A stretch of DNA of 52,573 nucleotides, from NCBI GenBank assembly GCA_021299695.1, contig JAJTEK010000032.1, forward strand, positions 1-52,573. Direction: 5' to 3'. Origin of the DNA: Pirellula sp. (lineage in GTDB: Bacteria > Planctomycetota > Planctomycetia > Pirellulales > Pirellulaceae). The notes below the pieces were generated by a model that saw only the letters and a list, made by a program, of their open reading frames with translations, was not told where the DNA came from and searched no databases. Shown in pieces: positions 1 to 52,573 of this stretch. The translations under genes were made by a program, and so were the position numbers. The number at the start of each line of letters is the position of its first letter. Within the stretch, counting starts at the first letter, position 1.

Positions 1-126
1 AATCACGACGTGAGGATGACAATCTGGTCCAAGACCAGTAGAAAGACTATCCTGAGTTTCTGCCAGCGACTCGTTGTCTGAGACTTTCTCTGCCCCGTCA
101 TGCATTGATGCTTTTTTCTTGTCCAT
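1..126 (-). CDS. N-terminus of an unidentified protein, cut by the window edge
   Basis: The first 42 codons of a minus-strand gene are open from ATG at 126 to the window edge. GGAG lies seven bases before the ATG, which supports this start. The polar, acidic leader (MDKKKASMHDGAE...) ends in HPHVVI just as the window stops. A His-Val-Val-Ile strand after a polar leader is how many FAD/NAD-binding Rossmann proteins begin, for example type II NADH dehydrogenases, but no glycine motif is visible, so that identity is only a guess. Confidence 0.55.
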   Translation of the reverse strand, partial: MDKKKASMHDGAEKVSDNESLAETQDSLSTGLGPDCHPHVVI

Positions 127-557
127 ACTTTTCTCCAAATGGTTTTCCAAGCTCGTTTCCCTGTTGATCCCAAAGCGTGGTCCGACTCACGTCGGGCTGT
201 GAATCACAACCTTGAGTACCTGTCTCATCCTAAAAGATCCAAGCGATGCGATGTTGTCACATGCATCAAAAAACATCAAAAATTGTCAAGTCAAATCCCG
301 CTTGCATTCCTAGTTCTACAAGAACTATTCTGGATTAGATTTGGAAAAGAAAGGGGTTCTCGCGCAGAATTTGTGGGAGGAAAAAGATCAAAAAGCCCTA
401 ACATGTGGCGTTTTCGTCGTTGCCGATCCTTTGGTATGCCTGCCCTTGGTATGCCTGATCTCGTTGAACAGTCTCCGACGGCGTACTGAGTTCAATCCCA
501 TCTTCGACGGCCTGTACGCCTAAGACTGACTGCAAACGAAAAGGGCCCTCTAGCCTC
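127..557. other. Intergenic region, no convincing gene
   Basis: These 431 bases separate two minus-strand genes. A TTGACA hexamer on the minus strand (289-284) could be the -35 box of the gene starting at 126, but no good -10 follows. TTGGTATGCCTG occurs twice (431-442 and 446-457). Plus-strand open frames here have no recognisable protein character. Confidence 0.5.
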
Positions 558-1301
558 TCAGCGGATTGCAATGCAACTCTGCAAAGGCTTGAGTATGTTC
601 TCGACGACATAACTGTCCATCAACTCGCGCATGTGGACCTCAAGCCGATCCAACTCGCCGACAAAGGTCTCCTCGGGCGACAAGGAATCAAACCGTCGGA
701 CCGTCACGTACACACTCAATAAGTCCTCAGCGATCTCCGGACCCTTGGTCTGAAGCGATCCGTTGCGAGGCTCAAAGTTGATCCGAGCGTGCGTGCGAAA
801 CGTCTCGTCGAGCGATATCTGGATGACCGGCTCATAGCACATCACCTGCGAACCGGGCCGCTGCGAAAAACTCTCAAAGGCCGCCGGTAACCCCAAGGCA
901 TCGCACAAGAGCTGGTTGTGGTTGCCCCGATAGGCAAAGTCAAATCCATACATCAAACTCAAGGCCTCACAATCCAACCGGCTGACCGAAAGCATATAAG
1001 GCGCCAATTCGAGCACCTGGCGATGCTGTTCCATCGCCTCTTGAATCGTTCCGGGATTGACCATCGAACTGCTGATACGACGCAACTCGGCCGCTACCCA
1101 CCGATAGGATCCCTGATCCTTTTCCTCCTCCAAGATGAACTCGCCGCGTTCGCGCTCATAGAAATGCGCAAGCCTCGGGAAACGCTTCTGCAACTGCTCA
1201 AAAAAATGAAGCACCGCATCCCGACCCGTCGGCAAATCCATCTCGGTCTGCAAGGTGACGTTCGAATAAAAGTCGTCGCTAAACGATCCGTAGGAATCCA
1301 T
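558..1301 (-). CDS. Conserved hypothetical protein, 247 aa
   Basis: I do not recognise this protein. It is a soluble acidic polypeptide without signal peptide or membrane segment. Residues 25-60 look helical and are rich in Phe, Arg and Glu; the centre holds a hydrophobic LAPYMLSVSRLDCEALSLMY stretch. The ATG at 1301 has no Shine-Dalgarno sequence; the bases just before it on the minus strand (GCAGAGACGCACAGAGC) resemble a decayed copy of the CACAGAGG repeat found elsewhere in the window. A later start at the Met in QTEMDLPTG is possible. It is the last gene of a minus-strand run that begins with mlaE, but a 119-base gap separates it from the hydrolase gene. Confidence 0.7.
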   Translation of the reverse strand: MDSYGSFSDDFYSNVTLQTEMDLPTGRDAVLHFFEQLQKRFPRLAHFYERERGEFILEEEKDQGSYRWVAAELRRISSSMVNPGTIQEAMEQHRQVLELAPYMLSVSRLDCEALSLMYGFDFAYRGNHNQLLCDALGLPAAFESFSQRPGSQVMCYEPVIQISLDETFRTHARINFEPRNGSLQTKGPEIAEDLLSVYVTVRRFDSLSPEETFVGELDRLEVHMRELMDSYVVENILKPLQSCIAIR

Positions 1302-1420
1302 GCTCTGTGCGTCTCTGCTAAACCACCGAAGTTACCAAAATACCCAAAGAAGGCACCAACAACTCTCAAGCCCATGTCGCCAAGAGACTCCCATCGACGA
1401 GCCAGCGCTCCCGGGGACTC

Positions 1421-2203
1421 TCAGATCAACTCGAATGTCATATTATCCCTGGCAAGCTCGATAAGCCTAGGGGCTTGCTCAGGAGTATTTTCCGATCGCC
1501 GCTTCTGTAGCACTTCCCGCAAACCCACCGGGTCCGGATGGCTGACCATGGGGTTAAAATGGGTCAAAATCAAACGCTCAACCCCATACTTGGCCGCCTG
1601 CGCTACCACCTCGGTCGGCCAACTATGCCCGGTGTGCCGCGCCATCTTCTTCTCCTGGTCAGTGAAATTGCACTCGTGGACCAACCAATCGACACCTTGG
1701 AGATTCCTCCAGTATTCGGAATCGTCCTCGCAGGTCGTATCGGTCACATAAGCCAACGATACGCCTGGGAAATCCAGTCGGTATCCGACCGCACCCCCGG
1801 GATGCTCAAGCGGAAACCAAGAGCACTTGGCCCCCCCAAGCTCAAATCTCGGCCCCAAGTCCTCCAACACATGCCACTCAAAAGGAGGAATCACCGGAAA
1901 CAACGAAGGATGGAACAAATGCTCCCGTATCGCGTCAATCTTCTCCCGTTGTGCATAGATGTGAATCCTCTCGAGCGGCGTGTTCCCACCCAAAAGATCC
2001 CAAAAGAACGTCAGTCCCATCACATGGTCCAAATGCGTGTGCGACAAGAGCACCGAGATCGACTCCGTCGCGATGAGCCCATGCAAGCGAAATAATGAAC
2101 TGCCCGCATCGAACGCAATTCCCGGCTCTGGCAGAAAAAAACAAGCCGTATGCCTAGCCTCGCTCGGGTGATACCCCGCCGTTCCCAGGCAGTGTAGTTT
2201 CAT
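1421..2203 (-). CDS. Metallo-beta-lactamase-fold hydrolase, RNase Z / phosphodiesterase-like
   Basis: This is a 260-residue two-metal hydrolase of the beta-lactamase fold. The start at 2203 gives MKLHCLGTAG, the usual first strand and GTAG loop of the RNase Z/cyclic-phosphodiesterase branch; an upstream in-frame Met would add 17 unlikely residues. The metal motif HTHLDH is at about 55-60. Later ligand candidates are Asp in VTDT, His in HECNF and GHSWP, and His in ILTHFNP near the C-terminus. There is no signal peptide, so a cytoplasmic role is likely. The substrate cannot be told: no long RNase Z exosite arm is evident, so a small-molecule phosphodiesterase is as likely as tRNA 3-prime processing. 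It lies 211 bases after mlaD on the same strand. Confidence 0.85.
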   Translation of the reverse strand: MKLHCLGTAGYHPSEARHTACFFLPEPGIAFDAGSSLFRLHGLIATESISVLLSHTHLDHVMGLTFFWDLLGGNTPLERIHIYAQREKIDAIREHLFHPSLFPVIPPFEWHVLEDLGPRFELGGAKCSWFPLEHPGGAVGYRLDFPGVSLAYVTDTTCEDDSEYWRNLQGVDWLVHECNFTDQEKKMARHTGHSWPTEVVAQAAKYGVERLILTHFNPMVSHPDPVGLREVLQKRRSENTPEQAPRLIELARDNMTFELI

Positions 2204-2414
2204 GATGGAATATCCGCACAAAATGCAAAAAGCACGCCGCGATCCTCGGTCCAATCCGATGCTTCAGCATACTCAAAATCGACCCGAATTCTCGCCTGCA
2301 ATCCTCAGCGATCCAACGGATTTTGTGGAATAGTTTCCGTCCAAGCCCACCGATAAAATCTTCGCAATCCCTACAAACACTCCAGCCGGCCCATCCAATC
2401 GCCCCCCAAATCGA

Positions 2415-3584
2415 CTACTTGACCCCAAGCCCATTGGGACGCGGACTCAAGATCCCGCGGACCCCCATCTGCGCGATATTGTCCAACGTGTCGTTGAGCT
2501 TGCCATACATCGCAGGGTCATCAATCAACCGTGCCAATGTCCCTTGGCTACTGTTGAGCCTCCTTGCGAAAACCTTCAAGTCAGCGGCCAAGCCCTCGAT
2601 GTTCGCCAAAGCGTTCCCAAGATTCGCGGCGATCTGGTCGCTGCGTTGACTGATCGGTTCGGTGATCTCGGCCAAATTGGCAATGGCCTCGTCGGCATTG
2701 ATCAACGCCGATCGCACCGTCTGGCCAATCCCCGTAAACTCCCCTCCGATACTCTCGAGACTATCGCTGAACTCCTCAAATCCTTTGAGGGTTCGTTGCA
2801 ACTGCGTCAAGGTCCCTTCGGCGTTTTTGATCAACCCCGGTAAGGTCGTCAGCGCCTCGGCGATCAAATTGGGAATGTTGGCCCTCTCGACCTGTGTGCC
2901 AATCCGATTGATCGTCCCTACCGTCACATTGATATTGTCGAGCGTCGTTTGCATCCGACCTGTGACATCCTTGATCGATGCGGTGTCCCCACCGAAAGTG
3001 TCCTGAGCCACCGAAAGGATGCTATCGAGCTTCTGCGCTACGCGTTGCAAGGAATTCGCTAAACCAGCCATATCGCCAAAAGCCTCTAAAGGATCAGGGA
3101 CCACCTCCCCCTTGGCTATGAAGTCCTGCTGGCCAATGACCTGCAAAGAAGCTTGCATCTCCCGCTCATCCAAAACGCCATCCCGGGGCGATCCTGAAAA
3201 ACCATCGAAACGGGCAAGCAACTCCTTGGGGTCCGGATCGATAAACTCGATGATCGAGTCTCCACTGATGAGCGACCCGGTCTTGATCCGAGGAACCTCA
3301 CCGACGAGCAACTCGCAGGTCCGATCGATCTCCAAGAGCAAGTCGACCCCGCCCCCACGCTGCGTGCGCAACTCCACCTTGGCCACTCGACCGATCAACA
3401 CCCCGTTTTTGCGCACGGGTGTGTCGACTCCCACATTCGGCGCACTCGGAAAATTGACCGTAAAACGATACCGATCTACCCAGAGCTTGGGCACAGCTCC
3501 AAAAAATGCAATCAACAGTACGCCGATGATCGCAGAGGCCAATACCAATACACCTACGCCAAACCGATATCCGTTGTCGTCCAT
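2415..3584 (-). CDS. mlaD: MlaD-type MCE-domain lipid-binding protein
   Basis: The protein has 389 residues: a single N-terminal membrane anchor (about 9-30), an MCE domain (about 35-130, with NVGVDTPVRKNGVLIGRV) and a long helical C-terminal part (about 170-389). MCE proteins of this family form periplasmic rings that carry phospholipid between inner and outer membrane. It is longer than E. coli MlaD (about 180 aa) because of the C-terminal helical extension, as in other MCE proteins outside Proteobacteria. The ATG lies five bases after the ATPase stop codon, so translation is probably coupled. Third gene of the mlaE-mlaF-mlaD operon; no MlaB or MlaC is seen here. Confidence 0.88.
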   Translation of the reverse strand: MDDNGYRFGVGVLVLASAIIGVLLIAFFGAVPKLWVDRYRFTVNFPSAPNVGVDTPVRKNGVLIGRVAKVELRTQRGGGVDLLLEIDRTCELLVGEVPRIKTGSLISGDSIIEFIDPDPKELLARFDGFSGSPRDGVLDEREMQASLQVIGQQDFIAKGEVVPDPLEAFGDMAGLANSLQRVAQKLDSILSVAQDTFGGDTASIKDVTGRMQTTLDNINVTVGTINRIGTQVERANIPNLIAEALTTLPGLIKNAEGTLTQLQRTLKGFEEFSDSLESIGGEFTGIGQTVRSALINADEAIANLAEITEPISQRSDQIAANLGNALANIEGLAADLKVFARRLNSSQGTLARLIDDPAMYGKLNDTLDNIAQMGVRGILSPRPNGLGVK

Positions 3585-3589
3585 GGTCT

Positions 3590-4483
3590 TTACTCGGCCT
3601 CCCTTCGCGCAATCGTATCATGCAGCCGTGGTGTCTCATCGACGTGCGACACGTTCGAAATCGATAGCATCTCCATCAAACGCTCGCCAGCCTCGCCTCG
3701 TACAAACTGACGAACCCGCCGATCCTTGCACTCCTCGAGCCCCTCGGGTGCGCCATCAAATAACACCTGGGACTCTCCAGGCAACAGTCGACTGAAAGGA
3801 TAAAGCATGATCACCCGGTCGGCAATCTTGCGAGCCGAATGCATGTCGTGCGTCACGACAATACTCGTGACCGAATACCTTCGCTGCGATCGCAAGATCA
3901 ACTCATTGATCACGTCGCTCATGATCGGATCCAACCCAGTCGTCGGCTCGTCGTAGAGCAAAAGCTCGGGCTGCAAAATCAACGCTCGGGCCAAACCGAC
4001 CCGCTTGCGCATACCCCCAGAGAGCTGCGATGGCCGTTTGGGCAAAACACTCGTCGGTAAACCTACCTCCATGAGCCGCTGCTCGATCAGTGTCTGGGCC
4101 GTAGCTCCAGGTGGAACCCCATGCTGCTCCAATGGAAAAGCAATGTTCTGCTGGATGCTCATGCTGTCAAACAATGCCGCATTCTGAAACACAAAACCAA
4201 ACCTCCGACGCAGCTTGGTCAACTCTGCTTCCGAAAGCGATTTCAAATCGCAACCATCAAACCTAACCGTTCCTTCCGTCGCCGGCAGTAACCCCACAAG
4301 CGACTTGAGCAACATCGTCTTGCCGCATCCACTCTCCCCAATGATCGCTACGGTCTGCCCCCGAGGGATCGATAGAGTGATCTGATGCAAGACGATCTGC
4401 CGTCCAAACCGAATACTCAAACCCTGCGTCTCAATGATCGCAACGTCGCTCGGCGAACTCTTGGAAATCACAGTCGTTACCAT
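3590..4483 (-). CDS. mlaF: ABC ATPase of the Mla lipid transporter
   Basis: This 297-residue ATPase would energise MlaE. Walker A GESGCGKT is at about 49-56, followed by the signature LSGGMRKRVGLARAL, Walker B LLLYDEPTTGLDP and the switch VVTHDMHSA. The pattern matches the MlaF/Mkl group. I chose ATG 4483 because GAGGG precedes it at a suitable distance and the gene then begins 23 bases after mlaE ends; the longer frame from 4537 would need TTG and would overlap mlaE. The roughly 50 residues after the ATPase core are not obviously a known regulatory domain. Confidence 0.9.
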   Translation of the reverse strand: MVTTVISKSSPSDVAIIETQGLSIRFGRQIVLHQITLSIPRGQTVAIIGESGCGKTMLLKSLVGLLPATEGTVRFDGCDLKSLSEAELTKLRRRFGFVFQNAALFDSMSIQQNIAFPLEQHGVPPGATAQTLIEQRLMEVGLPTSVLPKRPSQLSGGMRKRVGLARALILQPELLLYDEPTTGLDPIMSDVINELILRSQRRYSVTSIVVTHDMHSARKIADRVIMLYPFSRLLPGESQVLFDGAPEGLEECKDRRVRQFVRGEAGERLMEMLSISNVSHVDETPRLHDTIARREAE

Positions 4484-4506
4484 CGATGCACCCTCGAATT
4501 CCACTC

Positions 4507-5391
4507 TCAAAAAAGCTTCGAGCCACTCGTCGGCCAAAACGTCGAGTGAACCCCATCGAGGAACATGTTCAATACAATGTCGACGGCCAGGATCATCACG
4601 AAACTCTCCACGAAAGCCGATGTCGCTGCTCGCCCCACACCCTCAGCACCAGCCTGGCAATGAAACCCGCGATAACAACTGACAATCGCAATGATCGCCC
4701 CAAAAAACACACTCTTGAATATCCCTGTGAAAAAATCAAACCCTCCGACAAAGTCCCGGCTGTTCTTCAAGTACTGCGCATGGTCGATCCCAAAAACGAT
4801 CACACTGAAAAAGTACCCTCCAACAATCCCCATAAAGTCTGCCATGATCGTCAATGCCGGTATCAATAACACACAGGCCAAAAATCGAGGTACCACCAAG
4901 TAATGGATCGGATTGGCTCCCATCGCAACCAACGCGTCGATCTGCTCGGTCACCCGCATCGTACCTATCACCGCTGCCATCGCACTGCCAACCCGACCCG
5001 CTAACATCGTCGCCGCCAAAACCGGTCCTAACTCCCGTACCAACGACATCGTAATGACCGCACCTAACTTCGACTCCAATCCCATCGTCTTGAACTGATG
5101 GTAACTCTGCAAAGCAAGGACCATCCCAATGAATGTTCCGGTCAATGCCACCACCGGTAAACTCAAAACCCCCACCGAATATAGATTCGGCATCAACGTT
5201 CCACTCCGGGGCCTCGAAGTTACCATCCACATCAACATCCGCCACGAAAACAAAGATATGTCCCCCAAGGTGTTGATCCCCTGGATCGTGACACCCCCCC
5301 AAGCATTGGCCACCTTGCCAAAACTTTGACTCATTCGACCCGCAAGCGAATCCCGCGATGTTTTCCGAGTTGTTCCCATATCGCGTTGCAT
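4507..5391 (-). CDS. mlaE: Mla-family ABC transporter permease
   Basis: First gene of the lipid-transport operon, 294 residues. A polar N-terminus of about 65 residues precedes five to six hydrophobic segments. The hallmark coupling loop RVTEQIDALVAMGANP is present, with TFIGMVLALQSYHQF before it and GYFFSVIVFGID after it, as in the MlaE/DUF140 family. MlaE dimers sit in the inner membrane with MlaF below and an MCE ring above. The promoter should lie in the 427-base divergent region shared with the DUF1592 gene. Confidence 0.9.
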   Translation of the reverse strand: MQRDMGTTRKTSRDSLAGRMSQSFGKVANAWGGVTIQGINTLGDISLFSWRMLMWMVTSRPRSGTLMPNLYSVGVLSLPVVALTGTFIGMVLALQSYHQFKTMGLESKLGAVITMSLVRELGPVLAATMLAGRVGSAMAAVIGTMRVTEQIDALVAMGANPIHYLVVPRFLACVLLIPALTIMADFMGIVGGYFFSVIVFGIDHAQYLKNSRDFVGGFDFFTGIFKSVFFGAIIAIVSCYRGFHCQAGAEGVGRAATSAFVESFVMILAVDIVLNMFLDGVHSTFWPTSGSKLF

Positions 5392-5818
5392 CGACCCGGA
5401 TTTTTGGCAACTTGAGCAGACTTTGACGAATAGCCAAAGATTGCCGACCCGGATGACTTTTCAACCCCTCCTTTGACTCTCCCCCCCATATTCCACTCGA
5501 ACGCCGACCGATGCATCCAACAAAGCTCCGTGCCCCCTGCGCCTCTGTGTTCCAGACGGATTTCGTCCGAAATCTGTCTAGGGAGTAGGCCTTACTTGGA
5601 CGTTTTGCTAGCTTTGTGCCGAAACGAATCAACGCCAGTTGCTTGACAGCCACCGGTCTGCCTGCGTAGCATTTAGAGCAGGAACTAGGTGATAAACACT
5701 CGCGGTTCCCCCCTCCCTCCCCAGAAGAGCCTCGTTTTCCTCCCCAGCTCGGCTCATGACTCGCCCGCCCACCCCTGAATTTCGATACTCCCATTCTCGA
5801 AACTCCCCGAGTAAGCCC
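5392..5818. other. Divergent intergenic region between mlaE and the DUF1592 gene
   Basis: This stretch must hold promoters for both flanking genes, but no clear -35/-10 pair stood out. It contains one single degenerate copy of the CACAGAGG-type repeat at 5525-5552. If the DUF1592 gene starts at the upstream ATG (5756) the region is shorter. Confidence 0.4.
5525..5552. repeat. Isolated degenerate CACAGAGG-family repeat
   Basis: GCTCCGTGCCCCCTGCGCC followed by TCTGTGTTCC matches the repeat consensus CTCCGTGCCCTCTGTGCC plus TCTGTGTTTC seen at 13.5-14.0 kb with few mismatches. No gene of the GxxExxY type is next to this copy. Confidence 0.5.
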
Positions 5819-8146
5819 ATGCGGCATGACCACCGGCTCTTGTTGGCCGATTTCCTAAGTCGCCTCGCCTGGCAAACCCTTGCCACCAGCCGCAGCCTGG
5901 TTTCCCCCTTATTCGTCGCCTTCGCTCTGGGCCAACTCGCCACAGCTCAAGACTTCGAACAAGGAAAAGCCCTCTGGGCTACCCAGTGTGCCTCGTGCCA
6001 CGGCTCGACAGGGCAGGGGGTCGAAAACCACTTCGCCGACCCGCTCACCGGTGACCTATCGATCAAAGAACTTGCCTCTGTCATCCAGGCGACAATGCCC
6101 GAAGGCGCGCCGAAAAGCCTCACCGAATCACAAGCGCAGGCCCTGGCGCAGTTCGTCCATCACGAATTCTACTCCCCCTACGCGCAACTCCGTAATTCCC
6201 CACCAAAAATCGCCTTCAGCCGACTGACTGCAGACCAGTACCGCCGCAGTGTCTCAGACCTGATGGCCATCTGCAACGGACAAGCCCAAGCTTGGAGCCA
6301 GGAGCGTGGACTCCAGCGACTGATCACCCAAGGCGAGTGGAACAAGGATCGAAAGGAGGTCGAAAAGAAAGTAGACGGGAAACTGGTCTGGGACTGGCCT
6401 GAAAACAAACCTCTCGGAGAGGTCGACCACGAGAAATGGCAAATCCGTTGGTCCGGTACCCTTCTTGCCCCCACCTCGGGTCGCTACGAGTTCCTCCTGG
6501 ATTCGACCATCAACACCAAACTCTTCGTCAACGACGAGCGAACTCCACTGATCGATGCAAGTGTCGTCTCCTACGAGAAAAGTACCAACTCAGCGAGCAT
6601 CTTCTTAGTCGCAGGCCAAGTCTATCGTTTCGTTCTAGATGCCTCCAAAAACAAAGAGCCCAAAGCACGACTGAGCCTCCAGTGGAAAACTCCAACCGGT
6701 GTCCTTGAGCCGATCCCGGATTCGCTCCTTTCCCCCACCTGGGCCCCCCAAACACTTCTAGTACAAACCCCATTCCCACCCGACGATGCAAGCGTCGGGT
6801 ACGAACGCGGAACGAGCATCTCCCGCGATTGGTTCGAAGCCCTAATCGCCTCGGCCATCGAAGTGGGAAACCAAATCACCGCCGACCCAAAACGCTGGAT
6901 GCCAAAGCAAGCCAACGACCCGACAAACCTCGAGCACGTCAAAAAATGGTGCGCTCTATGGGTCTCTGCGGCACTGCGAAGGCCCCTGACCCCAGACGAC
7001 ACCCAACGCTTCATCGAAGCCCATTTCGATGGCGAATCGTCCATCGCCGAGGGGATCAAAAAAGTTTGCCTCATGACGCTGACCTCCCCGGAATTCCAAT
7101 ACCCGGGATTCTCAGGCTCCGAGGATGAAAAAAACATCGCTCGCCTAGCCCTAGCCCTCTGGGACTCTCTGCCCGACCCGTGGATGATCGAACTGGCTAC
7201 CAAACAAGAATGCCACCACCCAGATCAACTTCGACCGATCATCGATCGCATGATCCGCGATCGACGCTTCGAACAAAAATTGACCCGCTTCTACCTCGAA
7301 TGGCTCGGCCTGCACTCGGCCAAAGACCTCACAAAAACCAAAGATCGCTTCGAAGCCTTCGACGAATCCCTCCAATCGGACCTTAGGCAGAGCCTCCAGC
7401 GAACCCTCAGTGACTACGCCAAAGACGATGTCGATATCCGTGGACTCCTGAACTCCGATGCGATCTACCTCAACGGAAAACTCTCAAGCGTCTTCGGCGG
7501 CGGACTCCCACCCGATGCACCCTTCCAAAAAGTCGCCATGTCCACCGAACGCGCAGCGGGCGTCCTCTCGCACCCCTTGGTCCAAGCTTACTACGCCTAC
7601 CACGATTCAGGCTCTCCGATCCACCGCGGTGTGTTTCTTGCCCGAAGAGTCCTCGGCCGTTCGCTCCGGCCACCTATCGATGCGATCATCCCCGCATCCG
7701 AGGAAACCGATCCTGGCCTGACGACACGCCAACGCGTCGCAAAACAAACCTCCGGTGCCATGTGCCAATCCTGCCACCGGATCATCAATCCCCTCGGATT
7801 CGCTTTCGAAAACTACGACGCCATCGGTCGCTTTCGCGCTGAGGAAAACGGCAAACCCATCGATGCGGCAGGTGCCTACGTCACTAGCCTCGGGGACCAA
7901 GTCGAGTTCAACAGCCCCAAACAACTCGGTAACTTCCTGGCCGAATCCCCCGAAGTCCACCAAGCGATCGTCAAACAACTCTTCCAGTTCTTTGTCAAAC
8001 AACCCCTCCCGGCCTACGGACTCGATCAATCCGACGCACTGACCCAATCCCTCCAAAACCATGGATTCAAAGTCCGACCCCTCATGCAGGACATCGGACT
8101 CCTGATCTGCCAAACCCCTCCGATGCGACCCTACGCACTTCGATGA
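5819..8146 (+). CDS. Secreted cytochrome-c / PA14 / DUF1587-1592-1588-1585 protein
   Basis: A 775-residue planctomycete-type protein. Domain order: export signal ending near [10 protein letters not shown]; a c-type haem motif CASCH (about 57-61); a DUF1587-like segment ([13 protein letters not shown]); a PA14-like beta domain (roughly 190-290); DUF1592; DUF1588 with [13 protein letters not shown] and a second CxxCH (CQSCH); and C-terminal DUF1585. The two CxxCH motifs suggest haem binding after export. Function is unproven; the family is usually paired with DUF1552 proteins and presumed to act in extracytoplasmic redox or polymer breakdown. The ATG at 5819 gives a compact signal peptide; ATG 5756 would add 21 residues. 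The DUF1552 gene follows after 82 bases. Confidence 0.88.
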
Positions 8147-8228
8147 CTATACTTGTAGCTCCCAAGCCCCGCGATCACCGATCCGAATCACTCAACGACC
8201 CGAATCACCCACCTTCCAATTACCGATC

Positions 8229-9539
8229 ATGACATCCCTTTATTCCCGACGCGACTTTGCCAAGAAAATCGGTATCAGCGCAAGCGCTCTACCCTTCCTC
8301 CTGAACCTCAGCAGCCTCGGACATGCCAACCCCTCGGCTCGGAAACAACGACTCATCGTCGTGTTTAGCCCCAACGGCGTGATCCCCACGAATTTTTGGC
8401 CCGACCAGGAAGGAGATCAGTTCGACCTCAAACCGATCATGGCGCCCCTGGCTCCCTTCAAAAATCGATTGCTCACCCTCCACGGCGTCAGCGACAAAAT
8501 TCGAGGCGATGGCGATAACCACATGCGAGGCATGGGCTGCCTGCTGACGGGCATCGAACTCTACCCAGGAAACATCCAAGGGGGTTCGGATACCCCGGCA
8601 GGCTGGGCCAGCGGAATCTCCATCGACCAAGAAATCAAAAAACACCTCCAAGCACACCCCGAAACGCAAACCCGTTTCGGCTCCCTCGAATTCGGTGTCG
8701 GTGTTCCAAGCCGAGCCGATACCTGGACACGAATGGTCTACGAAGGTCCCAACCGACCCATCACCCCAGTCGACGACCCCTACGCGATGTTCAACAAACT
8801 CTACGGACAACGCAAAGACCAGGAGAGCGTCCGAAGCATCCTCGACGACCTCCAGGCCGACCTTGCGAAACTTCGCTCGAATGTAAGCCAAGACGATCGA
8901 CGCTTGCTCGACGAACACGAAGCCCTCGTCCGAGAATTCGAAAAACAGCTCTCCCCCAACGCCGCCGATAACCACGCGGTTCCCTCTCTAGATCCGAAAG
9001 TCGAAGATAGCAACGACAACATACCGACCCTGACCCGCATGCAAACCGACTTGATGCTCCATGCGATCCAAGCCGACTTCGCACGTATCTTCACCTTCCA
9101 ATTCACCAACTCGGTCGGACAAGCCAAAATGCGTTGGCTGGGAATCGAGGAGGACCATCACGGACTCTCCCACGAACCGGACTCCAACGAACAAGCCGTC
9201 GAGAAACTCACCAAAATCAATACCTGGTACTGCGAGCAAATCGCCTACCTCGCACAAAAGCTCGCCGATACCCCAGAATCCGATGGAAACGGCTCGCTCC
9301 TAGACAACACCACCATCCTCTGGACCAACGAACTCGGAAAGGGTAACTCCCATACCCTCGAGAACATCCCGTTTGTCCTCATCGGTGGCGGTCTGGGCTT
9401 CCAAATGGGTAGATCCCTCAAGTTCAAAAACGTCCCACACAACCGACTGCTCCTGAGCCTCGCGCACGGCTTCGGCCACACAATCTCCCAATTCGGAAAC
9501 GCAAATCACTGCAACGATGGCCCCTTGGCGCTATCCTAA
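8229..9539 (+). CDS. DUF1552 family protein with Tat-like signal
   Basis: This 436-residue protein begins with [10 protein letters not shown] and a hydrophobic stretch, a twin-arginine-like signal. The body follows the planctomycete DUF1552 pattern: early [15 protein letters not shown], then [28 protein letters not shown], and a C-terminal [23 protein letters not shown]1552 resembles sulfatase-like DUF1501 proteins in outline, but no activity has been shown that I know of. Pairing with the upstream DUF1592 gene, same strand and 82 bases apart, is typical and suggests a shared role outside the cytoplasm. Confidence 0.88.
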
Positions 9540-9642
9540 ACTCCAAACAACCCCAACGCTTGGCCGACTCGAACCCTTCTTGCAAACCATGCTTAGGATC
9601 CCCACTGCTGAGCAACTCTCTGATGCGCCGAGGTGATCTGCT

Positions 9643-11325
9643 ATGCCGGCTTTTGTCGTCGTGGCGGGACCAAACCTGGGTGCCCGCTACCCCCTAAATA
9701 ACTCCACAAATAGCTCTACGGTGAGAATCGGCAGAGACTCTCGCTGCGAAATCCACTTCGACGACACCGAAACCTCACGCAAACACGCCGAAATCGAACG
9801 AGTCGGTGACTCCTACGTCCTTACTGACCTCAAAAGTAGCAACGGCACTACGGTCAACGGACAAACCATCGAATCTAAAACTCTCCTCGATGGGGATCGT
9901 GTGCAGATCGGAAAACAAACTCTCGTTTTTCGACTCCGCGAGGCAATTCCAAGCGCAACGGATAAAGACTACTTACAACGTAGCGTTTCGATCGTCCCGG
10001 ATCAGGACCTGGAAAACTCCCAAATCATCAGTCGGGCCGATCTGAGCGATCCGGTCGGCGAAACCGAATTCTTCGACCCCCAAGTCGCTAACCCGCTCTC
10101 GGTCAACAAATCCCCATGGGAAATCATGTACCGAACCAGTTTGGCTGTCAGCCGAACCCTCGATATCAACCAACTCCTCGAACAAATCGTCGACCTGATC
10201 TTCCAATGGGTCCAATGCGATCATGCCTGCGTCATGCTCACCGATGCCATCTCCAACGAACTCAAACCCGTCTACCGAAAGAACCGTAAACCGCAGTCCA
10301 ACCACCAAATCACTATCAGCAAAACCATCCTCGACTTCGTCCTGAAAAACGAAGAAGGGGTACTGACGAGCAACGCAAAAGACGACCGACGATGGAATGC
10401 CAGCGCAAGCATCGAAGCCAGCGGTGTGTGCGAAGCGATCTGCGTCCCCATGAAAGGTCGCTACGGCGTCGTCGGTGTTCTCTACATCGACACCATGGTC
10501 AATGCCACTGTGCAATCGATAACCCCCAACCGAGCCTCGCAAACCCAACTGCATGTCTTCGACGAAGAACACCTTAAAATGATGGTCACCATCGGACATC
10601 AAGCAGCCCTGGCCATCGAAGATACCCATTTCTACCAAACCACGATCCAAACCGAAAAATTAGCTGCCGTCGGCCAGACCATCGCCAACCTCTCGCACCA
10701 CGTTAAGAATATCCTGCAAGGTCTCAAAGGTGGAGGTTTCATGGTCCATGAAGGCCTCAAACGCAACGAACTCGATCCCATTCGAGCCGGCTGGGAAATC
10801 TGCGAAAAGACTCACAACCGTATCGAATCGCTCGTTCTCGATATGCTGACGATGAGCAAAGAACGGGAACCCAAACGCGAATCGACCAACCTAGTGCTCC
10901 TGATCCAAGACGCCCTGTCGATCGCTCAAGCCCCCGCTAGGGATGCCAACGTCCAAATCGCTTGGAACCCACCGCCCGATCCACACACCGCATGCGTCGA
11001 TCCCGAAGGTATCCACCGCGCGGTGCTAAACCTCATCCTCAATGCAATCGATGCGACCAGCGGTAGACCCGATGCCAAAGTTTCCATCGTCCTGGCATGC
11101 ACCCAAGACTCGACGCGGATCGAAATCGAAGACAACGGAATCGGAATCCCCAAATCCCAACTCCAAACAATCTTCTCTCTGTTCGAATCGACCAAAGGGA
11201 ATCGAGGAACCGGACTTGGGTTGCCCGTAAGTCAAAAGATCATCCGAGAGCATGGCGGTGACATCTCGGTCTCAAGCGTCGTCGACCAAGGTACGACGTT
11301 CACCATCCGACTCCCCTCGGAATAG
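9643..11325 (+). CDS. FHA-GAF sensor histidine kinase
   Basis: The 560-residue protein has three parts. An FHA domain (about 1-98) carries the phosphothreonine-binding residues in VRIGRDSRCEIHF, SRKHAE and SSNGTTVNG. A GAF domain spans about 160-328. A histidine-kinase core follows: helix with LSHHVKNILQGLKGG (phospho-acceptor His 352 or 353), N box VLNLILNAID (461-470), G1 EDNGIGIP (496-503) and G2 GTGLGLPVS (522-530). There is no membrane segment, so it senses in the cytoplasm, probably through phosphoprotein binding by FHA and a small ligand or partner at GAF. No response regulator is adjacent. Confidence 0.9.
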   Translation: MPAFVVVAGPNLGARYPLNNSTNSSTVRIGRDSRCEIHFDDTETSRKHAEIERVGDSYVLTDLKSSNGTTVNGQTIESKTLLDGDRVQIGKQTLVFRLREAIPSATDKDYLQRSVSIVPDQDLENSQIISRADLSDPVGETEFFDPQVANPLSVNKSPWEIMYRTSLAVSRTLDINQLLEQIVDLIFQWVQCDHACVMLTDAISNELKPVYRKNRKPQSNHQITISKTILDFVLKNEEGVLTSNAKDDRRWNASASIEASGVCEAICVPMKGRYGVVGVLYIDTMVNATVQSITPNRASQTQLHVFDEEHLKMMVTIGHQAALAIEDTHFYQTTIQTEKLAAVGQTIANLSHHVKNILQGLKGGGFMVHEGLKRNELDPIRAGWEICEKTHNRIESLVLDMLTMSKEREPKRESTNLVLLIQDALSIAQAPARDANVQIAWNPPPDPHTACVDPEGIHRAVLNLILNAIDATSGRPDAKVSIVLACTQDSTRIEIEDNGIGIPKSQLQTIFSLFESTKGNRGTGLGLPVSQKIIREHGGDISVSSVVDQGTTFTIRLPSE

Positions 11326-11340
11326 TCTCCCTAACACCGA

Positions 11341-12678
11341 CTAGTCGCTTTTACAGGGCGCATAGTACTCGATCATCCGCTCGATCGCCTGTCGGCAAAC
11401 GATACAAAATTCGAAGGGTTCGAGTCCATCGCCCATCGCACAGGACCTCTGCGGACGGTACATCCCAGTTCGCAGATAACCGCCCCCCTCGAATGCTCCA
11501 ACCACCGAAGCCTGCCCTTGGATCTGACCAGAAAAATCCTTGGGCGTCGGCAATGGAACTCCCTGGCTCAACAAGGACCTCCATTTGAGCTTCTCACGAT
11601 CCAACTCCCGTGTGATATTCGGCTCGACCGGCTCGACTCCCTCAGGATAGATATCGCTGTAAGTCACCGCACCAATGTATTCGTCGGCTAGGTAGGCTAA
11701 CGAGTGTGCGAATTCATGCAAAAAAACCGCTTCGCTCCGTGGATCGTCCACCGTTGTGACACAGTAGTCCAAACAGATAGCCCCCCCACCGTATCTCTTT
11801 GAGTTGACCAACACGACGATGGTATCATAAGGAACCTGGGCCGCGTACCGCTTGAGCGCATGACCATCCTCGGTCAACAGATAACGATCGATCCCCAAAC
11901 TGTTGAACGAAGCGTTCAAGGTACTGTTGCGGTATACTCGTTTATCCGGCTCGTCGACACCCGACTCGTAGGAATCGCGAAACACACCAACGACATTCAT
12001 CCTAGCTCGGTGCTTCCTAAAGGGCTCATGCTCGAACATGAACCGAGTCATCCGCTCCGCATCGGCATGAAACTTCTCCTGCTCACTTGCTGTGTACCCT
12101 TCAGCCAAAAAAACCAGATCCAATCGATCTTTAGGCTCTCCGGTCTTGTGCAACTCGATCACCGCCCCACGTTGATCCGCCGATTCGCGAAGAATGCCTC
12201 GATCCGACGTCTTGATTTCTTCACTCCAAAGCGCAACCCAACGGTTGTCCTTAAGTCGCTCGAGAATCTCGATGCGAAACCTCGCTTTGGGTTTGGGGAT
12301 TCGTACCGAGATCGGAAACGATCGCCACTTGCCCTGGGCCGCAGGAGGAGTCGTCGCATACTCGCTCATTAGCGTATCGAAACCGTACGAATAGATCAGC
12401 TTATCGCTTGCCTGATCGTATACCCGGACGGCATTTTTACCGTAAGAGAACGGAAAAACCAGTTGCTTGCGAGGCCCCGGCCAACTCGACTCCTGCACCA
12501 CCGGCCCCTGTACCACTTTCTTCTCAAACTTGTTTCCGAAGAGAAAGAACTCAAAACGCAACGCCTGATCTTGAAAATACGTATCGAAGTCGACTTGCTC
12601 CTGGGCCTGCAAGGCACAGCAGGTCAGAGCCGAGCAGATGGCGAACACCGATGAGAGTATTTTTATCCTAAATTGCAT
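11341..12678 (-). CDS. Secreted M64-type (IgA peptidase family) metalloprotease
   Basis: A signal peptide (MQFRIKILSSVFAICSALTC, cleaved near ALQAQE) precedes a 445-residue protein. A beta-rich N-terminal region (about 30-175) is followed by the peptidase_M64 domain that starts at RLDLVFLAEGYTASEQEKF. The zinc site HEFAHSLAYLADEY is at about 321-334 (His321, Glu322, His325), with the LADEY extension typical of M64. Several Cys near the C-terminus (SCAMGD, CIVCRQ) fit a secreted disulphide-containing fold. ATG 12678 starts the signal peptide cleanly; an in-frame upstream start at 12717 would put 13 polar residues before it. It converges with the kinase gene, 15 bases between stops. Confidence 0.88.
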   Translation of the reverse strand: MQFRIKILSSVFAICSALTCCALQAQEQVDFDTYFQDQALRFEFFLFGNKFEKKVVQGPVVQESSWPGPRKQLVFPFSYGKNAVRVYDQASDKLIYSYGFDTLMSEYATTPPAAQGKWRSFPISVRIPKPKARFRIEILERLKDNRWVALWSEEIKTSDRGILRESADQRGAVIELHKTGEPKDRLDLVFLAEGYTASEQEKFHADAERMTRFMFEHEPFRKHRARMNVVGVFRDSYESGVDEPDKRVYRNSTLNASFNSLGIDRYLLTEDGHALKRYAAQVPYDTIVVLVNSKRYGGGAICLDYCVTTVDDPRSEAVFLHEFAHSLAYLADEYIGAVTYSDIYPEGVEPVEPNITRELDREKLKWRSLLSQGVPLPTPKDFSGQIQGQASVVGAFEGGGYLRTGMYRPQRSCAMGDGLEPFEFCIVCRQAIERMIEYYAPCKSD

Positions 12679-12794
12679 TCGCGTCTGTTTTCTATTCCTC
12701 GAAGACCAAGCCAACATCGATGCGACACACCCAACATTCTAGCGACTCTCAGCGCGATCCCATCTCCCCCTCCAGCTCTTTCTTCCCCCTCTCT

Positions 12795-12917
12795 GTGCCC
12801 TCTGTGCCTCTGTGTTTCTCTTCTTCTTTCTTCTCCTCTCCGTGTCCTCTGTGCCTCTGTGTTTCTCTTCTTCTTTCTTCTCCTCTCCGTGTCCTCTGTG
12901 CCTCTGTGTTTCAAAAC
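12795..12917. repeat. 47-bp tandem repeat of the CACAGAGG family
   Basis: GTGCCTCTGTGTTT recurs at 12804, 12851 and 12898, exactly 47 bases apart, with TCTTCTTCTTTCTTC and CCTCTCCGTG between copies. About two and a half units are present. The last copy continues into TTCAAAACCC, the form seen in the hairpins at 13.5-14.0 kb, and ends 20 bases before the GxxExxY stop codon. The strand is almost pure pyrimidine apart from isolated G. Confidence 0.9.
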
Positions 12918-12937
12918 CCTGCATTTCCCAGAGTCCA

Positions 12938-13315
12938 TTAGTACCCATGGATCACCCTCCGGACCCCATCGGCCAGTTTTACCTCATGAAAATTGATCAG
13001 CAGTCCCAACCTCATCTTCAGCAAGCGCAGATGAGACAATACTTGAGCTTCATCTACAGGATGGAGTACCGACTTGGCCTTCAATTCCACGACTATAGAT
13101 TCATTGACAATCAGATCGGCCCGGAAACCGCATTCAAGTCTGATATCGTCGTAAACCAGTGGAACCGGATGCTCCTTGATGACCCGAAAACCACGCTTGT
13201 TGAGCTCATAAGCCAAACAAACTCGGTAGGCAGATTCCAGTAGACCTGGTCCCAAGCGTCGATGCACTTCGATGGCAGCTCCGATGATCGAGTGGCTCAG
13301 TTCGTTCAGCTCCAT
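12938..13315 (-). CDS. GxxExxY family protein, PD-(D/E)XK nuclease-like
   Basis: The 125-residue product has the family signature GLLESAY at 24-30, preceded by IIGAAIEVHRRLGPG. Downstream, FRADLIV (Asp67) and VELKA (Glu77, Lys79) fit a D-x(9)-ExK core like that of PD-(D/E)XK nucleases, and LGLLINF is also typical. The family is small, often multi-copy, and of unproven function. ATG 13315 has AAAGGA nearby; a GTG at 13339 would start inside the repeat. The gene lies alone between inverted copies of the CACAGAGG repeat, opposite in orientation to nothing else nearby and with no partner gene in the island. Confidence 0.85.
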   Translation of the reverse strand: MELNELSHSIIGAAIEVHRRLGPGLLESAYRVCLAYELNKRGFRVIKEHPVPLVYDDIRLECGFRADLIVNESIVVELKAKSVLHPVDEAQVLSHLRLLKMRLGLLINFHEVKLADGVRRVIHGY

Positions 13316-13516
13316 GGACGAGTTCCTTTTTTGAAGCACAGAGGCAGAGGAAACCGCAGCATTTCCCTATTGGAGTCTCCCGCCAACCCTACGAGTCCAA
13401 TCCGGCATGGGCAACCCCCCTTCTGGTCTTTCCCCCCTTTCTATCCCCTCCCTCTTCTTCTTTCCTCCCCTCTCCGTGCCCTCTCTCTTCTTCTTTCCCC
13501 TCCTCTCCGTGCTCTC

Positions 13517-13559
13517 TGTGCCTCTGTGTTTCAAAACCTTCTTAAAACACAGAGGAACA
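13517..13559. repeat. CACAGAGG palindrome, copy 1
   Basis: Left arm TGTGCCTCTGTGTTT (13517-13531) pairs with the right arm 13545-13559; one mismatch (A for C at 13556) interrupts the stem. The loop is CAAAACCTTCTTA. Confidence 0.8.
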
Positions 13560-13729
13560 AAGTCCACAGAGTTTCCTACAAGGGCCTTTACCCAAACGCC
13601 GAGAATCCATTCCGGTTTGGGGTGCCCTTTCTGTATCTTTCCCCCTATCTCCCCCTCTCTAATTCCCTCCCTCTATCTCCCCCTCCCCATCCCCTCCCTC
13701 TGCTTCTTTCCTCCCCTCTCCGTGCTCTC

Positions 13730-13770
13730 TGTGCCTCTGTGTTTCAAAACCCTTAAAACACAGAGGCACA
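13730..13770. repeat. CACAGAGG palindrome, copy 2
   Basis: Left arm TGTGCCTCTGTGTTT (13730-13744) and right arm AAACACAGAGGCACA (13756-13770) are perfectly complementary over 15 bases around an 11-base loop. No T-run follows on either strand, so it does not look like a simple terminator. Confidence 0.88.
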
Positions 13771-13940
13771 AAGTCCACAGAGTTTCCTACAAGAGCCTTT
13801 ACCCAAACCCCGAGAATCCATTCCGGTTTGGGGTGCCCTTTCTGTATCTTTTCCCCTATCTCCCCCTCTCTAATTCCCTCCCTCTATAACCCCTCCCTAA
13901 TCCCCTCCCTCTGCTTCTTTCCTCCCCTCTCCGTGCCCTC

Positions 13941-13981
13941 TGTGCCTCTGTGTTTCAAAACTCTTAAAACACAGAGGCACA
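13941..13981. repeat. CACAGAGG palindrome, copy 3
   Basis: The same 15-base perfect stem as copy 2 (13941-13955 with 13967-13981) and an 11-base loop that differs by one base. The following sequence (AAAAGGCTCACC) departs from the array, so this is the array edge. Confidence 0.88.
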
Positions 13982-14073
13982 AAAAGGCTCACCTCGCGAA
14001 AAGTCGCAAAACTTTACAACCAAGACGGGCTACCCGCATCCCCTTTTCGAACCGACGACTGGAAGGCCAACGT

Positions 14074-17000
14074 CTACCTACTGAGAATCGATACCATCCT
14101 GGGTCGGTCCCGTTCTAAACGGGTCGTATCGACCGATAAGCCCAACGAGACTCCCAGCTGCCGATAGAACTCAGCGAGCTGTTCGCTCCAAGCCCCTCGA
14201 ACAACATCCACAGGAGTCTCTCTACGATCATTTTTGCAATCCAATGCAGCGCCATGCGCCAGGAGCAATTCAACAATCTCCGCATGACACATGAAGGCGG
14301 CCAAATGCAATGCAGTATTCCCATCCTCATTGGTTACATTGACGTCCGCTCCCTTTTCAAGCAGCTCACGGACCAATTCCAATTGCCCCCACAGGGCCGC
14401 TTGGGCTAGGGGTGTGGCCCCGCCTGGCAATCGCTCGTTGATCTTGCTAGGATCGCCAAGCACTCTGCGTATCGTTCCACTCGGGCTATGGGGTTGATCG
14501 ATCTTCTCCTGCAACGCCAACGCAGACGCTCGGTCTAGGGCAGAATAAAAAAGGAAGTCGTTGCTGATAAAACCACTTGGTACTTGAACTTGCAAGAAGT
14601 GCATTCCAGGTTCCGGGAGAATTTCAAGTCTTACCACAACCCCATCGCCCGGCTGATCATCGACGGACCCTGCAACGCGCTTGCCATCGACGAATACCCA
14701 AGCGTCGTTGCCAAAGTAACGACCGCTTAGCCGCAACGTTTTGTCCTCGGAGGTCGCTATCGGAAAAACCTGCCGACCTCGTTGCTGCTCGATACTTCCC
14801 GATGTCCATAACTCAGGCTGGGGGTGATCCGCAGTGGCCTCAGAACCCATTCTCGCGGTCAAGGTAAATACCAACTTACCCTGCTCAGCCAAACTCAAGA
14901 GCTCCTCGGTATCGGTCCCTTGCGATCCGTCCTCAGTGCCGAACCGAATCCCCCCCTGGGTTTTCGAATCCCCAAAAAACTCCAGTTCGCATGAACTCTG
15001 GCTATCGAGCCGGACCCCACGACCTCGAAGCTCTATCGTCCCTTGCCTGGAAGCTTCGACCAACGCACGCATCAGGTTCCCAGTTGCTTCCAATCTGGCG
15101 GTTTGGCGATTGACCGTCACTTGCCTAGCAAACGCTCCCGGGAATCCGGTGCTACCCTCGAGCACCATCTCCCAAACTGGATCGAACCTAGGACGCCCAC
15201 CCCATGACATCTGCCAAATACTTCGCTCCGGCGCTCCGTCCTCGATGATCCGCTTGAAGAAATCGAAGTCGATGATATTCAATCGGCCTTGAGGTAAAAT
15301 CAGCCAACGATCGTAAGCTCCTCGCCATGTGGGTGCGTCCATTCCCGTTCCAGGTGTGTTCGTACTGACCAAGTGAGGCAAGCGATGGCAATCCCCACAC
15401 ACATTCGGCTTGGGCTTACTCGGGTCCAAATCCCCATCGACGTGAAAAAGCTTAAAACCCTGCGTCGCTTTTTTCGAAAGCTGATTGTCAAAAGCCCGCC
15501 GAGGAGCAGGAGGATAAGGCACGTTGAGCAGAAACCTAGCCATCGCGTCGCGCTCCTGGGCGCTGAGTCGTCCGGCTTTACCTTCGTCGTTTTTCGTTTC
15601 CTCTCCAACCCGAGCCATCGTAGATGCCAAACCTCCATCGATCAAATGACGGGTCGTCGACTCGGGTGAATCGATCGCACTGTTGGGTTTCACACCGCGC
15701 TGAATGCTCGCACTGTGAATGCCACCATAAGGATCCCCGGGGATACCGTCCCAATGAAACGGGGCGGTGTCTCTCAATCCTCGCGCGGGCATCGTCGAGC
15801 GAGGCATGATCTGGTTGCCACCGGTGACAATCGGTGTCGTCAGAACCCACAGAAGCTGATCCGTATGACCGTCTGGATGGCAACTCGCACACGAAAAAGT
15901 ACCGGTCGTCGATGCCTTGGCCGTCGTAAAGGCGATCCGACCATTCTTGACCACCCCATCGGTAGGATCCTCCAACTGGATCGATTGCGTGCATCTTGGG
16001 TCGCTGAAATCCTCGATGTTGATACGCTCGACGGTGTTCGAAGCGGCGCTGAGCACCCAAGCTGTCACAGGTTGATTGTCGCGATACTCGATGCTGATCC
16101 CTTGTGGCACAGCCCCAACCGAACAGCGTCCTAGCAATTGCCCAGTACTCGCTTCAAAAATAGAAAAGCTGTCCGAACCAGCAGCAGTCAAATAAAGAAA
16201 ACGGTCGTCCAAGCTTACCTCAACTGCAAACGGGGTCGCCTGGGCCGTCTGCTGGGTCGGATCCTCAGGAGGTAGCGGCTCAAGTTCCATCCAATCGACG
16301 CTAGGATTCGATGCAGGTGCACTGTTGGCTCCCTTGGTCCATTCGACGGTGGTGACTCGATTCAAGAACGGTCGATTGCCAAGTTCCGCAAGCCCATGCT
16401 TTTTGGTCCCAGCCTTCCCATTGACGTCATTCCTCGCATCGGTCTGCGCCACAAACACGCGTCCTTGGGAGTTGACCGCGATTCCATATTGCAAGGTCCC
16501 GAGCGACGATACCGTCTCGAGCAATCGATCGCTTTCGACATCAAAAACAAACAAATCCCGATCCGGAACCTTGGGGTTCTTCACAATATCGACGACGTGC
16601 CCGAGCGACAAAACGTTGTTGTTTTGGATCGAATGATCCCATGCATCAAAGGTGACCAAATTGCCGTCGATGTCCTCTTTCTTGCCACCCGATAGCTGCG
16701 TTTGATTATTCGATTCAAACGGAATGACATAGAGCCGTCCGTCGCGAACAGCCATCCCTCGCGGGTCTTGCGCCGGGATCCTCAATCGCTTGGTGATCGT
16801 GCGTGAGGTCGTATCGATCACCGCAATTTGATTCTCGCTCGAAAGAGAAACATAAGCCTTCTGGTTGCTGGCAAAAACGATTCCGACCGGCTCGTCGAAT
16901 CGGGTTGCCCGAGTCATTGGGTCGATGTCTTGAATCGTATGGACGATCTGAAAAAACGTCTGGCTCGCCGGTTGAATATCGACAATCGATACCGAGTCCG

Positions 17001-17346
17001 AAACGTGATTGGCAACCCAAAGCTCCTTGCCATCAGGTCGGATCGCCAGTCCGACCGGTTCGATTCCGACTGGAATCTGCCGGACCACTCGGTTGACTTG
17101 CTTGGCGATCACATCGACCGTGTGATTGGGCGTATTGGCGACGAATACATAGTCTTCATGGGCGATGATCGGTTGGAACTGAGGGCTCATCATCGCGATG
17201 CGACCACCTCTTGTGCTGGCCTCGGTAGCCTGCGCCCGGTCTTCGATTAGGATCGTCAAGGCTACACCTAAGGCGACGAAAACCCAAGCAAGGGAGACAC
17301 TCGATCGCTTACTCGTAACCGAATCCATAGGCAATCCCATCATCAT
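14074..17346 (-). CDS. Secreted YVTN beta-propeller / cytochrome-c protein with C-terminal ankyrin repeats
   Basis: This 1090-residue protein has a signal peptide (about 15-42). A YVTN-type propeller (about 45-480) repeats patterns such as PVGLAIRPDGKELWVANH. Two haem-binding motifs follow: CASCH at 486-490 and CGDCH at 650-654, as in diheme di-iron cytochrome-like domains. About 770-940 is beta-rich with no clear match. Ankyrin repeats end the protein (about 975-1050: ATPLAQAALWGQLELVRELL and GNTALHLAAFMCHAEIVELL). AGAGGA lies upstream of the ATG at 17346; ATG 17328 is an alternative. The propeller-cytochrome-ankyrin combination suggests an exported redox scaffold. The substrate is unknown. 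Confidence 0.88.
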   Translation of the reverse strand: MMMGLPMDSVTSKRSSVSLAWVFVALGVALTILIEDRAQATEASTRGGRIAMMSPQFQPIIAHEDYVFVANTPNHTVDVIAKQVNRVVRQIPVGIEPVGLAIRPDGKELWVANHVSDSVSIVDIQPASQTFFQIVHTIQDIDPMTRATRFDEPVGIVFASNQKAYVSLSSENQIAVIDTTSRTITKRLRIPAQDPRGMAVRDGRLYVIPFESNNQTQLSGGKKEDIDGNLVTFDAWDHSIQNNNVLSLGHVVDIVKNPKVPDRDLFVFDVESDRLLETVSSLGTLQYGIAVNSQGRVFVAQTDARNDVNGKAGTKKHGLAELGNRPFLNRVTTVEWTKGANSAPASNPSVDWMELEPLPPEDPTQQTAQATPFAVEVSLDDRFLYLTAAGSDSFSIFEASTGQLLGRCSVGAVPQGISIEYRDNQPVTAWVLSAASNTVERINIEDFSDPRCTQSIQLEDPTDGVVKNGRIAFTTAKASTTGTFSCASCHPDGHTDQLLWVLTTPIVTGGNQIMPRSTMPARGLRDTAPFHWDGIPGDPYGGIHSASIQRGVKPNSAIDSPESTTRHLIDGGLASTMARVGEETKNDEGKAGRLSAQERDAMARFLLNVPYPPAPRRAFDNQLSKKATQGFKLFHVDGDLDPSKPKPNVCGDCHRLPHLVSTNTPGTGMDAPTWRGAYDRWLILPQGRLNIIDFDFFKRIIEDGAPERSIWQMSWGGRPRFDPVWEMVLEGSTGFPGAFARQVTVNRQTARLEATGNLMRALVEASRQGTIELRGRGVRLDSQSSCELEFFGDSKTQGGIRFGTEDGSQGTDTEELLSLAEQGKLVFTLTARMGSEATADHPQPELWTSGSIEQQRGRQVFPIATSEDKTLRLSGRYFGNDAWVFVDGKRVAGSVDDQPGDGVVVRLEILPEPGMHFLQVQVPSGFISNDFLFYSALDRASALALQEKIDQPHSPSGTIRRVLGDPSKINERLPGGATPLAQAALWGQLELVRELLEKGADVNVTNEDGNTALHLAAFMCHAEIVELLLAHGAALDCKNDRRETPVDVVRGAWSEQLAEFYRQLGVSLGLSVDTTRLERDRPRMVSILSR

Positions 17347-17362
17347 CCGGATCCTCTCGGTA

Positions 17363-17390
17363 TTCTTGATACTTCTTGATGCTTCTTGAT
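17363..17390. repeat. 10-bp direct repeat upstream of the YVTN/cytochrome gene
   Basis: TTCTTGAT occurs at 17363, 17373 and 17383, a strict 10-base period with linkers AC and GC. It lies 17-45 bases before the ATG at 17346, in the likely leader or promoter. A helical-turn period would suit side-by-side protein sites on one DNA face, but this may be simple slippage. Confidence 0.6.
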
Positions 17391-17567
17391 ACTTCCAGTC
17401 AGCCCCCTAAGACGCAGAAACTCAGTCAATGTGCCAGAAAAACAGGTAACAAGCCGGCAACGGACTCTCCCCGACATGGTCTCTAGGAAAGTCTTCTGTT
17501 TCCAAAACGATGACAACAAGCTGAGACATAAATCAACCGAGAGTCGTCTGAACCGTTATCGGTTCGC

Positions 17568-17747
17568 CTAACGTTTCGGCGATAGACTCGAGAGAACCAG
17601 CAGCACAATGCCCGCGACCGTCAGCACCCCTCCGACAAGCGGCGTCGAACTCCCCAGCATGCTCAACAACTTGTACTGCAGCCCCATCATAGGGAGAAGG
17701 AAAGAACCGATTCCAAAAATCAACAAATAAATGCCCCAGCTTCGCAT
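17568..17747 (-). CDS. Small membrane protein, 59 aa
   Basis: Two hydrophobic segments make up most of the protein: about 5-22 (IYLLIFGIGSFLLPMMG) and about 37-55 (PLVGGVLTVAGIVLLVLSSL), with a short polar link QYKLL and a basic end SPKR. Such two-helix proteins are common inner-membrane orphans. GGGAG lies 9-13 bases before ATG 17747, and the frame is clean to TAG at 17568. It stands 221 bases upstream of the YVTN gene on the same strand and is divergent from the AAA ATPase. Function unknown. Confidence 0.7.
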   Translation of the reverse strand: MRSWGIYLLIFGIGSFLLPMMGLQYKLLSMLGSSTPLVGGVLTVAGIVLLVLSSLSPKR

Positions 17748-17984
17748 GGCGTGAACTCCCTAAGAGTAATATGAAAGGTTTACAGTGATTTCGTAAATCG
17801 AGCTTATTCTCAAGCATCAACTGGCCATTGTAAACCCCCGAGGCGTCACGAAAACCCGCGGGAGATCCGAAGTCCATGGGGTGTGCCACTGATCCAGATG
17901 GCTCCGAAAAGCGATCCAGGCTGCAAAGGCATCCTTGCATGAATCGATGGTTTTGTTTTGGGGCTAAGCAAAAGGAAGGATGGG

Positions 17985-18737
17985 ATGAAAAAGAAGCTCA
18001 AATCCGGCGTGACGCCGGGGCCATATATCGAATCGGTTTTATTCGATCGGACGCGGATTGAGGACCCAAGTCATTATGCGTTTGACCTGCCGGCAATCCG
18101 TGGGCTGAGCAAACTCGATTTGCATCCCAAGGTAACTTTTTTCGTCGGAGAGAATGGGTCCGGGAAATCCACACTGTTGGAAGCGATCGCGGTGGCCAAT
18201 GGATTGAATCCCGAGGGGGGAAGCCGCAACATGATGTTTGCCACCAGAGAGAGTCACTCGAATCTGCATCAGATCCTCAGACTCCGACGATACCATGCAT
18301 TGATCCCCGATGCATGGTTCATGAGAGCCGAAAGTCTCTTCAACGTAGCTACGGAAATTGATAGCTTAGGGGTCCAAAGAAGTTACGGATCGAGATCCTT
18401 GCATGAGCAGTCTCACGGGGAGGCATTCATGTCGCTCGTAGAGAATCGATTTTCCCAAGGCCTCTATTTTCTCGATGAGCCAGAGGCAGCGTTATCCCCC
18501 CAGCGGCAGCTTGAGTTTTTGGTCGTGATCCATAAGCTCTTGCGATTGGACTCGCAGTTGGTCATCGCGACGCATTCGCCGATCATCATGAGTTACCCCA
18601 AGGCACTGATCTACTCGTTTAGCGACAAGGGGATCACACCGATTGAGTACAAGCAAACCGAGCACTACCGGGTTACACGGAGTTTTCTAGAATCACCCGA
18701 AAGGATGCTTGAGCACCTGTTCAAAGAAGGCGCCTAA
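17985..18737 (+). CDS. AAA family ATPase (ABC/OLD-like)
   Basis: A 250-residue cytoplasmic ATPase. Walker A GENGSGKS is at 55-62, Walker B YFLDEPEAALSP near 160, and an ABC-type histidine switch IATHSPIIM near 195. There is no long coiled-coil insertion, so it is not an SMC or RecF protein, and no TOPRIM domain, so not a full OLD nuclease. Such compact ATPases occur widely alone and their client is unknown. AAGGAAGG just upstream of ATG 17985 makes this start firm; the upstream in-frame ATG at 17958 lacks it. Confidence 0.85.
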   Translation: MKKKLKSGVTPGPYIESVLFDRTRIEDPSHYAFDLPAIRGLSKLDLHPKVTFFVGENGSGKSTLLEAIAVANGLNPEGGSRNMMFATRESHSNLHQILRLRRYHALIPDAWFMRAESLFNVATEIDSLGVQRSYGSRSLHEQSHGEAFMSLVENRFSQGLYFLDEPEAALSPQRQLEFLVVIHKLLRLDSQLVIATHSPIIMSYPKALIYSFSDKGITPIEYKQTEHYRVTRSFLESPERMLEHLFKEGA

Positions 18738-18745
18738 GTGTGTGT

Positions 18746-18872
18746 CCACCGTCTGGCGACAGGTGGCTACGGTAAAGCCGTAGCCATCCGCTCCCAAGCC
18801 GTAGCCATCCGCTGCCAAGCGGTGGACAGCGGCGCGAGTAAAGCCTCCACCGTCTGGCGACAGGTGGCTACG
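18746..18872. repeat. Direct and inverted GTAGCC repeats
   Basis: CCACCGTCTGGCGACAGGTG, continuing GCTACG, is present at 18746-18771 and again at 18847-18872, 101 bases apart. Between them GGCTACGG-taaag-CCGTAGCC forms an 8-bp perfect stem (18765-18785), and GCCGTAGCCATCCGCT is repeated with a 21-base period (18777, 18798). The arrangement resembles intergenic REP-like elements. Confidence 0.75.
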
Positions 18873-18898
18873 TTCAACCCGTAGCCTTCCTCTGCTCC

Positions 18899-18926
18899 TT
18901 TCTGTGTCCTCTGTGCCTCTGTGTTT
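18899..18926. repeat. Isolated CACAGAGG-family repeat
   Basis: TTTCTGTGTCCTCTGTGCC followed by TCTGTGTTTCC repeats the core of the 47-bp unit at 12.8 kb, 5 kb from the GxxExxY gene, in the same orientation. Confidence 0.7.
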
Positions 18927-19161
18927 CCCCTCTTTACGATGGCAAATCTGGTGGATCACAACAGCGAGACAAAACGTCGCTGAAATCCTTTACTCCTATA
19001 GCGATCGCCGTCTTTCGTAAGCGACTCGTTCGAAGACAACTCGGGCGTCAGATCCTGCCAACCTAAGCCGTTCATTAGCGATTTGCGGATTTCCAGCGTT
19101 CCGAGTAAAACCTTGCCTTCGCATGACGCATCGAACTCTTTTTTTGAGCACAGGAAAACGG

Positions 19162-21759
19162 ATGGCAAGGTTTCGTATTCGCATTTGGCTTATGTGGGCA
19201 ACTTGGTGTCTTTGGGGGTACGCAAGTTCTGTTTTTTCGCAAGACAATTCGACTCAAACAGACACACAAGGCGAAATCAAGCTCACCCAAGGCTGGATAG
19301 TCTCCAGTGGACAAGGAATGCAGCGAGGGCGTTCCTCATTGCCGACCGACCCCATCGAATACGCTTGGATTTACGATCGACTGCAGATGCCTGACGTTCA
19401 AGCCCAGACATCTGCGAGTGCCGATGGATTGAGTCCGTGGAAGCGAATCGAAGCAGACGAGCAAGGTGGCTTTGGAGGACGCGAACTTTTCGGTGGACTG
19501 CTTGCCGTGCAGGTGAATGTGCCCGAGTCAGGGATCTGGCTCCTGGATGCCCAGGGACACAGCTCGGTTCGCATCGATGGAACTTCCCGAGTGGGCGACG
19601 TCTACTCGAACGGCTCCGTCGAGGTGCCCGTCTCTTTAAAGGCCGGAGAGAACTGGCTGTTGTTTTCCAGTGGCCGTGGCAGGATTACCGCAAAGCTAAA
19701 ACCAGCGAAACAAGCGGTTTATCTTAGCCTCCGTGACACGACCTTTCCAAGTGTATTGAGGGATGAGCCAGGCGAATGGCTCGGAGCACTGCTGGTCGTC
19801 AACGCCTCGGATCAATCCCTCGACGGCTTGAGCATTACGACCAAAGCCAACGATTGCGAATCTTTGGTTTTGGAAGTCCCGATGATCCCACCGCTTTCTT
19901 TGCGAAAGGTACCGATCAAACTTCGTACAAGCTCGAACAGCGAAAAGACCTTGGAAGCCAACGAATTGAATGTCTCTGTCGAATTGACCCACTCAGCCAC
20001 TGGAGACAAGCTCGATCAAGTGGAAGCCAAGTGGCCGGTGCGGACCTCGCAACAGATGCATCGTCGCACGTTCATCAGTCAAATCGACGGAAGTGTACAG
20101 TACTACGGTGTGGTCCCTCCGAAAGAGGGCTCCTTGCGATCGGATCGAGCCCCTAGCATGATCTTGACGTTGCATGGTGCGGGTGTGGAAGGGGAGGGAC
20201 AAGCCGCCGTCTACAGCCCCAAGGACAACACGTATGTGATCGCTCCGACGAATCGCCGCAACTTCGGCTTTGACTGGGAGGACTGGGGACGTTGGGACGG
20301 ACTCGAAGTTTTTGAACTGGCTGGCGAACGATTCAAGACCGATCCAACGCGGTCTTATTTGACAGGCCATTCGATGGGAGGCCACGGGACCTGGCATATC
20401 GGGACGTTGTTTCCGGATCGTTTCGCAGCGATTGGGCCTAGCGCAGGATGGGTGTCCTTTTCGAGCTATGCGGGACGCGGAGGAAATATTGCCCAGGATC
20501 CGCTGTCGCAATTGTTGCGCAGAGCCCAGGGTGGCAGCGACACCCTCGCAAGAGTTCAAAATCTCAAATCCCAAGGCGTTTATATCCTCCATGGGGATGC
20601 CGACGACAACGTACCGGTCGATCAAGCTCGAGCGATGCGCCAAGAGCTGGCCAAGTTTCATCCCGACTGGGTTTACAAAGAACAAGCTGGGGCTGGCCAT
20701 TGGTGGGGGAACCCTTGCTGCGATTGGCCCGCCATGATGGACTTTTTCCAGGCCCACGAAGTTCCGGATTCGACCCGAATCGATTCGATTCGATTTGCAA
20801 CTCCTGGCCCACACCTATCCCCTGACTGCCATTGGTTCACGCTCGGTTGCCAAGAGCGCATCGCGGATCTCTCGACGGTCCAACTCGATCGAGATCGACA
20901 GAGTCAGAAGATCACGGTCAAAACCTCCAACATCGCCTCGTGGGGGATCCGTTTATCCAAGCTCCTGGCACCTGACACCCCGTTGCCAGTGAACTTGAAC
21001 CTAGAAATCGACACCGAAGCCCTCAGCGTCGAAGGGATCGAGGGACTCGAGCAAACGCTTTGGTTTGATAAAGTTACTTCGGAGGGTTCTCCAACCCTCT
21101 GGCGACAACGAAAGCCGTCGCAAAAACAGCAGGCACAGCAAGAACAAGGTTCGATCGCACGCGACTCAAGCCAATACGGAGTCTTTAAGGAAGCGTTTCG
21201 CAATCGGTTTGTATTGGTTTACGGGACCCACGGAGATCCAGAGGAAAACCGTTGGATGCTAGGTAAGGCTCGCTATGATGCAGAAACCTTCTGGTACCGT
21301 GGCAACGGGTCGGTGGACTGTTGGAGCGATGCTGACTATTTGGCACTTGTACAGCGAGATCCTGAAAGTCTATCGGATCGAAATGTCATCGTGTATGGAA
21401 ACAGCACGGTCAATGAAGCGTGGGGATCCTTGCTCGCTCGCAGTCCGGTACAGTTGCAGCGCGGCAGTTGGACACGGGGAGGTCCCGAGCAGATCGCCGA
21501 GTCTGTCTCGATGCTGTTGGTGCGTCCAAAGTCCTTGGATACCCAATTCAAGAGTCGGGGATTGGTCGCAGGGATAGGCGGCACAGACTTGGCTGCGATG
21601 CGCGCTTCGGGCAGACTGCCGATTTTTTCCTCTGGGACAGGGTATCCCGATGTGCTGGTTCTGTCTCCTGATTATCTCAAGACCGGAGTCGATGCGGTCC
21701 GTTGGACCGGTTTCTTTGGAACCGATTGGAGCGTAGAGCACGGAGAGTGGTTGCCTTAG
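19162..21759 (+). CDS. Large secreted alpha/beta-hydrolase (esterase/peptidase-like)
   Basis: An 865-residue protein with a signal peptide (MARFRIRIWLMWATWCLWG, cleaved near SVFSQ). A beta-rich region (about 50-290) precedes an alpha/beta-hydrolase domain (about 320-530). Nucleophile Ser404 lies in GHSMGG; Asp in ILHGDADDNVP and His in GAGHWWG complete a likely triad. About 540-865 shows a second beta-rich region and a segment with FVLVYGTHGDPEEN and NVIVYGNSTVNEAWG that I cannot assign. Feruloyl-esterase-like or prolyl-oligopeptidase-like chemistry are both possible. AGGA is placed well for ATG 19162; ATG 19123 would put a polar tail before the signal peptide. Confidence 0.85.
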   Translation: MARFRIRIWLMWATWCLWGYASSVFSQDNSTQTDTQGEIKLTQGWIVSSGQGMQRGRSSLPTDPIEYAWIYDRLQMPDVQAQTSASADGLSPWKRIEADEQGGFGGRELFGGLLAVQVNVPESGIWLLDAQGHSSVRIDGTSRVGDVYSNGSVEVPVSLKAGENWLLFSSGRGRITAKLKPAKQAVYLSLRDTTFPSVLRDEPGEWLGALLVVNASDQSLDGLSITTKANDCESLVLEVPMIPPLSLRKVPIKLRTSSNSEKTLEANELNVSVELTHSATGDKLDQVEAKWPVRTSQQMHRRTFISQIDGSVQYYGVVPPKEGSLRSDRAPSMILTLHGAGVEGEGQAAVYSPKDNTYVIAPTNRRNFGFDWEDWGRWDGLEVFELAGERFKTDPTRSYLTGHSMGGHGTWHIGTLFPDRFAAIGPSAGWVSFSSYAGRGGNIAQDPLSQLLRRAQGGSDTLARVQNLKSQGVYILHGDADDNVPVDQARAMRQELAKFHPDWVYKEQAGAGHWWGNPCCDWPAMMDFFQAHEVPDSTRIDSIRFATPGPHLSPDCHWFTLGCQERIADLSTVQLDRDRQSQKITVKTSNIASWGIRLSKLLAPDTPLPVNLNLEIDTEALSVEGIEGLEQTLWFDKVTSEGSPTLWRQRKPSQKQQAQQEQGSIARDSSQYGVFKEAFRNRFVLVYGTHGDPEENRWMLGKARYDAETFWYRGNGSVDCWSDADYLALVQRDPESLSDRNVIVYGNSTVNEAWGSLLARSPVQLQRGSWTRGGPEQIAESVSMLLVRPKSLDTQFKSRGLVAGIGGTDLAAMRASGRLPIFSSGTGYPDVLVLSPDYLKTGVDAVRWTGFFGTDWSVEHGEWLP

Positions 21760-21848
21760 GTTGAGATCTCCCTCATCTCAGGCGAAAATTTATTCCGTCA
21801 TGCTTGCCTCGATTGCCCGTTGGATCCCTCATGTTTCGAAGCAAGTAC

Positions 21849-21890
21849 AAAAAAGCCCCTCTTGGAGGACCTCCAAAAGGGGCCATTTTT
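21849..21890. terminator. Bidirectional intrinsic terminator
   Basis: GCCCCTCTTGGAGG, ac, CCTCCAAAAGGGGC forms a strong hairpin (about 21855-21883). A T-run follows on the plus strand (ATTTTT) and, on the minus strand, GCTTTTTT. It lies between the convergent esterase and hsp20 genes and would serve both. Confidence 0.85.
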
Positions 21891-21934
21891 AAAGCATCAA
21901 TTCTCCAGGGAACTTCCTCGAAGTCCGACCGAAT

Positions 21935-22432
21935 TTAGCTTTTGATGACGATGGTCCGAGACGTCGCCTTGGGCACCTTTGGCACGCGAATTCGAAGAAC
22001 TCCATCTTTGAAGTGCGCTTCGATATGATCGCTGGCTACCTGTTTTGGTAGACGGATCGCGCGAGCGAAGTTTCCTGCAGATCGCTCGGCTCGGTGTTGC
22101 ACCGAACCATCAACGACGCTGGCACAAGCTTTGGTGCCCGAGACATGGATTTTGTCTTCGAGCAATTCAAGCTTGAGATTCTCCAACGTCACTCCAGGCA
22201 AATCGAGCAGCAATTCGTACGCTTGGTCGTCCTCGAAGACATCCAAAGCGGGGGTGAAAGCTACCGACGCGGGGGCTTCGCAGCCTCCTTCGGAGCTAGA
22301 ACCGTTGTTGCTTGGTGAACCCTTGGTCGAACACCCCTTGTTCAAGACTTGATCGAAGATGTTTTCCATCTCGGTGGCAATGTCTTGCAAGGCCGAAGGA
22401 AATTGTCGGATTTGGAAAGGAAACTGGGCCAT
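21935..22432 (-). CDS. Hsp20 / alpha-crystallin small heat-shock protein
   Basis: A 165-residue ATP-independent chaperone that holds unfolding proteins. The alpha-crystallin domain covers about 60-155, from VAFTPALDVFEDDQAYEL to the conserved FKDGVLRIRVPK. The C-terminal IxI-type motif (RTIVIKS) used for oligomer assembly is present. The N-terminal 55 residues are Ser/Gly rich. ATG 22432 gives MAQFPFQIRQFP, a usual Hsp20 start, with GAGAGAGG upstream; an in-frame start at 22492 would read through the leader hairpin. A sigma-54 type promoter lies about 100 bases upstream. Confidence 0.92.
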   Translation of the reverse strand: MAQFPFQIRQFPSALQDIATEMENIFDQVLNKGCSTKGSPSNNGSSSEGGCEAPASVAFTPALDVFEDDQAYELLLDLPGVTLENLKLELLEDKIHVSGTKACASVVDGSVQHRAERSAGNFARAIRLPKQVASDHIEAHFKDGVLRIRVPKVPKATSRTIVIKS

Positions 22433-22469
22433 GGCGAAAACCTCTCTCTCGAAAACGAATCGATCGCGG

Positions 22470-22504
22470 GGTGCTCGACAGACACCTGTCAAGTTGGCAG
22501 CACC
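22470..22504 (-). promoter_or_regulatory. Nested inverted repeat in the hsp20 leader
   Basis: On the minus strand GGTGCT...AGCACC encloses GACAG-gtgt-CTGTC. If transcription starts near 22518 it lies in the 5-prime untranslated region, 38-72 bases before the start codon. It could be an RNA hairpin or a protein site. Confidence 0.4.
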
Positions 22505-22528
22505 TTTTTTTGATCAAAACCATAAAAT

Positions 22529-22545
22529 AGCAAGACCCGTGCCAA
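22529..22545 (-). promoter_or_regulatory. Sigma-54 (RpoN) -24/-12 promoter of hsp20
   Basis: The minus strand reads TTGGCACGGGTCTTGCT. This matches the RpoN consensus YTGGCACG-N4-TTGCW with the invariant GG and GC ten bases apart. Transcription would start near 22518, leaving a leader of about 85 bases. No enhancer-binding activator gene is in the window. Confidence 0.75.
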
Positions 22546-22755
22546 ACCGCAGAGCCAGCGTGAAATCTTTGCAAAACCGCAGGCTCTCAAGGATGCGATC
22601 GGGGTAGGGGGGCTGGCTATCCCTGATTGACACCACAGGATCCATCCAAACAATGGAATTGCCCGTCGAGTCTTGGTTTTGTAGGGTTTGCGTTCGGAAA
22701 TTGCGTTTCTATATCCCTAGCTCTTGGGTGCACTTTGGCTCGAAAAACTGCAGGC

Positions 22756-23802
22756 ATGGTTTCATCGGTTTTGCTTTCGCTCCTGGGCCTGCTTTCGCTC
22801 ATCGCAGGATGTCTTCCTAACCCAGCAGAAACCGGCTCAGGTTCATCACCGATTGCGGCCTTGAGCGAACCGAGCGGTCAAGCCCCCAGCGGCGCACAGA
22901 TCACGTCGCGTGGGTGGCGACCACCGGCTCCGTTGGACGCCAAACGTGCCTTCAGTTACCTCGAGAGACTCTGCAAGATAGGCTCTCGGACCACGGGTAC
23001 GGCCGGGATGCTTCAGCAGCAACGGTTGCTTGAGGATCATTTTGTAGCTTTGGGGGGCAAACCCGAGTGGCAAGTGTTCATGCACAAACACCCGCTCACG
23101 GGCCAGCAGGTCGAGGTGAAAAATCTGATCGTGCGATGGAAACCTGAGCTCAAGCAACGAGTGCTCCTTTGCTCCCACTACGACACTCGGCCTTATCCCG
23201 ACCAGGACCCGAAGAACCCCAGGGGTCTATTCGTCGGGGCCAACGATGGAGGTAGCAGCACGGCGCTTCTGATGGAGCTTGGCCATGCGGTGCCCAAAAT
23301 GGACTTGAAGGTCGGTGTCGATTTTGTTTTTTTTGATGCCGAGGAATTGGTCTACATCGACAACGGAATGACTCTCGGAGATTACTTTGTCGGATCGACT
23401 TACTTTGCCGAGCAGATTGTCTCGGCCCCAACGGAAACCACCTATCGTGCAGGGATTTTGATGGACATGATCGGCGATAAGGAGTTGCAGCTTTCCTGGG
23501 ACGAGGTCAGTTTTAAATATGCGCCTTTATTGGCCAAGGAAGTATGGGGAATTGCTAAAGAGCTAGGGCTCAAGGAATTCAGTCCGCGAGTTCTCCATTC
23601 GATTCGAGACGATCACCTTCCATTGAACCAGATTGCAAAGATCCCGACGATCGACATCATCGACTTTGACTACCCAACGATCGCCTCGCGATCCCGTAGT
23701 CATTGGCATACGATGGCAGATACACCGGACAAGTGCTCGGGTGAATCGATCACCAAAGTCGCAGCGGTAGTGATGACTTGGTTGCAGCGGCAGAAGCCTT
23801 AA
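22756..23802 (+). CDS. Lipoprotein M28-family glutaminyl-peptide cyclotransferase-like enzyme
   Basis: A 348-residue zinc enzyme. The start at ATG 22756 gives MVSSVLLSLLGLLSLIAGC, a lipoprotein signal with lipobox LIAGC; the open frame upstream lacks this logic. The fold follows M28 glutaminyl cyclase: SHYDTRP, ligand Asp in GANDGGSST, FFDAEELVY with a Glu ligand, GSTYFAEQIV and a late His in SHWHTMADTPD. These enzymes turn N-terminal Gln into pyroglutamate in secreted proteins; an aminopeptidase role is less likely with a single-zinc ligand set. Divergent from hsp20. Confidence 0.85.
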   Translation: MVSSVLLSLLGLLSLIAGCLPNPAETGSGSSPIAALSEPSGQAPSGAQITSRGWRPPAPLDAKRAFSYLERLCKIGSRTTGTAGMLQQQRLLEDHFVALGGKPEWQVFMHKHPLTGQQVEVKNLIVRWKPELKQRVLLCSHYDTRPYPDQDPKNPRGLFVGANDGGSSTALLMELGHAVPKMDLKVGVDFVFFDAEELVYIDNGMTLGDYFVGSTYFAEQIVSAPTETTYRAGILMDMIGDKELQLSWDEVSFKYAPLLAKEVWGIAKELGLKEFSPRVLHSIRDDHLPLNQIAKIPTIDIIDFDYPTIASRSRSHWHTMADTPDKCSGESITKVAAVVMTWLQRQKP

Positions 23803-23817
23803 GGTTTGGATCTGAAT

Positions 23818-24861
23818 ATGTCCACACAGGACCCAACCCAATCCGGAGACCTTGCGGTTGAACTCCGACAAATCAGCTTTGACTACCGAGGAACCGTGGT
23901 CTTGGAAGATTTGCAGTGGCAGGTTTCGCGAGGGGAATTCCATAGCCTATTGGGTTCAAGCGGTTCGGGAAAAACAACACTTTTGAAATTGATCGCAGGT
24001 TTACAACGGCCCTCGAAAGGCGATCTATGGATCATGGGGCGTGAGTCGACCAAGGCTTCGTCGCATCAAAGAGGTATCGCGTTGGTCGGTCAGACGGCCG
24101 CGACTTACGACCATTTAAGCGTCTCGGAGAATTTGAAGCTTGCGGTGGAATTGTCCGGAAGCAAACCGAGGGGGCTTCAAGAGGACTTGGTCGGTCAATT
24201 TGAGCTACAAGGGGTACTGGATCGAAAGCCAAGCGAGCTCTCAGGAGGGCAGTTGCAGAGATTGGCCATTGTCCGCGCATTGCTCTCCGAGCGTTCCATT
24301 CTGCTGATGGACGAACCGCTTGCGCACTTGCAGGAATCCCTGCGGAGCCCAATTCGCAAACTGCTACGCCGTTGGCAGCAGGATCGAGGGCTTACCTGCA
24401 TCTATGTCACCCACGATTCCCAGGAAGCTTTCGAGCTCTCCGACCGGATCAGTCTGATGGGGGACGGCAAGATTTTGCAGACGGGGGATTTGCAAAGCGT
24501 GTATCGAAGGCCAAGCTGTAAACAAGTTGCCGAGTTGCTCGGAAGACCGCCAGTGCAATGGTACCGATCGGATCGCCAGAAGGCTCTTGTGGGCTTACGC
24601 CCGAGCGATTGGCGGATACTGAGCGTCTCTTGGCCTCAAGAGGATTGCCAGGAGACCTTCGAGGCCGAGCCGCAGCAGGTGCGAGTCACGGGTCGGCTGG
24701 TCAGCTTGCACCAAGTCGAATCCGCTGATTGGTGGGGGGTACAAGTCGGCTCCGAGCACATCTTGGCCGTCGGCTCCTTCGGAGCTTGGCACAACGTGGG
24801 ACGAATTGGATGCTCGGTGGAGCTGACCAATGCACATCCGATATGGCTTGGATCTGGCTGA
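23818..24861 (+). CDS. MalK/UgpC-type ABC transporter ATP-binding protein
   Basis: 347 residues: an ATPase core with Walker A GSSGSGKT (46-53), signature LSGGQLQRLAIVRALL, Walker B ILLMDEPLAHL and switch VTHDSQEAF, then a C-terminal regulatory region (about 240-347) with beta character like the TOBE/OB domains of MalK. The start MSTQDPTQ is 15 bases after the cyclotransferase stop. Substrate is unknown because no permease or binding protein is nearby; the partner subunits must be encoded elsewhere. Alternatively, it is a solitary ATPase. Confidence 0.85.
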   Translation: MSTQDPTQSGDLAVELRQISFDYRGTVVLEDLQWQVSRGEFHSLLGSSGSGKTTLLKLIAGLQRPSKGDLWIMGRESTKASSHQRGIALVGQTAATYDHLSVSENLKLAVELSGSKPRGLQEDLVGQFELQGVLDRKPSELSGGQLQRLAIVRALLSERSILLMDEPLAHLQESLRSPIRKLLRRWQQDRGLTCIYVTHDSQEAFELSDRISLMGDGKILQTGDLQSVYRRPSCKQVAELLGRPPVQWYRSDRQKALVGLRPSDWRILSVSWPQEDCQETFEAEPQQVRVTGRLVSLHQVESADWWGVQVGSEHILAVGSFGAWHNVGRIGCSVELTNAHPIWLGSG

Positions 24862-24883
24862 TACCCGGTTGGCTCTCGTCGTT

Positions 24884-25048
<165 letters not shown>

Positions 25049-25155
25049 AAAACAGCCCGAACAAAAGCATGCACCGACGTGGCCGGTCAGCCGCGCTGAA
25101 TTTTAGAAACCAGTTTGGCGGCCACTCGGGGGTGGTTGCCGATGGCAGGTGGGAC

Positions 25156-25248
25156 TCAAGTGTGGTTGATCGTGATGATATGACCAACGATGAGCCAAAT
25201 TCCAACGAACAAAATACCCAGAATGGTATTTACGATTTCGATGGACAT
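25156..25248 (-). CDS. Candidate 30-aa single-pass membrane peptide
   Basis: ATG 25248 opens a short frame to TGA at 25156. After MSIEIVN it is almost wholly hydrophobic (ILGILFVGIWLIVG), then HIITINHT. One transmembrane helix of about 20 residues fits. The upstream AAAGGC is rather far from the ATG. It lies 187 bases downstream of ubiA in the same direction. Codons look normal for the region, but so short a frame could be chance. Confidence 0.4.
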   Translation of the reverse strand: MSIEIVNTILGILFVGIWLIVGHIITINHT

Positions 25249-25379
25249 AGAAAGTAAAGCCTTTCGGATCTTAGGGTAAACCAGCCATCCGTAAAGCTAT
25301 TCGGTTCTCGGGGCAAGTTCCCAGACGTCCGATCCGCATCATGCAGTCTGACGGGCATCGGCAAATGCGCTTTGGAAAT

Positions 25380-25396
25380 CGATGAATAATTCATCG
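25380..25396. promoter_or_regulatory. 17-bp perfect palindrome
   Basis: CGATGAATAATTCATCG is an exact inverted repeat with a single central base, in the gap between ubiA and the 30-aa frame. It looks like a possible operator. No binding protein can be named. Confidence 0.35.
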
Positions 25397-25435
25397 GCTC
25401 GGACGATCGCTTTAACCCACAAAACAGGAACGGCG

Positions 25436-26404
25436 TTAGGTGGCTCTGAATACTCGTCCCAGAAGGATCGTTGGGAAGACCAAAGCTGCGATGAGCAAGC
25501 CCATCCACGGGCCGGAATAGATCAAGGCAAGTGTCGCATCAATAAAGAGGATATTGAGGATCGCTGTGCGGATTGCCAGCCCTAGATCCGGGCCTCGGAG
25601 TGTTCGGATCGAGTTCCAGGCCCTGCGGAAAACCGGGACCGCTAGGAGCAGCATGATGCAGGGAAAAACCCACTGCGCCGAACCGCCTCGTCGCTGAGCG
25701 ATTTGCATCAGCGAGGGACTTGGGAATCTCCAAATCGTCCACGCAAACAAAAAGATCCCCGCAAGGCTCGTAAGCCAACCGAAGCACAGACGCCAGCGGG
25801 ACTGGACACCAAGAAATTCCTTTCTCGCGGCGATGGTAAACCCCATGACGTAAAGGCAAAAGGCAGCCGGGTAGAACCAAAGGTCCGCAGAGAGATTCGG
25901 TACTTTAGGACCAGAGGCAATCGCCATCCCCATGCTTAGATTCAGCCCCCGACACAATCCCATAACCAACGGGGCAAGTGGCGTTTTTTTTAAAGGGCCG
26001 TCGTAGGCGAGAATCGCAGTGATCAGCAGAACACCTACCGCGAAAGTTTCAAGCATCGAGCCATGGATGCAGTAGGCGGCCGCGCAAGCCAGAGCCAATC
26101 CGATCCCGAGCATCGCCGAGCCCGCGAAGCGGGCTTGGGCCAAGCCGATTGCGCCTCGGACAATCGGTCCGGGTCGGTCGTTTGCCAGATCTTCGTCCAG
26201 ATCAAACACGTCGTTGAGGACCATCCCGCCCCAATAAAGCAGAATCGATGCGAGTGCCGCAAGCAGTCCTGCGGCGGGTTCAAAGACCCAAATGGAAAAA
26301 GCACCACCCAGGCACATACCTGCAAGAGCATCTGCTGCGCTGGTGAATGTGTTTGGGATGCGAACCAACTGAGCCCAGTCTTTGAGGGTAGCGGTCATTA
26401 CCAT
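25436..26404 (-). CDS. UbiA-family prenyltransferase
   Basis: A polytopic 322-residue membrane protein with eight to nine hydrophobic segments. The first aspartate-rich motif NDVFDLDEDLANDRPGP (about 65-81) binds the prenyl diphosphate through Mg2+; YDGPLKKTPL is the second cytoplasmic motif region. It should attach a prenyl chain to an aromatic or other acceptor, as in quinone, haem O or archaeal-type lipid synthesis. The acceptor cannot be told: the second motif lacks a clear DxxxD. It follows the phosphoesterase gene by 32 bases, so both are probably in one transcript. Confidence 0.85.
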   Translation of the reverse strand: MVMTATLKDWAQLVRIPNTFTSAADALAGMCLGGAFSIWVFEPAAGLLAALASILLYWGGMVLNDVFDLDEDLANDRPGPIVRGAIGLAQARFAGSAMLGIGLALACAAAYCIHGSMLETFAVGVLLITAILAYDGPLKKTPLAPLVMGLCRGLNLSMGMAIASGPKVPNLSADLWFYPAAFCLYVMGFTIAARKEFLGVQSRWRLCFGWLTSLAGIFLFAWTIWRFPSPSLMQIAQRRGGSAQWVFPCIMLLLAVPVFRRAWNSIRTLRGPDLGLAIRTAILNILFIDATLALIYSGPWMGLLIAALVFPTILLGRVFRAT

Positions 26405-26436
26405 GGTTGATTTCGAGTTCGATCAGGGGCTTGGGT

Positions 26437-27291
26437 TCACAGCGCGGCGAGTTGGTCCGACGGGGAATTGCTCAGAATCGTCCATTGCGTCTTGACCAAG
26501 GTCATCCCGTCGCGAATGCAGATGTAGTTGGCAAGAGCCAGAGGGTCTGATTGCACGATGGCTTGTGGATCGCCTGGCATATTGGGAAAGTGCATTGCAG
26601 AACTGCCCGAGCTGGCATAGAGGATCGCATCCTTTAGGCAGCATACAGGACGATGAACATGCCCGAAAAATACACCGCGAACACGCCCGGAGTTGAGACT
26701 CAAAAGTTCGTGGAGTTGATGCCCATTTTCGATCCCCATCGTCCGATCGATCCACTGGCAATCGAGCTCGATGGGTGGATAATGCAGGAAAATCGTCCAA
26801 TGGCGATCGGGGTCGGCCAGAAGTCTTCTGACGGCTGCCAGTTGCCTAGCACATAGTTCTCCCCGGGGATCGATCTGACGAGAGGCTCTCGCGTCGAGAA
26901 CTAAAAAAAATTCACCGCGAACCTCGAACCAATAGGCAAGTCGACCTTCGTCGCAATCCACCGAGTGGATTTTCCAATCTCTTGGTAGTGAGCCACGAAG
27001 GCGTTGACCGAGCACTTGGCGATGATCGTGATTGCCGACGGCCGTTAGGACAGGCAGACCGAGTCTTTGCAATCGTTCCCAAGCTTGATCGGTCGAGTAG
27101 CCCATATCGCCATCGAGATGTCCCCGGTGCACCCAATCTCCGGTGTGGAAGATAAAGTCGATGGGGTCTTTGATCGCAGCGATCCGATCGCAAAGTTGAT
27201 CGAATCGGGACTTCGAATCGATGCCCGGGGCAATCGCATCGCTGGCCCAATGGGTATCGCTGATGTGCACAAACCGGATCGCTTGGTCCAT
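26437..27291 (-). CDS. Calcineurin-like metallophosphoesterase (CpdA-like)
   Basis: A 284-residue cytoplasmic enzyme with the five metal-binding blocks in order: DTHW in HISDTHW (about 9-15), GDWVHRG, GNHDHRQ, HYPPIE and GHVHRP. This is the layout of CpdA/GpdQ class III phosphodiesterases, which hydrolyse cyclic nucleotides or phosphodiesters. The gene starts 20 bases after the DJ-1/PfpI gene and precedes ubiA. No distinct substrate determinants are visible. Confidence 0.88.
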   Translation of the reverse strand: MDQAIRFVHISDTHWASDAIAPGIDSKSRFDQLCDRIAAIKDPIDFIFHTGDWVHRGHLDGDMGYSTDQAWERLQRLGLPVLTAVGNHDHRQVLGQRLRGSLPRDWKIHSVDCDEGRLAYWFEVRGEFFLVLDARASRQIDPRGELCARQLAAVRRLLADPDRHWTIFLHYPPIELDCQWIDRTMGIENGHQLHELLSLNSGRVRGVFFGHVHRPVCCLKDAILYASSGSSAMHFPNMPGDPQAIVQSDPLALANYICIRDGMTLVKTQWTILSNSPSDQLAAL

Positions 27292-27311
27292 GGGTCGTTG
27301 GGCTCGGGTTG

Positions 27312-27857
27312 CTAAGCTCTTGGGGCTTGCGCTGCGATCAGATCGACCATGGCTTTGGCAAACCAGGGCAGATCGTCGGGTTTTCGGCTCGAGACAAAGT
27401 GCCTATCGACGACCACAGGAGCATCGACCCACAGAGCCCCGGCGTTGACAAGATCATCTTTGATGCCGAGCGATCCGGTAGTCCGAACCCCCCGATAGAC
27501 ATCTGCGGAGATCGCCAGCCAACCGCCGTGGCAGATCGCCGCAACGCACTTTTTCGCGTCCGAGAAGTCGCGGATTAGTTTTTTGACTTTATCGAGGCGT
27601 CGCAGGCGGTCGGGCATGAAACCTCCGGGGAGCAAAACGGCGTCAAAATCCGATTCGTGCATATCCGCAATGGCTGCGTCGGATGTGCAAGGGTAGCCGT
27701 TTTTACCCGCATAGACCTCGTTGGCACGCTCGCCGGCGATGATCACCTGGGCCCCCTCTTCGATCAACCGAAGCTTCGGGTACCAAAGCTCCAAATCTTC
27801 GTAGATGTCGCCAACGAAAGCCAAAACGCGTTTGCCGGCGAGTTTTTTATCGTTCAT
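27312..27857 (-). CDS. DJ-1/PfpI family amidase-like protein
   Basis: 181 residues with the class I glutamine-amidotransferase-like fold. The nucleophile elbow is AICHGGW (Cys near 109), and the family Glu is in a YEDLELWYP segment near the start. PfpI-like proteins act as chaperone-deglycase, protease or amidase, so function is open. It heads a probable minus-strand operon with the phosphoesterase and ubiA, and is divergent from metF across a 107-base gap. Confidence 0.85.
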   Translation of the reverse strand: MNDKKLAGKRVLAFVGDIYEDLELWYPKLRLIEEGAQVIIAGERANEVYAGKNGYPCTSDAAIADMHESDFDAVLLPGGFMPDRLRRLDKVKKLIRDFSDAKKCVAAICHGGWLAISADVYRGVRTTGSLGIKDDLVNAGALWVDAPVVVDRHFVSSRKPDDLPWFAKAMVDLIAAQAPRA

Positions 27858-27964
27858 AACGTGGAGGGTTTCCCAAATAAAGTGTTTTGAAGTATCTTAG
27901 CGTACGGTTATTCACGGTTACAACAGGTCATATCTCGGATTCACCAGGAGCAGCAGGTAGCTCG

Positions 27965-28843
27965 ATGAAGCTTAAGGATTTTTTTAGCCCAGAGCGTTTG
28001 CAAAGTGGCACCCGTGGATTGTCTTTCGAGCTTTTTCCACCCAAGAACGAAGAGCTTCTCCCGAATCTTATGACCACGGTCGAGGAGCTACAGCGCTTTT
28101 CTCCCGACTTTTTCACCTGCACGTACGGTGCAGGTGGGTCGACCCGCGACCGAACCCTAGGTGTTCTCGGTGCTCTGAAGTCTCAGCATAATCTGCGAAT
28201 CGCTTCACACCTGACCTGCGTCGGATCGACCGTCGAACAACTCAGGTCCTACCTGGACGAAGCCACGGCGATCGGAGTCGACTACATCGTCGCATTGCGT
28301 GGCGATCCGCCCAAGGGGGAGACGGAGTTCAAGCAAACCGAAGGTGGCCTGAGGTATGCGAACGATCTGGTCTCGCTGCTCCGACGCGAGTATCCAGAAC
28401 TTGGAATCTTGGTCGCAGGCTATCCAGAAGTCCACCAAGAGGCCCCGTCTGCAGAAGTGGATCTAGAGAACCTAAAGCGCAAGGTCGATTCTGGTGCCGA
28501 TGCGATCGTAACTCAGTTGTTCTACAACAACGAGGATTTCTACCGCTTCAGAGATCGTTGTGAAGCGATTGGGATCAAAATCCCCGTGATCCCAGGAATC
28601 CTCCCGGTCATCAGCTTACCCAGTATCCAGCGGATCGCATCGATGTGCAAAGCCGCACTTCCTCAAGACTTTGTCGATGCGTTATCCAAGAGCGACCAAG
28701 TCGATTGGCAGTTCCAAGTGGGAACCGATTTCGCTGCGAACCAAGTTGCCGACTTGCTCAAGTCCGGGATACCCGGAATCCACTTCTATGTGCTCAATTC
28801 GTCGAAAGCTACATCGAAAGTCCTCGATGCGGTCGGTTGGTAG
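27965..28843 (+). CDS. metF: Methylenetetrahydrofolate reductase
   Basis: 292 residues. The enzyme reduces 5,10-methylene-THF to 5-methyl-THF with FAD for methionine synthesis. Family motifs: SFELFPPK near the N-terminus, TYGAGGSTRD, HLTCVG, ALRGDPP, and VTQLFYNN. ATG 27965 gives MKLKDFFSP, the usual start; an in-frame Met at 27887 would add 26 residues in the promoter region. AGGAG and CAGGTAG lie upstream. The final FYVLNSS is a normal MetF end. Monocistronic; no SAM riboswitch is evident in the short leader. Confidence 0.93.
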   Translation: MKLKDFFSPERLQSGTRGLSFELFPPKNEELLPNLMTTVEELQRFSPDFFTCTYGAGGSTRDRTLGVLGALKSQHNLRIASHLTCVGSTVEQLRSYLDEATAIGVDYIVALRGDPPKGETEFKQTEGGLRYANDLVSLLRREYPELGILVAGYPEVHQEAPSAEVDLENLKRKVDSGADAIVTQLFYNNEDFYRFRDRCEAIGIKIPVIPGILPVISLPSIQRIASMCKAALPQDFVDALSKSDQVDWQFQVGTDFAANQVADLLKSGIPGIHFYVLNSSKATSKVLDAVGW

Positions 28844-28881
28844 CATTCCCTCGGATATCGGAACCCAAACGGTTCTTTGAA

Positions 28882-29778
28882 TCACTTTTTTGCCCTCGGG
28901 TGCGCTTTATCGTAAGCCGCCTTGATGTTGGCTGTACTTACGTGTGTGTAGATCTGAGTGGTCACTAAGCTCTTATGTCCGAGCAACTCCTGAACGCTGC
29001 GGATATCGGCCCCTCCGTTGAGCAGGTGGGTAGCGAAACTATGCCGGAGGGTATGGGGACTCGTCCGCGTATCGAGTCCGCACTCTTTGATGTACTTTTC
29101 GAGCATTCGCGCCACACTTCGAGCCGTCAGCCTGCCGCCGAATTTGTTTCGGAAGGTCGCCGGTTCCTTGGTGCCGTTGGGAGCAGGCCTTCTGACTTGA
29201 AGGTAATCGGTCAGGGCTTGGTTGGCGAACGAGCCGAGTTGACCGATCCTCTCTTTTCGACCCTTACCACGGATTCGAATGGTGCCATCGGTAAAATCGA
29301 CATCGCGATCGTTCATTCCTACCAATTCGCTGACCCGGAGTCCGGCACTGTAGGTCACTTCAAGGATCGCAAGATCGCGTCGGCCCATTTCGGTTTGAGC
29401 GTTCGGTGCATTCAGAAGCGAGAGGATTTCTTCGTTGCCAAGAAAATGAGGGAGTTTTCTGGTACCTCGAGGGTTTCGCAGCGGTTGGGCTGGATTCGAA
29501 TCGACCATTTGCTGACGCTGAGCGAACTTGAAGAAACTCCGAAGAGAAGCAAGTTTCCGGCTGATGCTCGATTTGGCATAGCCCGCATCGTGCAGTGCCG
29601 TGAGGTATCCGCGAAGGTCCGTTGGGGTGATCTCGTCGGGGCGTCGTTTCTTCTGACCTTCGTCGGTGATAAAATCCGCCATATCGATCAAATCCTCACG
29701 ATAGGATTTGATCGTCAGGTCGGAGGCATTCCGCTCGACATCCAGATAACGCAAGAACTGAAAGACTTCCTGATGCAT
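28882..29778 (-). CDS. Tyrosine recombinase XerC/XerD
   Basis: 298 residues, the standard Xer length. The N-terminal SAM-like DNA-binding domain covers about 1-95. The catalytic residues are all present: Arg148 in SAGLRVSEL, Lys172, His242 and Arg245 in HTLRHSFATHL, His268 in LLGHKSL and Tyr277 in TQIYTHV. Xer enzymes resolve chromosome dimers at dif near the terminus. Whether it is XerC or XerD cannot be settled by sight. No prophage or integron gene is next to it, so it is probably housekeeping. It converges with metF. Confidence 0.9.
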   Translation of the reverse strand: MHQEVFQFLRYLDVERNASDLTIKSYREDLIDMADFITDEGQKKRRPDEITPTDLRGYLTALHDAGYAKSSISRKLASLRSFFKFAQRQQMVDSNPAQPLRNPRGTRKLPHFLGNEEILSLLNAPNAQTEMGRRDLAILEVTYSAGLRVSELVGMNDRDVDFTDGTIRIRGKGRKERIGQLGSFANQALTDYLQVRRPAPNGTKEPATFRNKFGGRLTARSVARMLEKYIKECGLDTRTSPHTLRHSFATHLLNGGADIRSVQELLGHKSLVTTQIYTHVSTANIKAAYDKAHPRAKK

Positions 29779-29932
29779 GCTTTAGCCCATCCTTGCCTGA
29801 GTATCGGGAGTTTCGGCACGCTCCCTTTGGGAAATGATACGATTTGGAGGCTTGCTCGCGTCCAAAGCATGAACTAAGGTAATAGCACTGTCTTCGGGGT
29901 CCGTTCGACGAACATTTCCATTCTTTGCCACA

Positions 29933-30169
29933 ATGCTCTTCAAAATTCTACCCTTGCTTTGGATGGCGTTTATCGCAGCGGTGATTTTGTTGCCAACGAT
30001 CACAGCCTTGACAGGGCGTCCCAAGGGTCCGAGCAAGCCCAAGAAGGCCAAGGCAAAGAAGAGGAAAAAAGGCGACCCTGAGCCCGAAGAGACCAGCGAC
30101 GACGTTCCCCCCGAACCGATCCTGGATTTTGGCGACGAAATGGCTCAAATGGAAAGCTCCAAGAAATAA
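29933..30169 (+). CDS. Small membrane-anchored protein with a basic then acidic tail
   Basis: 78 residues: a hydrophobic N-terminal helix (about 4-26, LLWMAFIAAVILLPTITAL), then a strongly basic stretch (KPKKAKAKKRKK) and an acidic end (PEPEETSDDVPPEP, FGDEMAQM). No domain is recognised. The charge layout suggests a cytoplasm-facing tail that could bind nucleic acid or ribosomes, but that is speculation. It stands between xer and the metal permease. Confidence 0.65.
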   Translation: MLFKILPLLWMAFIAAVILLPTITALTGRPKGPSKPKKAKAKKRKKGDPEPEETSDDVPPEPILDFGDEMAQMESSKK

Positions 30170-30204
30170 GGGTCGGTTTTACGGTCGGTTTTACTCTGCA
30201 TCGA

Positions 30205-30243
30205 GTTTTGCGCTGCATAGAGTTGCATAGAATCTTGCAAAAC
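30205..30243 (+). promoter_or_regulatory. Inverted repeat upstream of the permease-DtxR fusion
   Basis: GTTTTGC at 30205-30211 pairs with GCAAAAC at 30237-30243; between them TGCATAGAGT and TGCATAGAAT form a direct repeat. It ends 29 bases before the start codon, where an operator for a metal regulator would fit. The sequence is not a known DtxR box. Confidence 0.25.
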
Positions 30244-30272
30244 GGTGCACTTTGAGGATGTAGGCCGCTAGG

Positions 30273-31616
30273 ATGTGGTGGGCTTGGCAAGTCGATGGCT
30301 GGATGATTTTGGCGTCGATCCTCTGTGGGATCGCTTGTGCCCTCGTCGGTAACTTTTTGGTTTTGCGCAGACTCAGCCTCATCGGCGATGCACTCAGTCA
30401 CGCAGTCCTTCCGGGGATCGCCGCCTCGTTCCTTTTGTTCGGCAGTCGAAGTCCCTGGGTCTCGCTTCTCGGGGCAGGCATCATCGGAGTGTTGTCCGTC
30501 TGGCTAATCGAACTGGTTCGCGGCCTTGGCCGAATCGAGGAAAGCGCAGCGATCGGAGTGGTTTTCACGGCAATGTTCGCTCTGGGAATCGTCATGATCT
30601 CTCGCATCGAGCACGTGGATCTCGATCCATCTTGCGTCCTTTACGGGAACTTGGAAACGATCGTTTTGGATACTGTCAGCACACCTTTTGGAGAGGTGCC
30701 CAATGTGGTCCTTGAACTCGGGTGCATGTGTCTGTTTAACGCGTTAGTTGTTGCGATTTTTTGGAAGTGGTGGATGCTCTCGACTTTCGACTCCACGCTT
30801 GCGCAGGCCCAAGGCGTCCCGGTGCGATTCCTGAGCTATCTCCTAGCGGCATTGGTCGCAATGACCTGCGTGGTCTCGTTTCGCGCTGTGGGGAACATCA
30901 TGGTCGTCGCGATGCTGATCGTTCCATCGTCGGTCGCATGGATGCTTACCGATCGTCTCAATTCGATGTTTTTCTGGAGTCTGATGATCGCCGTTTGCAG
31001 CAGCGTTCTTGGGCATGGGATCGCAATTAGCTTTCCTCACGTTTTCGGATTCAAATCGGCCAACTCTGCGGCCATGGTCGCGGTGGTTTCGGGCTGCATC
31101 TTGATCGCAGCGATTTTTCTCGGAACCAAGCGAGGATTGCTCTGGCGTTGGAAAAACCAGAGAAAAATGCTCAAACGCATTTTAGCCGAAGACATCTTGG
31201 CACTGTTTTATCGGCATGTCGAAAGCAAGCGAGCCGAGGTCTTCGAGCCGGCCGAACATGCCTTAAGTCTCGATAGGATCGCCTCGAAGTTGCAGCGCAC
31301 AGAGCCCGTGGTTCTGGCGGCCTTGGCCGAGCTGGTCGCCAAAAACTGGATTAGCAGTACCGCAGGCCAATGGTGCTTGACCCAAGTGGGATATCGGCAA
31401 GCTCAGGTGTTGGTCCGGACCCACAGATTATGGGAGCATTACCTAAGAGAAGAAACAAGCATCGCAGACCCAAGACTCCATGCGACGGCCGAATCACTCG
31501 AACACTTTACGTCATCGGAGCTAAGAGAGAGTCTGGGGCAAGTCTCCGGTGGGCCGACGGTCGATCCACACGGCAAAGCTATCCCCCCAGAGTCGATTGC
31601 CCCAGAGGGGCGGTAG
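30273..31616 (+). CDS. Metal ABC permease fused to a DtxR-like regulator domain
   Basis: 447 residues in two parts. Residues 1-290 form a ZnuB/MntB-type permease with about eight helices (GDALSHAVLPG is the family loop). After a basic linker (KRGLLWRWKNQRKMLKR) comes a cytoplasmic winged-helix segment (about 310-365, SLDRIASKLQRTEPVVLAAL) and a DtxR metal-binding/dimerisation-like helix pair (about 375-420: THRLWEHYL...HATAESLEHF). So the transporter appears to carry its own metal-sensing and DNA-binding-type domain. Neither ATPase nor binding protein is adjacent. The metal is probably Mn, Zn or Fe. Confidence 0.85.
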   Translation: MWWAWQVDGWMILASILCGIACALVGNFLVLRRLSLIGDALSHAVLPGIAASFLLFGSRSPWVSLLGAGIIGVLSVWLIELVRGLGRIEESAAIGVVFTAMFALGIVMISRIEHVDLDPSCVLYGNLETIVLDTVSTPFGEVPNVVLELGCMCLFNALVVAIFWKWWMLSTFDSTLAQAQGVPVRFLSYLLAALVAMTCVVSFRAVGNIMVVAMLIVPSSVAWMLTDRLNSMFFWSLMIAVCSSVLGHGIAISFPHVFGFKSANSAAMVAVVSGCILIAAIFLGTKRGLLWRWKNQRKMLKRILAEDILALFYRHVESKRAEVFEPAEHALSLDRIASKLQRTEPVVLAALAELVAKNWISSTAGQWCLTQVGYRQAQVLVRTHRLWEHYLREETSIADPRLHATAESLEHFTSSELRESLGQVSGGPTVDPHGKAIPPESIAPEGR

Positions 31617-31627
31617 GTGGTTTGGTC

Positions 31628-32005
31628 ATGTTTGTCCGGGTCTACAGCACAGAGGACCAGAGTTTTGCCCAGAGCTTCGAGGGATTCCTCGAGGCGATTG
31701 GCTCCTGGGAGGGTATGTATGCCGAGCTAGATGGGTCGTGGGTCTGGGTTTTTCACGAGGAAGACCGACGCTACCAGCTCGACGGGATGGTTTACGACCG
31801 ATCCGGAGGCATCGAGTACGTCGAGATCAAAGGTCAGGCTACACAGAAGGCTTGGACGATGATTTGCAATGCTTTGATTGCCGATTTTCAACGAACAAGC
31901 CCTGATGCCTTTGCTCAGCACTTGCGGGTACACGACATCGAGCAACAATGTTGGCGCGGTGCTTGCGATCCGAGCTTGTTTTCTAGTCCGGATTCGAAAA
32001 ACTAG
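31628..32005 (+). CDS. Hypothetical protein, 125 aa
   Basis: I do not recognise this protein. It is soluble and rich in aromatic residues (YAELDGSWVWVFHEEDRRYQ), with an alternation that suggests a small beta-sheet followed by a helix (KAWTMICNALIADFQ). ATG 31628 starts 11 bases after the permease stop, so co-transcription is likely; an open extension upstream overlaps the permease and is not needed. Confidence 0.65.
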   Translation: MFVRVYSTEDQSFAQSFEGFLEAIGSWEGMYAELDGSWVWVFHEEDRRYQLDGMVYDRSGGIEYVEIKGQATQKAWTMICNALIADFQRTSPDAFAQHLRVHDIEQQCWRGACDPSLFSSPDSKN

Positions 32006-32043
32006 TGCACCGTGCCTAAGAGGATTCCTTCCATGAAGGATAA

Positions 32044-33537
<1,494 letters not shown>

Positions 33538-33541
<4 letters not shown>

Positions 33542-34251
33542 CATCCCAACCCAAACCACCGAGGATCAAGTTCTGCGGGTTCACTCGCCAGCAAGATCTA
33601 GCCGACGCGATCGATCTGCAGGTCGATGCGATCGGGCTGAACTTCTACCCAAAAAGCAAACGATATCTTGAACCGCTAATGGCCAAGCGACTCTCATCGC
33701 TGGTACAAGGCTGCTGCATGCGGGTAGGGATTTTTGTCGATTCGACTCCCGAACAGATCGATCGTGTCCTCTCGGTGTGCCCTCTAGATGCGATCCAACT
33801 GCACGGCCAAGAGTCCGTCGAATGGCTTATGGAGTTCGAGAATTCCTCCTACTGGCCAGGATTGCCAATTCTTAAGGCGTTGGCATACCGAGGCCCTCTG
33901 GACGATCCGGATTGGACAAGCTGGGTTCAGGAGAGCTCCCACGAGCATTCCTCCGTCATCGGCATGCTCGTGGATGCTTACGATCCGATCGAAAAAGGGG
34001 GAACCGGCAAACGGGCCAACTGGGGCTTGCTGAGACCTCGACCGTCGAGTTTTCTCAAAGCCGACGGTTCGAGCGCCCCGCTGCTGCTCGCCGGTGGATT
34101 GGATCCGAGCAACCTAGCCGAAGCCTTGGAGTTGGTCGAACCAAGTGGGATCGATGTCGCCAGTGGGATTGAATCCTCGCCTGGGATCAAGGATCCAGTT
34201 AAGATGAGGTCGATGGTCGAGACGATTCGAAACTACGCGACGTCGAGGTGA
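33538..34251 (+). CDS. trpF: Phosphoribosylanthranilate isomerase
   Basis: 237 residues, TIM barrel, third step of tryptophan synthesis from anthranilate. Early KFCGFTRQQDLADAI has the catalytic Cys in the place of the family KICG(I/L)T motif, GLNFYPKSKRY follows, then VGIFVDS, IQLHGQE and LLAGGLDPSN. The start overlaps the gltX stop by four bases. The other trp genes are elsewhere. Two short extensions (about 110-130 and 155-165) make it a little longer than usual. Confidence 0.92.
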
Positions 34252-34254
34252 ACG

Positions 34255-34833
34255 ATGGCTAGCTCCCTGATACAGTCAAAATACCCGATGGAGATCGAGG
34301 GCAAGTACCGAGTCGAAGACTCCACCGAGCTATTGGCCCAACTGGAGAGCCTGGGAGCTAAGGAACTCGAGTCGGAGTCTCAAGAAGACCATTATTTAAG
34401 GCACCCGGCGAGGGATTTCCGAATCACCGACGAGGCGCTTCGGATGCGCCGAGTCAACGAACAGTGGCACATCACTTACAAAGGTCCTCGCCAAGAGGGT
34501 TTGTTCAAGACCCGACCAGAAATCGAATTGCCGTTGGCGAACCGAAGCGAAGTCGGCTGGCTGAAGATTTGGGAAAACCTAGGTTTTGAGCCTGTCGCCA
34601 TCGTGCGAAAAACTCGCAGAGTTTTCTCACTCGAAGACTTCCACCCAGGCTTGAAAGTCACGCTCGATAATGTTTGCGAATTAGGAATATTCGCCGAAGT
34701 CGAATGCGTCGTCGATTCACCCGAAGAGTTGGCTATGGCCGAACAAGCCATCGCATCGGCGGCGAATGCCCTAAGGCTTCACCACGTCGAGAAACGAAGC
34801 TATCTTTCGATGCTTTTGGAGCAACAGAAATAG
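34255..34833 (+). CDS. CYTH-domain protein, class IV adenylate cyclase-like
   Basis: 192 residues. The family ExExK motif is EIEGKYRV near the N-terminus, and internal RMRRVN, TYKGPR and ETRPEIELP-like (KTRPEIELP) strands supply the charged tunnel residues. Such enzymes bind triphosphates and Mg2+ and act either as adenylate cyclase (CyaB) or as triphosphatase; sight alone cannot decide. It starts three bases after the trpF stop, likely as one transcript with trpF and thiE. ATG 34288 (MEIEGKY) is an alternative start. Confidence 0.85.
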   Translation: MASSLIQSKYPMEIEGKYRVEDSTELLAQLESLGAKELESESQEDHYLRHPARDFRITDEALRMRRVNEQWHITYKGPRQEGLFKTRPEIELPLANRSEVGWLKIWENLGFEPVAIVRKTRRVFSLEDFHPGLKVTLDNVCELGIFAEVECVVDSPEELAMAEQAIASAANALRLHHVEKRSYLSMLLEQQK

Positions 34834-34842
34834 AGTCCGTTC

Positions 34843-35934
34843 ATGAACGAATCCCACGACCATTCCCAAATCGTTTTGCGCCGGATGCTCGACGCGAACA
34901 CCAACCGGGTGATGGAAGGCCTCCGAACCCTCGAGGACGTAGCAAGGTTCTCTGGATGGGTCCAATGGCAAGTCGATTACAAGAGTATTCGACATGTCCT
35001 TCAACAACTGATCGATGATTTAGGACAAGGCTCCTTAGGGCAATCCGCATTGGTTTCAGCAAGGGATGCACATGGGGACGTCGGCAGAGAAAGCAAAACG
35101 ACCCAAGAGATGCAGCGGCCCGAGGGTCTTCTCTCGATCGTTGCAGCAGCGGCCTCGCGGGTCGAACAAGCATTCCGTGTGATCGAAGAGGCCACCAAAG
35201 TGCTCGCACCCAATCAGGCCGCTTCGATCGAGCAACAGCGATACAAAGTTTATGACTTGAATGCCGCATTGCGGTTGGCCTGCCAGCGGGATTTAAGGTT
35301 CCTGCAGCAAGCTAGACTCTATGTTTTGGTCGACTGTCAACTAGCGATCGACGCGTTCGCTCGACGGATCGCGGAGATATCCAAGGCGGGAGTCCAACTG
35401 ATTCAGATTCGTGACAAGCATGCCGATGCCATTCGCATTTTGGAGTATTTTCAAGTAGCCCAGGAAGCCGTCGAGAGCAGCGCTACGCGAGTATTGATCA
35501 ACGACCGGGTCGACATTGCAGCGACGACAAAGGCGGCGGGAGTTCACATCGGACAAGAGGACCTGCCGGTGCGATCCTCGCGACGGATTCTGCAGCCATG
35601 GCAATACTTAGGTCTATCGACCCACGACCTTGCACAGGTCCAGAAGGGAATCGCACTGGGAGTCGACTATATCGGCTGTGGACCCACATTCGCATCCCAG
35701 ACGAAATCTTTTGATAGATTTTCCGGAATTCCATTTTTGCTTCAAACGGCCAGTTGGTTGCAGGCCAACGCACCGACCGTACCCGCTTTCGCGATCGGTG
35801 GGATCCACTTGGAAAATCTCCCGCAGGTGCTCGATGCAGGATTTGCCAGGGTGGCCCTAGGCTCATGCGTCTGGAATGCTCAAAACCCAGCGAACATGAC
35901 CGAAAAGCTCCGGCAAATGCTCGATCGAGCCTGA
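34843..35934 (+). CDS. thiE: Thiamine-phosphate synthase with N-terminal ThiD2-like domain
   Basis: 363 residues. Residues about 8-140 (RRMLDANTNRVMEGLRTLED) form the small helical domain (ThiD2-like) that precedes ThiE in many planctomycetes and cyanobacteria. Residues about 155-360 are a ThiE TIM barrel that joins HMP-PP with the thiazole phosphate: LIQIRDKHAD, LINDRVDIA, GVHIGQEDLP, DYIGCGPTF, FAIGGIHLEN. Nine bases after the CYTH gene; no TPP riboswitch is expected at this internal position. Confidence 0.9.
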   Translation: MNESHDHSQIVLRRMLDANTNRVMEGLRTLEDVARFSGWVQWQVDYKSIRHVLQQLIDDLGQGSLGQSALVSARDAHGDVGRESKTTQEMQRPEGLLSIVAAAASRVEQAFRVIEEATKVLAPNQAASIEQQRYKVYDLNAALRLACQRDLRFLQQARLYVLVDCQLAIDAFARRIAEISKAGVQLIQIRDKHADAIRILEYFQVAQEAVESSATRVLINDRVDIAATTKAAGVHIGQEDLPVRSSRRILQPWQYLGLSTHDLAQVQKGIALGVDYIGCGPTFASQTKSFDRFSGIPFLLQTASWLQANAPTVPAFAIGGIHLENLPQVLDAGFARVALGSCVWNAQNPANMTEKLRQMLDRA

Positions 35935-36061
35935 TCCGATCGACTTGCGACCAAACCGAGGTGGGCCTCAGAAGCCAAATTGAGTACACTAAAGCCGACT
36001 GTTTTGAGTCCGCCTCGTAGCGTTTCATCCCACAATCCCAGATAGATGGATCTAGTTTGCT

Positions 36062-36948
36062 ATGCCGATTGGAAAAACCTTCAACAACGTCGTCGAAACT
36101 GTTGGCAACACCCCGATGATCCGGATCAACCGTCTGCTTGGATCCGATGCGGCCACCGTGTATGCCAAGTGTGAATTTTTCAATCCACTCAAGAGTGTCA
36201 AAGACCGCATCGGGCTCGCGATGGTCGAGGATGGAGAAGCAAGCGGCAAGATCCACAAAGACACTCATATCATCGAGCCGACAAGCGGCAATACCGGGAT
36301 CGCCTTGGCCTTTGTATGCGCGGCCAAAGGCTATCGCTTGACATTGACCATGCCCGAATCGATGTCGGTCGAACGTCGAGCCTTGCTCAAAGCCCTCGGA
36401 GCAAGTCTGGTTCTAACCCCGGCGGCCGAAGGGATGCGAGGAGCGATCGCCAAAGCCAACGAATTGGTCGCTGCCGACAGCCTCGGCTGGATGCCCCAGC
36501 AGTTTGAAAACCCAGCGAATCCAGCCGTTCACGAACGCACCACCGGGCCGGAGATCTGGGCCGACACCGCCGGGAATATCGACGCGATCGTCGCGGGGGT
36601 CGGAACCGGGGGAACGATCACGGGGGTCGCCAGGTACATCAAGAAACTCAATCCGAATTTTAAGGCCATAGCCGTCGAGCCCAAGCAGTCCCCGGTGATC
36701 TCCCCAAAAATCTCGACACATCCCTGATCGACGAGGTCATCCAGGTCGACGACGAACTGGCCTTTGAATGGGGCCGCAAGCTTCATCGTCAGGAGGGGAT
36801 CATGGCCGGGATCAGCAGCGGCGCGAACCTCTGTGCCGCCGCGCAGTTGGCTTCGCGTCCAGAATGGAAAGGCAAGCGGATCGTCACGATCATGTGCAGC
36901 CTCGGAGAACGCTACCTATCGACGCCACTTTTCGCCGATGCGGGCTGA
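36062..36948 (+). pseudogene. cysK: Cysteine synthase A gene, broken by deletion and frameshift
   Basis: The first fragment (36062-36727) is a normal Cys[12 protein letters not shown], the PLP lysine in [22 protein letters not shown] and [15 protein letters not shown]. It runs out after SPVIS into a stop. In frame +1 the protein resumes at [20 protein letters not shown] and ends with GANLCAAAQLA and GERYLSTPLFAD at 36948. The GGxPGPHKIQGIGAGF loop (about 17 residues, near 50 bases) is missing at the join (about 36700-36706). It lines the active site. As with gltX, the rest is fully conserved. Confidence 0.85.
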
Positions 36949-37014
36949 TTGCCCTTATGCCCCTGGACGACCGATTTCGTCCCCCGAATCCAACCCATTG
37001 CAGGCTACAATCGC

Positions 37015-38076
37015 ATGACACCCTTTCCATCGATCCGACGTCGCGGTTTTCTCGCTGGTGCTCTCGCAACTGGATTGGCACTTGCAAGCTCCGCGGATCG
37101 TTCTGGCCAACGATGCGATGCTGCTGAGCGCAACCCCAAGTGGGATGCAGCCACTCGTCGCGGCTTGGATTTTTTAGCCCGCACCCAATCATCGCGAGGT
37201 CAGTGGAATACGCCCCCTTACCCGGTTGCCGTTACGGCCCTAGCGGGCCTAGCTCTGCTTTGCAGCGGTTCGACAGTCACCCAAGGTCCCTACTCGAAGC
37301 AGATTGCACGGACGACCGATTACCTGTTGTCTCAATCGCGAAAAAATGGCCTCATCGGGGATCCTCAAAACGACCAGCGTTACACCTACGGTCACGGATT
37401 CTCGATGCTGTTTCTTTCGCAAGTGCTCGGAGAAGAAGGGTTGCAGGATCGGCGGGACGATCTAGTCGAGACGCTCGACCGAGCCGTCGCATTCTGTGGT
37501 AAAGCGCAAACTCCAGCCGGCGGTTGGGGCTACGTCAGCGCCAAGGACGGCCAAGACTACGACGAAGGCTCGACAACCATCACGCAAGTCCAAGGACTGC
37601 GAGGCTGTCGCAACGCAGGAATCACTGTCCCGGGTGAAATCATCGAAGCGGCCAAGCGGTACATCTACACCTGTCAGAACCCAGACGGTGGCATCAGCTA
37701 CTCGAGCCAGCAGATGGGAAGCTCACGGCCGGCGATCACCGCCGCATCCCTTGCTGCCTTGTACAACGCAGGAGACTACGAGAACTCCAAAGTTCCCGAA
37801 ATGCTCACCTATAGCCGCAGGGAGCTCTACGACGTCAAAAAGGTCGACGATGCGTTTGGCCACTGGCACTACACGTACCTGTACTACAGCCAAGTCGTAT
37901 ACCGCCAGGGGGACGAGGAGTGGTTGCCCTTCAGAGATCGACTCTATTCGAACATCGAGAACGACCAAGGCCCCGAGGGAGCTTGGGAAGGCCAGATCCA
38001 CAACATCTACATCTCAGCTTGCAACCTGATCATGCTGCAATTGGACTTAGGCTACTTGCCGATTTTCCAACGCTGA
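37015..38076 (+). CDS. Tat-exported squalene-cyclase-like alpha/alpha-barrel protein
   Basis: 353 residues with a twin-arginine signal (RRRGFLAGALATGLAL). The rest is a series of helical hairpins with QGxW-like loops: SRGQWN, AGGWGYVSAKDG, DGGISYSSQQ and PEGAWEG, as in prenyltransferase / squalene-oxidase-repeat proteins. No DxDD protonating motif of a real triterpene cyclase was found, so it is probably a binding or structural relative and not a cyclase. ATG 37015 starts the signal exactly; 36949 would add 22 residues. The last 30 bases overlap miaA on the other strand. Confidence 0.85.
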   Translation: MTPFPSIRRRGFLAGALATGLALASSADRSGQRCDAAERNPKWDAATRRGLDFLARTQSSRGQWNTPPYPVAVTALAGLALLCSGSTVTQGPYSKQIARTTDYLLSQSRKNGLIGDPQNDQRYTYGHGFSMLFLSQVLGEEGLQDRRDDLVETLDRAVAFCGKAQTPAGGWGYVSAKDGQDYDEGSTTITQVQGLRGCRNAGITVPGEIIEAAKRYIYTCQNPDGGISYSSQQMGSSRPAITAASLAALYNAGDYENSKVPEMLTYSRRELYDVKKVDDAFGHWHYTYLYYSQVVYRQGDEEWLPFRDRLYSNIENDQGPEGAWEGQIHNIYISACNLIMLQLDLGYLPIFQR

Positions 38077-39027
38077 GAGAATTTTCGAAGCGACCATGCC
38101 GAGCTCCTCATCCTGAGTCAATTCCAGCCGTTGAATGCCTGGCATGGATCGAAACCACATCTCCTGGCGTCGCACGAACTGCCGGGTGTGCACGGTGATC
38201 TTCTCCTTCATCATGTCCCAACTGATCGAGCCTGCCAAATACTCGATCGGTTCCTTATAGCCGACGGCTTGGGAAGCGGTTCGGCCGAGGATTCCGTAGC
38301 GCGCTTGCAACCCGGAGACCTCATCGATAAGCCCCTCGCAGAGCATCCGATCGACGCGCTGTGCCACCCGATCGTGCAGGACCGATCTTTCCCATCCGAG
38401 AACAAATGCATGGCTCTTGGCCGGTACGACGAAGCGTTCGAACTGAGTCTGCCAGTGGCTAAGTGGTTTTCCGGTAAGTTTAGCAACCTCCAGGGCCCGA
38501 ACCATGCGTCGTTGATCGCCAGGGAGTATCTTATGAGCCGAAAGCGGGTCGACTTGCTTGAGTCGCTCAGCGAGGGCCTGGATTCCCACCGACTGGACCT
38601 CCTCGTCGACAGCCTTACGAAAATCCCAATCGGCCGGTGGGCCCTGGAAGAATCCGCAAATCAAGGATTTCAGATACAGAGGCGTTCCTCCAACCAATAG
38701 CACGTTCTTCCCTCGGCTTTGGATCTTTGCGACCTGAGAGTGGGATTCCTGGAGAAACTCTGAAACACTGTAATCGTGGGTCGGCTCGACGATATCGATC
38801 AAGTGATGGGGGATCTTTTCCCGGGCTTCGATGCTCGGCTTGGCCGTCCCGATGTCCATACCTTTGTAAACGGCCATCGAATCGACCGACACGATTTCGG
38901 CGTTTAGGGATTCAGCAAGCTCGAGGGCGACTTGGCTTTTGCCCGAACCGGTCGGTCCAGTCAAGTACACGACGTTGTCCAGAGGGGGCGTAATCCAATC
39001 GGCGAGCACTTGAGTTTCGGAGTTCAT
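38047..39027 (-). CDS. miaA: tRNA dimethylallyltransferase
   Basis: 326 residues; adds an isopentenyl group to A37 of tRNAs that read UNN codons. P-loop GPTGSGKS, then VSVDSMAVYKGMDIGTAKPS, HHLIDIVEP and GTPLYLKSL are all in place, and QRRMVRALEV follows. ATG 39027 gives MNSETQVLADWI just before the core; the longer frame from 39093 has a hydrophobic false start. The C-terminus overlaps the squalene-cyclase-like gene by 30 bases, a convergent arrangement. Confidence 0.92.
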   Translation of the reverse strand: MNSETQVLADWITPPLDNVVYLTGPTGSGKSQVALELAESLNAEIVSVDSMAVYKGMDIGTAKPSIEAREKIPHHLIDIVEPTHDYSVSEFLQESHSQVAKIQSRGKNVLLVGGTPLYLKSLICGFFQGPPADWDFRKAVDEEVQSVGIQALAERLKQVDPLSAHKILPGDQRRMVRALEVAKLTGKPLSHWQTQFERFVVPAKSHAFVLGWERSVLHDRVAQRVDRMLCEGLIDEVSGLQARYGILGRTASQAVGYKEPIEYLAGSISWDMMKEKITVHTRQFVRRQEMWFRSMPGIQRLELTQDEELGMVASKILSALENRQVA

Positions 39028-39112
39028 CGGCAGATCGATCGCGAAAGCGAAAAGGCAACAGCAAGGTTTCCTCATGTTATAAGGACTTGGCAACCACTTG
39101 GAATCGACAAAT

Positions 39113-39155
39113 AACCCCTAAATGCCTAGGATATTCGACCTGGGACACAGGGGTT
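39113..39155. promoter_or_regulatory. Inverted repeat upstream of hisE
   Basis: AACCCCT at 39113-39119 pairs with AGGGGTT at 39149-39155, with CCTAGG and CCTGGG inside. It sits 43 bases before the hisE start and might fold as a leader hairpin. No leader peptide with histidine codons was found. Confidence 0.3.
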
Positions 39156-39197
39156 TCTGTTGTCCGGGTTGACCTTTTTGGCTTCGGCGCTTTTTTC

Positions 39198-39545
39198 ATG
39201 ATGTCCACGGATATTCTAGACCGCTTGATGGCGCAGTTACACCTCCGAGCCGAGGAGTTGCCCGAGGGTTCGTATACGACCAAGTTGATCCAGGGTGGAT
39301 TGTCCAAGATGGGGGGCAAACTCGCCGAGGAGGTCTTTGAACTCGTCGATTCGGCCCGCGAGGAAGGCCCCGCCGGCCGTGAGCACTTGGTCAAGGAAGC
39401 CTGCGATGTGCTCTACCATCTGTGGGTCATCCTCGCAACGCGACAGATCACCGTCGAGCAACTGCGAACCGAACTTGAACGCCGCGAGGGGGTATCGGGG
39501 ATCGTGGAAAAGCAGAATCGCCAAAAGGAGCAGCAAGGGCCATGA
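39198..39545 (+). CDS. hisE: Phosphoribosyl-ATP pyrophosphatase
   Basis: 115 residues; hydrolyses PR-ATP to PR-AMP in histidine synthesis, an all-alpha MazG-like fold. SYTTKLIQGG, GGKLAEEVFELV and KEACDVLYHLWV carry the Glu/Asp metal ligands. ATG 39198 or the next ATG at 39201 are both possible. It overlaps hisG by four bases (ATGA), so the two are translationally coupled; the second and first steps of the pathway are thus encoded together. Confidence 0.9.
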   Translation: MMSTDILDRLMAQLHLRAEELPEGSYTTKLIQGGLSKMGGKLAEEVFELVDSAREEGPAGREHLVKEACDVLYHLWVILATRQITVEQLRTELERREGVSGIVEKQNRQKEQQGP

Positions 39546-40423
39546 GTTTAAGCGACAACATGTTGAGAATTGGAATACCGAGCAAAGGCCGCTTAAGCGA
39601 ATTGGCCACCGAACTGTTGCTCCAAGCAGGACTGAACTTCCGTCGCCAAGAGCGCGCCTTATTTGCGCGAGTCAGCGGACTTGCGGCCGACATTACATTT
39701 CTCCGAACCGACGATATCCCTACCCTATGTGCCGAAGGTGCGATCGATCTGGGAATCACCGGAAGCGATTTGGTCGAGGAGGCCCTAGCACAGATCGATG
39801 TCCGAATGAAACTCGGGGTAGGTCGATGCAAATTGGCTGTATGCGTTCCCTTGCATGGCGACATCCAATCGGCAAGCGATTTGGCGGGCAAGCGAGTCGC
39901 AACGAGCTTCCCTCGGACAACCGAACGGTACTTGAACAAACACTCCGCGCCAGTTCACTTGGTGGGATTGAACGGATCGGTCGAAATCATGATCTCGCTG
40001 GGGGTGGCCGATGCGATCGTCGATTTGGTCGAAACCGGCAGCACACTTGCGGCAAACCAATTGAGAATCCTTGACATCATCGGCGAGTACGAGACGGTCT
40101 TGATCCAAAGTCCGAAATGTCGGGATCTGGCCACTGCAGATCGGATTGTTCGAAGGCTCGAGGGGGTCGTCATCGCCCGCGATTATTCGCTCCTAGAGTA
40201 CAACATCCCCCGGGCAAAGTTGTCGCAGGCCGAGGCAATCACCCCCGGGTTTACTTCCCCGACAGTCAATAGCTTAGAAGATCCCAACTGGTGCGCGGTT
40301 CGAGCGATGGTCAAGCGCAAGGAGGTCATCACGATCATGGAACGCCTCGAGCAGATCGGAGCAATTGCGATTTTGGAGTTCTCGATCAACAACTGCCGCC
40401 TGGATCAAAACCCCGGCGGCTGA
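39542..40423 (+). CDS. hisG: ATP phosphoribosyltransferase, long form
   Basis: 293 residues, the long type of HisG that carries its own regulatory C-terminal domain and needs no HisZ. LRIGIPSKGRLSE begins the catalytic core; GAIDLGITGSDLVEE, RVATSFPRTTERYL and the phosphate loop DAIVDLVETGSTL follow. The C-terminal domain (about 220-290) would bind histidine for feedback inhibition. First step of histidine synthesis. Confidence 0.92.
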   Translation: MSLSDNMLRIGIPSKGRLSELATELLLQAGLNFRRQERALFARVSGLAADITFLRTDDIPTLCAEGAIDLGITGSDLVEEALAQIDVRMKLGVGRCKLAVCVPLHGDIQSASDLAGKRVATSFPRTTERYLNKHSAPVHLVGLNGSVEIMISLGVADAIVDLVETGSTLAANQLRILDIIGEYETVLIQSPKCRDLATADRIVRRLEGVVIARDYSLLEYNIPRAKLSQAEAITPGFTSPTVNSLEDPNWCAVRAMVKRKEVITIMERLEQIGAIAILEFSINNCRLDQNPGG

Positions 40424-40469
40424 GTACCCAAACCCAAAAATCGGTCATGGAACCACCGATGAAACGGGC

Positions 40470-41477
40470 TTATTTTTTTGTCGGTAGAATCACACGGCCG
40501 GGGATCCCTAGGTCCAATCGAAATACCGCACCGGGTTTGCCATCGGCCTGAATCGCACCGGTGACAAAGAGTTGGTCATGCTTGGGGCCTCCGAATGCGA
40601 CATTGCTCGTGAGGCGATTGCCACCTGGATAGGACCTGAGCAACTTGCCAGAAGGATCCAAGACTTGGACTTGCTGCATTCCGTAATGGGCTACGTACAG
40701 GTTCCCTTTGGCGTCCAAGCACATACCGTCGGGCTGGTTGTCTTCCCATTTGCCGCTGGGATTTTTGGGAAGATCTGCAAAGACCTTCATCGGCCCGACC
40801 TTACCTTGAGATAGAACAGGGTATTCAAGAACGCGGTTGAATTGACTCTCACCGACGAGCAACCGCTTGCCATCTTGGGTCAGCACGATGCCGTTTGGAA
40901 AGGCCAGGCCCGAGGCGACCAAATGGGTTTTGCCTGCGGTGTCGACATAATGAATCGTGCCGATAAGTTTATCTTTGCCCGACTCGCCCGGGTCGGTAAA
41001 GTAGAAGCCACCTTGGGGATCGAGCGTCAAATCGTTAGGACCGCGAAGTGGCTTGCCATCGCATTCTTTGGATGCAGGAGCCAGTGGTTTTCCATCGCGA
41101 TCCAGATGGAGCACCGCATGCTGACTTGCGTCGCAGACCAAATGGGTTCCATCGGCCAGGACCTTGTGTCCGTTCGGAGCCCCGGTGAGTGCAAAATCGC
41201 GATGCGTTCCATCGAGCTGGAACTCGGTAAGCGTTTTATCCCACGAGATGTAGCCTTTTCCATCGTGATCGAACACGACACCCTCGCAGTAGCTAGGGAC
41301 CTCGAACAATTTCATCGCCGTGATCTTATCGACCGAAGGCAGGTCCTGGGCAAGGACACAAGCGGCCCCCAAAAGCATGGAAGTCGAGCAAGAAGCCACG
41401 ACGCTCGCAGTCTTGCGAATGTTGGAGAATTGACAGGTTGCGGCGAAGCGCACAAAACGTTGTCGGAATGATCGCAT
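40470..41477 (-). CDS. Exported SMP-30/gluconolactonase-like beta-propeller
   Basis: 335 residues with a signal region (about 20-45, ending ACVLAQD). Six-bladed propeller with the family metal ligands: Glu in CEGVVFD, Asn in RGPNDLTLDPQGG, Asn in AFPNGIVLTQDG and Asp in QPDGMCLDAKGN. SMP-30 enzymes hydrolyse sugar lactones with one divalent metal; export suggests a carbohydrate-related role outside the cytoplasm. A lone gene on the minus strand, 250 bases from the universal-stress gene. Confidence 0.85.
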   Translation of the reverse strand: MRSFRQRFVRFAATCQFSNIRKTASVVASCSTSMLLGAACVLAQDLPSVDKITAMKLFEVPSYCEGVVFDHDGKGYISWDKTLTEFQLDGTHRDFALTGAPNGHKVLADGTHLVCDASQHAVLHLDRDGKPLAPASKECDGKPLRGPNDLTLDPQGGFYFTDPGESGKDKLIGTIHYVDTAGKTHLVASGLAFPNGIVLTQDGKRLLVGESQFNRVLEYPVLSQGKVGPMKVFADLPKNPSGKWEDNQPDGMCLDAKGNLYVAHYGMQQVQVLDPSGKLLRSYPGGNRLTSNVAFGGPKHDQLFVTGAIQADGKPGAVFRLDLGIPGRVILPTKK

Positions 41478-41714
41478 TGCAAAACATCCTTAAGGGAACG
41501 AGAGGTTTCAACGGAGCGTTTGGTTTACTTCCAAACAAACCGTCATCGTATACGAGCGGCTCCTCAAAGCAAGAATATCTCAACCGATGATTTTCGCACA
41601 AACTCTTCGGGAACGATCCCCTCTGCAACCCCCGAACTGCGTAGAATGGGACCATCATCCCGTAAAGAATGCATAGCGATGCAATCCTCTGGATTCTATA
41701 CCTCTCGTACCCAA

Positions 41715-41725
41715 AAGGTGGTAAC
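41715..41725 (+). promoter_or_regulatory. Ribosome-binding leader shared with the APC permease
   Basis: AAGGTGGTAAC stands one base before the usp ATG at 41727. The identical 11 bases precede the permease start at the same distance. AGGTGG is a strong Shine-Dalgarno variant and decides this start over in-frame Mets upstream. Confidence 0.75.
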
Positions 41726-41726
41726 C

Positions 41727-42167
41727 ATGGCATGGTCGATTAGCAAAGCGGTTCTGGTCCCTTATGATTTCTCTGCGCATTCGCGAGTCGCAGTAGAAAA
41801 GGCGTTATCGATCGCCGACTCACCTTCCCAAGTCCACATCCTGCATGTACTCCCGACTTTCATACCCTTAGCCCCAGAGGGATTCCCCGTCGAGGCGATC
41901 GATGATCAAGTTCGCCTTGAGTACACACAAAAAGCACTCGATGAAGAATTCGCCGACCCTCGGTTCGCTCAGTGCTCCAAGGAAGTCATGATCGGTGACC
42001 CTGGTCTAACGTGCGTCGAGCGAGCCAAAAGCATCGGTGCAGACCTGATCGTGATTCCATCGCACGGCCGCAGCGGGATCACTCGATTGGTCCTGGGAAG
42101 TGTTGCAGAGCGAGTCGTCCGCTTTTCTCACGTTCCGGTACTGGTGATCAAGATAAGCGACTCATGA
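41727..42167 (+). CDS. Universal stress protein
   Basis: 146 residues, Rossmann-like UspA fold. KAVLVPYDFSAHSRVA is the first strand and ribose region; the ATP-binding motif G-x2-G-x9-GS is present in HGRSGITRLVLGSVAERV near the C-terminus, so it is of the nucleotide-binding kind. The open frame upstream to 41520 has no Usp character. It converges with the permease and the two coding ends overlap by six bases. Confidence 0.9.
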   Translation: MAWSISKAVLVPYDFSAHSRVAVEKALSIADSPSQVHILHVLPTFIPLAPEGFPVEAIDDQVRLEYTQKALDEEFADPRFAQCSKEVMIGDPGLTCVERAKSIGADLIVIPSHGRSGITRLVLGSVAERVVRFSHVPVLVIKISDS

Positions 42168-43907
42168 CGAGCTTACGCTCTCGCTTCGGCGTCGACTGTG
42201 GTGGTAGCCATACAGAGCGTAGACCAGCAATCCAATCGCGCACCAAATGCCGAAACGAATCCAGTTGGCCGCTCCGAGACCCGCTATCAGGTAAAGATTG
42301 ACAACCACCCCTAGGACGGGGATGGCCGACCAACGGTATCGCACGGCAGCAGCCGATAGAGCCAAGAAAACCGACAGAAAGATCGCATAGGGGATTCGAT
42401 CGTAGTGAAAATTGCCATCCAGGATCCACTCCCCACCTAATTGGTGATTGTCCGGGAGCTTCGGCAAGATCAAGCAGTAAGCGACAAAGCACAGCGGCAA
42501 GAGGACTTGGCCAGGCAACTTAGGGACCCGAAATCCTTTCGAATCGGGGTTGGTACTTCCCGAGACGAGGATCCCTCCGCACACGAGCATGAATGCAAAC
42601 AGAGTGCCGATGGAGGCCAGATCGGTGACGAATTGGGAATTGAAAAAAAGGGTTGGTAAGGCGACCATCACCCCAGTAACGATCGACGAGAATGCAGGGG
42701 TTTTGTATCTAGGATGGATCGATGCAAAAGGTTTTGGGAGAAGCCCATCGCGGGCCATGCTCATGAAGATTCTCGGTTGTCCCAGTTGAAAGACCAGAAA
42801 GACACTCGTCGTTGCGATCACGGCGCTGAGCGAAATGATGCCCACCAAAGAGGGCAAACCGATCTTTTCAAAGACATACGCAAGCGGATCGTCGACATCG
42901 AGCTCCTTATACGAGACCATACCGGTCAGAGTAAACGAGAGGATGATGTAGATCATCGTGCATAGTAGCAACGTCAGCAACGTCGCGCGAGGAATATCGC
43001 GCTGAGCATTCTTGCACTCCTCAGCGGTCGTCGAGATCGCATCGAAACCGATATAGGCAAAGAAGACACCGGCGATCCCTTTGAAAACACCCTCGAGTCC
43101 ATTCGGAGCAAAGGGACTCCAGTTGCTCGGCTTGATGTAAAACGCTCCGACCAAAACAACCAACATCACGACGGCCATTTTCAACAAGACCATCGCGTTG
43201 CTGACTTTTTTCGATTCGTGAATCCCGACGATGACAAGAGCCGTAATCAAGACGTTGACCACGATTGCAGGCAGGTCGACAATCAATTTCAAACCGCCAA
43301 GGCTCGGAGCCGTCTCCCAAGCTTCAAGGTGCCTTTGGAGCTCCTCGCCCGCAACCCCGTTTGCCGCTTGGACCGCAGCCCACTGAGCCGGTGCCCGCGC
43401 TGAACTGTAATAGTCCTGGACCAGCCATTGGGGGATCTGAAAACCCCATCCAAACCCCGACAGCCATCCTTGCATACCTTCGAGAAGGTTGACGAAGTAG
43501 CTCGACCAAGCGAACGCAAGAACGCTGTTGCCGATCGCGTACTCCATCAATAAGTTCCATCCGATCATCCAAGCCGTCAGTTCCCCGAAGGCCACAAACG
43601 CGTAGGTATAGGCGCTCCCACTCGTCGGGATACTCGATGCGAACTGCGCGTAGCACAAAGCCGAAAAGAGGCATGCGAGGGCCGTGATGACAAACAGGAG
43701 CGAAATTGCAGGCCCACCATCAAACGAAGCCCGTCCAATGGTCGTAAAGGCTCCCGCACCGATGACCGCAGCGATTCCAAAACAGGTCAGGTCAAAGAGG
43801 GTCAGGCTACGGACGAGCGACTCGGAAGATTGGTTTTCGTATTCTTGGTCGATCTGAGCGAGCGTTTTTCGTCGAAGCAAACGAGCTTGGATCGATTCCC
43901 AGGACAT
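42162..43907 (-). CDS. APC-family amino-acid permease (CAT-like)
   Basis: 581 residues with about 12-14 transmembrane segments. The N-terminus RRKTLAQIDQEYE and the first helix GIAAVIGAGAFTTIG with the Gly-rich unwound substrate site are typical of the cationic amino-acid transporter subgroup of APC carriers. It should import amino acids with the proton gradient; the precise substrate is unknown. ATG 43907 follows the shared AAGGTGGTAAC leader; an in-frame start at 43937 lacks one. A Cys/Ser/Arg-rich short C-terminal tail follows the last helix. Confidence 0.88.
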   Translation of the reverse strand: MSWESIQARLLRRKTLAQIDQEYENQSSESLVRSLTLFDLTCFGIAAVIGAGAFTTIGRASFDGGPAISLLFVITALACLFSALCYAQFASSIPTSGSAYTYAFVAFGELTAWMIGWNLLMEYAIGNSVLAFAWSSYFVNLLEGMQGWLSGFGWGFQIPQWLVQDYYSSARAPAQWAAVQAANGVAGEELQRHLEAWETAPSLGGLKLIVDLPAIVVNVLITALVIVGIHESKKVSNAMVLLKMAVVMLVVLVGAFYIKPSNWSPFAPNGLEGVFKGIAGVFFAYIGFDAISTTAEECKNAQRDIPRATLLTLLLCTMIYIILSFTLTGMVSYKELDVDDPLAYVFEKIGLPSLVGIISLSAVIATTSVFLVFQLGQPRIFMSMARDGLLPKPFASIHPRYKTPAFSSIVTGVMVALPTLFFNSQFVTDLASIGTLFAFMLVCGGILVSGSTNPDSKGFRVPKLPGQVLLPLCFVAYCLILPKLPDNHQLGGEWILDGNFHYDRIPYAIFLSVFLALSAAAVRYRWSAIPVLGVVVNLYLIAGLGAANWIRFGIWCAIGLLVYALYGYHHSRRRSESVSSS

Positions 43908-43908
43908 A

Positions 43909-43919
43909 GTTACCACCTT
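43909..43919 (-). promoter_or_regulatory. Ribosome-binding leader identical to that of usp
   Basis: On the minus strand AAGGTGGTAAC followed by one base and ATG, the same as at 41715-41725. The sequence around it (CTCGT, then A) is also alike. Confidence 0.75.
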
Positions 43920-44076
43920 ATCGACGAGCGAACCCATACAAATTTGAGAAATATCCTAACGGTTCCCGGGCCTAGCAGGACTACGCGAAGGGACCAATTG
44001 AGGGTAAATTTAGGCCATTATTTGCGGCCCATGAGGTTCGGCTCGGACCTCAACTTCCATCAAACGATCCAGAATT

Positions 44077-46911
44077 ATGAAAACTGACGAGTTGCGAGAA
44101 AAGTACCTAGCGTTCTTTGAGTCCAAGGGTCATCATCGCCAAGCCAGCGATGTGTTGGTCCCAACGTGGGATCCGTCGGTCCTCTTCACGCCCGCAGGCA
44201 TGAACCAATTCAAAGACCACTTTCTCGGAAAAGTCAAACTCGATTACACACGCGCGACGACTTGCCAAAAATGCTTGCGCACAGGCGATATCGACAATGT
44301 CGGTAGGACCGCCTACCACCATACCTTCTTCGAAATGCTCGGCAACTTCAGCTTCGGTGATTACTTCAAGGCCGAAGCGATCGCTTGGGCTTGGGAACTC
44401 CTGACGGACAAGAAATGGTTCGGGATCGATCCAGATCGATTGACCATCACCGTTTACAAAGACGACGACGAAGCAGCCAGGATTTGGAACGAAAAGATTG
44501 GTTTGCCCACCTCTCGAATCACCCGGATGGACGAAGCCGATAACTTCTGGCCAGCCAGCGCCCCGAGCCAAGGCCCCGATGGAGTCTGCGGACCTTGTTC
44601 AGAAATCTACTACACCCTCGAAGGGGGCAAGACCGTCGAGATCTGGAATCTGGTCTTCACCCAATTCAATCGCGTCGGAGAACCACCGAATAACCTCCGA
44701 CCCTTGCCGAGCAAGAACATCGATACAGGAATGGGATTGGAACGGGCCGCAAGCGTCCTGCAAGGCGTACCGACGAACTTCCACATCGATATCCTACTGC
44801 CGATTGTCCAAGCTGCCGCAGAAGTCTGTGGCGTGAAATACGCTTACGAAAGCGACGATGGACGTCGTTTGCGTCGAATCACTGACCACGTCCGAGCCTG
44901 TAGCTTTGCCATCCACGAGAACGTTTATCCCGGTCCGAAAAAAGCTCGCTACGTCATCAAAAGACTCCTGCGACGCGCTGTTCTAGACGGTCATCAACTC
45001 GGGATGAGGGATCCGTTCCTCCATCAACTCGTCCCAATCGTCGCCCAAATGATGAAAGCTTCCTATCCAGAACTCTCCGATACCACCGACCGCGTCGCAG
45101 CGGTCATGAAACGCGAGGAAGCCGACTTCTTTGCTACCATCGGGTCGGGACTCGAACGCATCGACCGATTGTTCGATGAAATGGCCGGCAAAGGGAGCAC
45201 CATGGTCGATGGTACCGAAGCCGCTACGCTCTACCAAACCCACGGAGTTCCACCAGAACTCTTCCAACAGATCTCCGCCGAACGAGGATTCTCCTTTGAT
45301 TGGGATGGATACCGCGAAGCGATGCTCCGACACGGTGACATCAGCGGTGGTGGAACCGTCGAACTCTTCGAAACCGGCCCGATCGAAACACTCAAAGAGG
45401 CTCTGCACCAATCGGAGTTTCTCGGGTATACCACCGCCCAAACTCCAGCCCAAATCAAAGGGGTCATCGTCGGAAAACCCAAGGACGACCGTCTGGTCAG
45501 CTCCGTCTCGAACGAATCCCAACCCGAAATGCTACGCATCGTCTTGGATCGCTCCCCGTTCTACGCAGAAAGCGGTGGACAAGTAGGCGATACCGGCAAA
45601 CTGCAAACCAATAACGGTACTTTTGAAGTCACCGACACGCAGAAAAGCGGCGACTTGATCGTCCATTTTGGTCGCATGCTCTCTGGAAGCCTCAAGGAAG
45701 GCGAAACCGTCCAAGCCTCGGTCGACGAGAATCGTCGCAACTCGATCCGCCGAGCCCACTCGGCAACCCATGTCCTGCACCATGCTCTCCAGTCGCGACT
45801 CGGAAAACATGCCCAACAGCAAGGAAGCAAAGTGGACGCCGATTGGTTGCGATTCGACTTCAGCCACCAAGACTCCCTCTCAGACGAGGACCTCAAGCAG
45901 ATCGAAGGATTATCCAACGAGAAAATCACCCAAGGTGCAGCAATCCGCTGGGATACCGTCGCCCTAGCCCAAGCCCGAGAACTCGGTGCGATGATGCTCT
46001 TTGGAGAAAAGTACCCCGACCCAGTCCGTATGGTCAGTATGGGAGATTTTTCTCGCGAACTCTGCGGAGGAACCCACGCGAACAATACCGCCGAAATCGG
46101 TACCCTGGAAATCCTCACCGATGAGAGCGTCTCGGCTGGCGTCCGACGAATCACCGCCTTGACCGGCCCTAGGGCTCTTGAGCACCGTGCCAAAATCGAA
46201 GCCCAAGCGGCCCTGGTCGCCCAAAAACTCGGTTGCCCAATCGATCAACTTCTACCCCGTACCCTCGAGCTTGTCAGCGCCATTCGCAAATTGAAAAAAA
46301 TCGCTGCATCGGCAGGTGGGAATGAAACACCGCCGGTTAAAGTCGGTGGCCAAGTACCCCCACCAAATTCCTCATTGAAATCCAATCTGGTTTACGCAGA
46401 TATTCGCAGCGCTCTGAAGCAAGCCGCTAGAGCAATGAACGTTTCGCTCGACGAAGTTGGCGGTCGAATGGATGCCTTGCTGACCGAAGAGCGTCAACTC
46501 CATGAGCAACTCACGCAGCTTTCGAGCGCAAGCAATTTGGACGTCGATCAACTGATCGCAACGGCCCAATCCGTCGGCCCAACCCTGGTGATCGTCGCTC
46601 GTATACCCAACGCCAATACCGCAATGATGCGACAGTGGATCGATCAAATCCGTAAGAAGTCAGCCAAGCCCGTGGCGGTTCTGTTTGCAACCCACGATCA
46701 GGACAAAGTCACTCTGCTCGCAGGCTTGAGCCAATCCCTCGTCGACCAAGGATATAGCGCGGGTAAGTGGATCGCACCCGTAGCCGAAGTCGTCGGTGGC
46801 AGTGGCGGAGGTCGACCCGACTTCGCCCAAGCCGGCGGGAAACTTCCCGGGAACATCGACCAGGCGCTGACAATCGCCAAATCCACTTGGCAATCCATCG
46901 CTGGGAGCTAA
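44077..46911 (+). CDS. alaS: Alanyl-tRNA synthetase
   Basis: 944 residues, longer than the usual 870-880. The class II core opens MKTDELREKYLAFFESKGH with RATTCQKCLRTGDIDNVG, and HHTFFEMLGNFSFGDYFK. The editing domain has the HSATHVLHHALQ zinc-binding block and later ELCGGTHANNTAEIG. The C-terminal C-Ala domain ends GGRPDFAQAGGK. The extra length is mainly an insertion near 400-470 and one near 740-770 (ASAGGNETPPVKVGGQVPPP), neither of known function. It charges tRNA-Ala and clears Ser/Gly mistakes. tsaB follows after 44 bases. Confidence 0.94.
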   Translation: MKTDELREKYLAFFESKGHHRQASDVLVPTWDPSVLFTPAGMNQFKDHFLGKVKLDYTRATTCQKCLRTGDIDNVGRTAYHHTFFEMLGNFSFGDYFKAEAIAWAWELLTDKKWFGIDPDRLTITVYKDDDEAARIWNEKIGLPTSRITRMDEADNFWPASAPSQGPDGVCGPCSEIYYTLEGGKTVEIWNLVFTQFNRVGEPPNNLRPLPSKNIDTGMGLERAASVLQGVPTNFHIDILLPIVQAAAEVCGVKYAYESDDGRRLRRITDHVRACSFAIHENVYPGPKKARYVIKRLLRRAVLDGHQLGMRDPFLHQLVPIVAQMMKASYPELSDTTDRVAAVMKREEADFFATIGSGLERIDRLFDEMAGKGSTMVDGTEAATLYQTHGVPPELFQQISAERGFSFDWDGYREAMLRHGDISGGGTVELFETGPIETLKEALHQSEFLGYTTAQTPAQIKGVIVGKPKDDRLVSSVSNESQPEMLRIVLDRSPFYAESGGQVGDTGKLQTNNGTFEVTDTQKSGDLIVHFGRMLSGSLKEGETVQASVDENRRNSIRRAHSATHVLHHALQSRLGKHAQQQGSKVDADWLRFDFSHQDSLSDEDLKQIEGLSNEKITQGAAIRWDTVALAQARELGAMMLFGEKYPDPVRMVSMGDFSRELCGGTHANNTAEIGTLEILTDESVSAGVRRITALTGPRALEHRAKIEAQAALVAQKLGCPIDQLLPRTLELVSAIRKLKKIAASAGGNETPPVKVGGQVPPPNSSLKSNLVYADIRSALKQAARAMNVSLDEVGGRMDALLTEERQLHEQLTQLSSASNLDVDQLIATAQSVGPTLVIVARIPNANTAMMRQWIDQIRKKSAKPVAVLFATHDQDKVTLLAGLSQSLVDQGYSAGKWIAPVAEVVGGSGGGRPDFAQAGGKLPGNIDQALTIAKSTWQSIAGS

Positions 46912-46955
46912 GACCCCGAACCTGACATTCCGAACCCTCCAACTAGGCTCTATCC

Positions 46956-47834
46956 ATGACGACGAACCTGCTCGCCTTGGAAACTTCAGGACGGAGCGGG
47001 TCGATCGCCTTGGCAAAATCCAACGAATCCCTCGATGGACTCCGCGAATCGATCGGCTCGGGTTGGTCCCCGCCAGGCCGCTGCCTGAGAAATCTAACCG
47101 AGCGATTGGAAATCCTATCGCTCGATTTGGACCCAACCTGGGGGTCAGCAAAGACGCTCGCACCAGCGATCCATAAACTACTTGCCCAAGACGGACTTTC
47201 TCCCAAAGACCTACACGCAATCGCAGTTGTGCAAGGCCCAGGGTCGTTTACTGGGTTACGCGTCGGGATCGCGACGGCCAAAGTGATGGCCTATGCGCTG
47301 AAAATACCCATCGTGGCGGTCGATACGCTCGAGGTCATCGCTCAGCAAGTTTCCGATTCCCGGACAGAATCCGAATCACCGACCGAACCCGAATCACCAA
47401 CCGTACCCGGATCGCAAAACCTCGATCTGTTCGCAGTCGCAGACGCATTTCGAGGGCAGAGCTTTTGGGCCAAGTATCGCATCGGGGCAGGGGAGTGCGT
47501 CGAGACGATCCGAACTCGAATCGATGACAATACTTGGTTGGCCCAAGAGCTCTCTGCCCAGGATCCCTCCGTCTGCATCGCAGTCGCAGGACCATCGCTT
47601 GAAAAACTCCGAGAATGCTATCGGGACGTTCCAAGCTCGCAGTGCCAAAGTGCACTCGATAAGCGCTCTCTTGTTTGGGAACCAAAGCAGTACGGTGAGC
47701 CTCGAGCGTCTACCGTGGCAAGACTCGGCTGGCGAGCATGGATGAGAAATCAAACCGTCGAGCCGTTCGGTTTGCTACCCATGTACTATCGCAGTAGCGC
47801 TGCCGAAGAGAAGCAATCTTCAGGACCAAGTTGA
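46956..47834 (+). CDS. tsaB: tRNA threonylcarbamoyladenosine synthesis protein TsaB
   Basis: 292 residues, longer than most TsaB (about 230). The ASKHA-fold N-terminus has LALETSGRSGSIAL and the conserved VVQGPGSFTGLRVGIATAK and DTLEVIAQQ. It partners TsaD and TsaE to make t6A37 on tRNAs. A low-complexity stretch (TESESPTEPESPTVPG) encoded by a short tandem repeat lies near 130-150 and extends a surface loop. The C-terminus is also extended. Probably co-transcribed with alaS. Confidence 0.9.
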   Translation: MTTNLLALETSGRSGSIALAKSNESLDGLRESIGSGWSPPGRCLRNLTERLEILSLDLDPTWGSAKTLAPAIHKLLAQDGLSPKDLHAIAVVQGPGSFTGLRVGIATAKVMAYALKIPIVAVDTLEVIAQQVSDSRTESESPTEPESPTVPGSQNLDLFAVADAFRGQSFWAKYRIGAGECVETIRTRIDDNTWLAQELSAQDPSVCIAVAGPSLEKLRECYRDVPSSQCQSALDKRSLVWEPKQYGEPRASTVARLGWRAWMRNQTVEPFGLLPMYYRSSAAEEKQSSGPS

Positions 47835-47841
47835 TGGTTCG

Positions 47842-50800
47842 CTACTCAAGGCCAAAGAATCCCGCCGGCGGAATGGCTTGACCACCGACAACCCCAAGCC
47901 CTCGCGTCGGTAGGAATCGTGGTTCGAGCGCAAATTGCAGCGATACATTGTCCCGACCGCTGTCGACAGCCAGCCCGACTCGAAACAGAAAAGATTCGCC
48001 AATTCGAGTCAACCCGATCGTATGCCCGTTGCTACCCGTTGGCCCAAAATCGTAAACCGAACTGCCGACGGCCGCCCACTTGTCGTTCATGCGATAAGTC
48101 AACGTCGAGGTCAGGAGCTTGGCCGAGACAGGCCCATCGAGGTTGGTTAAGCCGACATAAAAATCGCCTCGCAAAGGGCGCGAAATCAAAGTGCCGATCG
48201 AGGTGGCTTGCAAACCTCGGTCGAACATGTCGTAATATCCGTCGCTCAGGAAGGTCACGCGGTCCCCCACATGGTATCGAAACTCGTAGTTCAAACCTCC
48301 GAAATCCTCCCCGAAGTTGTCGCGTTCGGATTTCGCAAAGTAAATCGCATCGACATCGAACTCCACGACATCTGCGATCCGCTCACGGCCTGCGACCCCT
48401 CGCTTGGTCTGCCAGCGTTGGTGGACACCGAAGCGACTTTGTAGTTGGTCAGCGACAATCTGAGAACTGGCGGCTGTGACATAGCGCTGCATGCCTTGCC
48501 GGGCTGCATACTCGCGAGATTCGAACTGGTCCGGCAAGCTACCTCCAAACGTGTTGAAGACCAATCGCCGTCGAAAGTGCTCCTGGCTATTATCATCGAT
48601 GGGATCATAGAGCGGGAGCAAATCGAGTTCCTTGGTCGTGTCGGCATACCAAGTTTCTGTTTCAAAGGAAACTTTATGTGCAAGGCCGTTGAGGTTAAAT
48701 AGTGAGCTCTGAACCTCGGGAGCGACCTTGATCATCGGCAACGATGTTCTAAGCCCAGCTTGCCCAGTCAATCGCCCAAGGGAATCGCCGTTGAGATCCT
48801 CACCCCAGTAGGCCGCTTCGCCAGAGACAAACGGGGTCCACTTGCTATGTCCGGTATCAAAGGGAAGTGATATTTCATGACGCGTGACTGCTTGAATGCC
48901 CGAGGAGGTTTGCTCCCAGGGTTGCAACTGGAACTTCGCAGCATCCTGCGGCGCCGTCGGTCTCGAGGCAACCTTCAACTGCCCATAGCCCGCTTGGGAA
49001 TGCGAATACCAAGTGAAGAAATTCCCTAAGTTCTGGCCGAGCCAATAATGATCGACCCGCGGAAGCCACTGCGTCTCGGTGAAAAAACTATTCAACCGTA
49101 CCTGAGCCCAAAGATCGAGCATTTGCTGACCCATGAAATAATGGCGATATCGCAGGGCCGTCGAGCGATCCTTGTTCGTATCCCATTCCTCTTCAAAGTA
49201 CTGCTCGAGGAAATTTCGGTCGCTGATGTATCCGAGTTCAGCCCATAATTCCTGGTCAGGTGATAACAACTGCCGATGCCGCCAGGCCACTCGTCCCCGA
49301 GTCGTCTCCTCAGGGACCATATCGATCCGATCGCTTCCCAGAGTATCGAACCCCTCGTCGTTGAGTCCCCAAGCATCGAATTCCCCGTAAGCCGGTCCAC
49401 CACCGTGAAGTGAAGGAAGGTTGTAGCGAAAATTCGTTCCGAGCGCGAACCCTCGCTCGCTCAGATAATCCGTCGAAAGCGTCCACTTCGTTCCGTCAAT
49501 AGCATCGATTCCGAAGATCTGATAAAGATTCCAGTCGAGCATGACCTGGGTGCCAAAAATACTATCGTTGCGGAAGCTCGCGCCCGAAATGTAAAAACTC
49601 GGAGTATCTACGTTGGTATTGAGGATCGGCCAATAAGCCACAGGCACACCCTCCATGTAGACAAAGTTATGCCGAGCTTTGGCCTTCATCGCCGTGGTGT
49701 CCCCCGAGGGAGACAGGACCCCGAAACCGAGCAGTCCGGTTTGATCGCTCGATTGGCGTTGATCGTTAAGCTCGATCCGATCGGCTTGAAGCCAGTAGCG
49801 TGGTACCCCAAGGCGGCTGCTGGTCATCGCTGCCCGATTGGCCAAGAAATTTTCGCGAGAACGCTGTTGGATCACGTCTGCCTTGAGCCGCACAATCCCC
49901 TCATACTTCGGGGCGGGCGTCAGGACCTCGGCCCCCAGGATCATCCCGTACTCGGATTGCACGTTGTAGTACATCCGATCGGCATAGATCACCCGGGCCC
50001 CTTGCTGAAAAACGATGTTGCCTTCAAGGTACAGTTCGACCGGTAAATCATCGATTTTCTGGGATAGCAGTCGGTTCAGATCCGCCGTCCAGACCACACA
50101 ACGATCCGCTTCGATCAGCACAGTCCCCATGTCGAAAAGTCCACCAGAGGTCTGCACCGCCACGTCGCCGATCATCAAGCGGATACCTCGGCTGATCGTC
50201 ACGACACTGTCGCCGCGTTCCGGCCGACTCTTGGCAGAATAAAGTGGATCGACCCCACTGCGACCACTGATTTTGAAAGTGCGAGCCCCGACCCTGACCC
50301 CAGACCGGACGTTGGGAGCCGAGGCGGCCACGGGGGCCGCCAACGGTAAGGGAATCGGACCGGTGTTGGCCGCCGGTGCCGGTAACTGAAACGACTCGAC
50401 CTGCTGTTGCGAAACCGAAGGTGCCGTCGGAACTTCGGGAACACCCTTGATCGATTCAAATAGAGGGATCGAACCTGGATCCAAAACCGTTCCGCCAAGT
50501 GTCGAATTACCGATCTGCATGGAGTTGGGCGAGCCGAGAGGCTCCGACGCTGGGACACTCGGCTGGGCTGATGGTGGGCCCAAAGGTGGCTGGGATTGCA
50601 GCAGTTGCGCCGCGAGGCGCAGGTGTGTTTGCTCATCCTGATCGGTCCAGACCACCCCATCCTTGACCGCAGAGTTTCGCCTGGCCTCAGACACAGAAGT
50701 GTTGGCCCCTGACGATCGAGACTCCTCATAGGCCCAGTCCAAAGGTGCAACAGGTGTCACTGGCTGCTGCCAGACCTGGACCTCGAACTTCGGTTCATGC

Positions 50801-51225
50801 TGGCTATAGAGTCTTCCCATCCAACGTTGATCTCTGAGGCGTTGCTCCTCGGACCATTGAATGTCGCAATCGCCTTGTGCGTCGAGAACCATCCGATGGA
50901 TCATCGAAGTTGGATTCATCGCAGATCGAAGCGTAGAGCTTGAGTTACCCGCCGATTCTTCATTCGGTGGGATCTCCTGGCTCAATACCCACAGGTTGGC
51001 CTTGCTGCATGTGGCCCGAAAGGAACCTTGGGCGATCCGCACTCCACCCTCGAGTTGATAGACAATGTAGTCCCCCTGCTGGGACTTGCTCGCCGAGTGG
51101 GCCTGGATCGTCACGCTAAAGCGAGGGTCACACAGGGGCAAGCCAATCTCCGCTGCTAGGCTCGATGCGCAGGGACCCGCACAGGCCAAGACCAAGGCGC
51201 ACAGGCACGCAAGGCACCAGGCCAT
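47842..51225 (-). CDS. LptD/OstA-like outer-membrane protein
   Basis: A secreted protein of about 1127 residues: signal peptide (MAWCLACLCALVLACAGP, cleaved near SLAAEIG), a periplasmic OstA-like domain region, a low-complexity Pro/Ser/Ala-rich linker (roughly 190-310), then beta-jellyroll-like repeats (EGNIVFQQGARVIYADRMYY) and a C-terminal beta-barrel with many alternating aromatic strands (YLSERGFALGTNFRYN, YGEFDAWGLNDEG). LptD proteins insert lipopolysaccharide in the outer leaflet. No C-terminal Phe is found; the last strand ends FFGLE. GTG 51261 is an alternative start with AGGA farther upstream. Confidence 0.82.
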   Translation of the reverse strand: MAWCLACLCALVLACAGPCASSLAAEIGLPLCDPRFSVTIQAHSASKSQQGDYIVYQLEGGVRIAQGSFRATCSKANLWVLSQEIPPNEESAGNSSSTLRSAMNPTSMIHRMVLDAQGDCDIQWSEEQRLRDQRWMGRLYSQHEPKFEVQVWQQPVTPVAPLDWAYEESRSSGANTSVSEARRNSAVKDGVVWTDQDEQTHLRLAAQLLQSQPPLGPPSAQPSVPASEPLGSPNSMQIGNSTLGGTVLDPGSIPLFESIKGVPEVPTAPSVSQQQVESFQLPAPAANTGPIPLPLAAPVAASAPNVRSGVRVGARTFKISGRSGVDPLYSAKSRPERGDSVVTISRGIRLMIGDVAVQTSGGLFDMGTVLIEADRCVVWTADLNRLLSQKIDDLPVELYLEGNIVFQQGARVIYADRMYYNVQSEYGMILGAEVLTPAPKYEGIVRLKADVIQQRSRENFLANRAAMTSSRLGVPRYWLQADRIELNDQRQSSDQTGLLGFGVLSPSGDTTAMKAKARHNFVYMEGVPVAYWPILNTNVDTPSFYISGASFRNDSIFGTQVMLDWNLYQIFGIDAIDGTKWTLSTDYLSERGFALGTNFRYNLPSLHGGGPAYGEFDAWGLNDEGFDTLGSDRIDMVPEETTRGRVAWRHRQLLSPDQELWAELGYISDRNFLEQYFEEEWDTNKDRSTALRYRHYFMGQQMLDLWAQVRLNSFFTETQWLPRVDHYWLGQNLGNFFTWYSHSQAGYGQLKVASRPTAPQDAAKFQLQPWEQTSSGIQAVTRHEISLPFDTGHSKWTPFVSGEAAYWGEDLNGDSLGRLTGQAGLRTSLPMIKVAPEVQSSLFNLNGLAHKVSFETETWYADTTKELDLLPLYDPIDDNSQEHFRRRLVFNTFGGSLPDQFESREYAARQGMQRYVTAASSQIVADQLQSRFGVHQRWQTKRGVAGRERIADVVEFDVDAIYFAKSERDNFGEDFGGLNYEFRYHVGDRVTFLSDGYYDMFDRGLQATSIGTLISRPLRGDFYVGLTNLDGPVSAKLLTSTLTYRMNDKWAAVGSSVYDFGPTGSNGHTIGLTRIGESFLFRVGLAVDSGRDNVSLQFALEPRFLPTRGLGVVGGQAIPPAGFFGLE

Positions 51226-51533
51226 TTGTTTTTGGATTGGGTAGTCCGCCAGTGGTACCACGAGTGGTGATTTTTCCTAGGATGAGCTCGCCAAAGAGCA
51301 CGAAACCTTTACCGCTTTAGGGGTTGCGCGTCTCGGGAGTATAGAAATCCGGAAAAAGCGACTCAAGACCGAGGTTTCGTTAAAGTCCCTCAGATTCTCT
51401 GCCGAACGAGGACGGATACCCGTGAAAACTTGTGCCCTGGTGCCCCCAATCTCCCCACAGGCCCCAGATTGCCCAAGTCCGTGGAACTTCTCGAAGTTCC
51501 CTGCACAAACAAACCCGAATCCAACGGACCGAA

Positions 51534-51773
51534 ATGTCGAATCTCGATACGCTTGTCCAAACATTGATTCGCGAAGGACACTGGTCGGATGCCGCAGGCC
51601 TCTACCGCGACGAACTGGGGGTCTCCTTGACCCAAGCCGAGGCCAAAGTTCACTCGTTAGCCCAAGAACTTGGAATTACCGATCCGCATCGCTGGACCCA
51701 ATGGCTTGCGATCGGGCTCGCCGGTGCGAGCCTGTTCGTCCTAGCCGGCTGTTTGCAATGGTTTATGTCCTAA
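51534..51773 (+). CDS. Small C-terminally anchored membrane protein, 79 aa
   Basis: Residues 1-55 are soluble and helical (SNLDTLVQTLIREGHWSDAA...AKVHSLAQELGI), then one transmembrane helix near 57-77 (WLAIGLAGASLFVLAGCLQW). ATG 51534 is chosen because the preceding in-frame codons (from 51432) are Pro/Gln/Arg-rich and lie where a promoter is expected. Divergent from the LptD-like gene across 308 bases. No function known. Confidence 0.7.
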   Translation: MSNLDTLVQTLIREGHWSDAAGLYRDELGVSLTQAEAKVHSLAQELGITDPHRWTQWLAIGLAGASLFVLAGCLQWFMS

Positions 51774-51783
51774 GCCAACCGGC

Positions 51784-52573
51784 TTAGACGGCATTCGATC
51801 GGTGGAATTGAATATCAAGCGTTCGCAGATGGGTATGCAATCCTGCGTCTTGAATCGGCATAAGGTAGGCGATGTGACCGGATTCGTTGTGGTGGGAGTG
51901 CCACCATCCCGGTGGCGTGATAAAAGCCCCACCGCTTTCCCAAGGTACCCTCAAAGGATCGATTAGGTTCCCTTGGGTGTCGACCCTTTCGGCGACCAAG
52001 GTATAGCAACCTGGCTTGCAATCGATGATCAAATCCAGGGCCACGGATTTGTGGGCGTGAGGTAGTTGATTGGCCCCCACAGGCAAGATTCCGAGCATGG
52101 CCCAGAGGACATGGGTGATCGTCAAAGTCTGAGGAAAGTGCGCATTGGTCAACAGAACACTGATGCGGCTGCGTTGCCCTGCAAGCGGGTCGGCCGCAGC
52201 TTGTTCAAGCGCCGCTTGCGAATCTTTTTTCGCATACAAAGTCGGCTCGAATCTCGCAACGGATGCACTGACGCCGAGGTACCTGAGCAAGGGTTCATCG
52301 TTAACCCAATAGAAAATCGACTCGTCGTGAGCCGTAAGGATGGGGTCTGGCCCACAGGGTAGGGTAATCAAATCCCCGCCTTGGTAAGGGATCGCGATGT
52401 CGGCAAACCGTAAAACCCCTTTCCCACGCAGGGCGAAAAAAAGGTGACTCGTGCCACGGTTGGGGGCAGCCAAACTATCGTTGGCCTCAATTCGAATAAA
52501 GCTTGCCAACAGACTGGCACTCGAGGCAGGGGCAGGGGAACCGAGCTGCTCTGAGATGTCCAAGGGAATGATG
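51784..52573 (-). CDS. Bicupin protein, 5-prime end cut off by the window
   Basis: Open from the stop at 51784 to the window edge; no ATG lies within it, and TTG at 52563 is probably not the start, so the true N-terminus is likely outside. Two cupin-like parts can be seen: one with SHLFFALRGKGVLRF and YQGGDLITLPCG, and a second with HAHKSVALDLII...FITPPGWWHSHHNESG. The second holds His-x-His and His-His patterns able to bind metal. This is the layout of gentisate 1,2-dioxygenase-like cupins, but the substrate is not known. It converges with the 79-aa gene, 10 bases between stops. Confidence 0.75.
   Translation of the reverse strand, partial: IIPLDISEQLGSPAPASSASLLASFIRIEANDSLAAPNRGTSHLFFALRGKGVLRFADIAIPYQGGDLITLPCGPDPILTAHDESIFYWVNDEPLLRYLGVSASVARFEPTLYAKKDSQAALEQAAADPLAGQRSRISVLLTNAHFPQTLTITHVLWAMLGILPVGANQLPHAHKSVALDLIIDCKPGCYTLVAERVDTQGNLIDPLRVPWESGGAFITPPGWWHSHHNESGHIAYLMPIQDAGLHTHLRTLDIQFHRSNAV

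Follow-up and report, generated by a model that had tools for sequence, protein, structure and literature searches.

Genes of the GxxExxY family are bracketed, in many bacterial phyla, by inverted arrays of short iterated units, and these arrays delimit a unit some 450 bp long. The most satisfactory explanation, which we consider probable, is that the gene and its arrays form one compact unit which, in evolution, acts as a cassette that moves or is replaced horizontally, and whose putative nuclease would act on its own array. Such a unit would consist of an (A)ACC head and heptamers at intervals, in many cases three of them (CRCRRAG in the main clade), followed by one ORF and the inverted array.

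The locus from which the analysis started lies in a stretch of 52,573 nucleotides of Pirellula sp. (contig JAJTEK010000032.1), here called the window. The features of the locus are the following:

12791-12916, (+) strand: pyrimidine-strand array of three direct 47-bp copies (CTCYGTGYCCTCTGTGCCTCTGTGTTTC), the last ending in the gene-facing head TTTCAAAA
12938-13315, (-) strand: GxxExxY gene, 125 aa, with TIGR04256 and PF13366 profile matches
13329-13536, no strand: gene-less palindromic element 1, an inverted pair with heads outward; purine arm TTTTGAAGCACAGAGG at 13329-13349, pyrimidine arm CTCTGTGCCTCTGTGTTTCAAAA within 13505-13536
13542-13749, no strand: gene-less element 2 of a 211-bp tandem run, arms 13542-13571 and 13718-13747
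13753-13960, no strand: gene-less element 3, arms about 13753-13782 and 13929-13958
13964-13981, (+) strand: incomplete fourth copy made of the head and first unit, TTAAAACACAGAGGCACA
13505-13571, 13718-13782 and 13929-13981, no strand: head-to-head hairpins at the element junctions
18909-18923, (+) strand: lone array copy CTCTGTGCCTCTGTG

The preliminary description had placed the gene between two inverted 16-mers, some 10-20 bases from its ends, and this holds: CCTCTGTGTTTCAAAA lies at 12901-12916 (+) and CCTCTGTGCTTCAAAA at 13329-13344 (-), with 13 bp between arm and start codon and 21 bp between arm and stop. The window has seven copies of the 16-mer with at most two mismatches; in 100 shuffles the average was 0.15 and the highest count 2. 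Two hairpins (13730-13770 and 13941-13981) had been called perfect; they are near-perfect (30 nt at 83%, 18 nt at 94%). The third hairpin (13505-13571), the three 47-bp copies (12791-12916) and the 211-bp tandem periodicity had been missed. The tandem run spans 13329-13981, and every unit of it consists of the purine arm TTNAANCACAGAGG and the pyrimidine arm CTCTGTGCCTCTGTGTTTCAAAA, heads outward. The right-hand bracket of the gene is thus also the left arm of the gene-less element 13329-13536. The copy number of the amplified repeat (12791-12916 and 13329-13981) varies between two near relatives at the same site (L112/L113).

The window copy is atypical: its inner arms are head-in, the right one belonging to a gene-less palindromic element and the left one to the three pyrimidine-arm copies. 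In three planctomycete relatives (L114, L115, L117) the gene sits between two complete gene-less palindromic elements, so the head-in form seems to be a habit of the lineage. The window genome contains three GxxExxY genes, all at the same sites in the near relatives G392 and G393, while the copy number of the surrounding arrays changes; no empty site for the window's own gene was seen in these two genomes. As part of the explanation given above, and with the same degree of confidence, the window copy is probably an old resident of the element type, within a field of gene-less array elements. The array CTCTGTGCCTCTGTG occurs 46 times in this genome at no more than one mismatch (reversed control 0). 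The inverted arrays around the other two genes look alike but differ in sequence and are not CACAGAGG, which is therefore dropped as the general partner of the family.

Membership of the window protein in the family is clear (TIGR04256, 137.3 bits for a cut-off of 35; PF13366, 131.5 bits for a cut-off of 22). PF13366 is its sole Pfam match at E≤0.001, no HUH Y1 transposase being found, and neither Pfam nor NCBIfam gives a match to a transposase family. The predicted model has a minimal Cas4/RecB-like PD-(D/E)XK fold with the D...ExK...Q arrangement, and the conserved residues are E27, D67, E77-x-K79 and Q91. The residues singled out earlier (Asp67, Glu77, Lys79) are right in the 125-aa numbering and become 66, 76 and 78 in alignments without the Met. 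The protein is a putative nuclease. In Cas4, C-terminal cysteines hold an Fe-S cluster; the window protein has Cys at 33 and 62 alone and none in its C-terminal half. Foldseek gave a best E of 2.7e-3 and nothing at 0.001 or better, the sequence search of solved structures gave no match at E≤1, and PADLOC gave one match, a weak Cas4 (E 0.016). In PMC8934634 a gene annotated as a GxxExxY domain stood where another program called cas4. Elsewhere in the family, the PGHL-type protein of G382 (L332 2540-2932) matches PF08722, the TnsA-like endonuclease N-terminal domain, at 20.1 bits, below the cut-off of 26.5.

Bracketed GxxExxY genes were found in Planctomycetota, Chloroflexota, Bacteroidota, Acidobacteriota, Verrucomicrobiota and Proteobacteria. 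The main array type has an (A)ACC head followed by the heptamer CRCRRAG at 8-10-nt steps, and is inverted on the far side. Two sets of loci were analyzed. The phylum set comprises 40 loci from 31 families of the window's phylum, hand-picked for family spread from the best-scoring listed matches; the named set comprises the best 80 of 566 loci from many phyla, found by the pattern [EKR]VHRxLGPGL. Owing to this selection both sets favour the LL clade. Loci with short flanks were dropped (L100 in the phylum set, 10 in the named set), leaving 39 and 70.

Without reference to any motif, the best inverted repeat found across the two 350-bp flanks was compared with places shifted along the same DNA (558 and 1,161 controls). 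It exceeded the 95th percentile of the controls at 26/39 phylum loci and 54/70 named loci, and the 99th at 24 and 43 respectively. Under a strict motif criterion (two units each side, inverted), 24/39 phylum and 37/70 named loci are bracketed and none of the shifted places is (0/656 and 0/961), i.e. 61/109 loci against 0/1,617. As one locus is present in both sets (L072=L184), the distinct bracketed loci are 60/108. Whether the same inverted repeats bracket most GxxExxY genes had been proposed as a check: inverted arrays of the CRCRRAG type do so at 60 of 108 distinct loci, and CACAGAGG is not the general partner. Of the 61 bracketed loci 60 have the purine strand directed inward, L161 being the exception; the opposite orientation occurs, additionally or solely, in 7/70 named loci, solely in L161. 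Genes of PIN, a small dispersed nuclease family, served as control: 1/26 scores and 0/26 is bracketed, versus 23/26 and 15 for GxxExxY in the same test (loci too short for this comparison, 4/30 PIN, 3/30 PF05635 and 4/30 GxxExxY, were left out).

The motif of the array was then related to the clade of the protein at 196 unique loci (137 LL, 43 F, 16 other), after removal of loci with short flanks and of copies identical in DNA or protein. Among the 137 GxGLL-type genes the arrays are CRCRRAG in 119 and CRCRRAT in none, with none recognised in 18; among the 43 GxGF genes the corresponding figures are 5, 16 and 22 (p=5e-17 versus the GxGLL type). The PGHL genes, within the 16 other-motif loci, have CRCRRAT in three cases and no recognised array in two. 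By reading, uncounted, further clades have further units: ACAGGATRA, CACGAAANA and CCACGAAGGG. Between genomes, the similarity of the arrays increases with that of the proteins (Mantel r 0.30, none of 500 permutations as high; 152 of the 196 loci kept). Loci of one clade in different genomes have an array similarity of 0.170 (5,729 pairs), and loci of one genome that belong to different clades 0.111 (17 pairs). Taken by itself, the trend inside single genomes does not reach significance (r 0.24, p 0.10, 46 pairs). The array motif tracks the protein clade, not the host.

The two arms of a locus were compared at the 59 LL-clade loci that have three units in each arm. The variable letters of the units agree between arms at 0.84 (n=531), versus 0.53 between loci, most strongly at unit positions 2 (0.93) and 5 (0.90). 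For the spacers the agreement is 0.46 (n=190), versus 0.39 between loci. This points to recognition sites in series, not to a stem maintained for its pairing, and it bears directly on an RNA-level reading, in which the arrays would form the stem of a transcript with the ORF in its loop, processed by RNase III like the intervening sequences (IVS) of rRNA, with selection on the stem. The layout does resemble that of an IVS, for which PMC4990558 describes a 28-bp terminal stem and an S23p ORF, and units lying between adjacent genes could be co-transcribed. A selected stem, however, should keep its spacers paired, and a search of Rfam with the window at 12500-14200 gave 31 matches at E≤1, none near the gathering score and 30 of them to microRNA models. 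We regard an RNA-level element as improbable.

One column of the protein stands out when compared with the letters of the unit: z is 28.9 for a median column of 0.6, this being the best of all columns by three unit positions, at 104 loci. Where helix 1 starts with Thr, unit position 5 is G (57/57 loci); where it starts with Ser or Ala, that position is A in 35/44 (9 exceptions). The window gene itself runs contrary to this trend, with a helix-1 Ser beside CACAGAG units. On a tree built without those columns there are at least 15 residue changes and at least 14 unit changes; supported branches give 5 independent pairs, 3.8 in the same direction and 0.0 in the opposite one (median p 0.125). Being the best of many columns, and with five supported independent pairs, this covariation is a lead and not a proof.

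The boundaries of the unit are given by a pair of paralogues at unrelated sites of one genome. The alignment of L289 (four stops) with L069 covers 454 bp at 72%; it starts at the ACC head of one array, stops at the GGTGAAA of the other, and does not extend into the flanks. The ends of the unit are thus the ends of the arrays.

The site of L069, between conserved coding flanks and adjoining a gene whose product, as we take it, begins like an RND efflux pump, was traced in 23 genomes of one family. Seven of them (G217, G358, G049, G370, G122, G258 and, with two stops, G366) hold an LL-clade GxxExxY unit with GCAGAG arrays, and G106 a remnant of such a unit. A GxxExxY gene of the PGHL type with CACAGATT arrays occupies the site in G382, G334, G168 and G328; the unit of this type is broken in G153 and G292 and reduced to a 13-residue remnant in G070, while G308 has a pair of CACAGATT arrays and no recognisable gene. 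In G239 the site holds a four-helix-bundle gene of PF05635 flanked by arrays of its own (L328 2520-2906). It is empty in G316, with 5 bp between the flanks, and G195 keeps a 33-bp stub with a remnant of the head. There was no match in G267, a partial one in G248 and G275, and no assignable state in G088. The genes of G239, G382, G334 and G217 were checked against Pfam. By eye, no target site duplication was recognised at the empty site of G316, and neither an excision nor a transposition intermediate was seen. Unit-for-unit replacement, traced here at a single site, is not readily accounted for by vertical descent alone. The comparison of filled and empty sites proposed in the preliminary description gave filled, decayed, replaced and absent states at one orthologous site elsewhere, and no empty site for the window's own gene in G392 and G393.

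Two other repeats were met beside GxxExxY copies. In G088 a segment of 645 bp (L276 1-645 and L287 1-645, 99.8% identity, inverted), perhaps an insertion sequence, lies beside two copies. A separate repeat of about 30 bp, with many copies in several genomes of the family, flanks a GxxExxY unit on one side (L293 about 5277-5306; query 2277-2306).

Copies of the gene often decay. In ten genomes 38 of the 90 listed matches have stops or cover fewer than 85 of 116 positions, some of these being two pieces of one broken gene. This high share of broken copies is a birth-and-decay pattern. The intact copies are under purifying selection, with dN/dS of 0.05-0.19 in 10 comparisons; for the window gene the values are 0.19 against its orthologue L224 and 0.11 against L228. 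Carriage by phages was not detected: viral contigs gave 49 pattern matches and no confirmed relative, and phage records gave none. GxxExxY was present in 6 of 72,556 plasmid records.

Strong purifying selection would fit a function for the host, too. The gene could then be defence or toxin-antitoxin-like, with arrays serving as autoregulatory operators or translation signals; the fold is common to GxxExxY and defence nucleases, and the distance from the upstream array to where the protein domain starts is short (median 33 nt). An operator is not expected to be matched by an inverted array downstream, as at most bracketed loci, nor to occur in many gene-less copies, nor to coincide with the ends of a unit, and the weak Cas4 is the sole PADLOC match. 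A host gene of this kind is very unlikely, more so than the RNA-level element.

GxxExxY was found in 185 of 392 sampled genomes of the window's phylum, as well as in many other phyla. The three-unit array pattern occurs at least 5 times in 135/185 gene-bearing genomes versus 26/207 gene-free ones (odds ratio 19); the ratio is 4.8 when genomes are compared within families (p=3.5e-5; 248/392 genomes, 29 hand-typed families). This association is partly trivial, since each gene brings its own arrays. Many genomes nevertheless hold far more arrays than genes, e.g. 82 three-unit matches for 3 genes in the window genome, and intergenic repeats of the CACAGAGG or CGCAAAGG type are dispersed in many of them. 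There are counter-cases: 25/185 gene-bearing genomes lack a CRCRRAG array and 20/207 gene-free genomes have at least 10. In the latter the gene may have been lost or the genome may be incomplete, or they may be genuine counter-examples. Repeats common in genomes without the gene had been named beforehand as evidence against the link; the counts mostly favour it, although some gene-free genomes are rich in arrays.

Gene-less repeats had also been expected to vary in site between related strains. Six sites of the window genome were compared with the close relatives G392 and G393, and the expectation was not borne out: at the three interpretable sites (L002, L003, L015) the array is present in G392. 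In G393 the array of L015 is kept, L002 seems shorter by some 80 bp, and the parts of L003 fall on different contigs. As for the remaining sites, L014 gave a one-sided match, the halves of L017 lie 7 kb apart and L006 had no clear reading. The view of a full element and its gene-less form stands in part: a nuclease-fold gene does lie in a repeat-bounded unit and gene-less forms of the same repeat exist, but the bracket in the window is the rarer head-in form.

Genes of PF05635 (23S rRNA IVP four-helix bundle; L399-L418, L192-L221) are scattered, in many cases multi-copy, and lie between inverted arrays of other short units, namely AGTTGTT, AGTGGTT, CAGCGGT, AGGCGGC and CTGAGTTG. Their inverted repeats exceed the 95th percentile of the controls in 19/20 cases and the 99th in 17/20. 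As this unrelated family has the same architecture, the arrays might have come first, as intergenic repeats of a class of their own, serving as landing or recombination sites on which small selfish or cargo genes ride as passengers. The many arrays without a gene, and the presence of a PF05635 gene at the very site of L069 in G239, are in line with this. That the array motif differs by protein clade irrespective of the host speaks against it, as does the finding of CRCRRAG arrays at 1 of 27 PF05635 loci, which indicates that motif and protein are not freely swapped. We hold this main rival to be unlikely, if less so than the other two. Whichever reading holds, the architecture of the PF05635 loci speaks for a broader class of elements.

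In the cassette reading that we prefer, the GxxExxY protein would bind the iterated heptamers of its own array and might then cut or resect the DNA there. Recombination or repair could copy the unit into new intergenic sites, and pairs of gene-less arrays might be copied likewise, in trans. A wider proposal, to which we give slightly less than even chances, is that these units belong to a hitherto undescribed class of minimal mobile elements, present in many phyla and made of inverted short-unit arrays around one small ORF. At least two unrelated proteins (GxxExxY and PF05635) would each read their own array by a code (helix-1 Thr for CRCNGAG, Ser/Ala for CRCNAAG) and spread full and gene-less copies; this would explain a large share of the unexplained intergenic repeats as well as the function of GxxExxY.

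We know of no proven role for GxxExxY proteins. If protein and repeat are partners, the family gains a testable substrate and the dispersed repeats are explained as gene-less forms; a lone Cas4/RecB-like nuclease could then anchor a selfish element, and its action might be related to the role of Cas4 in CRISPR adaptation. Given the residue/base covariation, one protein and two oligonucleotides would be enough to put the question to a direct test. Among 5.39 million papers the family is named in two, PMC8934634 and PMC12085832, and PF13366 in one; a link between GxxExxY and a repeat was not found in the literature searched, which comprised neither subscription journals nor preprints.

GxxExxY proteins differ from the Cas4/RecB nucleases by their size of about 125 aa, their two Cys and a weak sequence link. 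Among repeats, the cyanobacterial STRR are tandem heptamers in intergenic DNA. The arrays described here are also intergenic heptamer repeats but bracket a gene; no tie between STRR and a bracketed gene was found in the literature listings searched.

The 23S rRNA intervening sequences, after whose protein PF05635 is named, are likewise compact inverted-repeat units around one ORF; that of Coxiella, according to a section of PMC4990558, is a unit of 428 nt. The GxxExxY unit differs in carrying a nuclease-fold gene and in lying outside the 23S rRNA helices, the window gene being situated between long protein-coding frames. The PF05635 units found here are the closer kin of these sequences.

With insertion sequences and MITEs the unit shares inverted ends bounding one ORF, gene-less derivatives and an empty site. 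Its ends, however, are iterated arrays; the protein matches no transposase family in Pfam or NCBIfam, and no target duplication was recognised by eye at the empty site of G316. Insertion sequences in the widest sense would absorb the element class if transposition were shown.

A close likeness is to REP/REPIN and RAYT, already suggested in the preliminary description: a chromosomal nuclease-type gene beside its own inverted repeat, the latter dispersed gene-less in the genome. The suggestion is borne out in that bracketing recurs across phyla, unit ends are array ends, and one site has filled, empty and replaced versions. RAYT is an HUH Y1 transposase and REP a single palindrome of 20-40 bp; the GxxExxY protein, by contrast, has a predicted PD-(D/E)XK fold, its gene can be multi-copy and decays, and its repeat consists of 7-nt units at 8-10-nt steps with unmatched spacers. 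REPINs, as presented in an extract of PMC3116915, are short intergenic repeats in inverted pairs whose diversity is attributed to long coevolution. As part of the overall explanation, and by analogy, we think it probable that the GxxExxY element corresponds in function to RAYT and REP, with components unrelated to theirs.
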